NCBI GenBank assembly: GCA_016906335.1
Contig: JADEYG010000012.1
Span: 124,001-188,000 of the forward strand
Length of the DNA: 64,000 nucleotides
From: Novakomyces olei
Lineage: Eukaryota > Ascomycota > Novakomycetes > Novakomycetales > Novakomycetaceae
Reading direction: 5' to 3'
This document shows, in pieces, positions 1-64,000 of this stretch. Under the pieces are notes generated by a model. The model saw nothing but the letters and a program-made list of their open reading frames with translations, had not been told where the DNA came from and did not search any database. The stretch's first letter is position 1, and each line of letters begins with the position of its first letter. A program made the position numbers and the translations under genes.

Positions 1-286
1 CTTATAGTACCACAGCCATTATTCATGCCAGAAGCCATGCTACATGGTTTCGCGTGGTAGCCCTGATTGTTTTAAACCATGAGCACTAAGGATCACTTGC
101 CCTTTTAATATAAACTAAAAGCATTGTACGAATTGGTAATGAACAAAATGCACGATCGATTAATCTATATACTTTATGACCGTATTTACACACTATCCTT
201 GCCGAGTGTCAGCACAGTCGTTCAACATACACTATACACTTTCTGGCCAATCCTCTCTATTCTGTACGGCACGACATAAAAGCGTT
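1..286. other. Intergenic, downstream of TIP41
   Basis: No gene, RNA gene or repeat is seen here. It is AT-rich sequence past the 3' end of the TIP41 gene and probably holds its terminator region. Confidence 0.5.
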
Positions 287-1117
287 TTATTGTTTTTGAC
301 TCATTGTTAGTACGTCTGTACGCCTTTGGGCCACAGATATTTGCTCGGCGACCCAGTTCTGATCGTTGACAAGCGACCCAGAGTCATCTGACCGGGCAAT
401 TGCCGCTTTAATACGTGAGTAAGGAGCTTCACGCAATAAGCATTCTCGTAGTATATAATCTTGTGAAAACTCAACAAATATTCTAGTGTCGAATATGCGA
501 AACATTACCTCGTCGAGGCGCATAAATAGGCGTGAAAGGAGGAGTAAACGCTCTGGCATAACCCGTATACGGATGGTTAGATGACTTGTGCCATTGTCAC
601 CTAGCTCATCTTCATATAATGTCATTTCATCGTAGAATAATATAGGATCTTGGCGCTGTAGTAATGCGACGGGAATAGTTAGAGCTTGCTCATCTTTGAA
701 AGCATTCGGGACCTGAGCGCCCTTTAGCCTAGCAACACCGGCATAATTAGAGCTATAAGTCCAGTCATAAGACTTAGCTGCTCCGACGGATTCCTCGGAA
801 AGATCCCGTGAACGACTCCATTCCTTAGCATAAGGCACTTGCAAAAGAGCCCCGCTGGAACCAGTGCGGTCAGTGGCTTCCAGTGCCTGTAAAGCGTCAA
901 AACGAAGAACCCATCCCGATGATTCATGAGCAATTTCAGCATAATTTCCTCCAAAGTACATCTCTGGTAGAGGAATCCCCAAACGCTGAGATGCCTCGTC
1001 CATTTCTCGTGCTCCCGAGATGGGTTTTTTACAAGTAGTTACACGCCAGCCATTGACAGAAATAGACCTCAAGGGCCCGTCTTCCCGCACTGGGAATTTG
1101 TCCTGAATGTCTGCCAT
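287..1117 (-). CDS. TIP41: TIP41-like protein, regulator of PP2A-type phosphatases
   Basis: Intronless, 276 residues. The family binds Tap42/alpha-4 or PP2A-type catalytic subunits and acts in the TOR nutrient pathway in the cytosol. Family signatures are visible in order: FGGNYAEI (residues 55-62), the block FYDEMTLYEDELGDNG (about 161-176) and FRIFDTRIFVE (about 206-216). The length is close to the usual 270-360 residues, so no exon seems missing. The ATG at 1115-1117 is followed by MADIQDKF and is the first in frame. It is divergent from the F-box gene, with a 565-base promoter region between them. The family call is secure; the precise pathway role is inferred from orthologues. Confidence 0.93.
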   Translation of the reverse strand: MADIQDKFPVREDGPLRSISVNGWRVTTCKKPISGAREMDEASQRLGIPLPEMYFGGNYAEIAHESSGWVLRFDALQALEATDRTGSSGALLQVPYAKEWSRSRDLSEESVGAAKSYDWTYSSNYAGVARLKGAQVPNAFKDEQALTIPVALLQRQDPILFYDEMTLYEDELGDNGTSHLTIRIRVMPERLLLLSRLFMRLDEVMFRIFDTRIFVEFSQDYILRECLLREAPYSRIKAAIARSDDSGSLVNDQNWVAEQISVAQRRTDVLTMSQKQ

Positions 1118-1682
1118 TCAAGCTAGCACTTTTCTCAATTTTAAGAATAACAATTAATTTTAATCGTATTGAACGTTCTCCACTAGTCGAATTTCAATCG
1201 TTAGATCAAAGACAACCTAAACATGGGCATTGCAATAGTCACCCATTTGTTTTGATCGATACGAAATCACAAAAATCAAAACACGATATGAAATTCGAAT
1301 CTGTATCACCTGGCCGGAGACGATGTCCGTTGCAGGTATCTGATGGCTTTTCAAGCCAAGAGCGCTCACGATACTTTGGCACTAAATTTTCTTGTGTCAC
1401 CCGTATCACGATACTGATTATAAAGAACAATTACCGTCAAGCGTCTTTTCCTTGGCGGCAGAATGTGCCTAATACTCTATCGAATTGGCCTTTAATTGTA
1501 TATAAATCAGGCTGCTTCAATACTATTGGCTTTGTATGTCATAATTGGCTCATTATAATATAAATGATTTTCGTACAAAAATAGCCGGCATATCTTGGAT
1601 TAATCATACTTTTGTATAGTACAATTTCATACGTATATTAATATTAATATATTCGCGGTTACCACATTGCACTTTATGAGCA
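1118..1682. promoter_or_regulatory. Divergent promoter region TIP41 / F-box gene
   Basis: No supported gene. Short open frames on both strands here lack family features. The last 120 bases before the F-box ATG are very AT-rich, with an imperfect ATTAATATTAATAT run near 1640. Confidence 0.45.
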
Positions 1683-3133
1683 ATGCCGCAGGACGACGAG
1701 GGCTCCTCGAGCACCGGCGATCTTTCGTCGTTTTACGAGCAGTGGCAGGCTGATATAGAAACCCGGAAGCGGCATCGGCAGCCGGTACAGGAGCAGGACA
1801 GTACCCCCGACAGCTCAGCTTTGAAAGTATGGGAGACGGGACTTCGCTGCGAGCAAGAAGGAAAGCTGAGCGATGCGCTTGTCAACTATCGCAAAGCCTT
1901 GAAGGTACGCAAATTGTGGCAGAAATAAATAGAGAAAAAGAGAGAAGAGAAGAGGAGAAAATAGAAAAAGAAAAAAAAGGGCAATAAAGGGAAAAAGCAT
2001 AAAAAACAAACGAATTATTTGATTCATGTTTCATTTACTGACTCGAGCAGATGGACGCAAATGTGGAGAACGAGTACCGCAGACTTCATTTTCCGAGGGG
2101 CAAAGGTATAAAACTCGAGCCAAGAAAGAAAACTGGTGGCCCAACAACGATAGAGGATACGGACTATTCACGTGTTGTACAGACGTCTCATGATTTTGAT
2201 CCAGAAAAGCATGACGAGAACTCATCGATACTGGCAAAGATATTGGCCGAGACTCATTTGGACGAAGCGAATGAACTTGAAAAATTTAGAGGATTGAGCA
2301 AGGACGAGGAAAGAATGGACAAGGGGGGTTTGCAGGCGCAGCGCGAAGAACAGGTGGGAGAATGTATATTATTACAAATGCCAGACGAAGTACTCACGGA
2401 GATCATTCTCAATGCATGCTTAACATCAGCCCCTGCTATATCCCATATCTCACAGACATGCAGAAAACTTTACATTTTGCTGCAAACACGGCATACGATC
2501 TGGAAACAAATGTGCTTCAAATCGCTTATTCGAGAACGAGCATGGCCGAGCAATTCATTGCAAGATCCAGTGGCTGATCTTGCGGACGAATTGGAATCAC
2601 CAAATTACAATGGAAGCTGGAAACGTCTTTTAATTGAGAAACCTCGGATACGCTATGACGGTATTTATATCGCTACCTGCTCATACATGCGACCGGGAGC
2701 AAGCGAAAGTGGCTGGAATCAACCGGTTCATTTGGTCACTTACTTTCGTTATCTCCGATTCTATCCGGACGGTACTTGCTTATTTTTGCTTACGCCTACA
2801 GAGCCCAGGGAGACTGTTCACTCTGTTCAGTGGACGAATCCAACGAATAATCGGCTCTTGGTTTCTGGGACTTGGACTTTTGCTCCCTCTACAGGCCAAG
2901 TATCAGTGACTTTACAGTCACATGCACGGTATACGTTTATTTTAGAACTAGTGGTCAAGTCGACGGGCCGTGGGAAACATGACAAATTGGGACGGGTTGC
3001 TTTCTGGTCGGTGGATTTGCAAAACTTGAACAAGAGCGAGTTTCCACAACGTGCAAGTGAGAAGAGTTTCTTTTTTTCACGTGTAAGGTCTTACCAGCAT
3101 GAGCCGCCAAAGGAAACAACATTATCCTTCTAG
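1683..3133 (+). CDS. F-box protein of the Hrt3/Pof7/FBXO9 family
   Basis: Two exons, 1683-1904 and 2051-3133, joined in phase 0 (donor GTACGC, acceptor GAGCAG), give 434 residues. Exon 1 ends in a TPR-like helix pair (ALVNYRKALK) that continues straight into MDANVENEYRRLHF across the junction, as in Hrt3 and FBXO9. An F-box begins near residue 183 (MPDEVLTEIILNACL). The C-terminal family domain has YDGIYIATCSYMRPG, then TYFRYLRFYPDGT. Such proteins are substrate adaptors of SCF (Skp1-cullin-F-box) ubiquitin ligases. The 146-base intron contains a TTACTGAC branch-like site just before the acceptor. The family is secure; the substrate is unknown. Confidence 0.92.
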
Positions 3134-3495
3134 GTGGATTTCAAGAGGCCTATTACAAAATCTTGAACAAGGCTGGCTTGTAATTAATTGGGCGTGGGCA
3201 ATGAATAAAGAAAATTACATATGTAAATATATTGTGGGTATTAATATAAAACTGGCCGGCATATGGCAATGGCTCTTTGTGATTTCAAATAACAGTCATG
3301 AAATAAAGGATGATAGGTTGTAGTATATGGGTATATCTAATGGACTCGTTAGGATTGATACCATTTAATGGGTATTTAAAATAAAGATAAACCACACATA
3401 GAAATAAGCTTAAGCTTTACACTTTATTGACTGGGCCGGCAATGAATAGGCAGTAGTTCCCTAAATTAAACATCAAGAGCCAAATAAAAACTCGT
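3134..3495. other. Convergent intergenic region
   Basis: It lies between two 3' ends. AT-rich, with no gene or RNA recognised. Confidence 0.45.
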
Positions 3496-4227
3496 CTAAA
3501 GTTGTTTCGGTGCACTTTGCGCTAAAGAAAGCTCAGATTCCAATTCCACAATACGTGACCGGCTTTCCAGAATCTCCGTGAGTAGACCATCGTACATCTT
3601 TTTCATTTCACGGCGCACTGCGTCAATATCATGATGAGTGGCTTTCGCCGCATCCAGTTTAGAGATGCGGGATTCTACACTCTGAATTCGTTGCAGCGAA
3701 TTAGAAACCGATGAGGTTGACGCCTGCAAGTCCTCCACTGCAGTCAGCAAATAATTGCTTGCCGATGTATAGTCTTCTTTGAGATACGACGAGCCCAAGA
3801 AACCAGTGACTGTAATTCCCAAAAGAAAGCCAATTATTCTTGATATTAGTAAAGTCAAAGCTTCAATTTGCGCCCCAAAAGATTGCTCCTCAAGCATAAA
3901 GTGAAGATATAGTAATCAATCAATCAATGCCAACAATCAATGCCAATCATCAATCTTTGATGATGGTAGGAATTACAGCTTGCATGCAACTCATAGTTGC
4001 AAAATCAAAGCCATCCTTTGATCCAATTGACTCAAGCAACCCAATCAACCCAAGAAAAACCTAAAAAACCATCCAGCAGATCAAGGCACAGGTGTAACTT
4101 ACCCACCGCGAAAGCCTCCGATTGGCTTCCGACGGGGCGGCAGACCCGCCAAAGCATCAGCACTATGCATTCTAGACGTACTAAACGCCCTCGCGCCCAA
4201 ACGAAAAATATGCGAGCCGCCGTTCAT
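3496..4227 (-). CDS. Small mitochondrial-type membrane protein with GGFRGG motif and coiled coil
   Basis: Two exons, 4227-4103 and 3838-3496, joined in phase 2, give 155 residues. The donor is GTAAGT; the acceptor is TCAAG, preceded by TTACTAAT. The junction builds the run RRKPIGGFRGG-IIGFLLGITVTGF, a combination I associate with an uncharacterised fungal family. The N-terminus is Arg/Ser-rich without acids (GARAFSTSRMHS), like a mitochondrial presequence. One membrane segment (about residues 42-56) follows, then heptad-rich helix (about 65-150). The unspliced second exon also starts with an in-frame ATG (MLEEQSFGAQ), but that choice would lose the GGFRGG block. No function can be assigned. 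Confidence 0.72.
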
Positions 4228-4806
<579 letters not shown>

Positions 4807-5441
4807 ATGGGCCTTTTTAGCAGCCTTTGGGCATGGCTACTGTCCTGGTTTTTTACTGTAGGCGATATATTTTTCGGCGGGCTAACATAGGCAAGCAAGA
4901 GCTGGAGCTTGCGATTGTCGGCCTACAAAACGGTGGGAAAACTAGTCTTGTCGACGTTTTTTGCGTATGCTATAGGCTGTTCAATTTGGTCGTTTATTCT
5001 AAATTTTAGACTGGCGAGTTTACGGAGGATACTATCCCCACTATCGGGTTCAATTTGCGGCGCGTAAGGCGCGGTAAAGTACAGCTGAAATGTTGGGATC
5101 TCGGCGGACAACCGCGTTTCCGGTCGATGTGGGATCGCTACTGCCGCTCATGCAGTGTGATTGTATTTGTACTGGACGCGGCCGATCGACCTGCCTTTTC
5201 CGACGCGCGTGATGAGCTGCATTCTTTGATCGACAACGAGCATCTTTGCAGAATTCCGCTGTTAATTCTCGCAAATAAAAACGATCTTGCTGAGGCAGTA
5301 AACGTGGATGAAACGGTGGCAGCTTTGGATCTTGACAGTATACGTGATCGAGATGTTGGCGTTTATAGTGTGAGTGCAAAGTACAAGACCGGTCTCGATG
5401 CCGCTCTCGGCTGGATCACAGTGCACGGCCGAGAAGTGTAG
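4807..5441 (+). CDS. ARL8: Arl8-family small GTPase
   Basis: Three exons, 4807-4857, 4896-4964 and 5010-5441, give 183 residues, the usual Arl8 size. Introns are 38 and 45 bases; the first ends in CAAG and the second in TTTAG. Motifs in order: P-loop GLQNGGKT (26-33), TIPTIGFN switch I (48-55), WDLGGQPRFRSMW switch II (69-81), NKND (129-132). QPRFRSMWDRYCR and DRDVGVYSVSAK are typical of Arl8 rather than Arf1, Arl1 or Arl2. Arl8 proteins sit on lysosome or vacuole membranes and drive their positioning and fusion. The start MGLFSS has Gly2 and Ser6, a possible N-myristoylation site. S. cerevisiae lacks this family. Confidence 0.93.
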
Positions 5442-5858
5442 GCTAAGCAACCCACAAATACCCTGAGATTTTTGTAGTTGTTTCATTATGTTTTTATATT
5501 TTCATTTCTTTTGATCTGCATCCTTGATGCTTCCACATGGAAAATATTAGAGCTCAAGCTCGCCCGGCTACAAGGCCCGGCAACGATGTATATTTACATA
5601 CACAAGTATTACAGAAAATGTATTTTTTCGACGTTACTACCAATGCCATACAGTATGATATTCGTAAACCTATCAATCATTTATTGACAATCATTTATTG
5701 ACAATCATTTATTGACAATCATTTATTAACAATCATTTATTAACAATCATTTATTAACACTCATTTATTCAGCAATCATTCAACGTGTCTGGCTCATAAA
5801 GAGATCCATATTGAATGCATATTCGCAATTGCCCCAATAAATAGAAAAGTACTCACAA
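5442..5858. other. Convergent intergenic region
   Basis: Between the 3' ends of ARL8 and SDHAF3. Apart from the minisatellite at 5670-5772, no feature is recognised. Confidence 0.45.
5670..5772. repeat. 15-base minisatellite, about 6-7 copies
   Basis: The unit is approximately ATCATTTATTGACA plus one base. Later copies read TTAACA instead of TTGACA, so the array has diverged in blocks. Confidence 0.9.
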
Positions 5859-6286
5859 CTATTCATGCCGCTCCTCACCGTCACGTTCTGCCTGGACTGC
5901 CTGCATTAAATTATACAACTGGAACCAATCAGTCTTCTATATTAGTCCGAATCCCAACTTACCTGGTTTATCTGATCGTCAGACATATTATCCATTTGCT
6001 CAGGCTCGAGCCGAGCAGTGAGCCAAGCGTTTGCCTGAAGCTGCTCCAGGTACGTTTGCCACTGCCTTAAAAATCCCACAATATGCAACGGGTTGTGTGT
6101 ATCGCGATGCAACCGGAACTCGGACTTTACATACAAGTCTCCAAGATGACGCATGTCCGGCGGCAATTGTCTATGCGCCCTTAACAATTGCCGGTACAGC
6201 GATAGTGGAGGTAATAAATCCTGGTCACGTAACGGCCGTACCCTAATCGCTCTCTGTCGAGCCAAAGCCGCCACCGTTGACCGCAT
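5859..6286 (-). CDS. SDH7: Succinate dehydrogenase assembly factor SDHAF3 (Sdh7/Acn9)
   Basis: Two exons, 6286-5963 and 5918-5859, joined in phase 0 (donor CAG|GTAAGT, acceptor TTCCAG, intron 44 bases), give 127 residues. It is a LYR-motif mitochondrial matrix protein that helps mature the iron-sulfur subunit of complex II. The N-terminus MRSTVAALARQRAIRV looks like a presequence. LYRQLLRAHRQLPPDMR (about 30-46) carries the LYR motif, and LGDLYVKSEFRLHRDT and NPLHIVGFLRQW are family blocks. The last exon adds LYNLMQAVQAERDGEE, matching the LYELMKA tail of the family; without it the protein would stop five or six residues past the donor with the tail missing. Confidence 0.92.
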
Positions 6287-6668
6287 ACTGACCGTATCGT
6301 GTATGATATAATCCAACTGCTTATCTGCAAATAATAAAATAAATGTTGAATATTTAACAAATAAATAATAAATAATATAATTCAACACCAAACACGCTAA
6401 ACTCAAATCAGGTGTTTACTAGTTAGAATTACATTAAAACTGGAACAGGTTTATACTTTACCATATTATTTCCACATTATTTTCCCTATAATTTCTTTTT
6501 TTTCCAATTATTCATATTGCATATAACTTTTCATATTCCAAAACCATACTGTGTTAGAGGCGATCAATTAAATTATTCTTAAATGCCGTAATAGTATTTA
6601 ATTTTTTTTTTGGCTGGGTTTCTTGCATGTGTGTCAAAGAGAACAAAATTTGAAAGACGCCAGAGAAT
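6287..6668. promoter_or_regulatory. Divergent promoter region SDH7 / RPA135
   Basis: AT-rich. A pyrimidine run ending in TTTGCAG about 50 bases before the SDH7 ATG could close a 5'-UTR intron, but its donor was not found. Confidence 0.4.
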
Positions 6669-9600
6669 ATGGCAACGTCGTTCGATACGCTAGCAACACA
6701 GCATGTGTTCCAGCATCCACCGAGCGACGGCACGTCTTTCCCTCTTTTACAGCAGGCGACACAACCGCACATTGACTCATTTAATGCACTGACAAAATGC
6801 AATTTGCTCAATAAAGCAGTCAAAGATATCGGGCATCGCTCTGTATTCGATGGAAAAACGGACGGTCTAGGCAACAAGCTGACATGTAAGTTCAAGAAAA
6901 GGGTGTCACTTTAAAGCTGGTCATCGTTTAAGATGGTCATTGTGGAAGCATTTCCATAGACATCCAAGGAACGAGGAAAAAAATAAATGCATTTCATTTA
7001 TATGTATCATGAACCAATAAACAGCATCACTGCTTGGCACAGTATAATTCAAAAATGCTAATTATCAGTTTGGGTGGACGAGGTAGTCATCGGCAAACCG
7101 AGCCTTTCTTCTCGCGAGCGGTTCTCTACGAACCGCAAGATATTCCCGTTTGAAGCACGAGAACGGTTGACAACTTACCGTGCTCGGCTGCTACTCAAAT
7201 TGTCATGGAAGGTCAACGATGGATCTGTGCATTCGGAGCTGCGTGAATGCGGGCAGATTCCTATAATGCTGCGATCAAATCGATGCCACCTGGAGGGAAT
7301 GTCGCCGGCTGAACTTGTACAGCACAAAGAGGAATCAGAAGAGATGGGCGGCTATTTTATCGTGAACGGTAACGAAAAACTTATCCGCATGCTTATTATG
7401 CCCAAGCGCAATTTCCCCACTGCTCTATTACGGCCTAGTTTTGCAAACCGTGGTCCAAATTATTCACAGTACGGTATCAGCATCCGCTGCGTAAGGGCGG
7501 ATGAATCGTCTACAACCAATACTGTACACTACCTAACATCCGGTTCTCTGATGTTTCGATTTGCCTGGCGAAAAAACGAGTACCTTGTACCCGTGGTAAT
7601 GATCCTGCGGGCTCTAGTGGAAACATCAGACCGAGAAATTTTTGAGGGGATTGTAGGAGCGGAACTGCAAAACACGTTTCTTACAGACCGGGTGGAGTTG
7701 CTTTTGCGCACCTACAAGTCCGGGTTCGATTTGAATACGCGCACGGAGACTCTGGCATACTTGGGTCAAAAGTTTCGTGTTGTTCTTGGTGCAGATCAGG
7801 ATGCGACTGATGCGCAAGTGGGCATGTTTCTCTTACAAAAAGTCGTGCTTGTGCATTTAGCAAGTGCACGGGACAAGTTCCGTTACATGCTGTTTATAGC
7901 ACGCAAGCTGTACGCTCTAGTGGCGGGCGACTGTTGCCCCGACAACCCTGATTCTCCTCAGCACCAGGAAATACTGCTCGGAGGTTTTCTGTACGGGGCC
8001 ATACTCAAAGAAAAGATTGAGGACTACTTGTCCACGCTGCGCACGCAAATAGGCATTGATTTACGACGGAATCCGAGCGGGGTTGATTTCTTCCAGACCA
8101 AGTATGTGCAGAGCGCCCTGTCCAAGATGCAGGAGGACATTGGCTCCAAAATGACATACTTTTTGTCGACGGGCAACCTTTTGAGTGGAACAGGGTTAGA
8201 TTTACAGCAGGCGTCTGGTTTCACAGTGGTGGCAGAAAAGATCAACTTTTACCGCTTCCTCAGTCATTTCAGAATGGTCCATAGAGGAGCCTTTTTCGCA
8301 GAATTGAAGACCACATCTGTCCGCAAACTGCTGCCGGAAGCCTGGGGCTTTCTGTGCCCTGTGCACACTCCCGACGGAGCGCCCTGTGGACTGCTCAACC
8401 ACCTGGCGCATACGTGTAAGCTGACAACAGTGCAGTGCGACACTTCGAGGCTGGCTGGCATCCTTGTTGCCCTCGGCATGGATCCGCCCGGGTGTCAGAT
8501 AGGCGAGTGCAGTGTTCAGCTGGACGGGTGCATTATTGGCTCGTGTACGCACGCCTTGGCTGCTCACCTGAGTCGGGTGCTGAGGTACAGAAAGGTACAG
8601 GGCGAGGAGGCCATTCCTCATACAATGGAGATTGGGTTAGTGGCGCCTAGTCGGGGCGGGCAGTACCCTGGTCTGTACCTGTTTACGAACCCGGCGCGTA
8701 TGACGCGGCCAGTGCGGTACACTGCGCTGGACAAGGAGGAGTGGGTAGGACCGTTTGAGAGCGTCTACCTCGAGATTGGATGTATGCCAGAGGAGGAGGA
8801 GGAGGAGGAGGAGGAGGAGGAGGAGGAAGAGCCAGAGACAGAGGCAAAAGAGGAGCCGGTCTCTACAGAGGCAAAAGCAAACGGCTCTACAGACAAGAGC
8901 AGTGTAGACAAGAGCACAAGTAGTGTAGAAAAGAGCCACAAGAGCCACAAGAGCAGAGCCAAAAAAGCCGTGGCCAGTCTATCTGTCCTGAGCAAGACGC
9001 ATATGGAGTACTCGCCGACGAATATACTCTCTGTCGTGGCCAACATGACGCCCTTTTCCAACTTTAACCAGTCTCCACGCAACATGTACCAGTGCCAGAT
9101 GGGCAAGCAGACGATGGGAACACCCGGCACGGCAATTGCGCATAGAACGGACAACAAGATGTACAGGTTGCAGACGGGTCAGACGCCGATAGTGAGGCCG
9201 GCTCTCCATTCCGCCTACGGTCTGGACCACTACCCCAACGGCACAAATGCAGTAGTGGCAGTTGTCTCCTATACCGGCTACGATATGGAGGACGCAATGA
9301 TTATAAACAAGTCTGCCCACGACCGAGGGTTCGGGTACGGGACAGTGTACAAGAGCGAGCGTATCGATCTCCATCGGCGGCGGCGGAGAGGAGAGCCCGT
9401 AGTGCACCATTTCGGGTTCGCTCCCGGCAGTCGGCCGCCCGGCCGATGGCTGGAGAAGCTGGACACGGACGGGCTTCCGTACATTGGCGTCCGGCTGGCT
9501 GATGGAGATGCAATGGCAGCGTTCTACAACGACTCCAACGGCCGCAACAGTGTAGAGGAGTACCACGGCTCTGAGCCGGCGTATGTGGAACAAGTAAGGC

Positions 9601-10538
9601 TGCTCGGGTCAGACACAGGCGACGCCGAGTGCCAGGTGGTACAGCTCAAGCTGAGAGTGACTCGCTCTCCTGTAATCGGCGACAAGTTCTCCTCCCGGCA
9701 CGGCCAAAAGGGCGTCTGTTCGCAAAAGTGGCCGGCAGTTGATCTGCCCTTTAGCGAGAGCGGGATCCAGCCTGACGTCATTATCAACCCACACGCTTTC
9801 CCCTCACGAATGACGATCGGCATGTTTGTCGAGAGCCTGGCGGGGAAGGCGGGAGCGTTGCACGGACTGGCTCAGGACGCTACGCCGTTTACGTTTACAG
9901 AGGACGATACTGCCGGTGATTTTTTCGGCCAACAGCTGCTTCGTGCTGGGTACAATTTCCACGGGAATGAGCCCATGTACTCGGGAATAACGGGGCAAGA
10001 GTTTGCTGCCGATATATTCCTCGGCGTCGTCTACTACCAGCGGCTGCGGCACATGGTCAACGACAAGTTCCAGGTCCGCACTACCGGTCCCATCCACAAC
10101 CTCACACGGCAGCCTGTCAAGGGCCGTAAACGAGCTGGCGGTATTCGCTTTGGCGAGATGGAGAGGGATGCCGTTATCGGCCACGGCACTGCTTTCATCC
10201 TGCAGGACCGGCTCATGAACTGCTCAGACTACTCGCACCACAGCGTCTGCCGATCTTGCGGATCCATCTTGTCGCCTCTCGCTTCCTCCTCCGCTATCGC
10301 TGCTGCCTCTGCCGCAACCGCTGGAGGCGCTGTTCCGGCTGTGGCCGTAAAGTGCCGAAGCTGTGCCCGAGAAGTGGGTGGTAGTGCCCACGATATCGAC
10401 GTCTGGCAGGACGGCAGTGGCCGCAGGTTTGTAGGCGGGTCTAATACCACCGTCATTGCTCTGCCCAGCGTTTTTGCCTACCTCGCCAGCGAGCTGATGG
10501 CCATGAATATAAAGATGCGTCTCAGTATTAAGGGGTGA
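6669..10538 (+). CDS. RPA135: RNA polymerase I second-largest subunit
   Basis: Two exons, 6669-6885 and 7069-10538, joined in phase 1, give 1228 residues. The junction yields LGNKLT-FWVDEVVIGKP. It forms the beta-like half of Pol I, which transcribes rDNA in the nucleolus. Visible blocks: RSNRCHL, QHKEESEEMGGYFIVNGNEK, FANRGPNYSQYGI, FRMVHRGAFF, FNQSPRNMYQCQMGKQTMG, SYTGYDMEDAMIINKS, GDKFSSRHGQKGV and GGIRFGEMERDAVIGHG. The C-terminal zinc site has CRSCGS and CRSCARE, separated by an Ala-rich spacer of about 35 residues. An insertion of about 75 residues (from about 647), starting with some 14 glutamates and then rich in Lys and Ser, interrupts the domain before YSPTNILSVVANMTPF. Confidence 0.97.
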
Positions 10539-10994
10539 TGGCAGTGTGCCTCTGGGGGGGGGGGGGGGGGGGGCTATACAATATAATGACCACGAAACCG
10601 TAATGACCACGAAACCGTAATGCCCTCCAGGCCTGGTTAGACTTGCAGTCAATACAGATTATACTATTGGTAATCAACACAGATTATACTATTGGTAATA
10701 ATACTAGATTTAAATAATTGGTTGGTAATAATACTAGATTTAAATAATTGGTAATATACATTTAATAGTTCATGTGCCGTGTTTTTAGTGTAAATGTAAA
10801 TGTATATAGAGCATTATACCAATCGGCACTTCAATGGCACTTCAACACATCAATGGCACATAATACCTACGAATCTCCGTACGGCCATGGCAATGCAGGG
10901 AAGAGAATCTTGATTGAACAGACTTACTAACGACTAATTACAAGAGACGCTAATAATAAACTACAGGCAAGTATTCCAGCGGACAAAGAACTGC
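10539..10994. other. Convergent intergenic region with G-run
   Basis: It lies between the 3' ends of RPA135 and the Pil1-type gene. It holds a run of 20 G, short direct repeats (TAATGACCACGAAACCG twice near 10590; ACTAGATTTAAATAATTGG twice near 10705-10755) and otherwise AT-rich sequence. Confidence 0.6.
10554..10573. repeat. Run of 20 G
   Basis: Uninterrupted guanines on the plus strand, 15 bases past the RPA135 stop, in its 3' UTR or just beyond. Could form a G-quadruplex in DNA or RNA. Confidence 0.97.
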
Positions 10995-12088
10995 TCAGGC
11001 TGTCTGCACCGCGGGAGCACTGGTCTGTGCAGCAGCAGGGTGCTCAGCACTTTCATGCTGTGAAGCTACTTCGCCATTCTCCTCCTTGGGCAGCAGTGTA
11101 GCATCAAGGTTCGTGTGAGTCGGGCTGAGAGCCGCGTTGTGTTCATCTTGCCACTGCTTCAATCGCGACTCGCAGTCCAGCAAAAGGTTCTTGGCAACAT
11201 CGGATTTGCCAAACGGCTCTTTGCTTTCGCCAGGTACAACAGGGTTGTCATCCAGTAGATCAAGCAGCTGCATCGCAGCATCGGCAATGATCAATTGCTT
11301 CTCTGCACGCTGGATAATTGCAGCAAATCGGGACTGATAAGCCTCCTTAAAGTTCTGGCGAGTGACATTTGTGAGCTGGGCTTCTGCCACCAGGTTCTCC
11401 GCCTCAGCACGTACTAGAGCCTGTTCAAGATTTTGCACTTTGGGAGACTCGGGCTCATAGTATTTGACCTTGTTGAGCTCGTCCAGAATCTTCTTCTTTT
11501 TTTGAATGGCTGGGTCGATGGATGCCTCAGTGTTACGAATGTGTTTGAGAAGGGTTCGGGTCTCATCCACAGACGAAGCAAAATTCTCTTCCGTCTCGGC
11601 CACTTCGTTCCACAACACTCCCAGACGGTCAGAGATATCTGTCGGTCAGTAACTTGTGCCTCAAACAAGGCTGTAGACTAATCTTGCACGGAACGAGAAA
11701 GAGCAGTCCTATAATTTGCCAATTCTGCCTTGTTTTTTAAAGTTTTCTTTTTTATCTTTTCTTTTCTTTTTCTTTCCTTCCTTTTTTCCCTTTCCCCTTT
11801 TTGGTCCCTTATTTTCACGCTTTGATACGTTATCAGCTTACCGTCAATAGAATCGTCTCCAGTCTGGCTTCCCCATGCCGAAAGCTGAGACGCAAGGATT
11901 TGTCCCTCCTTTGCGGCATTGTCATAGGCAGAAACGAGTTGATTATCTTGTTTAATCAACTTGAAAGTTTCCTTTGACATATCCGTAATACCAACGCCAC
12001 GTAAAGAAGCCAATAAGGAGCTTCGAGGGCCGCCAATGCCACCGCCTCCGCGGCGCAGGGAGAAGCTTCTACCAGACTGCTTTTGCAT
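10995..12088 (-). CDS. Eisosome BAR-domain protein of the Pil1/Lsp1 family
   Basis: Two exons, 12088-11842 and 11638-10995, joined in phase 1 (intron 203 bases, acceptor CGACAG), give 296 residues. These proteins polymerise on the inner plasma membrane to make the furrow-like eisosomes. The N-terminus MQKQSGRSFSLRRGGGG is basic and Gly-rich. The junction makes DDSID-DISDRLGVLWNEV, matching DVSDITDKLGVL of Pil1. The BAR core shows YYEPESPKVQNLEQALVRAE, ENLVAEAQLTNVTRQ and LLDLLDDNPVVPGE. The C-terminus is acidic, then Ala/Pro-rich. The frame is open upstream only with GTG, so ATG 12088 is chosen. Pil1 versus Lsp1 cannot be decided. Confidence 0.94.
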
Positions 12089-14533
12089 GATTGTAACAGG
12101 TTTCGATGGTTGGGTTTTTGCTCGCAAGATGTTTACCACCTTTATTTACATGAGCCGACAAGGTGACGTAGTGCCTTCCGGATGCGGCGAGAAAACCCTA
12201 TGAATTACGCGAGCTGAATGGTGTGGAGAGCGATGGTGTTCTCGTGGCGTCCGTTATATTACTTTTTCAAGCTGAATTAATGTCTAATAACTCGCAACGT
12301 ATTATATGGAGTTTATTATATACTTTATTGCGTGACAAAGCTTGTCACGTGCACACGCCTTAGAATTCACGGTAGGCGAGCCGAGCAATTGGCGCGGCGT
12401 CACCGTGTCATTGCCATTGCCATTGCCCCTTTTTTATTTTGATGATTATGTAGGCGTAAACCCTAACCATACTGGCCGGTCAAGGGCAACCACCGACTTG
12501 TCACTGGGTCGGGCGATAGAATGCGAATCTGCCAGGACCCTGTTCCAAAGTGTCTGTAGACAGAAAGAAAGTATGAGACTCGTTATGGTAGATCTGCTGG
12601 AGTAAAATTGTTTTGCAAGCTGCTCGAAATGCGGGCAATAGTACAATCTTCGTCGCTAACACGCAATGAGCTCCTGTGGCGCATAATATTTGACCTTGGC
12701 TTTATATGGCTGCAAGCCCTCTGCCGCCAATTGGTCTACAGCAAAACGCAACATCCTCAAGAGCTGCTGAAGCTGTATTCAATTGACGGTTGCAATTCCC
12801 AAGGCTTTGACGTTGCCATGGATGGGGCGTGCCTATATCCTTTGCAAGCCTCTTAAAGCACTATAATGCCAATCCATTACTCACTCCTGCTCTACAACTC
12901 CACTTGACGCAGATTATTAGCGCTATGAGCGCATCAAATCTGTCGAACACCTATCTTACTCGCTGACCATTAGCATCGCCTGCCAAGACACCGGCAGCGA
13001 CCGCTCAGGATCTGGCTTCGTCTCACCGTGCTCTACGTAAATTGATGCAATATGCGATCTGACCGCTATACCCAAGACCTTGGACTCGCGTTGCCGCTTG
13101 GCTGGGTTTGCTTCATATACAAGATGCATAGACATAGATTGATGATTCTGGTCAGATGCGCATGCTTTCACTTGTGATATGAATTGCCATTATAAAAATT
13201 GACTCATTCAAAACGCTCTATGCCATTAGTCTAGGCATGCGTACCCTGTCAAAGGCTTTGCTATCCTGCACAGACAAAATCTCGTATCTCAACAGCTCCC
13301 AATTTTTTATTTCACCGCCAGCAGAGAATATACGAAAAAGTCGAAGCAAGCCTTATTCGCAAAATAATATTTGCTATTCATTTATGGATTTCAATCTGCA
13401 GGTGGATTGCATTGCAATGAATCCGTTTCCCCAATCCATTAAAGCCGAGGATGCTTACCATACTTACACAGAAGGCAATCGTTATTTAGCAAGAAGCAAA
13501 CACTAATAGACGCTTCACATTGTGTAATGTCTGTCGAATATGCCATCTGCAGGAACTGAATAGCAAAACGTGCTAATCGCCAGTGAGGATTTTTCCAGCG
13601 AAATCAAAAATAGCTCTGCCTATCTACTTACTTTTCAGCGAGACAAAAGTAATACGAGAAATCAAAAGAGCCTGGTTTTATTTAGCAACAAAATCAGCGA
13701 ACCCCTCCTGTTCCTCGTTAGGTTTTGGTTCAAAGGGACGCCATCAACATTGAGCAGCTCAAAAGCATTATCTAAAATCATCCTATCCAGACCTGGATTA
13801 CGTCAATCTTATCCCATTGAACGATAATTTGGTAAACGTAAGGATTGCGGAAATTGTCTGGTAAACGCCAAGATTATCTTTTAAATTTTAAGCGGTTGTC
13901 GTCGAGGTAAATTTCTAATGCAGCTATAAACACACTGGAACAAGGCAATGCAATGTAAAGCAACGCCAACCGCATAGTCACATAGCCTTTTCTCAAGAAT
14001 AAACTAGCATCATACATTATCTGGCATTCTCAGCATCAAGCTGTTGAGCAAAGTAGCGCCATATTATTCTGTCGACGTGAAATGAACAGTAGCCGATATT
14101 AGCAGTCAAACATGCAATTTAATTAAAGCTACAATTGAAGTGTGCGGTCAGTGTTTACCCATCGCGATCGTTTTACCTGGCAGGTAGCGGGTAATCATCG
14201 TACAGAGTGGAACCTTATCTCGGAGTTAAGAAAGTCGTTTCGGCCTCACGTTATCCAATACACCGAAAGCTTAGCGAATCTAAGCGGTAGGTAGACACAG
14301 CGTTTCACGTGGTGCATGACTTGGGATATTTGTAACAAGTAACCTCCGCGCCGGCACGTGCCAAAGCTGACGTGAAATTATCTTGGGCCTGATAAATTAC
14401 GTCATAATAAAGTCACTATATTAGAGGTTCGCCGGTATTTCAATGCTATTAGATCCTCAGTGCGGAATAGGGATATACTTCAAAATATCTACAATTGGGA
14501 CTTTGGAATTTCGTGAAAGAAAATCTTGAAGCA
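12089..14533. other. Gene-poor region, 2.4 kb
   Basis: Short frames at 12342-12605, 12608-12856, 12956-13171 (minus), 13237-13506 and 13570-13827 show no recognisable domain, codon pattern or splice partners, and I do not call them. There is no tandem array. The distal part (about 14340-14530) serves as the promoter of the first reductase gene. It could conceal a decayed or fast-evolving gene, or a non-coding RNA; the sequence alone does not decide. Confidence 0.4.
14368..14404. promoter_or_regulatory. CRE/ATF-like sites upstream of reductase gene 1
   Basis: TGACGTGA (14368-14375) and TTACGTCA (14397-14404) lie 130-166 bases before the ATG. A G-box-like GGCACGTGCC is at about 14353. The sister gene has a perfect TGACGTCA in its promoter. 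Such sites bind bZIP factors of the Atf1/CREB type; regulation by stress is an inference. Confidence 0.45.
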
Positions 14534-15569
14534 ATGGTTAAGACACTTCCTTTTGCTGATCGGCAAGTTGACGTTCCTGGCTTCGGTGCCATGGGCTTGA
14601 GCTTCGGGTTGGGAAAAAGCCTTAGCTACGAGGAAGCCGAACCAGTTCTGCTCAAAGCTCTCGAGCTTGGATGCACATTTTGGGACACAGCTGTTGTTTA
14701 TGCGGCTGGAGTAAACGAGTCGCTACTTGGAGAATTTATCCGTAAACACAATGCGCGAGATAAGCTATTTATTGCGTCAAAGTGCGGATTCGATATTTCT
14801 GCGTCTAAACCTCTGTCGGTGACAAATTCACCAGAACATATTCGAACGTATATCGACGGAACTATTGAGCGTTTGGGTTTTACTCCGGATCTGTACTACC
14901 TTCACCGTATCGATCCCAAGACGCCTTTAGACGTGTCCATTCCTGCTCTTGATAGTATTCGCAAGGCTGGAAAATGCAAGTATATCGGACTTTCAGAGGT
15001 GAGTAGGAGCTTTGGATTTGGACGTACATACTTATTTCATTTAGTGTTCTGCCAAGACTCTTCGAGCAGCAAACAGCATTGCTAAAATCGATGCTATACA
15101 GGCAGAATTTTCTGCATTCGAGACGCTGCATGAAACTGATGGCCTTATCGATACCGCGCGAGAGCTGGATATCGCTTTTGTTGCCTTTTCGCCTCTTGGA
15201 CACGGTTGGCTAGTGGACAATTTCGACTATAAGTCACCAGATGATTTTGCGCCAAACGATTTCCGTCGCACTGTGCCAAAGTTCCAGGGCGAAAACTTCT
15301 ACAAAAACAAGAAAATTGTTGAGAAAATCAAGGAGTTCGCTAGTAAGAAGGGATGCACAACCGCACAACTTGCCCTTGCATGGGTTGCCAGCCAAGGGCT
15401 GATCCCCATTGCTGGAACGACAAAGCCTGAGCGCTTGGAAGAAAACTGGAAGAGCAGAGATGTCGACTTGTCCAAGGACGAGCTTGCACAGATGCGAAAG
15501 GTTGTTGAAGAGGCTAAGCCTGAGGGCACTAGATACTCAGAGACAAATCAGGCTTTGGTTGGCCACTAA
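14534..15569 (+). CDS. Aldo/keto reductase, YakC/AKR13-like, tandem copy 1
   Basis: Two exons, 14534-14998 and 15045-15569 (46-base intron, GTGAGT...TTTAG, phase 0), give 329 residues, full length for an AKR. It is an NADPH-dependent carbonyl reductase of the TIM-barrel fold, probably cytosolic. The catalytic tetrad is visible: Asp51 and Tyr56 in FWDTAVVY, Lys83 in ASKCGF and His124 in [25 protein letters not shown] and NFYKN match YakC-type reductases. An in-frame upstream ATG at 14495 would add 13 residues ([13 protein letters not shown]), but the sister gene starts MVKTLPFA, so 14534 is preferred. The substrate is unknown; pyridoxal reductase is an alternative. Confidence 0.9.
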
Positions 15570-16610
15570 TAAGTTTCCATATGGCAGTTCTAGTTTAAGA
15601 TACGTCTTGGACAAGCTCTGAGAGAGTATTTGAGTCGTGATAGTTTAAGATTTACTCCAGTATTCATCTGCACCAGGCGAACAATAGAACCAAATACGAA
15701 GTCTTGTGGTATTTTTTCAGAGTTTTAGGTTTTAATATTGAATACAGACTGGATAAATCATTTATGGTTACATACGGAGAATATACAGAGTAATAGGCAT
15801 ATATTGTATGACAATTAGTACGTAAATTCGCTGGAGATATAATAGCAAGTAACGAAATATCACCGGATGCTGGACGGCCTTTAGTCAGTCTAGCGATACG
15901 CAATGTACATTGATTGATAACTGTGATGATTGAAAAAAGACCTTGTTCCCCAACCCAACAAACGTGACCGCAACACGGTCAAGTGTCTCATTTTAAAAGG
16001 CAGGCAGTTTACGATTATGCGCATAAAATAGTTAGAGTTGAATTAGGTGAGCAGCACCAAAAGTAGCGGCCAGACCAACTGTCATTAGACAGCTCAAAGT
16101 CTGTGCCGTGCAGATCTCTGCAGCTGTTTCACACCCAAACGGGTAGATGGCCGGCAAAGTCTTGTTCATAGCACACACGTTCACAATACATTAAGGGTTA
16201 CAATACTTATTTACCCTATTTTACCGGCAAAAATTACTCCATAAAGTTGAATTGCCATTGCAATGGCAAACCTAAAAATCATAGCATAAAATATTCGCTT
16301 ACCGTGGTAGGCGAGGAATGCCACTATCGAGATAGGCAAAATGCATCCGCTAATGCTTGGCGAATTCTTGGCGAATGTAGTAAGGTGGGATCTTGAATTG
16401 ACGTAGGCTTCTCGGGCACAAGCAACATTATTCCTACCTTCACCCGTACCATAAGTCCGAAGACAGCTCCGTCGGCCTTAAAAATCATGTTTATACTCTA
16501 TTCAAGCCATGACTTGCCAATGACGTCAATTGGGTGATAGACAGCTTATATTAAGAGACGTGCATCTGCACTACCAATTACGCTCGGAAGACCAGCAACG
16601 ATTGTAGACA
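15570..16610. other. Spacer between tandem reductase genes
   Basis: About 1 kb without a supported gene. It contains the promoter of copy 2. A 79-codon minus frame at 15664-15903 lacks features and is not called. Confidence 0.45.
16521..16528. promoter_or_regulatory. Perfect CRE palindrome TGACGTCA upstream of reductase gene 2
   Basis: It sits 83 bases before the ATG. Related octamers precede the sister gene. A TTATATTAA stretch (about 16547) between site and ATG could be the TATA element. Confidence 0.5.
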
Positions 16611-17645
16611 ATGGTAAAGACACTTCCTTTTGCGAGTTTGAAGGTGCCCGTCCCCGGCTTCGGTGCCATGGGCCTGAGCTCGGCAATGGGGACGGCAATG
16701 AACTACGAGCAAGCAGAACCAGTTTTGCTAAAAGCCATTGAACTTGGCTGCACTTTCTGGGATACAGCTGTTGCCTATGGTGCTGGAATCAATGAAAAGC
16801 TGCTTGGAGATTTTATTCGCAAACACAACGTCCGTGACAAGCTTTTCGTGGCCTCTAAATGCGGCTTTGACGTTTTTGCCCCAAAGCGATCGGTAACAAA
16901 CTCACCAGAACATATCCAAAAGTACATTGAAGGAACCATTGAGCGTTTGGGGTTCGCTCCGGATTTGTACTATCTTCACCGTATCGATCCCAATACGCCT
17001 TTAGACGTTTCCATTCCTGCTCTTGACGGAATTCGCAAGGCTGGAAAGTGCAAGTATATCGGACTCTCAGAGGTGAGTGAGCTTATAGTCAGGATGTTCA
17101 CACTTACTTACCGTTTCTAGTGTTCTGCCAAGACGCTTCGAACAGCAAACAGCATTGCCAGAATCGATGCTGTACAGGCCGAGTACTCTGCATTCGAGAC
17201 AGTACATGAAACTGATGGCCTTATCGAAACTGCGCGAGAGCTGGATATCGCTTTTGTTGCCTTTTCGCCTCTTGGACACGGTTGGCTAGTGGACAATTTC
17301 GACTATAAGTCACCAGATGATTTTGCTCCTGACGACTTCCGTCGCACTGTGCCCAAATTCCAGGGCGAAAACTTCTACAAAAACAAGAAAATTGTTGAGA
17401 AAATCAAGGAGTTCGCTAGTAAGAAGGGATGCACAACCGCACAACTTGCCCTTGCATGGGTTGCTAGCCAAGGGATGATTCCTATTGCTGGAACGACAAA
17501 GCCTGAGCGCTTGGAAGAAAACTGGAAGAGCAGAGATGTCGACTTGTCCAAGGACGAGCTTGCACAGATGCGAAAGGTTGTTGAAGAGGCCAAGCCTGAA
17601 GGTGCGAGATTTTCAGAATTCTTCCAGTCTATGGTGGGCCATTAA
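16611..17645 (+). CDS. Aldo/keto reductase, YakC/AKR13-like, tandem copy 2
   Basis: Two exons, 16611-17072 and 17121-17645 (48-base intron, GTGAGT...TCTAG), give 328 residues. The intron sits at the same codon (GLSE|CSAK) as in copy 1, so the pair arose by duplication. The catalytic residues are Asp51, Tyr56, Lys83 and His123. Exon 1 differs from copy 1 at many codons, while most of exon 2 is nearly identical in DNA, pointing to gene conversion. Copy 2 has one codon less (VFAPKRSV versus ISASKPLSV). Substrate unknown. Confidence 0.9.
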
Positions 17646-18035
17646 ACGGCCAAGTCTTTTGATAATATATATATCGGCTCTTACACTAGTATCGCGTAAT
17701 CGCATAAAAGTCGGCAGAATCGTAGCTACATGTAGAATATCACATAGTAATTGTATTGCTCAGGCTTTGTAGGCGAACATTAATATGAGCGAAGAGCAAT
17801 CTCGAATCCGTTGTTATTTGTGTCGGCATTGAGTGATTTCCTGCTATTTACAAGCCTTGGAAATGGTTAAACATATTCTAAAATACGAATGTTTTATATA
17901 GTATTATTGCCCGTCTCATCTTGTGCACGTGTATCCATTTGACGCAGTGGCAAGCAAAAAAATGGTATATTGTTAAATATATATCCACTGGTTTTTAAGA
18001 GCCTTTAATACTATATGGCCTCTGATCTATGTACA

Positions 18036-18299
18036 CTAAGCCGCCATGACGGTTTGATTGCCAGGCGTCTTGTACTCTAGTTCATGCTTGCTTTTAATTC
18101 GGTTTCTGTCTTGAAAATCGCGAAAAATAGGAGCAACGTACGGCTTGCGTATAACTATGCCATAATCCCATCCATGTAATTGTGCAAGCCAGCTGCTAAA
18201 GCCGACCAAAGTCATGCCCGAATCCGAAGCCCAACACAGCATTGCTGTAGTAGCAAGAGACAGCCTTTAACAGCTGCGTATACCTGCTTCGCTGTGCAT
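18036..18299 (-). CDS. Possible small protein, unrecognised
   Basis: Two putative exons, 18299-18284 and 18244-18036, join in phase 1 (GTATAC...CTACAG, 39 bases) and give 74 residues starting MHSEAAMLCWASDSG. A start at the second methionine would need no intron. It has a weakly hydrophobic segment and a basic C-terminal half (FQDRNRIKSKHELEYK). I do not recognise the family. The in-phase splice signals are the only support; it may be chance. Confidence 0.28.
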
Positions 18300-18393
18300 A
18301 TTGAATATTAATTTTGACTAGACAACGATGCAGTCTACCCGTGGCCTTGATCCCTATAAATGATCATTGAGCGCCTTGCTTGCACCTCTGCGG

Positions 18394-18592
18394 CTTTTAG
18401 TTGTTTTTGCTTTTAGTTGTTTTTGCTTTTAGTTGTTTTTGCTTTTAGTTGTTTTTGCTTTTAGTTGTTTTTGCTTTTAGTTGTTTTTGCTTTTAGTTGT
18501 TTTTGCTTTTAGTTGTTTTTGCTTTTAGTTGTTTTTGCTTTTAGTTGTTTTTGCTTTTAGTTGTTTTTGCTTTTAGTTGTTTTTGCTTTAAT
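18394..18592. repeat. 16-base minisatellite, about 12 copies
   Basis: Unit TTTTAGTTGTTTTTGC, almost perfect, decaying at its right end into ATTGTTTTCGCTTTAAATTGC. It lies about 215 bases before the SHR3 start. Confidence 0.97.
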
Positions 18593-18806
18593 TGTTTTCG
18601 CTTTAAATTGCTTACCCAATAATTTGCAACAAGAGGCACACCCAATTATTGTATAAAGCATGTTAAAGTTATGTATAAACGCGGCTTACGATAAGCACTA
18701 AATACGTGTATACGTACGTCCATACTATACAATAGACGCCGACTGACGTTTTGCCACTATTTCTTGTTAGGCCACGTTTCTCCCAGTTGCAGGAAGCGCG
18801 TTCAAT

Positions 18807-19974
18807 ATGAGCTGGTACTACATTCCGTTCCAGCATGTGCGCCAGATTGGCTCGTACCTGGTCGTACTCTCAGCCGCGTTTGTTATGGGCGTTGCTTTTG
18901 TCAATGTAAGTCTAGACTGTTCCGCCGCTTTCTATAAGGCTTTTTGATCCAGCGAGCCATTTGGGTTTAACTGGGCTTCAATGCCATTTTATTTAATGCC
19001 ATTTGTTCAGTGCCATTTTGATCTTTTTGTTCCAATTCGCTTGCACTTTATACGGCTGCCGTACCCTCTCTCTACTTGGCAAATCTATCGATAAATTTAC
19101 CCTCTCTCACTTGCCTGCTGACGTACAAGGGCGCAATGGAATACGATGTGCTTTGGCGGCCTTCGCTTGCTCAAAGGAGCCTTCCGATTGCAGAGGCTTA
19201 CTATTTGGCAGTTGCGTCAGTGCCGCCACGCGTACGGCTCTTGCTGCATGTATTTATGGGCGTGGGGATGCTTGGCCATCTCTTGAAAATGGCCAAAGGC
19301 AGTCTCTCCGACCAAATCCCTGACCTTATTTCGCTGCTGCTCTTTATGGCGGGATTCGTATGCTATGGCGTGAATGTGGCCTCGGGGATTACTGCTATTG
19401 CGAAGCACGACTATGGTGATCTCGACAAGCTCGTACACTTTCAAGTTCTCGCTGCAAGTAACATTATTATTATACTCTTGTACATTGGCGTGATTTCAGC
19501 TCAAATTGCGCAGTACGGCGAGGTAAGTGCAATTCCCGCCACATTTTCTTGTCACTTTTGTCGTTGATTTGAAGATTATTTTGCCGTTATTTTTTTCAAA
19601 GGATTCGCTGTCTTTTTAAGTGCAATTGGTTTTCGTGCAATTGGTTTTCTTTTTTCCTTTTTTTTTTCAAGGCTTAATCAATTTCCGTTTTCTGGGCTAA
19701 TCATTCTAATTGCTAGGCTCCCGCTGTGAAAATAGTAGAAGTGGAAAAGAAGGATAATAAGAGTGAAGCGCCAGAGAGCACTAAAACTAAGACTGAACAA
19801 CCACAGTCGAGTAATGCCGCGGCTGCGGCGGCTAATGCGCCCGCAGAGGCGAGCAAGTTGGCGGGACAATCTACTTCGGCTCCTGTCTCTGTGATTCCTG
19901 GTACAAAGGAGCCGGTTGACCGCTCTGGTGCCGAAGTTGCGTCGCAGGCGACTAAACGGAAATCGAAAAAATAA
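18807..19974 (+). CDS. SHR3: Shr3-type ER chaperone for amino-acid permeases
   Basis: Three exons, 18807-18905, 19130-19522 and 19717-19974, all phase 0, give 249 residues. Shr3/Psh3 proteins are ER membrane chaperones that let amino-acid permeases fold and enter COPII vesicles. Four membrane segments are visible: YLVVLSAAFVMGVAFV, RVRLLLHVFMGVGMLG, LISLLLFMAGFVCYGV and LAASNIIIILLYIGVI. Family marks are EYDVLW after segment 1, the LLLHVFMGVG helix and VLAASN. The third exon is a hydrophilic Ala/Lys/Glu tail ending KRKSKK, a possible lysine-based ER retrieval signal. The first intron (224 bases) ends in ACAAG. A permease gene occurs at 59550-61432, but no direct link is implied. Confidence 0.85.
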
Positions 19975-20478
19975 GATTGTAAAAGTCCGAGCCTGAGACG
20001 TGAAGATCTCAGATTGGCTTGTTGTGTGATAGTTTGTTTTAATACGACTGAGTACATGCCATGGCTGACAAGACGAATTTAACCTTTAACGAGAAGGACA
20101 TGTAGATCAAACTTGTAAGGATGTTTCTTTTGTAGAGAATTTATTTGCTGTTCAGTTCATTGTACGAAATTATACAATGTAGCAAAAAATTCGGTGCAAG
20201 ACAGAGATGTATATACGGGTCATCCAGAGTACATTAGTAAAGGCAAAGCATCCTACGTTGGCAAGATCATTTGCATTGTCCTATCAGATATATTTTTAAA
20301 TTACCTACTAAAAATAAACATATAGGTGAAAGACCTATGCAAACTAATACTAGTACCGATCTCTATATTAATCATAAAACAAAAATAAATAAATAAATAA
20401 AAGGCAATCCAATTTAACTTTTTTTACTAACAGGGTGCTCACACAACCCGGCTCTATTCGCTCCATCTTGACACCAGT
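19975..20478. other. Convergent intergenic region
   Basis: Between the SHR3 and OST1 3' ends. AT-rich, with a short AAAT run near 20385. Nothing else seen. Confidence 0.45.
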
Positions 20479-22191
20479 CTAGACTGCTTTGCGAATAGTT
20501 GTATCGACGCGGCTTAATAGGCCGTAAGAGACATAGAGCATGCCGGCCACAGAGGCCACCAAAGCCGGTTTGCGTAGAGATTCGTACCAGTGTGTACGAT
20601 ATGCAATGAAGAAAAACCTATTTGCCGTAATCTCTACCAATTTGTCAAAGTTAAACTCGCGATAAGGCCGCCCGACACTGTCGAGGTACGTTTTAACCAA
20701 TCCCTGCGATTCACTGGCCGGAGTAAAAGGCAGTTCTGCAGATATATCGTAAGCTCCTTCGGGCAAAATTACTCGCACTGTCACATTATCGTACTCTGTA
20801 TTGGCTGCTCCCTCAATAAGAGGCAATCTCAACACCGTTTTGCCTCCTTCAATTGCGCGGGCAACTCGACCAAGATCAAAGTTCCATCCAGCTCTATAGT
20901 AAAAATTCCATCCACCAAAGAGCGGATAGCGTGGGCTGATTGTGAGGAGCGAAGCAGTCTTGGCACTCGGCCTGAAATGACTCGTTGATACGTTTCCAAC
21001 ATCGTCAATGAAATAAGCATCTCGAGCTCGTGGACTGAGCCTGAGATCAATCTGAGAGGCCGCTGTTGAAGGAGGTGCAGTGTTGCCCCCATACATTAAC
21101 GAACGTGCCTGCCAAAGGACACGATCAAAATTGCCTTTGAGTGGGGCCGCTGCGTTGTATAGCCAGGTACGTTGCTCAACCGCCACGTTGCCCAGCAGTG
21201 AGATTTCAATGTCACGTTGTAACTTCTGCACACGTAGAATCGGAGCCGTCCACTCGTAGCGTACGTGCACATAATTATTCTGGTCTTTGATGGACATGGC
21301 AGTGGCGGCTGACACGTCCGTGTACGGGCCATAAGTTAACACAGTGCCAGAACGGACTGGCTCAGCTCCATCAACAGTTTCAAAGGTCGTATAGTCCGGA
21401 ACATCGATGCTCTTAGTCCTACACACAGTCAGACGGGAAGGGAGGAGTGAAATCGGGAAAGGAGAATAGAGGTTTGGGAAAGATTTGAAGTTTAACGAAA
21501 CGAAACAAAAAAATATGAGTGAACGGGAATAAAGGAATATTTAACATTAATCAACGGATCAAGGCTCAACAGAAAATACAAGGCAGTACACAAAACCGGG
21601 CAATAAAATCTTGTAATGCAAAATCTTGAAGAGTAAAATCTTGAACCAAAATCCTGACTCTCAGTAACGCCTTACTTGAACTTTGTACGCTGTTTCGCCG
21701 TATCGTAGGGCGAGGTAAAGTACCGCGGCCCACTGTACTGCAAGTACTGTTTGCCTTCCTGTTCTACGGCAGAAGGAACGCGCTGCAGCGTGTCCGTTCC
21801 AACGTACACATCGACAGTGAGACTTGCTCGTTGTCCCGGCGGCACTGGTGCCGCCAAGACTATGGTGTACACGTCTTGTCTATGTACATCGTCAGCAACG
21901 GCCATTAGTATGAAAACCCTACCCTTGCTTTACAATCTGCAGTTCCTGTTCAGGCTCGGCCTGAGTAGCGAAAACAGCTGCCACAGAAGAATAGGGCAGT
22001 GCCAGTTTGTAGTCTGACTGTTCCTGGCTGCCAGTGTTTTCCACAGTCAGATCCAACGATTCATGAATCTGCGCCTGTACAAGGTCGACTGTGCGCAAAA
22101 CTTGGGCATTCAGCCATTGCTCAGTGTTGGCTGCTAAAGCAGCTGCCGCCAGTGCCGTTGAGGCAGCGAATGACAGCCATTGCTTCAGCAT
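20479..22191 (-). CDS. OST1: Oligosaccharyltransferase subunit Ost1 (ribophorin I)
   Basis: Three exons, 22191-21923, 21879-21676 and 21418-20479, give 470 residues, as in yeast Ost1. Introns are 43 and 257 bases; both junctions are phase 2. It is a type I ER membrane subunit of the complex that N-glycosylates proteins. A signal peptide (LSFAASTALAAAALAA) opens the protein. Family blocks are YFTSPYDTAKQRTKFK, RDIEISLLGNVAVEQ, RDAYFIDDVGNVSTSHFR and PRYPLFGGWNFYYRAGW. One membrane segment near the C-terminus (PALVASVAGMLYVSYGLL) leaves a short cytosolic tail. Confidence 0.95.
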
Positions 22192-22737
22192 TGTGAGCTC
22201 TGTCTCCTAAGCCTGCACGTTACAGTAACGTGCTTTTCATTAGCTGGATTACGTATTTAATTATATTTTATTTTTATTTCATATTCTCATACATCACCCA
22301 TCATAGTATACAAATTTAACTGATCGCTTGTACACAACCATCATGAAATTAGCAACAAGAAATTAGCTTGTTTGTTTGTTAAGCCATCCATCAGGGCTAC
22401 TCCTGTTGCAGTCTATAAAATTTATATAATTCTTGTGCCATCTCTATAATTCTTGTGCCAGTGGGTAATGTAATAGTTGCAGCGATGGAAAGCACGCCAG
22501 TCCATGCGTTATCTGGTCCACTCACTCGCGGCTAATGAGGCAAATTATTTGTCTTATTTCAAGCTTTACGACTATCCATAAACTTTTCAATTACAAGATC
22601 GTCAAGATAATGTAAATTTGTAAATTTGAATTGAAATAAATTGCAGCAGATTAAACTGTAATCAGCTTTTGTGACACAGCCATTGATTCTGAATCAGAAC
22701 AAAACTCAATGAATGAATTATTGAATGAATAAATGAA

Positions 22738-22792
<55 letters not shown>

Positions 22793-22970
22793 ATATTAAA
22801 AAAAAGGGCAGAAAAAGGCAAGAAAACAAAAAAAAATAAAAATAAAAATAAAAAGAGGGTATTAGCGATACAAGCACTGAACCGCCATATTCAGTAGTGT
22901 CTTCTATAAAAACGTTGTAAAGCCAAGCTTCACAAACAATCGCGTGATAAAGACAAGGCTCAGTATGATA
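22192..22970. other. Intergenic region with AAAT array
   Basis: OST1 promoter at the left and PKR1 3' end at the right. The only structure seen is the tetranucleotide array at 22726-22795. Confidence 0.45.
22726..22795. repeat. (AAAT)n microsatellite, about 16 units
   Basis: Begins as GAAT/AAAT mixed units and becomes pure AAAT, then passes into A-rich low-complexity sequence. Confidence 0.95.
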
Positions 22971-23252
22971 TTATTCCGTCTTTTTCGCTTGCTCCGCTGC
23001 TTCGTATTCTGAAAGAAACCTGAAATAATGTAAACATAAATTATTGTCAACTTGAGAGTTTTTCGCGTACCAGCAGACACTAATCCACAAGGCGGCTGCG
23101 AGTGCCATTAGTGCAACACAGTGAAGGCTGTGAGTAAGCACTAGCAGAGCTAAAAGAACAGCTTCAAGAAGTGCCAAACTGATATGCGTTGCGCGTATTA
23201 GCACTGGCGTTGGACCTGGCGTAAATATCGATTGCCATAGCTCTGTCAGCAT
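22971..23252 (-). CDS. PKR1: Pkr1-type V-ATPase assembly factor
   Basis: Two exons, 23252-23071 and 23019-22971 (51-base intron, GTACGC...TTTCAG, phase 2), give 76 residues. Pkr1 is a small ER membrane protein needed for assembly of the V0 sector of the vacuolar ATPase. The N-terminus LWQSIFTPGPTPVLIRATH matches the family signature WESxFxPGTxPxLIxATH. Two hydrophobic helices follow (ISLALLEAVLLALLVL and VALMALAAALWISVCW). The junction makes ISVCW-FLSEYEAAEQ. The tail is shorter than the charged tail of the yeast protein. Confidence 0.87.
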   Translation of the reverse strand: MLTELWQSIFTPGPTPVLIRATHISLALLEAVLLALLVLTHSLHCVALMALAAALWISVCWYAKNSQVDNNLCLHYFRFLSEYEAAEQAKKTE

Positions 23253-23511
23253 TGCATGTGAAAAGCTATATCAAATTTGACATATGCTTCGTATAAAATA
23301 ATAAAATAATAAAATAAATAGATTTTATTCTTTAAATAATTCCATCTTATCTGTATAAAAACTAAAATACTATAATAATAGTTAAATGTGCTCTAAGCAT
23401 TCAATATGAGATATATTCAGTGGAGATATATAGGAATAGAATAATAAAATAGATCAAAAGAATCAACCATATAAACCTCACTACTCGCTTGTCGATGGCG
23501 AGCCGTCGGTA

Positions 23512-26500
23512 ATGTCCGCGCCCGGACACGAATGGCAGCCGGCAGACGATGGCGGCAAGTCTGCCGGTAGCGAAATTCCTGCAGAGACTGACGGCGCCAC
23601 CGATGCTGCAGGCAAAGTGCTATCAGATAGATTAAAGGCGGCTGACGAGACAGAGGCAGCACATGAGACAGATGGGTTTATAGTACCGCGTATCACTACG
23701 GGGTTCATTCCCTTGCGTATAATTGTAGGTTTGAGTATTACAATTTTGCTAATAATTGAGGTTGAGCGTATGGTGACGACGGCTTATAATGAACTTAAAA
23801 ATCTCATTCAAGCGTAAGCAGATACACACTTCAGCAGCTATTTATTATTGCTCTGATTAACGCCTTGCAGCCTTCCACGCATGTCGAATACACCGAGGAA
23901 AAGAGCTATTTTAGAGTATTTGCTGTCTACACGGCGGCAATTCATTAAGCTTCTTGTGCTTACTCGATGGACAGACGTAGCGGAACAAGTTCACCGCTGC
24001 ATTGTAAGTGCAATGTGCATGAGCCTTTTAATTAACCTGAATTTAGGACATTGTCGCATGGTTACAGTCGAAAAAGGCTTGCTTTCAGTCGCTCGTTTAT
24101 GAGCTTCAGGATCTGAGGCGGCAGCTTTCTTTTGCCCAGTAAGGAGAGACTACAAGACAAGCGACTAGATAAAATTCGATCACCATCAGTCTTTTGCTAA
24201 CACTTTTAGGGTTCGTGCCGCTGATCTTCCTACGGCGGCAGAGGTATTAACAACCGCTGGATACCCCCGACTCGAGAATGCTCCTTCACATGTGAGGAAT
24301 CATTTACGATTCAATAGTTTGCTAATCACCATTAGAAAATATACCACAGCCAGGCAGTGCTTACACCTGCCAAAATACTTGATACCCTTCGTAAGCTCGA
24401 CCGGCTTATATCGTTCCGGTTACGGCTTTACGAAACTATTCCTGCCCCCTTTGCAAACTACCGAATCGACTCAGGCAGGGTCTATTTCCATGTCGCCTAT
24501 GAGTTTTCCGTTGCTTGTTCTTTTGTGGAGGATGATTATACAAAAAGGCAGGGCTTTCAATGGTTTGTAGTTAATTGCGACCTTGAGGGAGACATGGCGG
24601 ATAAGCTAAGTGATCTTACCAGCTCCGAGATTGAAAGCCTGGCAAACGAAAAACTTGCTCAAGAAGCCAAGGCAGGTCGACCTCAGCTTGTAGCCCTCTA
24701 CGCCTTTTTACACTCGATCGCATTGAAATTCAGAGTGCTCTGTATCGCAAGGCGACTGGATGTGATATCCGGGCAGTCGCCCGACGTGGATTATAAGTTC
24801 AGCCTGGATAGGGAAAACCTTGATCTCACGATCGACTATTGGCCAGCACGCACTGTTTCCATGGAAAGCAACTCTACTTCATCAAAACCTTTGAAGCCTC
24901 AAGTCAGGGTTTTCGTTGAACAAGATTTCAAGGCGTCCGTAGCAGAACGCGTTCTCTCCCGGCGACGAAGGCACTATGATTTCGATCACAGCCGGCTCGT
25001 CTGCGTTTGGCGAAAAGACAAGGACACTGAAATGCTGGATGAGCAAGTTTTACAAGCGGCAATCAACGCTACCGACCCAATGCATCTGGTCCATGTGGTA
25101 ACAAAGGCGCATGCTTCTCATATCATCCAGCGCATCTATGATGCTCTGACAAACGAGCCCTGCTTTGCAGAGCATGTGTACCTTGAATCCTCTGTTTATC
25201 AAGAGTGCCAGCGTGTTCGAGTGGCAATTGCACCGGCTCAAGTCATGTCAATTGATGTAAATTTGAAAGACGGCCAATTAGTCTTCCACGACCAAGTCTC
25301 ACCCAAACAGCCTCACAAGCTGATTCGTGGAGCAATGGCTGCCTGTCGCTCTGAGCCTTATTCCCTTCTAAACGTGTTGAAAAGGCTGCAAATTGCCTTT
25401 GTCCAATCGCGGCTAGAGAATTTTGCTGCTCTGAACGACTACAAGATACCCAAACTACCATCCCGCGCTCTAGATGCTGGGCTGGTAGCTAAATTTCTGA
25501 AGACAAAGGATTTGGTGGGATGTTCTTTTATGACTCGCAGCGACTGGCAGCGGAATCGTGATCAAACGGTATCCCACTGGTTCGTTGTTGCTCATGTGAA
25601 TAACGCCAAAATTGTATGGTGGCTGGCTCGAATGTCTTGTTGCTCAAAGCTCACAGAGATTGACAGGTGGACAATGGACTGTGCGGATAAGCTGCAGTTC
25701 TCTTCAGCTGCAAAATCAGCCGCCTCTCCTATTGGAACTGACTGGTCTATTCCGCCCTCAAGAGCCTTTCAGTCGTTCCGCGAGCTGGTAAAGCTACGTG
25801 CACAGTTTGCAGCATTTGAAGACGGACTTATTGCGGGCAAGGTGAACTACAAATTCATTGCCTCCAAGGATTATCGGATTAATAGTGTAAGGGTCCCAGT
25901 GATGCTTGTCCAGCGAAGCGGGATCCTTCCTGCCTCGTCTTTTATCCACCAGATACTCTATGTCCGACTGCACAGGGCTGGAGCAAAGAAGAATGAAAAG
26001 AACGGAATAAATATTGCTAATAATGTTGATAATAATAATGTTGATAATTACAGTACTAATGATGATAATAATAATAATAGCGACGATATATTGCTATTAC
26101 TACAGGGCAAAGTGCGTCTGCCAAAGACGATGCAAACCTCGCCGTTTCAAGAGAACGTGCCCACACAGCCCGCAATGATTGCCGAGTCGGGCAAGCTATC
26201 TGTCGAGCAAAAAACAGGTTATTTCCAAGTAGCGTTGGACGCCAAATCAAGTGCTCCCTTTGATGAAGCTCAGCGGTACTTGCGCCACTTGGAGCATCTC
26301 TGCCGGCTGTCAGAGCACCACAATATTCCTGGAGTTCAGTACGTGGAAGGAAGCCTACTGGACGGAGTCAAGTTGATTTACAATGAAAAACAGGGCTACT
26401 GGATCCGGATGTGCCCTGTACTTGCGCCTGGTGATGCAATTTACGAAATTGAGATAGGCGGGGGTAAGAGGAACCCACATAAACGGATAGAAAGGTACTT

Positions 26501-26987
26501 GAATGCTTATTTTGCTCATTCCCACGGTGATATCCCGACAATGGTAGAAGTGCTTCGTGTTACAGAGCCCTTACTATCGGCGTTGCATGCGGTTGCCAAG
26601 CAGGAATCTGGCCGTGTAGCGGTTAGCATCGTGAGCCGATCAATGGCCATTCACCGAATTTATTATACGGTGCAGCAGCAAATGTACTGCATTCAAATTC
26701 AGTACTTTAGCCGTAAAACCGAGTCGGCTCGAGACCAGCAGGACGGTGCCTTGGACTTTGAAGGGCCCGTGTATGTTGTGCGGGACGCTGCTTCACTGGA
26801 CAACTTGAATCGTCTGGCAAAGATTGCTCTTTTTGATGATATCGCCAGTGAGGGTCTTGATCTTGACGACGATGAATTAAACGGTGCTATTATTCCGCAG
26901 GAGAGTGGACTAATAGTCACAGATCCCAGTCTCTTTGCTACTGTACTAGAGCGCGTACATGGTATGGTCCTGCAGGGCATCGCTTGA
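23512..26987 (+). CDS. MED14: Mediator complex subunit 14 (Rgr1)
   Basis: Six exons: 23512-23724, 23761-23813, 23871-24003, 24047-24138, 24210-24291 and 24336-26987. Spliced length is 1074 residues, close to yeast Rgr1 (1082). Med14 is the scaffold joining head, middle and tail of Mediator in Pol II initiation. The first five exons build IPLRII-VERMVTTAYNELKNLI, LPRMSNTPRKRAILEYLL, RQFIKLLVLTRW, DIVAWLQS and AAEVLTTAGYPRLE, all typical Med14 N-terminal blocks. Exon 6 starts with LTPAKILDTLRKLDRLISFRL. Intron 1 is only 36 bases, in frame and stop-free, so reading through it fakes a membrane helix. About 59 residues before the conserved part are acidic and Ala/Gly-rich. An Asn/Asp-rich loop lies at 25990-26090. 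Confidence 0.93.
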
Positions 26988-27660
26988 GCTCACGATTGCA
27001 ATAATAACTTTTGTTATTAATTGCCGACGGGTCAAGCAGGTGAAGCTCAATGCTTACAAGACTGAACAGTTATCGAGCATTATTACTTGCTGGAAATCGC
27101 ATATTATGTGTTTGCCATGTGTGCCACAAAGTGCCACGCGCTTACTATATCTACGACGGGATGTGTGTACAATGATAATTTAATATTGTTATTATAAAAT
27201 TAGCTTTCATCGCTGCGCAAAATCAATATCATGATTTAAACATTAATTGTCCTACAGCTGTATTAATAGAATCACCCTCTTGAATACATACGGGTTCCGT
27301 CCATATTCAAGGAGCCTCTGTTACGTAAATAATTTCTCGGTATTTGCCAAATATACACCGAAACGTAAAGAGTTGAGGATTAGTCAAAGACTACGTGCTG
27401 GAAGGAGGATTGTGACTCTGTTCTTTGCGAGTATAAGCTTAGCTGCTCTCCTTTCAACTGGACGCTCTATCTGATCCTAGCGTAAACCAAAATTGCGCGG
27501 TTAAATTCGTCTCTTGCTTGGATTGTGGATTTAATTCTCCACTTTTATATAACCTTGGGCCAAGTATACGAGTAGCGTGATAAAAATGTAATGTTTAAAT
27601 GCCGGCCGAAAGCATATTAAATATGTCATGTATATCAAACTGTATACTAAATATAATAGA
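26988..27660. other. Convergent intergenic region
   Basis: Between the 3' ends of MED14 and GET3. A 75-codon plus frame at 27247-27474 shows no domain and is not called. Confidence 0.45.
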
Positions 27661-28737
27661 TTATAAGACAGTGTTCCCTGGCTTGTAAGGCTCGATCAAA
27701 AGCTCTGAAAACTTTTTCAATGCCTCAGCACCTCTTACTTCCTGCGGCACTTGTGGCAGTTGCACGATATGAAAATCTTCATATAAATCCTGGTACTGTT
27801 CCAAATATTTTTGCTGCATTTTCTGTCGCGCCTGGCACTGTTTGCAAGACCCAGCGGGATCAAGAAGCAGCTGATTAATAACAATATTATGAGTATCAAT
27901 GCCAAAAGAAAGCAGTTCCTGAATCATTCGCTCTGTTTCGTACAGGGAAAGGAACTCGCTGATACAGACGCATACAAAAGTAGTCAATTCCGGATCTTTA
28001 AACTGCGCATGAACTTCCTTGATCGTCTCACGCATACCCTCTAGTTTACCAAACAGCTCATCCATGTTATTCATGCCCAACATAGGACCAAACTGGTTCA
28101 TTATGGGACCGAGTCGGCCCATCATTTGACTAAGACGCTCAAGAGCTTTAGTGAGCACGGCAGGAAAATTCAGAAATCGTAATGTGTGGCCAGTGGGAGC
28201 CGTATCAAAGATAATAGTGCTATACTTCATCGCCTTGAGCTGTTTCATAATCTCTGCAAACGACATAGCCTCGTCCACACCAGGTAGCGATAGAGCAACA
28301 TCTTGCATCATCCCGCTCATAGGATTAGCGTCGCCTGATTGTTAGCAAGTCAAGCTTATTCCAATATCAAAGTTAAAGACGAGACATACCTTGCTCAGCC
28401 AGTTCCTGCATACTGGACGAAGGATCAATCTCCATAGCGTAGAGGTTGTCGAAGCCAGAGATGAGAGTAGCGTCTTTACCAAACTTTTGGCCAAATGCCT
28501 TGAGGTGTTAGCAGAAATGGCGGTAATAGTGACGTGTACATCGCTGAGATTGTGGGCCGGGTCGGTCGATATAAGCAAAACTGACTCGCGCGTCTTGGCT
28601 AATTGGATTGCCAACGAGCACGAAGTAGTCGTTTTACCAACGCCGCCTTTGCCTCCACAAAAGATCCATCGGAGAGATTTCTGATCGAGTACATTTTGCA
28701 AAGTCGGCTCGCACTCGTCCTCCATTGCGTCGCTCAA
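27661..28737 (-). CDS. GET3: Get3 ATPase, tail-anchored protein targeting
   Basis: Three exons, 28737-28540, 28498-28390 and 28334-27661, give 326 residues. Introns are 41 bases (ending CTCAAG) and 55 bases (ending ATCAG). Get3 is a cytosolic homodimeric ATPase that hands tail-anchored proteins to the Get1/2 receptor in the ER. Motifs: P-loop [10 protein letters not shown] (about 28-37), switch [17 protein letters not shown] built across intron 1, [13 protein letters not shown] (switch II), and the zinc-binding CKQC pair that holds the dimer. The methionine-rich client groove segment [20 protein letters not shown] is present. Full length for the family. Confidence 0.97.
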
Positions 28738-29160
28738 TTATAATGTAGTGCAATTATGACACACTCTTCTTTTCTACGCATAAACTGGTTCACGCACAAA
28801 TACTGGCAGTAAACCCTAATCCTTATTATTACCTAGAGGCGAATCGCCAGTCGAGCAAAGATAATTGCACTTGAACGAGCGTCTAATAATTGGAAAGACT
28901 GACAACCGTCGTACGATAATCCCCCTCACTCAGGCCAATTGCTCAGGTGGTTTTATGTGCACTGAAAAGTATGGTTTTTAGCGCGAACGGCACGCTTGTA
29001 ATGATGAACGAATACGAATCAACCTTACCTACTTTTGCAGAAATAAAGTGTTGAAAAATTCGATATTTAATACTGAAACGAGCGGTGCCGTTGTGCGGTT
29101 TGCCTTTAATGCTTTATCCCCTTTTAAATACCTTTTACTAATCGTCGTCCAGGACTCAAC
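28738..29160. promoter_or_regulatory. Divergent promoter region GET3 / MOG1
   Basis: No gene or RNA recognised. A possible 5'-UTR acceptor (CGTCCAG) lies 11 bases before the MOG1 ATG. Confidence 0.4.
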
Positions 29161-29711
29161 ATGGGAGAGGAAACACGTAAACTTTTTGGCGGAGCTATTA
29201 GTGCAAAAATACCGGCTTCGTATGTGGATGCCAGTCAGTTTCGTCCCGTCCCGGACAATCAGGAAGTCTTTGTCTCAATGGAAGATGGCAACGATCGGTC
29301 TATAATAATTGAAGTCCTCGAGATGGTCGACCAAGAAGCAATGGACAAAGGCGCTTTGTTTCATATGGAAGCTCTTGCTCACGACAATGACGCCTCACAC
29401 TATGAGATTCTACAAAACTATGATTTACCCACAAGGTATGATGCGTATACGTGTGTAATACTGGCTAATATAAAAGCCAATTTAAAAGGCATCGTGTGGT
29501 TGCCAAGCAGTATTTGGCAAAGCAAGGCGCAGTATACATTGTGCTTGAGCTTTTTAGATTACAAAGTAAAGCTACCGATATTGTCCTGTCTGTAAATGTG
29601 CCGGACACGGGCGACGCTGGCACTGTCCAGAAAGCAATCAGAGACACTGAAGCTTTGGAAGATGAAATTGGCACGAGTTTAGTTTTGCATGACGAACAGT
29701 TTTTGGGTTGA
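29161..29711 (+). CDS. MOG1: Mog1, Ran GTPase-binding nuclear import factor
   Basis: Two exons, 29161-29435 and 29489-29711 (53-base intron, GTATGA...AAAAG, phase 2), give 165 residues. Mog1 binds Ran/Gsp1 and promotes nucleotide release in nuclear protein import. The N-terminal family signature is clear: LFGGAISAKIP, then DASQFRPVPDNQEVFV, then IIIEVLEMVD. The second exon contains VYIVLELFRLQSKATDIVLS and NVP, matching the family's VALIRLTQFDTDVVISINVP. Slightly shorter than yeast Mog1 (218). Confidence 0.9.
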
Positions 29712-29881
29712 ATTCGTCATCACTCGCAATACTAAAAGTATCAAGGACTTGTGCATCTTTTTGCGCATTTACAGCACATCGCTCCTACACCATGCTCACA
29801 TTTGATATTCGCTTCACTTTCATTCTATAATGATTCAAAGTATATTATTTATACAATATATACATTGTGTACAAGCACATT

Positions 29882-31812
29882 TCACGCTTCACTTTGTATG
29901 GGGCGGAAAAGCCTAAAGAACGATAGAAGAGTGATACACAGAGCGTACACTCCCGCGCTGACGAGGAAGATGGTGAAAGGTGCCACGAGAATTGTCAGGT
30001 TGTATATACCAGCGAAAAAAGGCCCACGGAGAATGAGCGCCAGCGCTTCAATTACGGCAAAAGCGGACATGACGCGGCCCGTAAACTCGGCTCTCACAGC
30101 ATTTAGAGCGAGAGACTGGACTGCCGGCACGGAGATATTGCTAAAAGATTGCAGTACAACTGCAGCCAGCATTTCCGGTACATTAAGAGAGAAAGCAAAC
30201 CCGATTGCTGAGCCCGTGGCTATAGTGTATCCCAGAATTGCCACCCACAAATCACGTTTAATCACGGTAATGTATTCGTCTGTTGAGGCAACGGACCCTA
30301 TTGAGGCTGCAGTGCCTCGTCGGTCAAGAGCCGGGCGCGCGGAGAAGTACGTCGTTGGAGGCTGACTCGAATCGTTTTCACTGGACAATGCCTGCTGCTC
30401 AATGCTCCGAACAATTTCGGGTACTCCGCGATATTTTCTCAATAGAAGCCCAATCGCCTTGCTGACAAAAGGGAATATAAATGCCAGCGTGAGCGCGGAC
30501 GTCAGTGCGTCCACTGACATGAGAGCGCTCGCCTGATTGCCGTTAGAACGTAAAAAATATAAATATACAAAGATTTTGTCCTCTACTTTTTTAATTTTTC
30601 TTCTTTTCGTACCTTTATGGGCCCCCAAGACAAACGGTAATCTGTGTACAAGGGCAGCATATTCATTGCACCCGAGGAAAAAAGGGTCAGTCCAATAATA
30701 AAAGAGCAGAGTAAAACTGCCATGTGACGCCGACCAGGAGCATTGCGAGAGGCTATATCCCAATTGCCGCTGTTTGAAGCATCTCGGGGTGTCCGTTGAG
30801 GCAGAATGATCGACAAAGGCTCCACCGCACGCTTGTACATTTGACTTAGGAACCGCAACTCTGGACTATCCTCACCGGTGGGAACACGAACAAGTAATTC
30901 CTCGGCCACTGTGGCCTGGCAGGTGATGCACGACTCTGGTAGGATAAGAAACGTGTAAAAAAGGTAGAGAGTCCAGAGCGACAGGGAGATAATGTATGTT
31001 TGCTTCATGTAGCCCAATTTCTCTATAAGCAAGCCCGACGTTATCGGGCCTATGGCAGTCCCACAGTGGTAAACAGCAAAATTGATGCCCAGGAATCGAC
31101 TACGAGACTCTGAGCGCGTGCAGTCGGCAACAAAACTGTTTTGAGCAGCCGTAATAGCCGACACGTAGCCTCCCAGACCTTTAAAGACAGCACACACGTA
31201 CACTAAATGAGGCGAAAGGTTAGGCGACATTGCCATTACAAGCAGCCAGATGTCACCTGCTCCTATTAATGCTGCACAAATAGCCATAACCGGGCGCCGG
31301 CCAGCACGGTCGCTCATGCTGCCGTAAAATGATGTCATTATAACCCCGAGAAGGGCGGCAATTGTTTGAAAGACTGCTCGAATAACCGACATTTGCGACT
31401 GTATTTCGGGTGTTCGGCACATTGGCTCCGAGTAGGATAACGAACCGGGCTCAACGCCCAACACACGCTCACACACGCGTATACGCAGCAAGTAAACCAG
31501 CGGAATATCGATAAAAGCCCAACCAGCAGCGTTTAAAAAATTTAATGGCAAAACCAAAAGAGGCGACGTTCTCTGTATCTGACACGCCGGTCCGCTGGTA
31601 TCGCATCCCGTGTTGGAATCGCCAACTGGCTCCTCGCTGGGCTCAATGTTTGTTGATTTCGTAGTCCTGTTTGAAGCCTCATTCGACAGAGTCTTTGTGG
31701 GCGGTGACGTATTCGCAGGCGAGGATGATCGTGATCTATAGGGCTCATTCACTCGTTGCCGCGATGTCGTCGACGGACTGCGAGACCGCAGTAACGGAGA
31801 TCTCTCGTCCAT
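29882..31812 (-). CDS. Major facilitator superfamily transporter
   Basis: Two exons, 31812-30613 and 30532-29882 (80-base intron, phase 0), give 616 residues. Polytopic, with 10-12 membrane helices. MFS motif A appears as GSMSDRAGRRPVM between helices 2 and 3. The about 75-residue N-terminus is Ser/Arg-rich and begins MDERSPLLRSRSPSTTS, with a dileucine-type sorting context. The loop between the two halves is long and hydrophilic (Ser/Asp, TTYFSARPALDRRG). The frame is open upstream only with a TTG, so ATG 31812 is used. It resembles fungal TetA/DHA1-like efflux carriers; substrate unknown. Confidence 0.87.
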
Positions 31813-32230
31813 GCGGCTCAGACGTTGGGGTTGGTACAACGGCTACTTGATCTCCATACAAAACGTATTATTAGTACTATGAGCGCCGACCAAATAGATA
31901 TAGCGACCTAAATATAGCGATCATTAGTATAGTATGGCACAAGCATGCTCGTCTATTTTTCCTAATTATATTATATTATATTATATTATATTATATTATA
32001 TTATATTATATTATATTATATTATATTATATTATATTATATTATATTATATTATATTATATTATATTATATTATATTATATTATATTATATTATATTATA
32101 TTATATTATATTATATTATATTATATTATTTTATTTTATTTTATTTTATTTTATTTTATTTTATTTTATTTCTGCAGCCTTGTCAAGATTAAAATAATGG
32201 CCTTTTTGAAGCTCTGTGGTACATACAGAA
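31813..32230. promoter_or_regulatory. MFS gene promoter with pentanucleotide array
   Basis: The left third is the promoter of the MFS gene; the rest is the array at 31964-32170 and the 3' end of the TMEM70-like gene. Confidence 0.45.
31964..32170. repeat. Pentanucleotide array, TTATA units turning into TTATT units
   Basis: About 33 perfect TTATA units (31964-32128) are followed without a gap by about 8 TTATT units (32129-32170). Both strands give artificial open frames. Confidence 0.97.
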
Positions 32231-33050
32231 TTACTTCTTAAGGTCCAGCGAGCGGTAAACCCGGCCGCGCGTAAAAGTGGCCAGACGTGTTTGATGGTTA
32301 GGATCACTTGTCTGTAAAATACGAAAAAGGTCGGTTCCCGGACCGTCAGGGTGGATATAGAACCAATGCTGTGGATTGCCCTTTCGGCCAACAGCCCGTG
32401 TCTTCAGATTAGCGAAAAGACGGCCGTTTTCACCCACGGTGGGATCAATATCGTTAACGCTACCGGTCCAAACTTTTCTCCTCGCCATCCAATCAAGCGT
32501 TTCTAATTCTAGTTGCTTGTTGCGTTCCGGCTCGTTTGCATCATAACGCGCATGAAAGACATAAGGCTTCACACACCACTGTATTAACGCGGTTGAAAGC
32601 GCACTAGCAAGAAAAGCTTGGACGTTAGATAAGACAAAGCAGCCTGCACTTACGCACGGTAGCAATGAGAGTCTGTAAGACAATACTATCGGGATTCGGA
32701 TCGATAGAGAGGATAACAGGTGCCATCATACCGGTCAAGCCGAGTGAGCCTAAACGTCAGCACAGGGAAGGAAAAAATATGGAGGACAAGAATGACAATT
32801 AATTTGCCTGTAGGCAAAAATTTGTGATAGACAAGGACGGAATTGTAAAGGCTGCTAGCGTACTTAAAGTAAATATTTTCATGCTCTTTATCGATTTTGC
32901 CAAAGGCGCTTCATAGTGCAGTACTCTTGAGTCTGTCACACTCGATTGATAACGCGCTAATGGCCGCGAAGTATTGGCCACACTGCAAAAAGCGAGGCGG
33001 CAATTAATGGCTTTGTTTGAGCAGTTGGGCGATAAGAACTGCCGTATCAT
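32231..33050 (-). CDS. TMEM70-like mitochondrial inner-membrane protein
   Basis: Three exons, 33050-32864, 32749-32654 and 32616-32231, give 222 residues. Introns are 114 bases and 37 bases (ending GTCCAAG); both junctions are phase 1. The N-terminus MIRQFLSPNCSNKAINCRL resembles a presequence. The first junction makes YEAPLAKSIKSMKIFTLS-SLGLTG, followed by a hydrophobic hairpin (MMAPVILSI and LASALSTALIQW), then VKPYVFHARYD and LELETLDWMARRKV. This order matches the TMEM70/TMEM186-type family, which in animals assists ATP synthase and complex I assembly. The role in fungi is unproven; the family call rests on recalled motifs. Confidence 0.66.
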
Positions 33051-34233
33051 GTTTATGCAAAGGTATTGGTGGGTATCACAAGGGCCAATTTCGTACAATT
33101 CTACAATTATAATTTATTATTTTTTGCTCGCAGAATCGTAATGCACCAATTTTGAATAAATAATTAAAACATGTAATGAAGGAACCGAGTAACATAGGAA
33201 AGTACAATACAGAAAATTCTTATGAGAATAATGGTCGTATGCAGTGTTTCTAAACGGATTTCGAGTTTCACTATGGCTGGTCGGATAGAATGGGAGCTGG
33301 TGTTTGAAGTTTAGGTTATTTTTGCAATAATCTGAAATTGACAGGATTGAAGTCAGACTGGCTTTAATAGTAATATGTTTATTATAGCAGCACTTTATAC
33401 AAAAATTCTAGATTAGCGTGATGCACAAGCAGCCAAAATTGATGAAATTACTGCAAACTGTAAAGTAGTTTGAACACCATTAATTGCCACTGGTTATTAG
33501 GTTTGGGGTAAATGAGGAATTATTGTTTCGTTGGCAATAGGTGCAACGCGTAGGCTACGCTCAGACTAAAAATTTCGATGAGGTACATCATGTGCAAATT
33601 GTCACAAATGGCGGTTGCTATCTTATGTAAACCGAGTTTATTCTAATATTATTCAATTATTTTCTGTCTGAGTCTCCGATAGCCCTCAACGAAACAACGT
33701 TTTATAATCCTTACGCTTCCCCATTTTCCGTAGCAAATCAGAGTCTAAGGCTAATTACCGAGAAATAAATCAGATAGGCGTTTCTAAATATAAGCATATA
33801 GTTGTAATTAACTCTGATTATTCTAATTATATCAAGGACTATTCCCATGTTATAAGAATAGCGTATCTTCTATTTTTATGCTGCCCATCCTGACCTGTCA
33901 ATTCCAAACTCGGGAATTAACCATTAGACTTTAGCCAATTGCACAGCGGGACGGCATTTCTGGGGATTCGCTTTTCGGCTAGCACTACATGAATATCAGA
34001 CGATTCACAGTGGCAAAAGCTGCAAATTTAGATCCAAAGCTTAACGACGCTGATCACGAGGTGGCACGCGGCTTAATGGAGAAATGTGTACATGCCACCC
34101 CTCTCCTGGATGGTATAAAGGCACACGAGCCCCCGACGTTTGAGTACTCACCAGACTCGAAATCCTGATTATTTCTAGTTGTATCCTCTATTCGAAAGCT
34201 TGCAATAAGTTTTTTCTCAATTTATTCTTGACA
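33051..34233. promoter_or_regulatory. Divergent intergenic region, 1.2 kb
   Basis: No gene recognised. TATAAAG at about 34124-34130, roughly 105 bases before the ATG of the secreted protein gene, is a good TATA-box candidate. Confidence 0.45.
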
Positions 34234-34740
34234 ATGAAGTTTACTTTGGCCGCCGGTTCAGTTTTCGCTCTTCTGAGCCTTATCAAAGCCGCTCCAAGTG
34301 GAAACAAAAATGACGGCTTTAAACTGGTTGTCTTTACTGATGATGACCTTTACCCTAGAAATATCGGAGGCCAGCACGAAACTGCTGACCAGAATATTAT
34401 TTTTAAGACAACGCAAGAAGTAGTCTGGGGGATAGAGGATGGTAAAATCTACGAGAAAAGAGCTTTGGGCCAGAAGTATTATTTGAATCTTGGAACGGGC
34501 TTAGCCTCAAATCACTATCGAGACCGCTACCTGTATTCTTCACCGTCGATCCCTGATTCATCTATAGTTGCCTTGGATTCTGCGGGAATACTGACGATTA
34601 ATGGCCAAGGGACTAAATGGATGGTTTGCCGCAATATCGGCGATCCTTACAATTACAAGGAAGCTGCTATTTTCTATAATGATACAAATAGCAACAGGGC
34701 TGACTGTGTCGGTGCATGTATTATGACAATGAAATTGTAA
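34234..34740 (+). CDS. Small secreted protein with signal peptide and KR site
   Basis: Intronless, 168 residues. The signal peptide is MKFTLAAGSVFALLSLIKA, with cleavage likely near residues 20-21 (AAPS). A dibasic KR at residues 75-76 could be cut by a Kex2-type protease, leaving a C-terminal domain of 92 residues starting ALGQKYYLNLG. Three cysteines lie in that domain (MVCRNI, ADCVGAC). One N-glycosylation site is present (FYNDTNS). It looks like a cell-wall or extracellular protein; I do not recognise a named family. The upstream in-frame TTG is not used as a start. A strong TATA candidate precedes it. Confidence 0.75.
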   Translation: MKFTLAAGSVFALLSLIKAAPSGNKNDGFKLVVFTDDDLYPRNIGGQHETADQNIIFKTTQEVVWGIEDGKIYEKRALGQKYYLNLGTGLASNHYRDRYLYSSPSIPDSSIVALDSAGILTINGQGTKWMVCRNIGDPYNYKEAAIFYNDTNSNRADCVGACIMTMKL

Positions 34741-35828
34741 CAAAACAGGTCAAGGATGCATGGAGAACATTACGGGGGAATATAAAGGCGCCAAGCAATA
34801 GTTCGATATTTATATACAATCGAGAGTGGAGATGGACTCCGTCTATATTCGCCTACTTTACCCCAACGTCAAACCTGGGCTAAGGGGCTGCGTTAATGAA
34901 GCAATGAGATTTTCTAGTTGCCATTTTGGCTTTTATAATTCAATTAATATAACTTTGTCTTTGTACTCAATGTTCAGATGGCGACTATAGCGTAGATACT
35001 GCTTTGATTGTAGACGACCTGTCAACCCCGCAGTTATAAAGACAAACGTTATGTTGTCAATGCTTTAAACACTCTCAACCAAGGGCAATCTCTAAACAGA
35101 GCTAGCCACGTGGCCTGGAACACTTGTACCAATAAGCACTTGATGTATTGCAAACATACCTTCTTCAAAGTCTTAGGACTCTTAGCTTGACAAAACAGTG
35201 GGTTCCTTCGTCTCCTCGAGCTCAACACTTGGGTTGCGTCGCGCTGCGCAACTGTCCATGAAGGCCAATCAAAAAGCACTGCGACCACCAGTGGCAGGAG
35301 ACTAATTTTGCACGTGACTTTCCCTCATAAGAGTTGTTTAATGAAACGAAACTTCCTAAATGGGATCAGGGAAAAAGGTGCAGAAAAGTTATTTAATGCG
35401 CGAATATATTCCTAGCCAAAGACAACCAACCAACTCCTGAAACACGGATATTTTATTTTAGTGGGCTATATAAGCTATTATTCTTGCTTCAAGTAATCCA
35501 GGCTTACCAAACTAACCCTAGCAAACCCTAGCAAACCCTAAACCTAATATATGTTTGGGTTCACAAACAACCCCTCGACGCAGTACTATATTTAGACTTT
35601 GAGCAGTCTGGCAAGTAAGCAAAGGTGCCTAATAAGAAATCCAATAATCCTAAAAGGAAATACTCGTAAACATTAGTCGACGTATATATAATGTAGTAAA
35701 TAAGGAAACGCGGACCCAAACGAACGGTGGACGCGAGTAGAGTTTGAATCCCACCCAAAGGCGATAGAGTTTACGACTGCCGCTTCTCAATTGGCATTGG
35801 CCCATTACGCGCAAGTCAACGGTCCGGA
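34741..35828. other. Intergenic region with telomere-like CCCTA motifs
   Basis: No supported gene. AACCCTAGCA-type units occur three to four times at 35512-35545, including AAACCCTAAACC. A GTTTGAATCCC string at 35748 resembles a tRNA B box, but no cloverleaf can be drawn. Confidence 0.45.
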
Positions 35829-37243
35829 ATGGACTTGGACGCGTTACGGTCGCAAGTCCCGTCGCAGTACGCGTCGTACTTGACGCATACAAACGCGGCT
35901 GGTATTCCAACTGGCGTTCCCGCCAGCGTGATCTCGCAGCTGCCCACACAGTACCAGGGCGTAGCGAGCCAGTTTGGCGTTGTCGCCAGCGCCACTGGCA
36001 GCAGTGCTACGCCGGCTCAGACGGGCGCCCTCGCTACTGCCAGCAGCGCCAGTGGCGCTGCTGGGCCTACAGACACGTCTACGCTCGGGCAGATAAGGCA
36101 CGCTTTTTCGAGCCCCAACAATTGTGTTCACAGCAACTGTAATTCCCTGGATCTTTTTTTAATACTTATTTGTTTGAACCAATATTATATTTTTTGAATA
36201 TTGATTTGTTTGAATATTGATTTGTTTGAATATTGATTTGTTTGAATATTGATTTGTTTGGATGTTGCTTTTTTTGTTGCTTTGTTTGACAATTATTTCT
36301 TTGAATATTGCTTCATTTGAATATTGCTCTTTTATTTTAATTAAATTGCTGTTCCAAATGCTAACAACAGGGTGCCGCATTCCGGCAGGCATACTCATAC
36401 TTATCGGCGTTATTGCACGTGAGTTTGATCAATTTTCTTCACGCTATTACAACAATATACACTTTAGTTTACGCTATCGAGTGGTTTCTGTTCAAGACTA
36501 ATTCAATAGTGGTGGCAATCATATTCTGCTCTCGGTTCTGCTGCTGTGGAACTGAATCGCGCAAACGGCGGCAAAAAGCTGCAAACGATGTGGCCGACGA
36601 GGCTTTGCAAAACCAGGCACGGACCCGTGCCGATGCTATTGGCCTGCAGACGTTTCATCCACCGCCTCCAAGCTATGCCCCGGACGAGAAAAACTATTCT
36701 CTTGTGAGCCGGGAAGTGTCACCAGCAAAATCAAATGATCGTGAAAGATTACTCGCAAGCCCACCTAGAGCACCTTTGAATTTCGACAATGAGGTTGATT
36801 TGGATGACGGGGACGATGACAGTATTTCTTCACGCAAGGCAGTTTCGCCTTCACGAACATTTGATTATAATTCATCACGGCAGATGAATGCAGGGCAACC
36901 AACCAGCTATTCTGCCTCCAATGTACAGCCTCGAGGTCTCGCTAGTTTCGGGACTCCTCCACCACGTTATGAGCCGCCATCAGGCCAACCTGATCCTTAT
37001 AATAATAGGCTGCCAGTACGGCCGCAAATGCGGCCAATTGCCCCAAAGACCCCATGGCGGCCTTCTTCTTCTATGACTTCACAACAGCGACAAGCTCGGC
37101 CCAGTCCTAATAATTTTAACAATAACATCAGCAACAACAATAATGGGAGCGGAGGCCTCGATTTCGTACCAATGGGTCAGCGGCCGAAATACCGGCCTCG
37201 GATGGCGGATTTTTACAGGGATTCTAGCAATGCTCGGTTTTAA
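35829..37243 (+). CDS. Putative single-pass plasma-membrane protein with PxY-rich tail
   Basis: Proposed exons are 35829-36138, 36371-36418 and 36510-37243 (363 residues, phases consistent). The first 100 residues are Ser/Thr/Ala-rich. The membrane helix is assembled across intron 2: RIPAGILILIGVIA-LVAIIF, followed by CSRFCCCG and a basic stop-transfer RKRRQK. The cytosolic tail has PPPPSYAPDE, ERLLASPP, GTPPPRYEPP and Asn-rich runs. No signal peptide is visible, so a 5' exon may be missing. Intron 2 could instead end at TTTAG 36454, which would insert YAIEWFLFKTNSI. The donor of intron 1 (GTAATT) is also weak. The family is unrecognised; the layout resembles fungal wall-sensor or Rcr-like proteins. 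Confidence 0.55.
36196..36262. repeat. 16-base tandem repeat inside intron 1
   Basis: Four copies of approximately TGAATATTGATTTGTT, followed by degenerate copies to about 36330. Confidence 0.9.
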
Positions 37244-37593
37244 TGGTGAATGTTAATGTTAGCAGCATGGCGTGATGTGTATATGGAAATTGTGCGCTCG
37301 AGGTTTAATTCTTTTTGTTAAGCAATGATATCATTTCCGATTTGGATTAGGTTTGAATAACAATTATGCTCTAGGCGAGTTATTGTAAATTTGTTGCGTG
37401 AAATATCCATTGTCGGCATAAATGTGTACAAGAAAAAAGAGTCGCAAATAAAGATTAGTCAAACAAGACTGCAAAGCCAAGTGTATTAAGCTTCTGCTCA
37501 AATTACTACTTGATCATGTTCACGTCTATAATCTAAAGTTTTGTAACAGTTCCATGTCATAACGATGCAGAATAATTCATGTCTATGTATGCA
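37244..37593. other. Convergent intergenic region
   Basis: Between two 3' ends. Nothing recognised. Confidence 0.4.
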
Positions 37594-38717
37594 TCAAAGC
37601 TCGTCCCGCACTTGCCCTCGCGAAAATGCGTGCCGGATATCTGGACGTCAGCAAAAGCATAAAAAAAAAAAATAGCACGATTGATAAAGCTCCGTGTAAA
37701 TTCTCTTCCACATACCCTTCTGAAACTCGGCCGATGCCGACACTGGAAGCACCACATTCCATGTTATAAAAAGATCGCCAAAACTATTGGACGGCTCATT
37801 CGCCTCGGAATCCCATCTCGGCATTCCCTCACCCTTCACGCGCTCTACTTCGCCAGGCTGAACGGTTTTACCCGCAGGCCGAGTGAGTTTTATCGTCCGT
37901 CCATCCAAATGCTTCAGATCCACACTCCAGCCGCCAAGTAATGCGTCCTGCACAGAAATAACTTGACTGCGGAACAAATTTTCGCCTTTTCGTAGCCAGC
38001 CTTGCTCGCGTGCATTTTGCTTATTTTCGTTATCGGCCTCGGTGAATTTAAATATTAAATCACCCGTCTCCCAGTCGGGACTTTCATCAGCCTCACCTTC
38101 GTACACTACTGTGAAGCCGTCGGGTGCTCCTCGCGGTACTGCAATCTCATACTTGTCACGTTCCCGTACGACTTTATCGCCATTGCAGCGCGGACAAGCG
38201 TGCTTGATAATAGCGCCCTTGCCATTACACGCTGTACACGTAGTCTGCACGTTTTGAATAAAGCCTGGAGCCAGCATATGCCTTATAGTCTTGACACCAT
38301 GGCCAGAACACTCGCTGCAACTGACTCGCGCTTGGTCTCGAGGGTATTTCGGGTCGATTCCTTCACCGGCACATTTATTACACAGCTGCTGGCGCTCAAC
38401 ATTTATACTGACACTGCCACCGTTGTAAAACATGTCCAAATCAATGGCTAAATGTGTCTCTGCATTGGGGCCTTTCCTGACTTGCTGCTGTTGCCTGTGG
38501 CCAAAGAACCTGGCAAACATGTCGAACGGATCATGATGGCCCGAAGCAGGCTGGCCCTGTGCATGACGCTTTACCCCTTCTTCACCATGCTGATTATAAA
38601 TTGTACGCTTCTCACTGTCTATAAGGACTTCATACGCTTCTGCGACCTGCACAAAGTTTTCATGAGCGCTCTCATCGCCGCTGTGTTGTTAGTGACGGGA
38701 ATAGGTGAATAGCATCG

Positions 38718-38748
<31 letters not shown>

Positions 38749-39055
38749 AATAAAAAAAAAATTAAAAAAAATTGAACTGAACTGATTTGAATTCAAACAA
38801 AAATGAAGGTCATCACTTACGGGTTCTTGTCAGGGTGGAACTTTTTTGAGAGTCTCCGGTATGCACGTTTAATTTCACTATCTGACGCGTCGCGCTGCAG
38901 ACCTAGAACCTGATAAAATCGTTAATACATGTGACACGTGTCGAAAAACGACAAAGTGTATCGTGACTGCTGCATACCTTATAATAGTCGGCATCCGCCC
39001 AAGCACACAGGGCGAACAAGGCCGTTATTAATATGCACAAAAGTCTAATATGCAT
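37594..39055 (-). CDS. SCJ1: ER-lumenal DnaJ co-chaperone Scj1
   Basis: Four exons, 39055-38978, 38909-38821, 38680-37716 and 37640-37594, give 392 residues. A signal peptide ([16 protein letters not shown]) leads directly into the J domain [13 protein letters not shown] with FHPDKNP (HPD intact). Four CxxCxGxG-type zinc motifs follow: [24 protein letters not shown] and CPRCNGD. The last exon has only 15 codons and ends GQVRDEL, an HDEL/KDEL-class ER retrieval signal as in Scj1. Scj1 works with BiP/Kar2 in folding and ER-associated degradation. Reading through intron 3 would replace the last 15 residues with a Phe/Cys-rich tail without RDEL. Intron 2 holds an AAAT array. Confidence 0.94.
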
Positions 39056-39369
39056 CCTCCATGCCCAATCACTGCGACGCTTTCAAATGAAAATAAAGTG
39101 TACGTTAAAGGCCTCCGAGGCTCGTCACAATTAATATGCGCTTTATGTATTATACAGTACCATGACAATTTTAATATTTGTAAATATATAAACTGAAACT
39201 TTAAATTATTGTGAATATAATTAATAAGTAAGCCTATGATCCTATATTAAAATGATAATTGCTCTCATCAGACAAAGAGCAGGCGCGAAAACTATTTACA
39301 TTAATTGTATCTGTGCCGACCATTTGGCCAACACATTCTATGCTTCGACAAACGTTCAAGCCCCCTCAT
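39056..39369. other. Intergenic region upstream of SCJ1
   Basis: SCJ1 promoter and the ISC1 3' end. AT-rich, nothing else recognised. Confidence 0.4.
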
Positions 39370-41074
39370 TTACGTTTGATTGTTCGTCAACGGTGATAAT
39401 TTCGCCTGGTTTTTCCGATACAATTCCAATTCTTGAGCAAACTCTGCCATAACACGCAGCTCCCAACGTCCAAACAGGAGACCAATCATGAACCCGTTCA
39501 CTGTTCCCAGTATCCCAACGCAAACAGCGACAAATGAAAGCACAAATGAAACAACAGCAGTATTCCTGACAGGAGGAATCCAAATAGATCCTAGAAGCAG
39601 TCCGATTATTACAGGAATCGTAAGGCCGAGATGCAATAGTCGCAAATAGTAATGCCTTTCTTCTCGGCGTGTATACGCACACCTTAACGAATCGACATGC
39701 CTCCATAGCCGAGCATCAAGACCAGTATTCGCCGCCGAGTCTCCTCTCTCTATGTTCAGCACGACATACAGACCAAAATGGTCTGAATAAGAGACTCCTA
39801 AGTCTTGAATTCGTTCTGTAAAAACTACTGTAGCCTCTTGTGCTTTTGTGCTTTGTGGATCATGGAAGACATAATCGTAGCGTCGAGCCCTTCGTTCACA
39901 CTTTAACCTCCACGTATTGAGTCGACTGTCGCAAGTGCAACCTTCCTGCTCCACACATTTCAACTCGTACGCATCGTCAGTTCCACCTTGCATTAAAGCC
40001 GCATTGGGTGGAGCTTCATCGCTACTCGAATGCTGGGATATATCATCGGCATGGGCAGAAGCCCACGTGTCTGCCACACCGCCTACGCTCTGTACAAGCT
40101 CGGGACATGTTGATCCAGGATGGCTATTGAAATCGCCGCCCTTTTGTTAGAGAACGATTACGATGAAGCAAAAATTAAATAATAAATAATAAATAATAAA
40201 TAATAAATAATAAATAATAAATAATAAATAATAAATAATAAATAATAAATAATAAATAATAAATAATAAATAATAAATAATAAATAATAAATAATAAATA
40301 ATAAATAATAAATAATAAATAGTAAAAAATAGATAATAGATAATAAACAAAAAAACGGATAAAGCGAAAGGCCAATAAAGGCGAATTATAAACATAAACA
40401 TAAATATAAATATAAATACAAATACAAATATATTATAATGAATTGAAAAGCCAATTCCCATTGAAACATCAAGCTTACTGCAATAACAATATGACCGCGT
40501 TCTACAGCCGTACGTAAAAGCTTCCCCATTTGAAAGGCCTGGGCGACACGATGGTACTCATACGAGTCTACTACCTCTCCATAAGGCGCATGTAGCTAAA
40601 AATGAGTAAGAAAAAGACACCAGAAACAAAAACGTACATGAGTGTTAAAGGCTTCAATGATGGATCCGCTAGGGTGCTGAATTGTAGCGCTAGCCACGCC
40701 CTTACCCACATACCAGTCGCCGCGGAAAAAAGCTTGCGGCCGACCGTTAAGGCGATAAGGAGTCATACTAGCGTCAATGATGGGCCAGCGACTTAAAATA
40801 ACAAGACCTCCGCCCATAATTCCAGAGTAGTAAAACTGAGAGTAGGGCAAATGTTCCGAAGCAGTGCTAGCGATCCATTCGTAGTCATCATGAACCCAAA
40901 CTTCTTGCAATAGAACAATGTCATACAAGTCGCTGGCGGCAATTGCTCGGCCAATGGCCCGTAGACGCTGCTCACGCAGCTTTGAGACCAGCCAAAGCCC
41001 CCTGCCGTGTAAGAAATATTTACATTATATTTCGTTTACCAGCAATTGAGCGATAGCACCCGAACCGTCGACAT
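39370..41074 (-). CDS. ISC1: Inositol phosphosphingolipid phospholipase C (neutral sphingomyelinase type)
   Basis: Four exons, 41074-41040, 41001-40638, 40595-40479 and 40140-39370, give 428 residues. Introns are 38, 42 and 338 bases; the last ends in AAAAG and contains the AAATAAT array. It is a Mg-dependent enzyme of the DNase I fold that cleaves inositol phosphosphingolipids to ceramide. Motifs: LSLNCWGLWLVSKLREQR, LLQEVW (catalytic Glu), YSGIMGGGLVILSRWPI, the P-loop-like RPQAFFRGDWYVGKG, FNTHLHAPYG, GGDFNSHP and YSDHFGLYVV (catalytic His). Two C-terminal membrane helices (LTIPVIIGLLLGSIW and VVSFVLSFVAVCVGIL) and FGRWELRVMAEF fit Isc1/Css1. Complete. Confidence 0.95.
40179..40325. repeat. 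Heptanucleotide array (AAATAAT)n, about 20 units, in ISC1 intron 3
   Basis: Nearly perfect, followed at 40390-40432 by ATAAACATAAAT/ATACAAAT short repeats. Both strands carry long artificial frames. Confidence 0.95.
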
Positions 41075-41358
41075 GCGATACGCTTTATTCCATTGGATTG
41101 GTCAATACTAATGCTCCACGCCTTCTCTCTACACTTTACATCGAACTAAGAAGCTAGTTATAATTTAAATACCTTATGATCCATATTTACCAGGTATAGT
41201 ATCGTTATATACTTGGATTTTGTGTATAATGCTTGATTTACATGTATACTGGAAAAAATAAATTTAAAAAATAAATTTAGGGAATATTTCAAAGATATGA
41301 ACCACACATTGCTGATATCGCAAGTTGTGGACCAGCAAGACTGCAATACTCATCCTTG

Positions 41359-42498
41359 TTAGGACGACTCGTCTCGCAGATAATCAAGGTTGAGTCGAGC
41401 AATTTCGAGCAATTCTTCAAGCGCGCCTCGTGGCAGAGATCGTCCATTATCCAATGATACCAAGGCAATTGGAACTGATCGCTTTTTCGTATTGCGTTTG
41501 TGCTGTTTTATATGTCCAGATTCATGCTTAGATTCGGTTCTGTTGTCAAGCAGCAGTGGCTCTTGTAAAACATTGACACTACTTTCTTCATTTGCTTTTG
41601 CAACTGGATTTTTGCGAATTTTTACAGGAATCTTTGAAATGGCCCCGCCTTCGGCTGTTGAAGAAATTTCCGGGCTATTTGCGACTTTGCATGGCTCATC
41701 TTGAATTGGTTCAGCCGCGTGTTTTCTTGGAATTGCCTCTTCATTCTCTTGCAGCTGTGCTTGTGATTTAGACTTGGCTTTGGTCCCTTTAGGTTTGGTC
41801 CCTTTAGGCTTGGTCCCTTTAGGCTTGGCCATTTTGGGATGATTTTGCTCTCTGGTCTCCGTCCGCTTTTCCTGCTCTGTCTTTAATTCCAAAAATGATG
41901 GCGCAAAAGCGTCAGAGGGCTCATCTGCATAAAGCGGAACTTCAACAGGTCGCGAAGATGCAAGTTCTTCAATTGAATCTTGTGCTGATTCAACTTCCTG
42001 AGCCTTTTTGCTTTTGCTAGACGACTGATGTTCGCCTTCGGATTGAACTTTAGCTTTGCTCTCACCATTTTGCTTTACAGACTTGCTCTTTGCTTTTGCT
42101 TTCTTTTGTTTAATAGTGCAGGACCCTGTGCCTTTAGCTTTGGGCTGCGTCTCATCTGCTCCCTTTGGTTTTGCAACGCTCCCGCTCGTTTCAGACGGAA
42201 ACAAAGCTTCCGACTCAACAGACGGAGCAGAAGTCTGTGGGGCACTTTCAGTCTCACACGAATAAAACTCATCGCCATCTGTGACTTCATTTTCAGGACT
42301 TTCAAATTCAATCTTTATATCCTCCGGTGCAACCGACGCCCTAAACTTGCGGCCCTGTTGGTCGTGATGGTCAACGGCCATTATGCGCTTTGATTGGACG
42401 GTCGACTGGCGTTCGCCTCCCTTGTGAAGCCTTTCATTCAAATCATCAACTAGGTTGGCCACAAGATCCTGGATCATTTTATCAAGAGTATATTCCAT
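41359..42498 (-). CDS. Lys/Glu/Ser-rich protein of unknown function
   Basis: Intronless frame of 379 residues from ATG 42498 (MEYTLDKMIQDLVANLVDDL); the frame continues upstream only with GTG. The N-terminal 30 residues form an amphipathic helix. The middle is low complexity: KAKAKSKSVK, a threefold KPKGT repeat (41784-41834) and acidic/Ser patches. The C-terminus has a second helix (ALEELLEIARLNLDYLRDE). The basic composition suggests a nuclear or nucleolar protein. No domain recognised. Frame length and biased but non-repetitive codons support coding. Confidence 0.6.
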   Translation of the reverse strand: MEYTLDKMIQDLVANLVDDLNERLHKGGERQSTVQSKRIMAVDHHDQQGRKFRASVAPEDIKIEFESPENEVTDGDEFYSCETESAPQTSAPSVESEALFPSETSGSVAKPKGADETQPKAKGTGSCTIKQKKAKAKSKSVKQNGESKAKVQSEGEHQSSSKSKKAQEVESAQDSIEELASSRPVEVPLYADEPSDAFAPSFLELKTEQEKRTETREQNHPKMAKPKGTKPKGTKPKGTKAKSKSQAQLQENEEAIPRKHAAEPIQDEPCKVANSPEISSTAEGGAISKIPVKIRKNPVAKANEESSVNVLQEPLLLDNRTESKHESGHIKQHKRNTKKRSVPIALVSLDNGRSLPRGALEELLEIARLNLDYLRDESS

Positions 42499-42798
42499 TA
42501 CACGACGGCCATGCTTCGAGTCGTTCACATATAAAATCCTCCCCCTGTTGCAAAGGAGCCTAGGCGGAGGTTCAAACTGATGTCTGTAATGGCTGCTATT
42601 TATTTAACAGTTGATGTCTCCAATCTAAGTGTTATTCGCCCTCATTTGCTGTCAGGCAAATTGAAACTCCGCCTTTTCCATTTTCTCTCCAATTCTAACA
42701 ATCATATGCATTCAGCAGCGACGACGTCTAGACGCGTAGGCTGTGCTTCATAATCTGTCACTCGGAACAATTTATGATATGAGCAATGAAACCATGTC
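42499..42798. promoter_or_regulatory. Divergent promoter region
   Basis: Between two genes of unknown function. Nothing recognised beyond AT-rich tracts. Confidence 0.4.
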
Positions 42799-44133
42799 AT
42801 GACAGAGGCAGAGAATCGTCCAAGCGTGTCCCTACCAAGCGGAAAGCCTGTCTTTGCACTTTACTATCTAAGCCAGGCCCGTTCTTATATGGTGCTTACT
42901 CACGATGCAATGATCCGTGCCTGCTGCTTTGATATTGTTGACGCCTTATCACTCGGCGTTAGCGGGTTCGCCTTGGCTGTAGAGTCAGGAGAGCCATCGG
43001 AGAGAGTTTTCTTGGAAGCAATGTACTGTGCGGCCGAGATGGTCTCCTCTTTAAATCATACTAAAAGCTCTTCAGTCAGAGGCAATTCGTCCTTTGTAAT
43101 ACTAGTTTGTATACTACACAGCGCCTTTTCTTTACTCGGCAACGAGCAAGCGCTCGAGGATTGTGTTGTGAGAAACGCAATGTCAAAAGTACAGTACAGG
43201 TGCCGTCGGCGTCGGGGCCGTCGGCGAGAGAAGGCACAGCAAGAGCATCTTGCTGGCCAGCCTTTGCTTTATATTATACGTGACCCGCTACACAGACAGG
43301 AGGCAAATGCGAAAAGTATACGACGCTTGACCACGAAACTGGCACACAAGGACGCGGCAGTTTTAGCGTTGGACGATAGCCTTTTGAGCCTAGACACCGA
43401 CAACGATGAAGTAGTACGCATTCTTAAATCTACAGGCTCAAACAAAGATAATTTGTCATTAGAATCCGAGATGGCACAGCTGTCGCAACGTGGAATCCGC
43501 CTAACTCTTTGTGTCGGCACAATCATTGCAGATTCACAAGACCAAGAAGGCAAAACTGGACAGAATTTGCCAAAAGGCAGTTTCAGTACAAAGTGGGCCA
43601 CTTGCCTACGAGTCAAACCGCACAGAGTGTTACTGATGAGCTGGAACGGCTTCGAACAGGGCGATTACTTGTGTCCAAGGCTGAATCCCGTACTGGAAGG
43701 TGTACGTACGGCTAATGACTGCTCACTGGTCGACCTGCTCCGACTTTGCCCGCATAATGGGTTTGCTGCTTTGACGAGGAACCTTGTAGCCTGCTTTCGC
43801 GGGATAAAACCTGCTGACAGCCTGGTTTGCATTTACCATCCTTTGCATGTACAGCAGGAGCAACAGCAGTACTTTGTTATTCACTCCTTCACTTTGCGTG
43901 ATATTGCAGCGAGTCTACAACTGGATGATTTTGCCGAGTTTAGGTTTTATTTGCGCGACGGCCAAACATTGCACTTTGTCCCTTTTCCTGCTGGGCTCCG
44001 GCAGGCGTCTGAGATTCGGCTTGTATTGGACACGGGCGAGACGATTACGAGCACTTCTATTGGCCTGGTTCCAAACCTGCCCTTGGTTCGGAACAGTGTT
44101 ACAAGTGCCTGTTGTATACTGCAAGCGGACTAG
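42799..44133 (+). CDS. Protein of unknown function, 444 residues
   Basis: Continuous frame from ATG 42799 (MTEAENRPSVSLPSGKPVF). Globular composition: a helical first 120 residues, a very basic patch (about 130-150, RCRRRRGRRREKAQQ), then mixed alpha/beta sequence with SWNGFEQGDYLCPRLN and YFVIHSFTLRDIAA. I do not recognise the family. The 3' end is uncertain. A possible GTATAC donor at about 44115 and AGCAG acceptor at 44143 would replace the last few residues by a tail continuing to about 44250 (SISDGYKANYIGLYDSG), but that intron would be only about 31 bases, below the shortest one placed here. Confidence 0.62.
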   Translation: MTEAENRPSVSLPSGKPVFALYYLSQARSYMVLTHDAMIRACCFDIVDALSLGVSGFALAVESGEPSERVFLEAMYCAAEMVSSLNHTKSSSVRGNSSFVILVCILHSAFSLLGNEQALEDCVVRNAMSKVQYRCRRRRGRRREKAQQEHLAGQPLLYIIRDPLHRQEANAKSIRRLTTKLAHKDAAVLALDDSLLSLDTDNDEVVRILKSTGSNKDNLSLESEMAQLSQRGIRLTLCVGTIIADSQDQEGKTGQNLPKGSFSTKWATCLRVKPHRVLLMSWNGFEQGDYLCPRLNPVLEGVRTANDCSLVDLLRLCPHNGFAALTRNLVACFRGIKPADSLVCIYHPLHVQQEQQQYFVIHSFTLRDIAASLQLDDFAEFRFYLRDGQTLHFVPFPAGLRQASEIRLVLDTGETITSTSIGLVPNLPLVRNSVTSACCILQAD

Positions 44134-44506
44134 AAAAAAAGCAGTGTGCTTAAAGCAAGTATTAGTGATGGATATAAGGCAAACTACATCGGCCTTTACG
44201 ATAGCGGCTGCCTTGACAGCAAAAGTAGGTACAGATTTAGTGCTAGAAAAAGATGACCTGCGTATAGCAATAACCATTCAAAAGCGAAATCCTGCTAATT
44301 GCAAAAGAAAGCGCGTAGACGGAAGCTTGATCGTGTAGTAATAAAGCCGATCATGCTAAAAATAAAATAACTAGTGTCTGGTAAACCGTTAAAAATCCGT
44401 ATAATTCCCGAAAAAGCACGTCATGAGCCCCGGAAAAGCTGGCTCCGTCTACAAAACTTTCGTCTACCAAACTTTGGGTGTGCCTGGCTCGTCAGAACAC
44501 TAGTCT
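44134..44506. other. Convergent intergenic region
   Basis: May contain a last exon of the 444-residue gene. No other feature. Confidence 0.4.
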
Positions 44507-44707
44507 TTAAACAATTGTAGATCGCTTACTTTGCTGTGTTAAAAGAAGACCGAACCGCTTCTTTAACGTGACACGCTGCCGGGAGTACTTGTCATCCGGT
44601 GAGAACCGTGCAGGGTGTGCGGACTTTGTTACTTGGCCGGCAGGAGTAAACTTTTTCAGCGTATATTGCCGTTTGCCATCGCTGTCCAGCGTATACATGA
44701 GATGCAT
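44507..44707 (-). CDS. NOP10: H/ACA snoRNP protein Nop10
   Basis: Intronless, 66 residues. Nop10 is a core subunit of H/ACA ribonucleoproteins, which pseudouridylate rRNA. The whole protein is family-typical: [19 protein letters not shown], then [20 protein letters not shown], then RFGLLLTQQ. Eukaryotic Nop10 normally lacks the archaeal zinc cysteines, and they are absent here. Confidence 0.98.
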
Positions 44708-45245
44708 CTTGCCGTGTAAAATATTCGCAGCGCGCTCGAAAATAATTGTATTAACGATCTACAGTACACAGCTCTGCACATAATCTTACCACTCTGCACA
44801 AGTAATATACCTAATTTCTGATGCGCCTGGATCTGTATATCCTTACCAATTTATCGCCCGTACGCTTACTTGTACATTGACACATGCAGTGTTTACACAT
44901 GGAGAAATCATATACACGTTGCAGTTACAGACTGCCGAGGTCGTAAATGGTTTGGCCGCGGTTTACCACACTAAAGGATACTGCGATAATTCAACTATTG
45001 TATATTACCTCCATTAATTCTGCACAGTACTGTATCCTTTTTGGGTTGCATGCAAAAATGGCTGTTAACCGAACAAACGACCAAGACCACGCGTAAAAAA
45101 GTATTAATTAAGGCTGTTGCAAGAGCCAAGACCAGAAACCAAACGTAAACAGATAATAGTATATATACGTAACACGACAAAAAGAGCCTACAGTACAACC
45201 AATCAAAGACAAGAGAAACGTTTCCCGCGCAAGTGTCCAGGATTT
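44708..45245. other. Intergenic region
   Basis: NOP10 promoter and the 3' side of the Rcr1-like gene. No gene, tRNA or snoRNA could be recognised. Confidence 0.4.
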
Positions 45246-45881
45246 CTACCCCTTGCGAGCAGGCGGAGGGTAAGACGGGGGCGCATAATTAGGAGCAGAA
45301 GAGCCTGAGGCGTTGCCGCCAGGTGGTGGAGCATTGTAAGACTGCATCGGGTAAGACTGGTTCTGTGGATTGTAATTTCCGTAGCCCTGTTGTGGAGGCG
45401 GTGCATAGTACTGCCCGTGAAAATTGGGTTGCTGCCCTGGCGGCGCATATGGAGGTGGATTCCCCTAAACAGTTAGTCTTAATCGGCCGTAATACATCAA
45501 CATTATTGAACAATATTCTTGAGCAATATTCTTCTTGTTTTTGACCCGTCTGCTGTTGCCCTGTTTCCGCACAGTGTCTTTTGGCCAACAATCTTTTCTG
45601 GCTCAAACGTCTTTTCCTCTCACTCATTTACGATAGGTTTCCCACTTACAGTAACGGCACTCGGCGTTATCCAATTTGTGTACTTCATATTCTGCGAGCC
45701 CTGCTGCTTGCGACGACGGTTTATGCATCTATTATTATCAGCATTTCAGCGCAGGTATTTTGACTTACAAGATCATGAACCAGAGGAGAAATGCTGCGCC
45801 TACAAGGACGGCTAAAAGCACCCATCGTCCCCAGCCATACCAGTGGCCATAGTTATTGCCGCCATAGTAATAGTAAGGCAT
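45246..45881 (-). CDS. Rcr1/Rcr2-like membrane protein with PPxY motifs
   Basis: Three exons, 45881-45769, 45728-45650 and 45464-45246, give 136 residues. Introns are 40 bases (ending AATAG) and 185 bases (ending TTTAG). A short Tyr/Gly-rich lumenal end (MPYYYYGGNNYGHWYGWG) precedes one membrane helix (VLLAVLVGAAFLLWFMI). A basic cytosolic segment LCINRRRKQQGSQNMKYTNW fits the RRR-xG-xP/Y-xxW pattern of Rcr proteins. The tail is Pro/Tyr/Gln-rich with PPPYAPPG and APPSYPPP, binding sites for WW domains of Rsp5-type ubiquitin ligases. Rcr proteins affect sorting of plasma-membrane proteins and chitin deposition. Function inferred from the layout. Confidence 0.8.
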
Positions 45882-46299
45882 AATAAAGCGCTTGCTAAAG
45901 ACGAGATCAGTCGACTGAGAGTGTCAAAGAGAGTGAGTTGACGGCGGATGTCTGATCTTTGTTTGGAGAGCAGTCTGCGTGCGACGTATACGTCCCAGAA
46001 TAGTCGTCGTTCCTATATAATATTATTCATACAATTATCCCGTACTATGGATACGCACCTCACTATAGCCAAACACTCTTATAACATTATATACATTTCT
46101 ATTATGACATATACACTCTTATAACATTATACACACTTTTATAATCGCATTATATACATTTTTATTACAACATTATATCATAGCACCATATTAGTTCACT
46201 TATTCTACAGAGTTACCTTTTAAAAATAATCATAATATTGTGATGTACAAACTAGTATTATATTCGTAGTATTATATTCGCTGCGCTTCCTTCATATAG
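45882..46299. promoter_or_regulatory. Divergent promoter region RCR1-like / SWD3
   Basis: AT-rich. Imperfect direct repeats of CACTCTTATAACATTATA occur at about 46070-46140. No gene seen. Confidence 0.45.
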
Positions 46300-47705
46300 A
46301 TGGAGGTTCGAGCAGAGCTTACTGGCCACGCGTACGGAGTCACGTGTGCAGCCTTCAGCCCGGACGGGCGGTACCTTGCTTCCGCGTGTAAGTTGACGCA
46401 TTAAATTTACAAAAAAATTACAAAACATGCTTGCTTATCAGATCTGTTTGCTCATGAATAGCTGCGGACGCTTCGTTAAGGGTTTGGTCGATCGATGAGG
46501 AGCAAGTGCTGAACTCGCGTCTCGTATCAGTATTCTATGGACACACTGCTGGAATCAATTGGGTGTGCTGGATGCGAGACTCGCAGACCCTTGCGTCTGC
46601 CAGCGATGACGCGACTGTACGCGTCTGGTCACTCGCAAAAGGGAGTGCGATACGCATGCTAAAAGCGCACACGAGCTATGCTTACGCCTGTGCTTTCAAT
46701 CCGTCTGGAAACTTGCTCGCGTCTGCCTCTTTTGACGAGACAATCAGGCTCTGGGACGTTAAGAATGGAGCCGTTATCCGTACAATTCCTGCTCATGCAG
46801 ACCCAGTCACCGCCGTCTCTTTCAGTCCCGATGGATCTATCGTGTGCAGCTGCTCCTACGACGGGTTAATGTAAGACTGTGTTTTTGGTTCAAGAAGTTT
46901 TTTTTTGGCAAGCAAACGCTTTTTATTTAATGGGGATTATATTAATGCCCAGCCGTCTATGGGACACAGCAACAGGACAGTGCTTGAAGACGATGGTTAC
47001 ACAGGACGCCAATCCTCCAGCCTGCTTTGCCGCTTTCACGCCCAATGGGAAATACGTGCTTGCCGCTACGCTTGATAGTGCCGCAAGACTATGGAACTTT
47101 CATACCGGAACAGAAGTGAAAGAGTACCGCGGCCATTTGTGCACAAAGTATAGCAGCAATTTTGTGTTTTCTACCGACGGTGCCTACCTGTAAGTGCGAC
47201 CTGGCTTTGGCGTAAAGCTTTGGCTTGATTGCCTCTTGCTTTGTGATTTCGATCATGGATTTCCATTTTACAATCGTATTTTCCGCATCTGATTCGAGCG
47301 GCCTTTGCCAGACTCTGAAGTCTGATATCTCCAGTTTCGCTCTACATTGCATGCTTCCTGCTGCTTTACTAATTGCTCTAGACTGAACGGTTCGGAGGAC
47401 GGGATTTTGCGTGTATGGGATATCCAGTCTGGTACTATCGTGCGGACTTTGCACGTGTCCTCAAGTAAATCACTCTTTTGTCGTCTCGTCACTTACACTA
47501 TACAGAACCCTGCTTGTTTGTGGCGATGCACCCGAATGGCCGTCTGCTCGCAACTGCCTCACTTGAGCCTGTAGTAAGGCTTGTCAGCTTTGAGCCTGAC
47601 AAAGACGACGGGTTTAATCAACCAAAACAAGACAACCTCAATACCTCGCCCGTTGAAATTGGCCTGCAATCGCAAACCGCCGATCGGGCAGTAGCGGCAA
47701 GCTGA
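46300..47705 (+). CDS. SWD3: WD40 protein Swd3/WDR5, COMPASS subunit
   Basis: Five exons, 46300-46387, 46462-46870, 46953-47189, 47382-47464 and 47506-47705, give 338 residues. Seven WD repeats: GHAYGVTCAAFSPDGRYLAS, then GHTAGINWVCWMRDSQTLAS, SYAYACAFNPSGNLLASASF, DPVTAVSFSPDG with CSYDGL, DTATGQCLKTMV followed by NPPACFAAFTPNGKYVLAAT, then GSEDGILRVWDIQSG, then LFVAMHPNGRLLATASLE. The SASFDETIRLWDVKNG and NPP-F-FTPNGKYVLAATLD stretches are diagnostic for WDR5/Swd3, which organises the Set1 H3K4 methyltransferase complex. The C-terminal tail of about 40 residues is hydrophilic. All junctions keep phase; the last intron has 41 bases. Confidence 0.93.
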
Positions 47706-47770
47706 TTGGTCTGTATATATTATCTGCATCCTAGGTTTAGGCGCACCGATAGACTGTAAATAGCAAATAA

Positions 47771-47819
<49 letters not shown>

Positions 47820-48036
47820 TTGAAACGCGATTAGCGTCAATTTATTTTTTGTATATTTTATGTGTAATTTATATCTTTAATTGGCCTCGTACAAATTCCT
47901 TTACGATTCTGATCGGCCAGCCATTCGCGTCAGTATTCGCTCGATACGAGGCTCCAGTGGCGGCGCGCTCGTCGCCCTGACAAGCGCATTTCAGTGCTCG
48001 GCACCTTTGTGCCGCATTGTCTCGTATATTGGCGGT
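47706..48036. promoter_or_regulatory. Promoter of the RNA-repair gene, with (ATT)n
   Basis: An ATT microsatellite of about 14 units (47776-47817) lies 220 bases before the ATG. The frame of the downstream gene stays open back to 47881 without an ATG, so a small N-terminal extension is conceivable only with a non-AUG start. Confidence 0.5.
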
Positions 48037-51000
48037 ATGAAACGTACAGCCGGCGGCAGTGGCAATGGACCAGCCAAGGCCGATAGCGATCCTGCCAGCT
48101 TTGGACCCGTCCGCTCGAACAGCGATGGTTTCAACATCGAAGGCACTCTTCAATCGTACGCCGAGGCAATCGCCAGCGTCCTGCACGAGGCCAATGCTAA
48201 AGTACTCGTGGCAATGGTCGGCGTTAGTGGGTCTGGCAAGTCGGTTCTTACCGCAAAACTACAGCAGCTTGTTCAGCAACAAGAACAACAACAACAACAA
48301 CAGCAGCAGCAGCAGCAGGCGGGAGCGTCTCAAATTGCACCGCCTTCAATCTCCACACAAACCCTAAACCTAGATTTGTACAGGGAACGTGTAAACCAGG
48401 GCAGGTACCCGTCCGGCGATGCCCAACACAAGGCAGTAAACAGCATTGCTGTACCACAATACCTAAAAGATTTGGATTTGGCAGACGCTCAGCTGTTGGT
48501 GGTAGACAACACGAACCTGCGATGGCAAAACGGCCTTCAAGCAGTGGTGGAAAAGGCGGTGCGGGACGGTTACCATCTACTAACCCTAACGGCTCCTTAC
48601 AACAGGTACGGGTTCGTTGCCAGCCGTAGTGGCCATGGTGTCCACGGTGAGCTTTTTGCCAGCCTTGCACAAAACTGGCCCGGGTTCCGTTTCCGCTCGC
48701 TCTTGTTTCGTATGCTCTCTCCTCGAGCACTGACGGGCAGGCAGCCTTTTGATATTCGTGACCGGTTCAGCAAACTGGCTTATTACCAGCAATGGGGCTC
48801 TGCTGGTGTCATCTACGTAATGGACGGGTACCTGGGCTACTTTAACGCTGACATGTTTGACCAGGCAGTTTTACCGGCTGCCTCTATTATGCAAAGTCAG
48901 GGCGCTGGCTCTTTATTTTTGCAAAAGGACGGACTCTTGCACGTTACACTGATCCCTCCAGCAGCAAGAAATAATAATAGTAGTAATAATGATAATAATA
49001 AAAAGGGCAAATCGTCAGTTAATTCTGAATTAAAAGCGGTAGCTCGACAATTGCTCAAGGCTGGCGGTCCTCCAGCGCTTGTCTACTCTGGAGTCTCTTG
49101 TGCGGCAGAGCCAAACGGCAACGAGACCTGGTTTGCTACACTAACGCCGGACAGCCAGGCAGAATGGTGCACAAGAATTGAGGCTGCTTGCAGTGCAGCT
49201 GGCTTTGGTCATGTATTGGGTCCGAATGCCAGTGGTCTGCATGTGACCATCGGGTACAGGGAACGGGACGTTCATGGAATAGATAAACGGGGCCCTCCCG
49301 CATTTGCCTATACTAACCCTAACCCTAACCCTAACGGTTCTAGCTTTATGCCGCCGTTTCGCGGTATTGACAAAGGTGCGAGTCGTCAAGATGTTTTTGC
49401 TGCTGCTAATATTGAGGTGGCCCATTACTTGGCCGCGAAATTACCGGCCATGAATCAAGCGGACGTGGGCCGGCTAGCTCGAGACGATTCGAAACAAGGC
49501 AGCAGCCGTACAGAAGGCCATTCTACAAATGGCAAAGAAGCCAATGGCAGCCGCAGTCGCAGTGCTATAGACCTACAGATCCCTGAACAGCATGCTGCTA
49601 ACATTGCTTATCTTTTACATCACAATAATGTACGGGAAAAAGTGCGTACCGCAGTTTTACAGCCCGGCAATGTACAATACTTGCTCTTGGGATTCCAAGT
49701 AGTGGCCCGCCGGGGCTTAACGATAGACGAGCAAGTCTACAAGCGGGATCCTAGGCTGCAGGCAATTGTCCCCCGTGGCCTGACGTTTGTGTTTCGGCGC
49801 AGTATGGAAAACAATACCGGAAATACCGTTACCCTTGCCGGCCTCGTGTACCCGACGAGTAAGTTTTTCGGTGACAATGATATGGACAATGACGACGTGC
49901 AAGTCGAAACGGATGAGGATCTGCGCTCGGCCGCCGGGGCACAGTCACAGTTTATTGCCACAGAGAAAGTTAATGGGGAAATGTTTACCATATCGTGCCC
50001 TGACAAACTGGCCGATGGCAGTTTTGTATGTGTTTTGGGCAGTAAAAACAATAAATTTGCCTTTGCCATCAAGCTGAACGGGCTCAACAAGACGTGTAGA
50101 GCAGACATACGCCAGGCATTGCAGGCCTACCTGCTTCAAGGCGGCTTGCAGGGGAATTCGCAGCAAAAGCATACAGAACCGTCCAGTTTAAATGGTCCCA
50201 ACTCTAATCAACACGTCAATGGCCATTCTGAATCACAAGACTGGGACTTTGCCGCCGATTTGGAGTGGACAATGAGCAATGTATGGCTGGAAATGTGTGA
50301 TTATTTCTTGAATAGACTGATAGCACTGCCAGAGCAAATGGCGCAAAACTTTCTAGCGCGTCTGCACAAGCACAGGGAGACTGCATGTGGCGAGTACGAG
50401 TCTTATTTGCACGCGCATCTAGTCAAGTTTCCGGACGGGTACAAGAGAGTCCGTTTTTTCGCCCTTACTGGTTACAACGAGGCCGGCGAGCCGGTCATTG
50501 TTACAGAGGCAGAGCGGCTACAGCAACTGCAATGGCTGTCCGACTGTGGCATGGATACTGTTCAGGTTACAAAGATTAGCAGCCGTCGGATGGAGGACGA
50601 TATTATAACGATCAGGCGGGATGTATGGAACCGGCGTGGAGTCGAGGGAGTCGTACTGCTTGTCGTCAAGAACGATCAGGTACAAAAAATGATAAAAATG
50701 AAGACGATCTGGTACGTTGTGCACCGAGGCTTTAGGGAACGGCTGCGCCGGTTTGTTGTGCCCAACAAATCACAAACAAAACAGGCTCCGCAGAAGCAAA
50801 TATCGGCAGAGTTGCAGCAAGTGCTGAATGCTAAGCTCAAGATTTTCCAATTGCAGTCTGACCAGGGAGTGAGGCAGCAGTGGACACGGTACATCGACAG
50901 CCTGAGTGAGTATATTGTGGAAAAAAGGAAGCGCGGTGGTGCTCAGGCACTCGCGCAGGAGTTCAAATATAGATACCCGTGCATGATTGAGAGCGCAGAA

Positions 51001-51042
51001 ATGAAGGCTATCGGCCTGGACGAATTGAACATTAACGACTAG
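48037..51042 (+). CDS. Multidomain RNA-repair enzyme: kinase, 2H phosphoesterase, RNA ligase
   Basis: Intronless, 1001 residues from ATG 48037 (MKRTAGGSGNG). Domains in order: a P-loop kinase with VAMVGVSGSGKS (about 59-70) and VVDNTNLRW (about 155-163), as in polynucleotide kinases; a 2H phosphoesterase pair, HVTLIP (302-307) and HVTIGY (402-407); and a covalent nucleotidyltransferase with motif I TEKVNGE (lysine 644), motif IV EGVVLLV (870-876) and motif V KMIKMK (about 884-889). Together these are the end-healing and sealing activities of a tRNA or RNA ligase, but Trl1 runs ligase-kinase-phosphodiesterase. Low-complexity inserts are a Gln run (80-94), Asn-rich and Lys/Ser patches, and a TNPNPNPN stretch encoded by telomere-like CCCTAA repeats. 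Catalysis is inferred from motifs only. Confidence 0.8.
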   Translation: MKRTAGGSGNGPAKADSDPASFGPVRSNSDGFNIEGTLQSYAEAIASVLHEANAKVLVAMVGVSGSGKSVLTAKLQQLVQQQEQQQQQQQQQQQAGASQIAPPSISTQTLNLDLYRERVNQGRYPSGDAQHKAVNSIAVPQYLKDLDLADAQLLVVDNTNLRWQNGLQAVVEKAVRDGYHLLTLTAPYNRYGFVASRSGHGVHGELFASLAQNWPGFRFRSLLFRMLSPRALTGRQPFDIRDRFSKLAYYQQWGSAGVIYVMDGYLGYFNADMFDQAVLPAASIMQSQGAGSLFLQKDGLLHVTLIPPAARNNNSSNNDNNKKGKSSVNSELKAVARQLLKAGGPPALVYSGVSCAAEPNGNETWFATLTPDSQAEWCTRIEAACSAAGFGHVLGPNASGLHVTIGYRERDVHGIDKRGPPAFAYTNPNPNPNGSSFMPPFRGIDKGASRQDVFAAANIEVAHYLAAKLPAMNQADVGRLARDDSKQGSSRTEGHSTNGKEANGSRSRSAIDLQIPEQHAANIAYLLHHNNVREKVRTAVLQPGNVQYLLLGFQVVARRGLTIDEQVYKRDPRLQAIVPRGLTFVFRRSMENNTGNTVTLAGLVYPTSKFFGDNDMDNDDVQVETDEDLRSAAGAQSQFIATEKVNGEMFTISCPDKLADGSFVCVLGSKNNKFAFAIKLNGLNKTCRADIRQALQAYLLQGGLQGNSQQKHTEPSSLNGPNSNQHVNGHSESQDWDFAADLEWTMSNVWLEMCDYFLNRLIALPEQMAQNFLARLHKHRETACGEYESYLHAHLVKFPDGYKRVRFFALTGYNEAGEPVIVTEAERLQQLQWLSDCGMDTVQVTKISSRRMEDDIITIRRDVWNRRGVEGVVLLVVKNDQVQKMIKMKTIWYVVHRGFRERLRRFVVPNKSQTKQAPQKQISAELQQVLNAKLKIFQLQSDQGVRQQWTRYIDSLSEYIVEKRKRGGAQALAQEFKYRYPCMIESAEMKAIGLDELNIND

Positions 51043-51376
51043 ATTATTAATATGGATAACACTACAAATGGAAAAGAAGTTGATTGAATGAATTGTTGTT
51101 TAAATGAATAAATTTATTAAAATAATTAAATTGTTATTAAAAATTGTTATTTATATGAATAAATTGTTTAAATGAATAAATTGTTTAAATGAATAAATTG
51201 TTTAAATGAATAAATTGTTTAAATGAATAAATTGTTTAAATGAATAAAGTGCTATTTAATGAATGTGAATTGGCCGTTGATTGATGCACTTTCCCTGTTT
51301 TCAAGCCCAATGTGATATACTATAATTATGTACAATTATCTATTAAATGCAAGTGTAATGCCGTACGTTCACAAAC
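51043..51376. repeat. Convergent intergenic region with 16-base minisatellite
   Basis: About six copies of AATAAATTGTTTAAATG occupy 51153-51250. No gene. Confidence 0.85.
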
Positions 51377-52705
51377 TCAGTCTGTGCGCTCGTCAGAGTC
51401 CATAATTTGACTGCTTTCTTCCGGCGGCGAAGAGGCATCAAAGTGTATATGCTTCGCTCTGTCAATGGACTGTGTTGGGTACAGCCACTGTAGCAAAACC
51501 AGCAGCAGGTAGTCTATAGCAATCCAAAAGCAAAACAGTTTGCCCGCCCACATTCCACAACCGTAATATCGTTTTAGCCGGACCAGCAGACTCGGCTGGC
51601 GGTACGATGAGATTTCATCGTAAACCTGGCACGTTCTTTCCGCCACATTGCGCCACGAGTACATGTGCTTAATCTCGTCGTGGAACTTGTCCGTCTTCAA
51701 CCGTCCCGAGGCAAACTCGTCGATTGCCTTGCTCAAGGCATTGAGCAAATCGTCTTCCTCCGGCTTGGCAAACGTAGTCATATGGTTAGGCAGTACTTCA
51801 GAAACGCCTCCGACGCGTGTGCAGACGACGTAGAGACCGCAGCTGGCGGCCTCAACGAGCACTGTTCCAAACGCCTCAGTGAGGCTCGGATGCAGGTAGA
51901 TATGGCCTCTCACCATGACGTCACGGACCTGGTCGTGGCGCACAGTGCCGAGCATTTCTACTTTATCTTGAAGCATGTGCCGCTCTCGCATCTGTTCGAG
52001 ATCGATAGCCTTGGGCCCAGAGCCGGCGATAATGAAGCGGACATTAGGGTGCCGCTCCAGGACTCTGGGAACGATAGCCGTGAGGAGATCGGCTCCCTTG
52101 TTGTAGTAGAGCCGGGACACGACGACGATAGTGATCGTGTCCCGGGGCAATGGCTCAGCAGCGGGCATAAAGTTTGACGAGACAAGTGCATTGGGGATAA
52201 CAGACACGGAGTAAGGATCGAGCGAAGCTCTGAGCACCGTATTCTCCTTGCACGTGTGGGATACGCAAATAGTGTGGTCCACGTCGCTGAGGGTAAACTT
52301 TACCAATTTGTTTGTCACAATACTCGCAGCGTCAGCAAACCCAAACAGACTGTGCTCTGTAAAGCACGTCTTTAGGCCCATTGTCCGCCCATGAATAAGC
52401 GCTTCATGGCACATGTTTGAGAGACTGCCGTGGCCGTGAACGATCGTAATTGCTTCACGGACAAGGATACTGCGCAGGACGGGAAAGAAGGAGAATACTG
52501 TGGGGAAAGACGCCTCTCGGTGGATGACCACGAAGGGCACATAGTAGACTTTGAGGCCGCCCGTCAGGTAGCGGATACCCACACGGTCCTCGTACGCATG
52601 CGTTACGATTACTACTCGCTGGCCGAGCTCGAGCAGCCGCTGGCTCACGTGGTAAATGTGCGACTCGATACCGCCCGGCTGCGGGTAGAAAAAATCGCAT
52701 ACCAT
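51377..52705 (-). CDS. GPI3: GPI3/PIG-A, catalytic subunit of GPI-GlcNAc transferase
   Basis: Intronless, 442 residues. It transfers GlcNAc from UDP-GlcNAc to phosphatidylinositol on the cytosolic ER face, the first step of GPI-anchor synthesis. The N-terminus MVCDFFYPQPGGIESHIYHV is the family signature. GHGSLSNMCHEALIHGRTMG, TEHSLFGFAD, VIPNALV, VVSRLYYNKG and the nucleotide-sugar motif SLTEAFGTVLVEAASCG (GT4 fold) follow. One membrane helix near the C-terminus (CFWIAIDYLLLVLLQWLY) anchors it. Other family members have 5-10 residues before MVCDFF, so a tiny upstream exon may be missing. Confidence 0.96.
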   Translation of the reverse strand: MVCDFFYPQPGGIESHIYHVSQRLLELGQRVVIVTHAYEDRVGIRYLTGGLKVYYVPFVVIHREASFPTVFSFFPVLRSILVREAITIVHGHGSLSNMCHEALIHGRTMGLKTCFTEHSLFGFADAASIVTNKLVKFTLSDVDHTICVSHTCKENTVLRASLDPYSVSVIPNALVSSNFMPAAEPLPRDTITIVVVSRLYYNKGADLLTAIVPRVLERHPNVRFIIAGSGPKAIDLEQMRERHMLQDKVEMLGTVRHDQVRDVMVRGHIYLHPSLTEAFGTVLVEAASCGLYVVCTRVGGVSEVLPNHMTTFAKPEEDDLLNALSKAIDEFASGRLKTDKFHDEIKHMYSWRNVAERTCQVYDEISSYRQPSLLVRLKRYYGCGMWAGKLFCFWIAIDYLLLVLLQWLYPTQSIDRAKHIHFDASSPPEESSQIMDSDERTD

Positions 52706-53384
52706 TCTGGCGTTAGAATTAGAAAAATGCTGAGAATAGGAAACACGACGTACGCGATACTGTGCATTTTAGGCTTTTACCATTGCCAACGTCTGCCGCT
52801 CGCTCATTACAATGGCAATAGAGTAATTGCAATTGTAATATTAAATATTATTGTAATTTAAATATTGTTGTAATTTAAATATTATTGTAATTTAAATATT
52901 AAATATTATTGTAATATTAAATTAAATATTATTGTAATATTAAATTACAATAATATTGTAAAATAGATAAAAATTATTGCCTTTTGAATTGCACATATAT
53001 TAAATAATTCAGATATTATAATTCAAATATCAATAATTCTAATATTGAATACTGCAAATATGAATATTGCACATAGCATATAATTGCACATATACATTAT
53101 ATTTTCAATATGGCACCGACCGCACTATAATACGATGGATAATATAACGAAATATTAATAATTAAATGATCCATTGTACCTGTCTGTACCAATCGCACTC
53201 TGAGCCTGTCAGGATGGCACAGCGAGCCGCTACAAAACTGACCTGAGTGATCTCGCCGAGCACAAGTTCCGTGGCACTGTCGCATGTAGAGCAGCCGCTG
53301 AAAAAATTTCGTGGCGACGGCGCGCTGAGAGAACCGAGATCAAAGGAACCGCGCAAAAGCGGTCTCGGAGCGAAGCTGTTGCCA
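52706..53384. promoter_or_regulatory. AT-rich divergent region GPI3 / SUMO ligase
   Basis: 52840-53060 is extremely AT-rich with interleaved TTAAATATTATTGTAAT repeats. The right part (53100-53384) has higher GC and carries open frames on both strands. On the minus strand one contains CSTCDSATELVLGEITQ followed by a GTCAGT donor and a CTGACAG acceptor. It could be a small gene, but no start codon was found. Confidence 0.4.
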
Positions 53385-56047
53385 ATGCAGAATCCGCCAG
53401 ATTATGCTGTATGCGTTTCAATATACCTTTAGCGCTTCTTCCCGTCTCTGCTCTTATTTGCCACCCGTTTTTACAAATTAACCGGCACGATTTGCGCGAG
53501 AGCTAAATGTCTAGGAAATTTTAAATTTGATCGAATCATGTCTCAACGTTACCGGTCTCAAAAATGTGCTCCGGACTGCAGGATTGCGCGTCAGCGGCGT
53601 GAAGAACCAGCTGATAGATCGGCTCAAGGAGTATGTGGATATAATGATCTCTGAAGGCGACCATCAGGGCTACATGAGCATCACCAGGGCTATATACTCT
53701 GCCTGTGGAAGACCACGGAGCGATCTCGTTCCTGTTCTTCCGGACGACGGGTTCAAGCAAGCCAGCGGGCCTAACAAGAGCTCTACTCACAAAAGTATTA
53801 TTTTGCTTGGCATACGGTATCTAATGTGCAGCTTTATTTTCAGGAAGTGTCTTTTACACTATTGTCGAAACGTTTGGACCGGTGTGTCACGTTCCAGGTA
53901 CGTCGTTCAAGAAAGCATGGCAACAAAAAGCAGGCAAACAAATACTATTTAGATTGGAAAATAAATGAATGGGAATTTGAATAAAATAATATACAAAGAT
54001 CGAAAACAAAAGGAAAGAGTCAAAGAAAAGAAAAAGAAAGGCCAGAGAAGTAAAACAAAGCAAAAAAGTACGCGACAAGGAACAATCTAATGCAAAAATA
54101 ATAGACAGGAAGGAGGGTTAAACGGGTGTGCTAACATAATCTAGCATCTGTTCAGCGCAACGCTGTGAATCTACAATTCTCGCTCAGCTCGTTGGCTGTA
54201 TCAAAATTAAAAGAAGAAAAAGGTCGGTATAGGCTATATCTTTTCTGTGGCAGTGCCGATATTGTAGCTTTGCGCCGTGCAGTAGTAGAGTTCCCAATGC
54301 AGGTGGAAGTTCGGGTGAATAATGTCTTGCTAAAGCAAAGCCTGCGAGGCTTGAAAAACCGGCCAGGTACGTCACGACCTGCAGACGTAACGGATTTGGT
54401 TTCGTTATACTCTGGCCCGCCTGGGTCAATGGTGGCCCTTGTGTACGCAAATACAATAAAGCGGTACATGATGCAAGTCGCACTGGTCCGGACAACGTCG
54501 GTAGAGGAGCTGGTGGAGCAAGTGAGTAATGGAAGAGTCGAATCAAAGCAATCTACTCTGACAAAATGTACGTGGTAATCTTTCAAAATACAATAGACTA
54601 ACAAACAGTATCGAGTGCAATGGCGGACGATGATGTGGTTGCTACTAGTATCGATATAACTCTCAAAGACCCTCTGTCATACTCTCGCATTAAATTGCCG
54701 TGCCGCTCTGTGTTTTGCCAGCATCTACAGTGCTTTGACGCCACATCCTTCTTTCAGGTTAATCAAGTCACGCCAACATGGACGTGCCCAGTGTGCAGCA
54801 AGACAGCCAGAGCCGAAGATTTGGTTGTTAGCGGGTATCATGATTTGCTTTTACTTGGTTTATAATTTACTTGTCAAGTCAAAGTGATGTTTGCGTTGTT
54901 TTTAAATTTAATTTTAAATTTAATTTTCATTTTTGTATTCTTTTAATTTTTAATTTTAATTCTTTTTATATTATTACTTTTTTGGCTTTCTATTAAGCTG
55001 TGCCTTGCTGTATTCAAATTTTCGCGGCTTTCTAATCCTTAAAGGTACATGATGGATATTCTGGAAAATTCACCAGAGAATGCAGAGAGTGTGACTGTTG
55101 ATCCCAGCGGGTCATGGTCGCTTTCAACGTTTGAAAAAGACGATATCTCCTCGGGCGATGAGGGTACAAATGACAGAGACGTGTCGGTGGCGATTGATCT
55201 GGATGGAGACTCTCCATCCAGATCAGGCCCGACTAGTGAAAATTATAGTAATACTGCCAACGGGACTAATACCCATGCCTTGTCACAGTCTTCAAGGGCC
55301 GAGCAGAGCCCAGGGTCGCGGGGTTCCAGACCCTCTGTCCCCCCACAATCAGCGGCTAAAAGGAAACGTAGCGAAGTAGTTGTGGATTTGACTTTGAGTG
55401 ATGAGGACGACGACGATGGCCGAGTGACAGTCTCCAATTTGCAATCAGCAGCAGTCAATTCTGCTGGTCCCAGACCCGTCCGTTTCCGAATACCTGCTAA
55501 TCTTGAGCGCAAAAGTGCCGCTGAACGAAACAGCACGGAGGCAGGTGCCTCTGCAGCTCTTGGAAGATATGCACACGGCACTCCTCCGCTGTTCAATTTT
55601 GATGTAAACAGCGGGAAAGAGCCATATGCGCCTATACAGCTGCCTCAGCTTCTTGACAGGCAGCCAGTGGCTGAGGCAGCGATGCAGCCAAGGATGAGAG
55701 AGCAGCAGAATGAGCAGTATAATGCCCATCATATTGGCCCTCGAATAGGGGATTTACAGGCAAAGGGTTTGCCAGGTCGAGTTGCTCAGTGCCCGACTCC
55801 ACAAGCGAGCAAATTGCCCAGTATACAAGATTATATAGGAGAAAGTGGCGATGCAGACGAGGATCGGCCCGGCGACACGGGCAACGGGGCAGCGAACGGG
55901 AACGGGAACGCGAACGCGAACGGGGTCAATGTACAATATACTTATCGGCCAAACGGCCAACGCGCAGAAAATACGACGAACGATGACGCATCTTCACAGT
56001 ACTTTGATACTGACGATGAGGATTATCTGAATGCATACTTTAATTAG
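53385..56047 (+). CDS. PIAS/Siz-type SUMO E3 ligase
   Basis: Six exons, 53385-53408, 53515-53794, 53844-53897, 54145-54567, 54609-54834 and 55045-56047, give 669 residues. A SAP domain (LKNVLRTAGLRVSGVKNQLI, about 20-39) binds DNA. A PINIT domain begins at RSVFYTIVETFGPVCHVP and YRLYLFCGSAD. The SP-RING (about 275-335) shows DPLSYSRIKLPCRSVFCQHL, CFDATSFF and PTWTCPVCSK, and recruits the E2 Ubc9. VVVDLTLSDEDDD (about 446-458) is a SUMO-interacting motif. The C-terminus is disordered, with NGNGNANANG. The 8-codon first exon (MQNPPDYA) is the least certain part. The layout fits S. pombe Pli1 or yeast Siz1. Confidence 0.9.
55196..55224. repeat. Perfect 14-base inverted repeat inside the SUMO ligase coding exon
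   Basis: GATCTGGATGGAGA and its reverse complement are separated by a single C. It encodes DLDGDSPSR. In RNA it would fold into a tight hairpin. Confidence 0.93.
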
Positions 56048-56522
56048 TGCCACGAAGCGTTTACGGATGGTTTATGTATATAGAAGAATGGCCGTTTGAC
56101 CGGTAATGTATATGCTACAATAATGAAGAATAATTTTTCAACATTCTTATTCCGTCAAGACTAATAATCAGTCAAGACTAATAATCTGTCCATAACAATA
56201 ATCAGTCAGTCAAATACCCATTATCATTTGATTCCCGGTGCTAATCAGCGACAAACATTTGTACTGGCAATTATTTCCTTAAAAGTAGATTGTCAGGTTC
56301 GACTATTGCCGCTTCCATCTGCTCCAGCAGCCAACAGGTAATGGGCAGTGTTAGGGTTAGGGTTAATAACTACACCCGTAATAGATAAAACCCGTGATGG
56401 TACGCTGTACCGCACGACTGTCATTCCACTCAAGCAATAAAAAATGCACTAAATACCGTGTTTATTAAAGGCAAAATTCTATACATTTATTTCCCTATTA
56501 TTTCCATATATACGCGCTAAAG
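56048..56522. other. Convergent intergenic region with TTAGGG motif
   Basis: Between the 3' ends of the SUMO ligase gene and ADE5,7. Contains AATAATCAGTCAAGACT-type direct repeats (56155-56215) and GTTAGGGTTAGGGTTAAT (56349-56366). No gene or tRNA recognised. Confidence 0.5.
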
Positions 56523-58422
56523 CTAGCACCATGTCTCGGTGTGTGCAATCACACACTCGGCCCTGCCTGCCGACTCCACCAGCTGGCCAATGGCGTAAGG
56601 CGTCTCACCGGACGCCTTCAAGCTGTCTATTGCGTCATTGGCTCTAGCACGGTCGACCACGATAACCATGCCCACGCCCATATTAAAAGTGCGGGCCATT
56701 TCCCCTGGCGACAGCCGGCCCCGCTCCCTTAGCCAGTAAAACTCGGGCAAGCACGGCCAAGCGGAGGCGTCAATGTGGGCCGACAGCATGGGCGGCAGCA
56801 TCCGCGGCACGTTCTCCACCAGCCCCCCACCTGTTATGTGGGCTATACCTTTTACGAGAGAATGCCTCACTAATTGGAGTAAAGGTTTTACGTAAATCCG
56901 AGTTGGCGTCAGAAAGCATTGCCCCAACGACCGTGACTCATCCCACGGACAGGGTGAGTGGTAAGTAACGCTACTGCTACTGGCTTCACGCTCAAAGATC
57001 TTGCGTACTAAAGAGAACCCGTTCGAATGGACTCCGTCCGCTGCGAGGCCGATTAAAACGTCTCCGCTCCGCATTTCCTGCGTCAATGGAAGCACTGCAT
57101 CCCGCTCAACTGCCCCAACGGCAGTTCCGTTTGTATCGTAGTGGTCGGCCGGATAGACTCCCGGCATCTCCGATGTCTCTCCGCCAGCGAGAGCACAGCC
57201 GGCCTGCCTGCAGCCCTCCGCTACTCCCTTTACAAAGTCCTCTGCCCGGCCAACATCAAGGGATCCAGTGGCATAGTAGTCGAGGAAGAATAGGGGCTCA
57301 GCTCCCTGAGCCACCAGGTCATTCACGTTCATGGCCACTAAATCAATGCCCACTGTATCGTGCTTGTCCAGGGCAATTGCCAGTAACAGCTTCGTGCCCA
57401 CTCCATCAGTGGCGCCCACGAGCAAAGGGTCCCGGAACCCACACGGTTTCAGGTCGAATATCCCACCAAAGCCGCCAATCTCTGCTTCCGCGCCCACGCG
57501 TTGCGTGGATTTCACTAGCGGCTTGATACGCTCCACCAGTAAATTGCCGCTGTCTACAGAGACACCGGCTTTGCTGTAGGAAAGGGACTCTTTTTCTCCT
57601 TCTTTTTGGGCAATCTTGTCCAACGCTCTGTGCGCAATATCGCGCCGGAAAAACTGGTCTGTAAAGGTAACTGCTCCCGTTCCACGGTAGGCGTGGGCTA
57701 CTGCCTCTTCTAGGGACATGCCTGTTGCCGAGACAGCAATAACCCGGCCTCCGGCAGTTACCAGCTGGCCGTCTGCCCCTCGCAGAGCTGTTCCGGCATG
57801 GAAAATCTCCACATTGCCGGCCTCGGCAATTGTGATGGGAACTCCTTTGGCGTACTTGCCAGGGTAGCCGCCCGCAGCAATAACAACGGCACAAGAAAAA
57901 CCGGGTTTGATGCCGACATGGACAGCGTCGAGGCAGTGGTGAGCACAGGCCAGCATTACGAGTGCCAAATCTGTCTCGTCGTCCAACAGGGGCAGTAGAG
58001 TCTGAGTTTCAGGGTCGCCAAATCGGACATTGTACTCGAGGACTTTGGGTCCAGTGCGGGTTATCATTAGCCCAGTGAAAAGCACACCCACAAACGGCGT
58101 CAGGTCTTTTCGCAAGCCATCAATAGTAGGCTGCACTATTGTCTGATCGATCGTTTGCAATAGTTGGGCAGTTGCAATTGGAGTGGGCGCATAGCAGCCC
58201 ATGCCGCCAGTGTTGGGGCCCTTGTCTCCGTCAAATATCCGCTTATGATCTTGAGCGGGTGGGAGGGATACAATATGGGACCCATCGCTAAACGTAAGGA
58301 CACTCAGCTCCTCTCCTTCCAGCCTTTCCTCCACTACCACCTCGGCGCCTGCATTGTTAGAACAAATTAAATAAACAATCAATAAATAAATACATAAATT
58401 AATTAATTAATTAATTAATTAA

Positions 58423-58453
<31 letters not shown>

Positions 58454-59192
58454 CTATAAATTAATTAATTATACACGACTTACCCGCATTGCCAAATTCA
58501 TGGTCGTCAATCATTGTTTTAACCGCAGAGATCGCTTCGTCGACACTTTCAGGTAAAACGACGCCTTTTCCACCTGCAAGTCCATCGGCCTTTACTACCA
58601 CTGGGTGCGAGATTGTGTACAGGTACTCTGTGGCTTTCGCCGAGTCCGTAAAAGTCTAAAGTCAGCAATGTCCAGTACAACTATACGTAGATTTCGTAAA
58701 ACATTTCCCATTGCAAAGCTTTAAACTTTAGACATATCCAATTATTCATACCTTGTATTCCGCAGTCGGGATTGAATGCCTCGACATGAAATCTTTGGAA
58801 AAGGCCTTTGAGCCTTCCATGCGTGCAGCTGCTGCGCTTGGACCAAAACAGGGAATTCCAACTGCCATTAGAACCAGTAAAGTACAATGCTAATTTTTTC
58901 TTCATTTCAGATTATGACTCTTACCTCGGCGGAAATAGCCTTCAATGCCAGCAACAAGAGGCGCTTCCGGACCGGGCACTACGAGATTGATCCCGTTCGC
59001 GACAGCAAATTCGACCAGCAATTTGAAATCTTCTATCGCAATATTTTCAACTTTTTCCAAGAGCTGAGTGCCGCCATTTCCTGGAGCGACGTAAATACGC
59101 TGCACACGTGGCGAGCGTGATAACCGCCATGCCAATGCGTGCTCGCGACCTCCATTGCCAACAATGAGGATCCTCAAGTCTTTTGTATCCAT
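56523..59192 (-). CDS. ADE5,7: Bifunctional purine enzyme Ade5,7 (GARS-AIRS)
   Basis: Four exons, 59192-58925, 58861-58752, 58655-58484 and 58348-56523, give 791 residues. The N-terminal half (1 to about 430) is phosphoribosylamine-glycine ligase: [67 protein letters not shown] and [13 protein letters not shown]. The C-terminal half is AIR synthetase: [60 protein letters not shown] and [15 protein letters not shown]. They catalyse steps 2 and 5 of IMP synthesis in the cytosol. No GART domain is attached, as usual in fungi. Introns are 63, 96 and 135 bases; the last carries a TTAA/AAAT array (58395-58455). Confidence 0.97.
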
Positions 59193-59549
59193 TGGGAAAT
59201 TTAAACAGAATTTTTTTTAGGGCACATGCTATATATACAGACTGACAGCTTTTATCTGGACTTTTATGTCATTATTTTTCAGCTTTAATTTTTATCAGAT
59301 AGAAAGGATATATGCGTACCGTATATCTATCATATATCATATTATTTATTATCTATTATCTATTATCTATTATCTATTTTTCACTATATATAATTACAAT
59401 TTATTCTCTTTACAATGTATAGAAATTCTTTCAATATAAATTATTAAAAATTATTCAGGTCTGTCCAAAATTAATATAGATACAAATAAACTTTGCCTTC
59501 CAAAAATGTACAAAAGAATCCCGCCTCAACAGTCGAAGTATATTAACAC
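59193..59549. other. Intergenic region upstream of ADE5,7
   Basis: ADE5,7 promoter and the permease 3' end. A short TATTATCTAT repeat lies at 59338-59380. Nothing else seen. Confidence 0.45.
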
Positions 59550-61432
59550 TCAACCTTCTTTATCGTAAGCCCGTTCCCGTGTAATACTTGCCACCGCAAC
59601 TTCATCTCCTTCGTGGATTTCGGATCCGTACTCGTACTGTTTGCGAGCTCCAAATATCCACCATAAACTGAAAATAATAGTGAACCCGCCCCACAGCAAA
59701 CAGGCATAATTCATTGTCTGTGCATCTGTCGGCAGAGCCGTTGGGAAGGAATAAATTACGAACCAAGCCATCATGTATCCACAGGCAATAGCGTTGAAGA
59801 CGAACCCGATGATGCCCTTGAGACGGAACGGTCCATATTTCCGAATATTCTTTCGGCCAGTCAAAAGGTTGGGCAAGATTGTAACTATATAGGAAGAGGA
59901 TGACATGAGTACAAAAGAACCCACAAACGCGTTGAAGGCAGTCAAACTGCCGACGTAAATAGCCCCGAGCACAGTCACCAATAGGGCATTAAAGATAGTG
60001 GAATAAATGGGGACACTAAACCGCCGTGAAACATGGCCAAAGAAACGAGGGAAAGGGGTAGCTCCGTCACGTGCAAGAGCCCAAAACGTTCTCCCACTTG
60101 TGATATACAAGCCAACGACACAGATGGCAATGCAGACAAGAATTAGTGACAAAAGCCCAATTGCTCCAGCAGAGGACCCTGTAGCCTGATGGTATATTTC
60201 AGCGATTGGGTACGGAGAGTTGAAGAGGGCATCGTAGTCATTAATAGCATACATGATCGCGATAAGGTAAGCGAGGCCAGTAACGAACCCAGTGGCCATT
60301 TGACAAAGAATAGCCAGCGGCACATTGACCCTAGGGTTTGGGATTTCTTCTGCCAAGTGAGAAGTAACATCGGGAGTGCCCACAGAGTAAGCGCCATTCA
60401 GCATACCCGCGACAAACACAAAGCCATTCGGGTATCCAATGTCAGCAGACCAGTCGCTCCATACGAACGAGTCGGAAGCATGACCAGAACCACCGTCGCG
60501 GCCAGGAAGAACAGCTCTAGATATGAGAATATGATTAAATATAATATTAAAATATAATATTAAAATAGATTTATTTAAAAACAAAAATATAGAAATAGAA
60601 AAATAGAAAAACAGAAAAGTAGAAAATATAAAAACCAAAAAGAAAAATAAGAAATACAATAATTTAAAAAATAACAAATGATCGAAAATAAAGAGGGAGG
60701 CAAGAAACTAAGAGATGGAGAAGCAAAAGCGTGCCTAGCCAGCTGCAAATAAAAACATAGGGTCAAGTACATACACGACGACGATTGTCACTACGAATCC
60801 AGCGACGATAAAGAACAGTCCGATATGGTTGAGTAAAGGCATAGCCCTATTGGCAAAGCAAACCGAAAAGCAAGCGATCCAAGTGAATATAACGTATACG
60901 ACAAACGTGTGCCATCGCTGAGCCACAAATTCAGGGTGCCGCAGCACGTACATTTGTATAACTGTGCTGGCAAGGATTGACGTCATCGAGGCGGCGCCCA
61001 GAACCCAGGCGAGCCAGTTCCAGTAGCCAGCATAGAACCCGCAAACACGGCCCCAGCGCTTGCCCGCCGTCACTGAGGCCCATTGGTAAACCCCGGCAGA
61101 CGAAGGGATCGCGGAGGCCAATTCGGCGATGCTTGCTGCCACGATCCAGTAGCAAACAGAGACAGCAATAAACTCGTAAATTACGCCTATTGTCAACTAG
61201 CCCGCCTTATTATGAGCTTACCCGGTGCTCCTCCATTGAAAAGGGCCACAAGAATAGACCCGCCAAGAGCGGGCCAAACGTTGCCCACGGTTAAGCCAAC
61301 ACCAGCGAGCGAAAAGATACCAAAGTTGCGCTCAACTTGTTGGATATGACCCGACTCGTTTATAACTTGGTCCTGAACAGTGCGCTGTCCATCGTCTGCC
61401 GACGCAACTTTTACCGCCTCTAAATTATCCAT
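59550..61432 (-). CDS. Choline/GABA/amino-acid permease (APC superfamily, Hnm1-like)
   Basis: Three exons, 61432-61222, 61186-60775 and 60516-59550, give 529 residues. Introns are 35 and 258 bases; the junctions are phase 1 and phase 2. About 12 membrane helices. NFGIFSLAGVGLTVGNVWPA, SIAELASAIPSSAGVYQW, HLAEEIPNPRVNVPLAI, TSGRTFWALARDGATPF and RKYGPFRLKG are typical of the fungal choline/GABA transporter group (Hnm1, Uga4, Bio5). N- and C-termini are hydrophilic and cytosolic. The end of exon 2 was set by the GTATGT donor, which restores phase. Substrate cannot be decided from sequence. Confidence 0.88.
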
Positions 61433-62194
61433 TGCAAAATTGGGTCCCCGTCCCGTTCAACGCGACTCTCACTGCCCACATTTGCACGAGACTGGCAGGT
61501 TTATATACTGGCAAAGAAACATTGACATGTCGGCAAATACTATATGATGAAATGCGCTCTATACAGTGCAATGGCCTGCCTCATTGGGCAGATGAAAGGT
61601 CCTATTTGCCGACGCGTCCATGATTTAACCGCTCTTTATTCTCGGTACCATCGTATTTAGGCGCTCTATAATATTTGGTCCGTAAACTTGGCATTGTGTG
61701 AGGTCACAATGGATACAGTCGACACTCGAAAAAAGGCCCAAAATTTTTGGTGTACGTTCAAGGGTACTCGATTTGCACGATAATTTCTCGATATATCTCG
61801 ACTGTAATCCCGTTTGGCCTCTTACTGTATAATTCATATACTCTTGTACTTTTCTTTCTCCGTTTAACGAAACGGAATCTGGTACGAATAAATAAAAATA
61901 TTCTGTTAATCGTATCGCTGTGCCGTTATCAGTATAAAGAGTGGATTAGTGATTAATTAGATATCGCTATCGCTGAGCTATAAATTATTTAGATAAGAAC
62001 GCAGCAAGTTCGAGTATGCGATCAACGGCGCAAGACAAATAGGGCCAAGGCCGTTTGGACTGTGCGGGTAAGGCTTGGCCTGAGCCAGCAAATGCAGTTT
62101 ATTCATCAAATACCTTTGACATGCCAAAATAATTCTAGTTAATTCTAATACTGGTCTCAGGACCCTGCTGCCGATTTCAAGGGGCAACTTTGCT
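61433..62194. promoter_or_regulatory. Permease promoter and downstream spacer
   Basis: No supported gene. Small frames at 61432-61623, 61625-61837 and 61978-62283 show no family features. Confidence 0.45.
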
Positions 62195-62545
62195 TCAAGG
62201 CTTTGGCCGCAGAAATTCATCAACAACCTCGCGAAACTCGTTTGGCTGTTCTGCATGAACCCAGTGGCCAGTCGGCAGATCACTTAAACGGAAACATGGA
62301 AAGTACTTTCCGATAACAGGAAGCGCTTCGTCCGTAACATATTTTGAGCGTGTACCGCGTATAAACAGCGCCGGGCCCTTGTACTGTTTGCCCAACAAGT
62401 CGTGTGGAAAATCAAACACTCCATGCAAGTATTTCATTAAAATATCGAGCGGTAAACGGTTCTGCAGACAATCTTTTTCGCTGTCGTATTGCAAATTTGT
62501 TAACAGAAACTGTCGAACCACCAAATCCTAAAGGACAGAATTAGT

Positions 62546-62617
<72 letters not shown>

Positions 62618-63397
62618 AAAAAGATCAACTAGTACCGACTCTGTTTTCGCTAGAATAGCATCGGCCTCTGAGCGCCGTGATACACGAGCTTTGTCAATTT
62701 CTTGTAATGCCCGTAAATGCCGCGCTGCATCAGACGATAACTCGGCGTCAATAGGCGCATTATCCACGATCACGGCTGCACTCACAAGCTCCGGATGACG
62801 TAAAGCCACCACCATTGCCGTCTTTGCTCCCCTAAGGCGTAAGTTTGTAAAACATCCAAACAAATTCCAGCAAGTGAGAAAAAAAAACGACGAGACAGGG
62901 CATCGTAGCGTAGGCCAAACGTCGGACACGGTAGAGTGGAGTACATAGTAAGAGCGAATAAAAGATCCCTCAACTACAGACTGAAAATCGAATAAAAAAC
63001 CAGTAAATTACAGACGGCTTACATGGAATGGCCGAGTAAAACTGCCCGGCCCAGTTTGTGGTCTTGTATAAAGCGCTGAATATCCTCTGCCATTGCGGTA
63101 TACGTGTGCGGCTCCTGACGGGGACTTTCGCCGTGGTTACGAAGGTCCTTTACGTATAAGCACGCTTAGTCTTGCACCGCTTACCACACAGTAGATATCG
63201 CGGTCCAGATCGCGGCAAAACTGTTTCGACAACGAGGCCCAGTTACGTTTTGATCCAAACAGGCCGTGCATAATAACGACAGGCTCTGCTATTTTCGCTT
63301 CTGCTCGTATAACATTATAGCTTAACGGCACAGTCGAAACACTGCGCCGAAAGGATATTGTCGCGTCACGTGCAAACCGGTATCGGCCACGAATCAT
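62195..63397 (-). CDS. Mitochondrial alpha/beta hydrolase, Abhd11/Imo32 family
   Basis: Four exons, 63397-63185, 63147-63023, 62831-62636 and 62527-62195, give 288 residues. Introns are 37, 191 and 108 bases; the first ends in GTAAAG. The Arg-rich N-terminus MIRGRYRFARDATISFRR is a likely mitochondrial presequence. The oxyanion segment VVIMHGLFGSKRNW, DLRNHGESP, the nucleophile elbow LGHSMGAK (Ser) and the catalytic His in TGHWVHAEQP follow the ABHD11 pattern. FIRGTRSKYV is also conserved. In animals ABHD11 protects the lipoylated 2-oxoglutarate dehydrogenase complex; the fungal role is open. Intron 3 holds a GAAA array. Confidence 0.92.
62545..62619. repeat. (GAAA)n microsatellite in an intron
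   Basis: About 18 units inside intron 3 of the hydrolase gene, so the transcript carries a UUUC run ahead of the 3' splice site. Confidence 0.95.
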
Positions 63398-63575
63398 ACT
63401 CTTCAGTCGCAGTCTGATAGCGATAGTGCTCTCTATTCAATTATTCAATTATTCAATTATTCAATTATTCAATTATTCAATTATTCAATTATTCAATTAT
63501 TCAATTATTCAATTATTCAATTATTCAATTATTCAATTATATATTGTATATATTGCAATCCACTATCTGATGGCG

Positions 63576-63610
<35 letters not shown>

Positions 63611-63714
63611 ATACATTTGTGAATATTTTATATACGCAGCTATTAAATTATTCGCGATAAAATTAAAGCCAGAATAATTTGGCAGTCCAAGAATTTATTC
63701 GTTTTGCAGGCGTA
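63398..63714. promoter_or_regulatory. Divergent promoter region hydrolase / homoserine kinase, with arrays
   Basis: Most of it is repeats: ATTCAATT octamers (63434-63541) and an AT dinucleotide run (63579-63606). A TTTTGCAG six bases before the homoserine kinase ATG may close a 5'-UTR intron. Confidence 0.5.
63434..63606. repeat. Octamer array (ATTCAATT)n and (AT)n
   Basis: About 13 octamers, then 35 bases of other sequence, then about 14 AT units. Confidence 0.95.
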
Positions 63715-64000
63715 ATGAGCGAGCGGTCGGTCATCAAAGTTCCGGCCACATCGGCCAATATCGGCCCGGGATTTGACGTAGTAGGATTAGCGCTTGATTT
63801 GTCGCTGCAATTGTACGTTCAAGTTGATCGGAGCGCAGCTTCAACGGCACCATTGAACTGCGAGATTGCTTACGAGGGCGAAGGTGCCGACGATGTACCA
63901 CTCGTGGCAGACGCGAATCTCGTAACGCAGACGGCACTCTATGTTCTACGCTGCCACGGGCAGCGCAGTTTTCCGGGACACACGCGGGTTCGGATAGTGA
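63715..64000 (+). CDS. THR1: Homoserine kinase, N-terminal part (runs off the window)
   Basis: The first 95 codons are seen. It is a GHMP-family kinase that phosphorylates homoserine in threonine synthesis. The start [20 protein letters not shown] is followed by [31 protein letters not shown] is the family's signature. [20 protein letters not shown] matches yeast Thr1. The ATP-binding glycine loop (PxGxGLGSS) would lie just past the end. The gene is cut by the window edge and not visibly broken. Confidence 0.95.

Follow-up and report, generated by a model that had tools for sequence, protein, structure and literature searches.

In fungi, Trl1 is regarded as the ligase of tRNA splicing and might serve as an antifungal target; its place is taken by RtcB in animals. 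The tRNA-splicing enzymes of Mucorales are stand-alone, i.e., RNL and kinases are separate proteins. The same activities are found in phage and bacterial repair systems, namely T4 Pnkp/Rnl1 and Clostridium Pnkp. In the Pnkp of Clostridium thermocellum, the kinase comes first, a metallophosphatase is placed in the middle and the ligase is of another type. For Trl1, an earlier sequence-only reading of the locus studied here had quoted the order ligase, kinase and cyclic phosphodiesterase (CPD), and the same order is obtained with Pfam on the yeast Trl1 sequence.

Here, we studied a gene within a stretch of 64,000 nucleotides from Novakomyces olei (contig JADEYG010000012.1, positions 124,001 to 188,000 of the forward strand), called the window in the following. 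As judged from its sequence, the gene product would unite kinase, phosphoesterase and ligase activities in one protein; for kinase and ligase this is also suggested by the predicted fold. We consider it probable that the protein is a trifunctional ATP-dependent 5'-3' heal-and-seal RNA ligase, most likely the tRNA-splicing ligase that replaces Trl1 and possibly also a ligase of Ire1-cut mRNA.

Gene and neighbourhood

The gene is an uninterrupted frame on the + strand that runs from the ATG at 48037 to the stop at 51042. A TTG at 47881, in frame upstream, would extend the protein to 1053 aa. The respective contig spans 1.39 Mb of an assembly of 14.34 Mb in 15 contigs, and a search of this genome with the protein (E <= 10) returned the gene itself as the sole match.

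The gene content of the window is that of a fungus. The window also holds a gene for the eisosome protein Pil1 (match 1.5e-57), and genes for MED14, ribophorin I, PIG-A and a GARS-AIRS enzyme lie close by. A further gene of the window encodes the second subunit of RNA polymerase I (RPA135), with its top score among solved structures against chain 7aoc, presumably from S. pombe.

Relatives and domain order

BLASTP identified 14 relatives with 30-38% identity. A profile search listed 19 proteins, 11 of them new, such that 25 distinct family proteins are available in total (sources ena, jgi, lgn and src; none from ncbi, uniref or nr). The profile search did not list P0007 or P0011-P0015, although five of these (P0007, P0012-P0015) belonged to the alignment used as query, so that members of the family can be missed. 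Our alignment A1 comprises the window protein and 14 of the 25 relatives (32-40% identity). P0137, P0138, P0140 and P0144 stand outside all comparisons, and P0142, P0144, P0145 and P0146 are short.

The order kinase, 2H phosphoesterase, ligase is found from the P-loop through the ligase in the 9 relatives of A1 that span all three domains. P0008-P0012 start within the kinase and show the remaining domains in the same order as the window protein; 5/15 rows of A1 begin after the P-loop. In a tree of 19 of the 26 members (window protein included), the family is split into several deep lineages. The window protein is placed alone on a long branch (2.12), so that its neighbours are unsure. None of 80 pattern stretches from viral contigs and none of 93 from prokaryote contigs could be confirmed as a relative.

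The following features were identified; counts refer to the rows of A1.

48037..51042, + strand: whole gene, kinase - 2H phosphoesterase - RNA ligase; single open frame, 1001 aa
48136..48786 (border approximate), + strand: polynucleotide-kinase-like P-loop domain, residues ~34-250
48220..48243, + strand: P-loop GVSGSGKS, residues 62-69; G62, G65, G67 and K68 in 10/10 rows reaching there
48286..48318, + strand: poly-glutamine run inside the kinase domain, residues 84-94; missing from all other rows
48370..48387, + strand: LDLYRE, residues 112-117; D113 and R116 in 10/10 rows
48505..48516, + strand: DNTN, second kinase motif, residues 157-160; D157 and N158 in 11/11 rows reaching there
48775..49266 (border approximate), + strand: 2H (LigT-like) phosphoesterase / cyclic phosphodiesterase domain, residues ~247-410; from HxT motifs and weak Pfam 2H-SAK
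48937..48960, + strand: first HxT motif LHVTLIPP, residues 301-308; H302 and T304 in 15/15
49237..49257, + strand: second HxT motif LHVTIGY, residues 401-407; H402 and T404 in 15/15
49579..51015, + strand: RNA ligase by predicted fold, nucleotidyltransferase core and helical C-terminal domain, residues 515-993
49771..49788, + strand: PRGLTF, residues 579-584; P-R-G-L in 15/15, R580 aligned with Trl1 R66
49852..49881, + strand: PTSKFFGDND, residues 606-615; 15/15 (S 12/15), K609 and F610 aligned with Trl1 K86 and F87
49960..49989, + strand: motif I TEKVNGEMFT, residues 642-651; K, N and G in 15/15, K644, N646 and G647 aligned with Trl1 K114, N116 and G117
50038..50058, + strand: GSKNNKF, residues 668-674; 15/15 (F 14/15), K670 aligned with Trl1 K135
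50383..50421, + strand: motif III region ACGEYESYLHAHL, residues 783-795; C784, E786, E788, S789, L791, H792 and H794 in 15/15
50644..50667, + strand: motif IV EGVVLLVV, residues 870-877; E870 and G871 in 15/15, aligned with Trl1 E266 and G267
50686..50751, + strand: motif V KMIKMK, then RGFRE, residues 884-905; K887, K889, R897, R900 and E901 in 15/15

The motifs named in the sequence-only reading are all present at their sites and are conserved in A1, i.e., they are not chance strings. Its central claim, a three-domain RNA-repair enzyme with the ligase-like domain last, is borne out by the fold comparison of kinase and ligase, by residue conservation and by the relatives of the same order. 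The borders of the three domains had to be redrawn as listed above; the ligase covers residues ~515-993 and not 600-940.

Kinase and 2H phosphoesterase

The kinase domain shows both a predicted P-loop kinase fold and the D-x-x-R motif by which the T4 Pnkp type is recognised. When its model was compared with Foldseek, PFKFB enzymes came first (3.2e-4), ahead of T4 Pnkp (7.8e-4), and thus the kinase is not nameable from its fold alone. The predicted full-length model is middling (pLDDT 68, pTM 0.51), and matches listed from the comparison with solved structures lie mainly over the kinase part.

Other library searches gave candidates that we discarded. A PDB sequence search with the single protein returned only 2 matches, both by poly-Q chance; with the A1 profile we obtained 49 rows, mostly P-loop proteins and, by name, no RNA ligase or 2H protein among them. 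NCBIfam yielded generic P-loop and stray weak matches among those listed (best 25 of 62 for P0014), and the best entry of a viral structure library was a Sylvanvirus protein (E 1.4e-6, TM 0.38 by target).

Two HxT/S motifs, as expected for the 2H superfamily, are found in 15/15 rows; the two HxT histidines are exactly 100 residues apart in the window protein. The Pfam family 2H-SAK matches the window protein weakly and under its cut-off (E 0.055), is found at E <= 0.1 in at least 6 of 8 relatives scanned and exceeds the cut-off in P0014 (27.7 bits vs 27).

A kinase followed by a 2H domain is also the order of the lancelet kinase/CPD protein and of CNPase (excerpts of PMC5434554). Excerpts of PMC3400036 describe the lancelet ligase BfRNL as stand-alone and weakly similar to yeast and plant ligases. 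The window gene might accordingly have arisen by joining a CNPase-like kinase/CPD protein to a stand-alone ligase, which are separate proteins in the lancelet Branchiostoma. We consider such an origin unlikely, as a match of the CNPase Pfam family is listed neither for the window protein (E <= 1) nor, among the matches listed, for the 8 relatives (E <= 0.1).

Ligase domain and its similarity to Trl1

The C-terminal domain carries the Kx(D/H/N)G motif, motifs III-V and a helical LIG-C, and the predicted model keeps the nucleotidyltransferase fold on which the sequence-only reading had staked its claim. Residues K644, N646, G647, E786, H794, E870, G871, K887, K889, R897 and R900 are invariant in 15/15 rows of A1, and from the sequence K644 is the predicted AMP acceptor.

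PF25536 (DUF7920) is the only Pfam family above cut-off in the window protein (28.2 bits vs 27) and matches its ligase part. In P0007, it covers profile positions 48-312 of 315 (30.8 bits); in P0011 it stays below cut-off, and in the other 6 of the 8 relatives scanned it is absent among the matches listed. At E <= 1, the window protein has no listed match to the Trl1 families PF09511, PF08303 and PF08302, and PF09511 appears under cut-off in P0011 and P0007 (0.008 and 0.023, respectively). The RtcB domain PF01139 is not listed for the window ORF at E <= 1 either. In our view, DUF7920 is probably a domain of RNA ligases.

Next, we compared the ligase of the family with 26 Trl1 ligases (alignment A3; 26 of 120 listed Trl1 rows). 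The profile-profile alignment is colinear over 336 columns with an E-value of 0.0032, a score of 32.0 and a low HHalign probability of 10%. The highest score of 40 column-shuffled controls was 23.1. Both families are invariant at 38 columns of this alignment. The residue is identical at 22 of these, compared to 0.68 such columns on average (3 at most) for 116 register shifts. The 22 shared columns include (Trl1/window) K114/K644, N116/N646, K135/K670, E184/E786 and H193/H794 from the motif III region, E266-G267/E870-G871 as well as the motif V pairs K284/K887, K286/K889, R295/R897, R298/R900 and E299/E901. Considering all invariants of the Trl1 ligase, the window protein shares 28/64 and differs at 36/64. 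The ligase of yeast Trl1 as a single sequence matches the family profile with E 0.0026; a single T4 Rnl1 sequence gives E 0.054 with an alignment that is out of register.

Regarding the residues that read the RNA end, excerpts of PMC6592678 place H227, R334 and R337 in the RNA-phosphate (sulfate) site of Chaetomium Trl1. By number offset, the phosphate-site residues should correspond to R295, R298, H193 and N116 of yeast. The histidine and both arginines are retained in the window protein, i.e., H794, R897 and R900 align with yeast Trl1 H193, R295 and R298. On the other hand, Trl1 H207 aligns with F808 and is not retained. H148, invariant in the 26 Trl1 rows, aligns with L742, where the alignment is loose and a residue is present in 1/15 rows. 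Changing H148 of Trl1 to Tyr is reported to stop HAC1 splicing in cells. The loss of its counterpart calls for caution with respect to a role in joining Ire1-cut mRNA.

We also compared the family with Trl1 domain by domain. The best match is always the counterpart (kinase E 1.5e-5, ligase 0.0032, 2H 0.02, the latter with an HHalign probability as low as 2%), compared to E-values of 0.18-0.57 for off-diagonal pairs; in global mode, hhalign produced meaningless alignments of 3-10 columns. Such a pattern, together with a ligase alignment that extends over the Trl1-type C-domain, would be expected if a Trl1 gene had been rearranged, i.e., if the ligase had been shifted from front to back and all three domains were orthologous to those of Trl1. 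Nevertheless, we think that this is rather doubtful. The kinase profile (built from 13/15 rows) is nearer to a single T4 Pnkp sequence (E 1.5e-6) than to a single yeast Trl1 kinase (1.4e-4), and the D-x-Y-R of LDLYRE aligns with the D-D-Y-R of T4 Pnkp (translated public record), which we take to be its catalytic Asp and Arg. Furthermore, the 2H family of the relatives is 2H-SAK and not PF08302 among the matches listed.

Genome context of tRNA splicing

We then searched the genome for the machinery that would accompany a tRNA-splicing ligase. It encodes Tpt1 (2.8e-49), where the match is interrupted by two stops in frame that may reflect introns. An RNase domain of the IRE1 type (1.2e-43) lies in a frame where kinase motifs are visible by eye, and two endonuclease subunits of the SEN type are encoded as well. 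The tRNA loci were studied for the best 30 of 61 matches, 12 of which are located on one contig (C6) that is probably mitochondrial. Outside this contig, ARAGORN calls introns in 4/18 loci. The intron measures 20 nt in tRNA-Ala(CGC), 14 nt in tRNA-Tyr(GTA) and 11 nt in tRNA-Lys(CTT). In all three it is located directly 3' of the anticodon, and the sequences fold to a cloverleaf after intron removal. The fourth call, Pro(AGG), leaves no anticodon stem once the intron is removed and was not counted. As the tRNA search model is without introns and favours intronless genes, the counts give no rate.

RtcB was not found in the genome by a search that was positive in 9/14 control genomes. The three Pfam families of Trl1 were not found either, in a search in which no positive control matched, nor was Trl1 found with the yeast protein. 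That is, the genome search for a canonical Trl1 proposed in the sequence-only reading came back empty, from searches that had no positive control. A DNA pattern for Trl1 motif V produced 2 matches at 3 mismatches vs 1 for the reversed control; both are in frames of ~20 residues, and the Trl1 profiles gave no ligase around them. In family mode, the genome search missed PF25536 although the gene itself scores 28.2 bits, and it could likewise overlook a Trl1 that has diverged strongly. The yeast Trl1 sequence scores 216-311 bits per Pfam domain, such that ordinary copies should have shown.

These limits bear on the question of whether the protein serves damage repair instead, e.g., of tRNA after cleavage by ribotoxins or stress nucleases, with splicing done by another ligase that our searches missed. 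The kinase is close to phage and bacterial repair kinases, and the searches that did not find Trl1 had no positive control, while their family mode overlooked a match of 28 bits. We nonetheless judge this alternative to be improbable. The score expected of a canonical Trl1 is well beyond such a blind zone, Tpt1, IRE1 and the SEN subunits were recovered by the same kind of search, RtcB was not found despite working controls, and Tpt1 and the retained phosphate-site residues fit tRNA splicing.

Given tRNAs with introns, SEN, Tpt1 and IRE1 in a genome where neither RtcB nor Trl1 was found, the role of tRNA-splicing ligase most likely falls to the window protein. Of the two options left by the sequence-only reading, a rearranged tRNA ligase or a separate repair system, the genome context thus favours a tRNA ligase. 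To call it a rearranged Trl1 may be too simple, since a clear likeness to Trl1 is limited to the ligase, and T4 Pnkp is a better match to the kinase profile than the kinase of yeast Trl1. As a tentative scenario, the lineage could have lost Trl1 and might splice its tRNA, and perhaps mRNA of the HAC1 type, with an enzyme put together independently from a phage/bacterial Pnkp-like kinase, a 2H domain and a ligase that resembles that of Trl1, reads the 2'-phosphate and is related to DUF7920. If so, DUF7920 proteins elsewhere would be unrecognised RNA ligases.

Proposed mechanism

From the residues above we infer the chemistry, a 2'-phosphate requirement and a cell role of the protein as follows. 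The SEN endonuclease would cut the pre-tRNA, leaving a 2',3'-cyclic phosphate and a 5'-OH. The 2H domain (H302, H402) would open the cyclic phosphate to a 3'-OH and a 2'-phosphate, and the P-loop kinase (K68, D113, R116) would phosphorylate the 5'-OH. The ligase would then transfer AMP from K644 to the 5'-phosphate and join the exons. Here, H794, R897, R900 and N646 may hold the phosphate of the RNA end, which would be the 2'-phosphate. Finally, Tpt1 would take off the 2'-phosphate at the junction.

If Trl1 is replaced here, re-invention or rearrangement would be possible even for the essential step of exon joining, and the replacement would mark fungi that might not respond to a drug against Trl1. 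In addition, the retained His and Arg residues offer a test of whether RNA ends are read within the ligase regardless of domain order.

Comparison with known systems

Like fungal Trl1 (PF09511-PF08303-PF08302), the window protein carries ligase, kinase and CPD in one polypeptide, where the 2H domain is assigned by motifs and by Pfam in relatives. The ligase is first in Trl1 but last in the window protein. Furthermore, Trl1 is covered by its three Pfam families and has H148 and H207, whereas the window protein has none of these families listed at E <= 1, does not retain either histidine and has a kinase nearer to T4 Pnkp. The Pfam entry of DUF7920, which matches the ligase of the window protein and of P0007, gives no function, and we found no paper with this name in the open-licence literature; our results suggest one.

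In T4, the Pnkp kinase and Rnl1 are two proteins that act with a phosphatase (excerpts of PMC3400036), in contrast to the single polypeptide studied here. Compared with Clostridium thermocellum Pnkp, the middle domain of the window protein is a 2H phosphoesterase and its ligase is Trl1-like. The kinase/CPD protein and BfRNL of Branchiostoma floridae resemble the window protein in the order of kinase and 2H and in a 5'-phosphate pathway (PMC5434554, PMC3400036). They are separate proteins rather than one. The split enzymes of Mucorales are separate proteins as well, unlike the one polypeptide of the window.

Within the open-licence literature, we found neither a kinase-2H-ligase fusion with a Trl1-type ligase nor a published fungal protein of the same order, which the sequence-only reading had named as evidence against itself. 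Multi-domain heal-and-seal ligases and other layouts are already known; the order kinase, 2H phosphoesterase and Trl1-type ligase may be new as far as this literature shows.

tRNA genes of the genome

Short introns are found directly 3' of the anticodon in the tRNA genes Ala(CGC), Tyr(GTA) and Lys(CTT) (loci L034, L036 and L037). A further, uncertain candidate for an intron-containing tRNA gene is L020, named Pro(AGG) by ARAGORN.

On a single contig of the same genome (G000), C6, tRNA genes are densely packed and the same members recur at a spacing of about 72.3 kb. Such a layout is what a circular mitochondrial genome some 72 kb in size should give when its assembly runs more than once round.

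tRNA genes on contig C6 of G000
Cluster loci: L008, L011, L013, L014, L016-L018, L027, L028, L031-L033
Repeated members, example pairs (spacing about 72.3 kb): 6757/79104, 9060/81408, 21076/93410

Sequence features within the window

48286-48318: poly-Q run of the kinase-2H-ligase protein, absent from its 14 aligned relatives
Around residues 425-510 of the same protein: low-confidence inserts, likewise absent from these relatives
42799-44133, +: ORF of 444 aa, sole match a weak one to glycosyl hydrolase 71, below the cut-off

Homopolymer runs are also present in other ORFs of the window.

Viral structure matches

For the predicted structure of the kinase-2H part (residues 34-430 of the window protein), an uncharacterised protein of a Sylvanvirus ranks first among the viral matches (E 1.4e-6), and an iridovirus polynucleotide kinase/ligase is matched too (5.4e-4). 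Giant viruses may encode related end-healing proteins.
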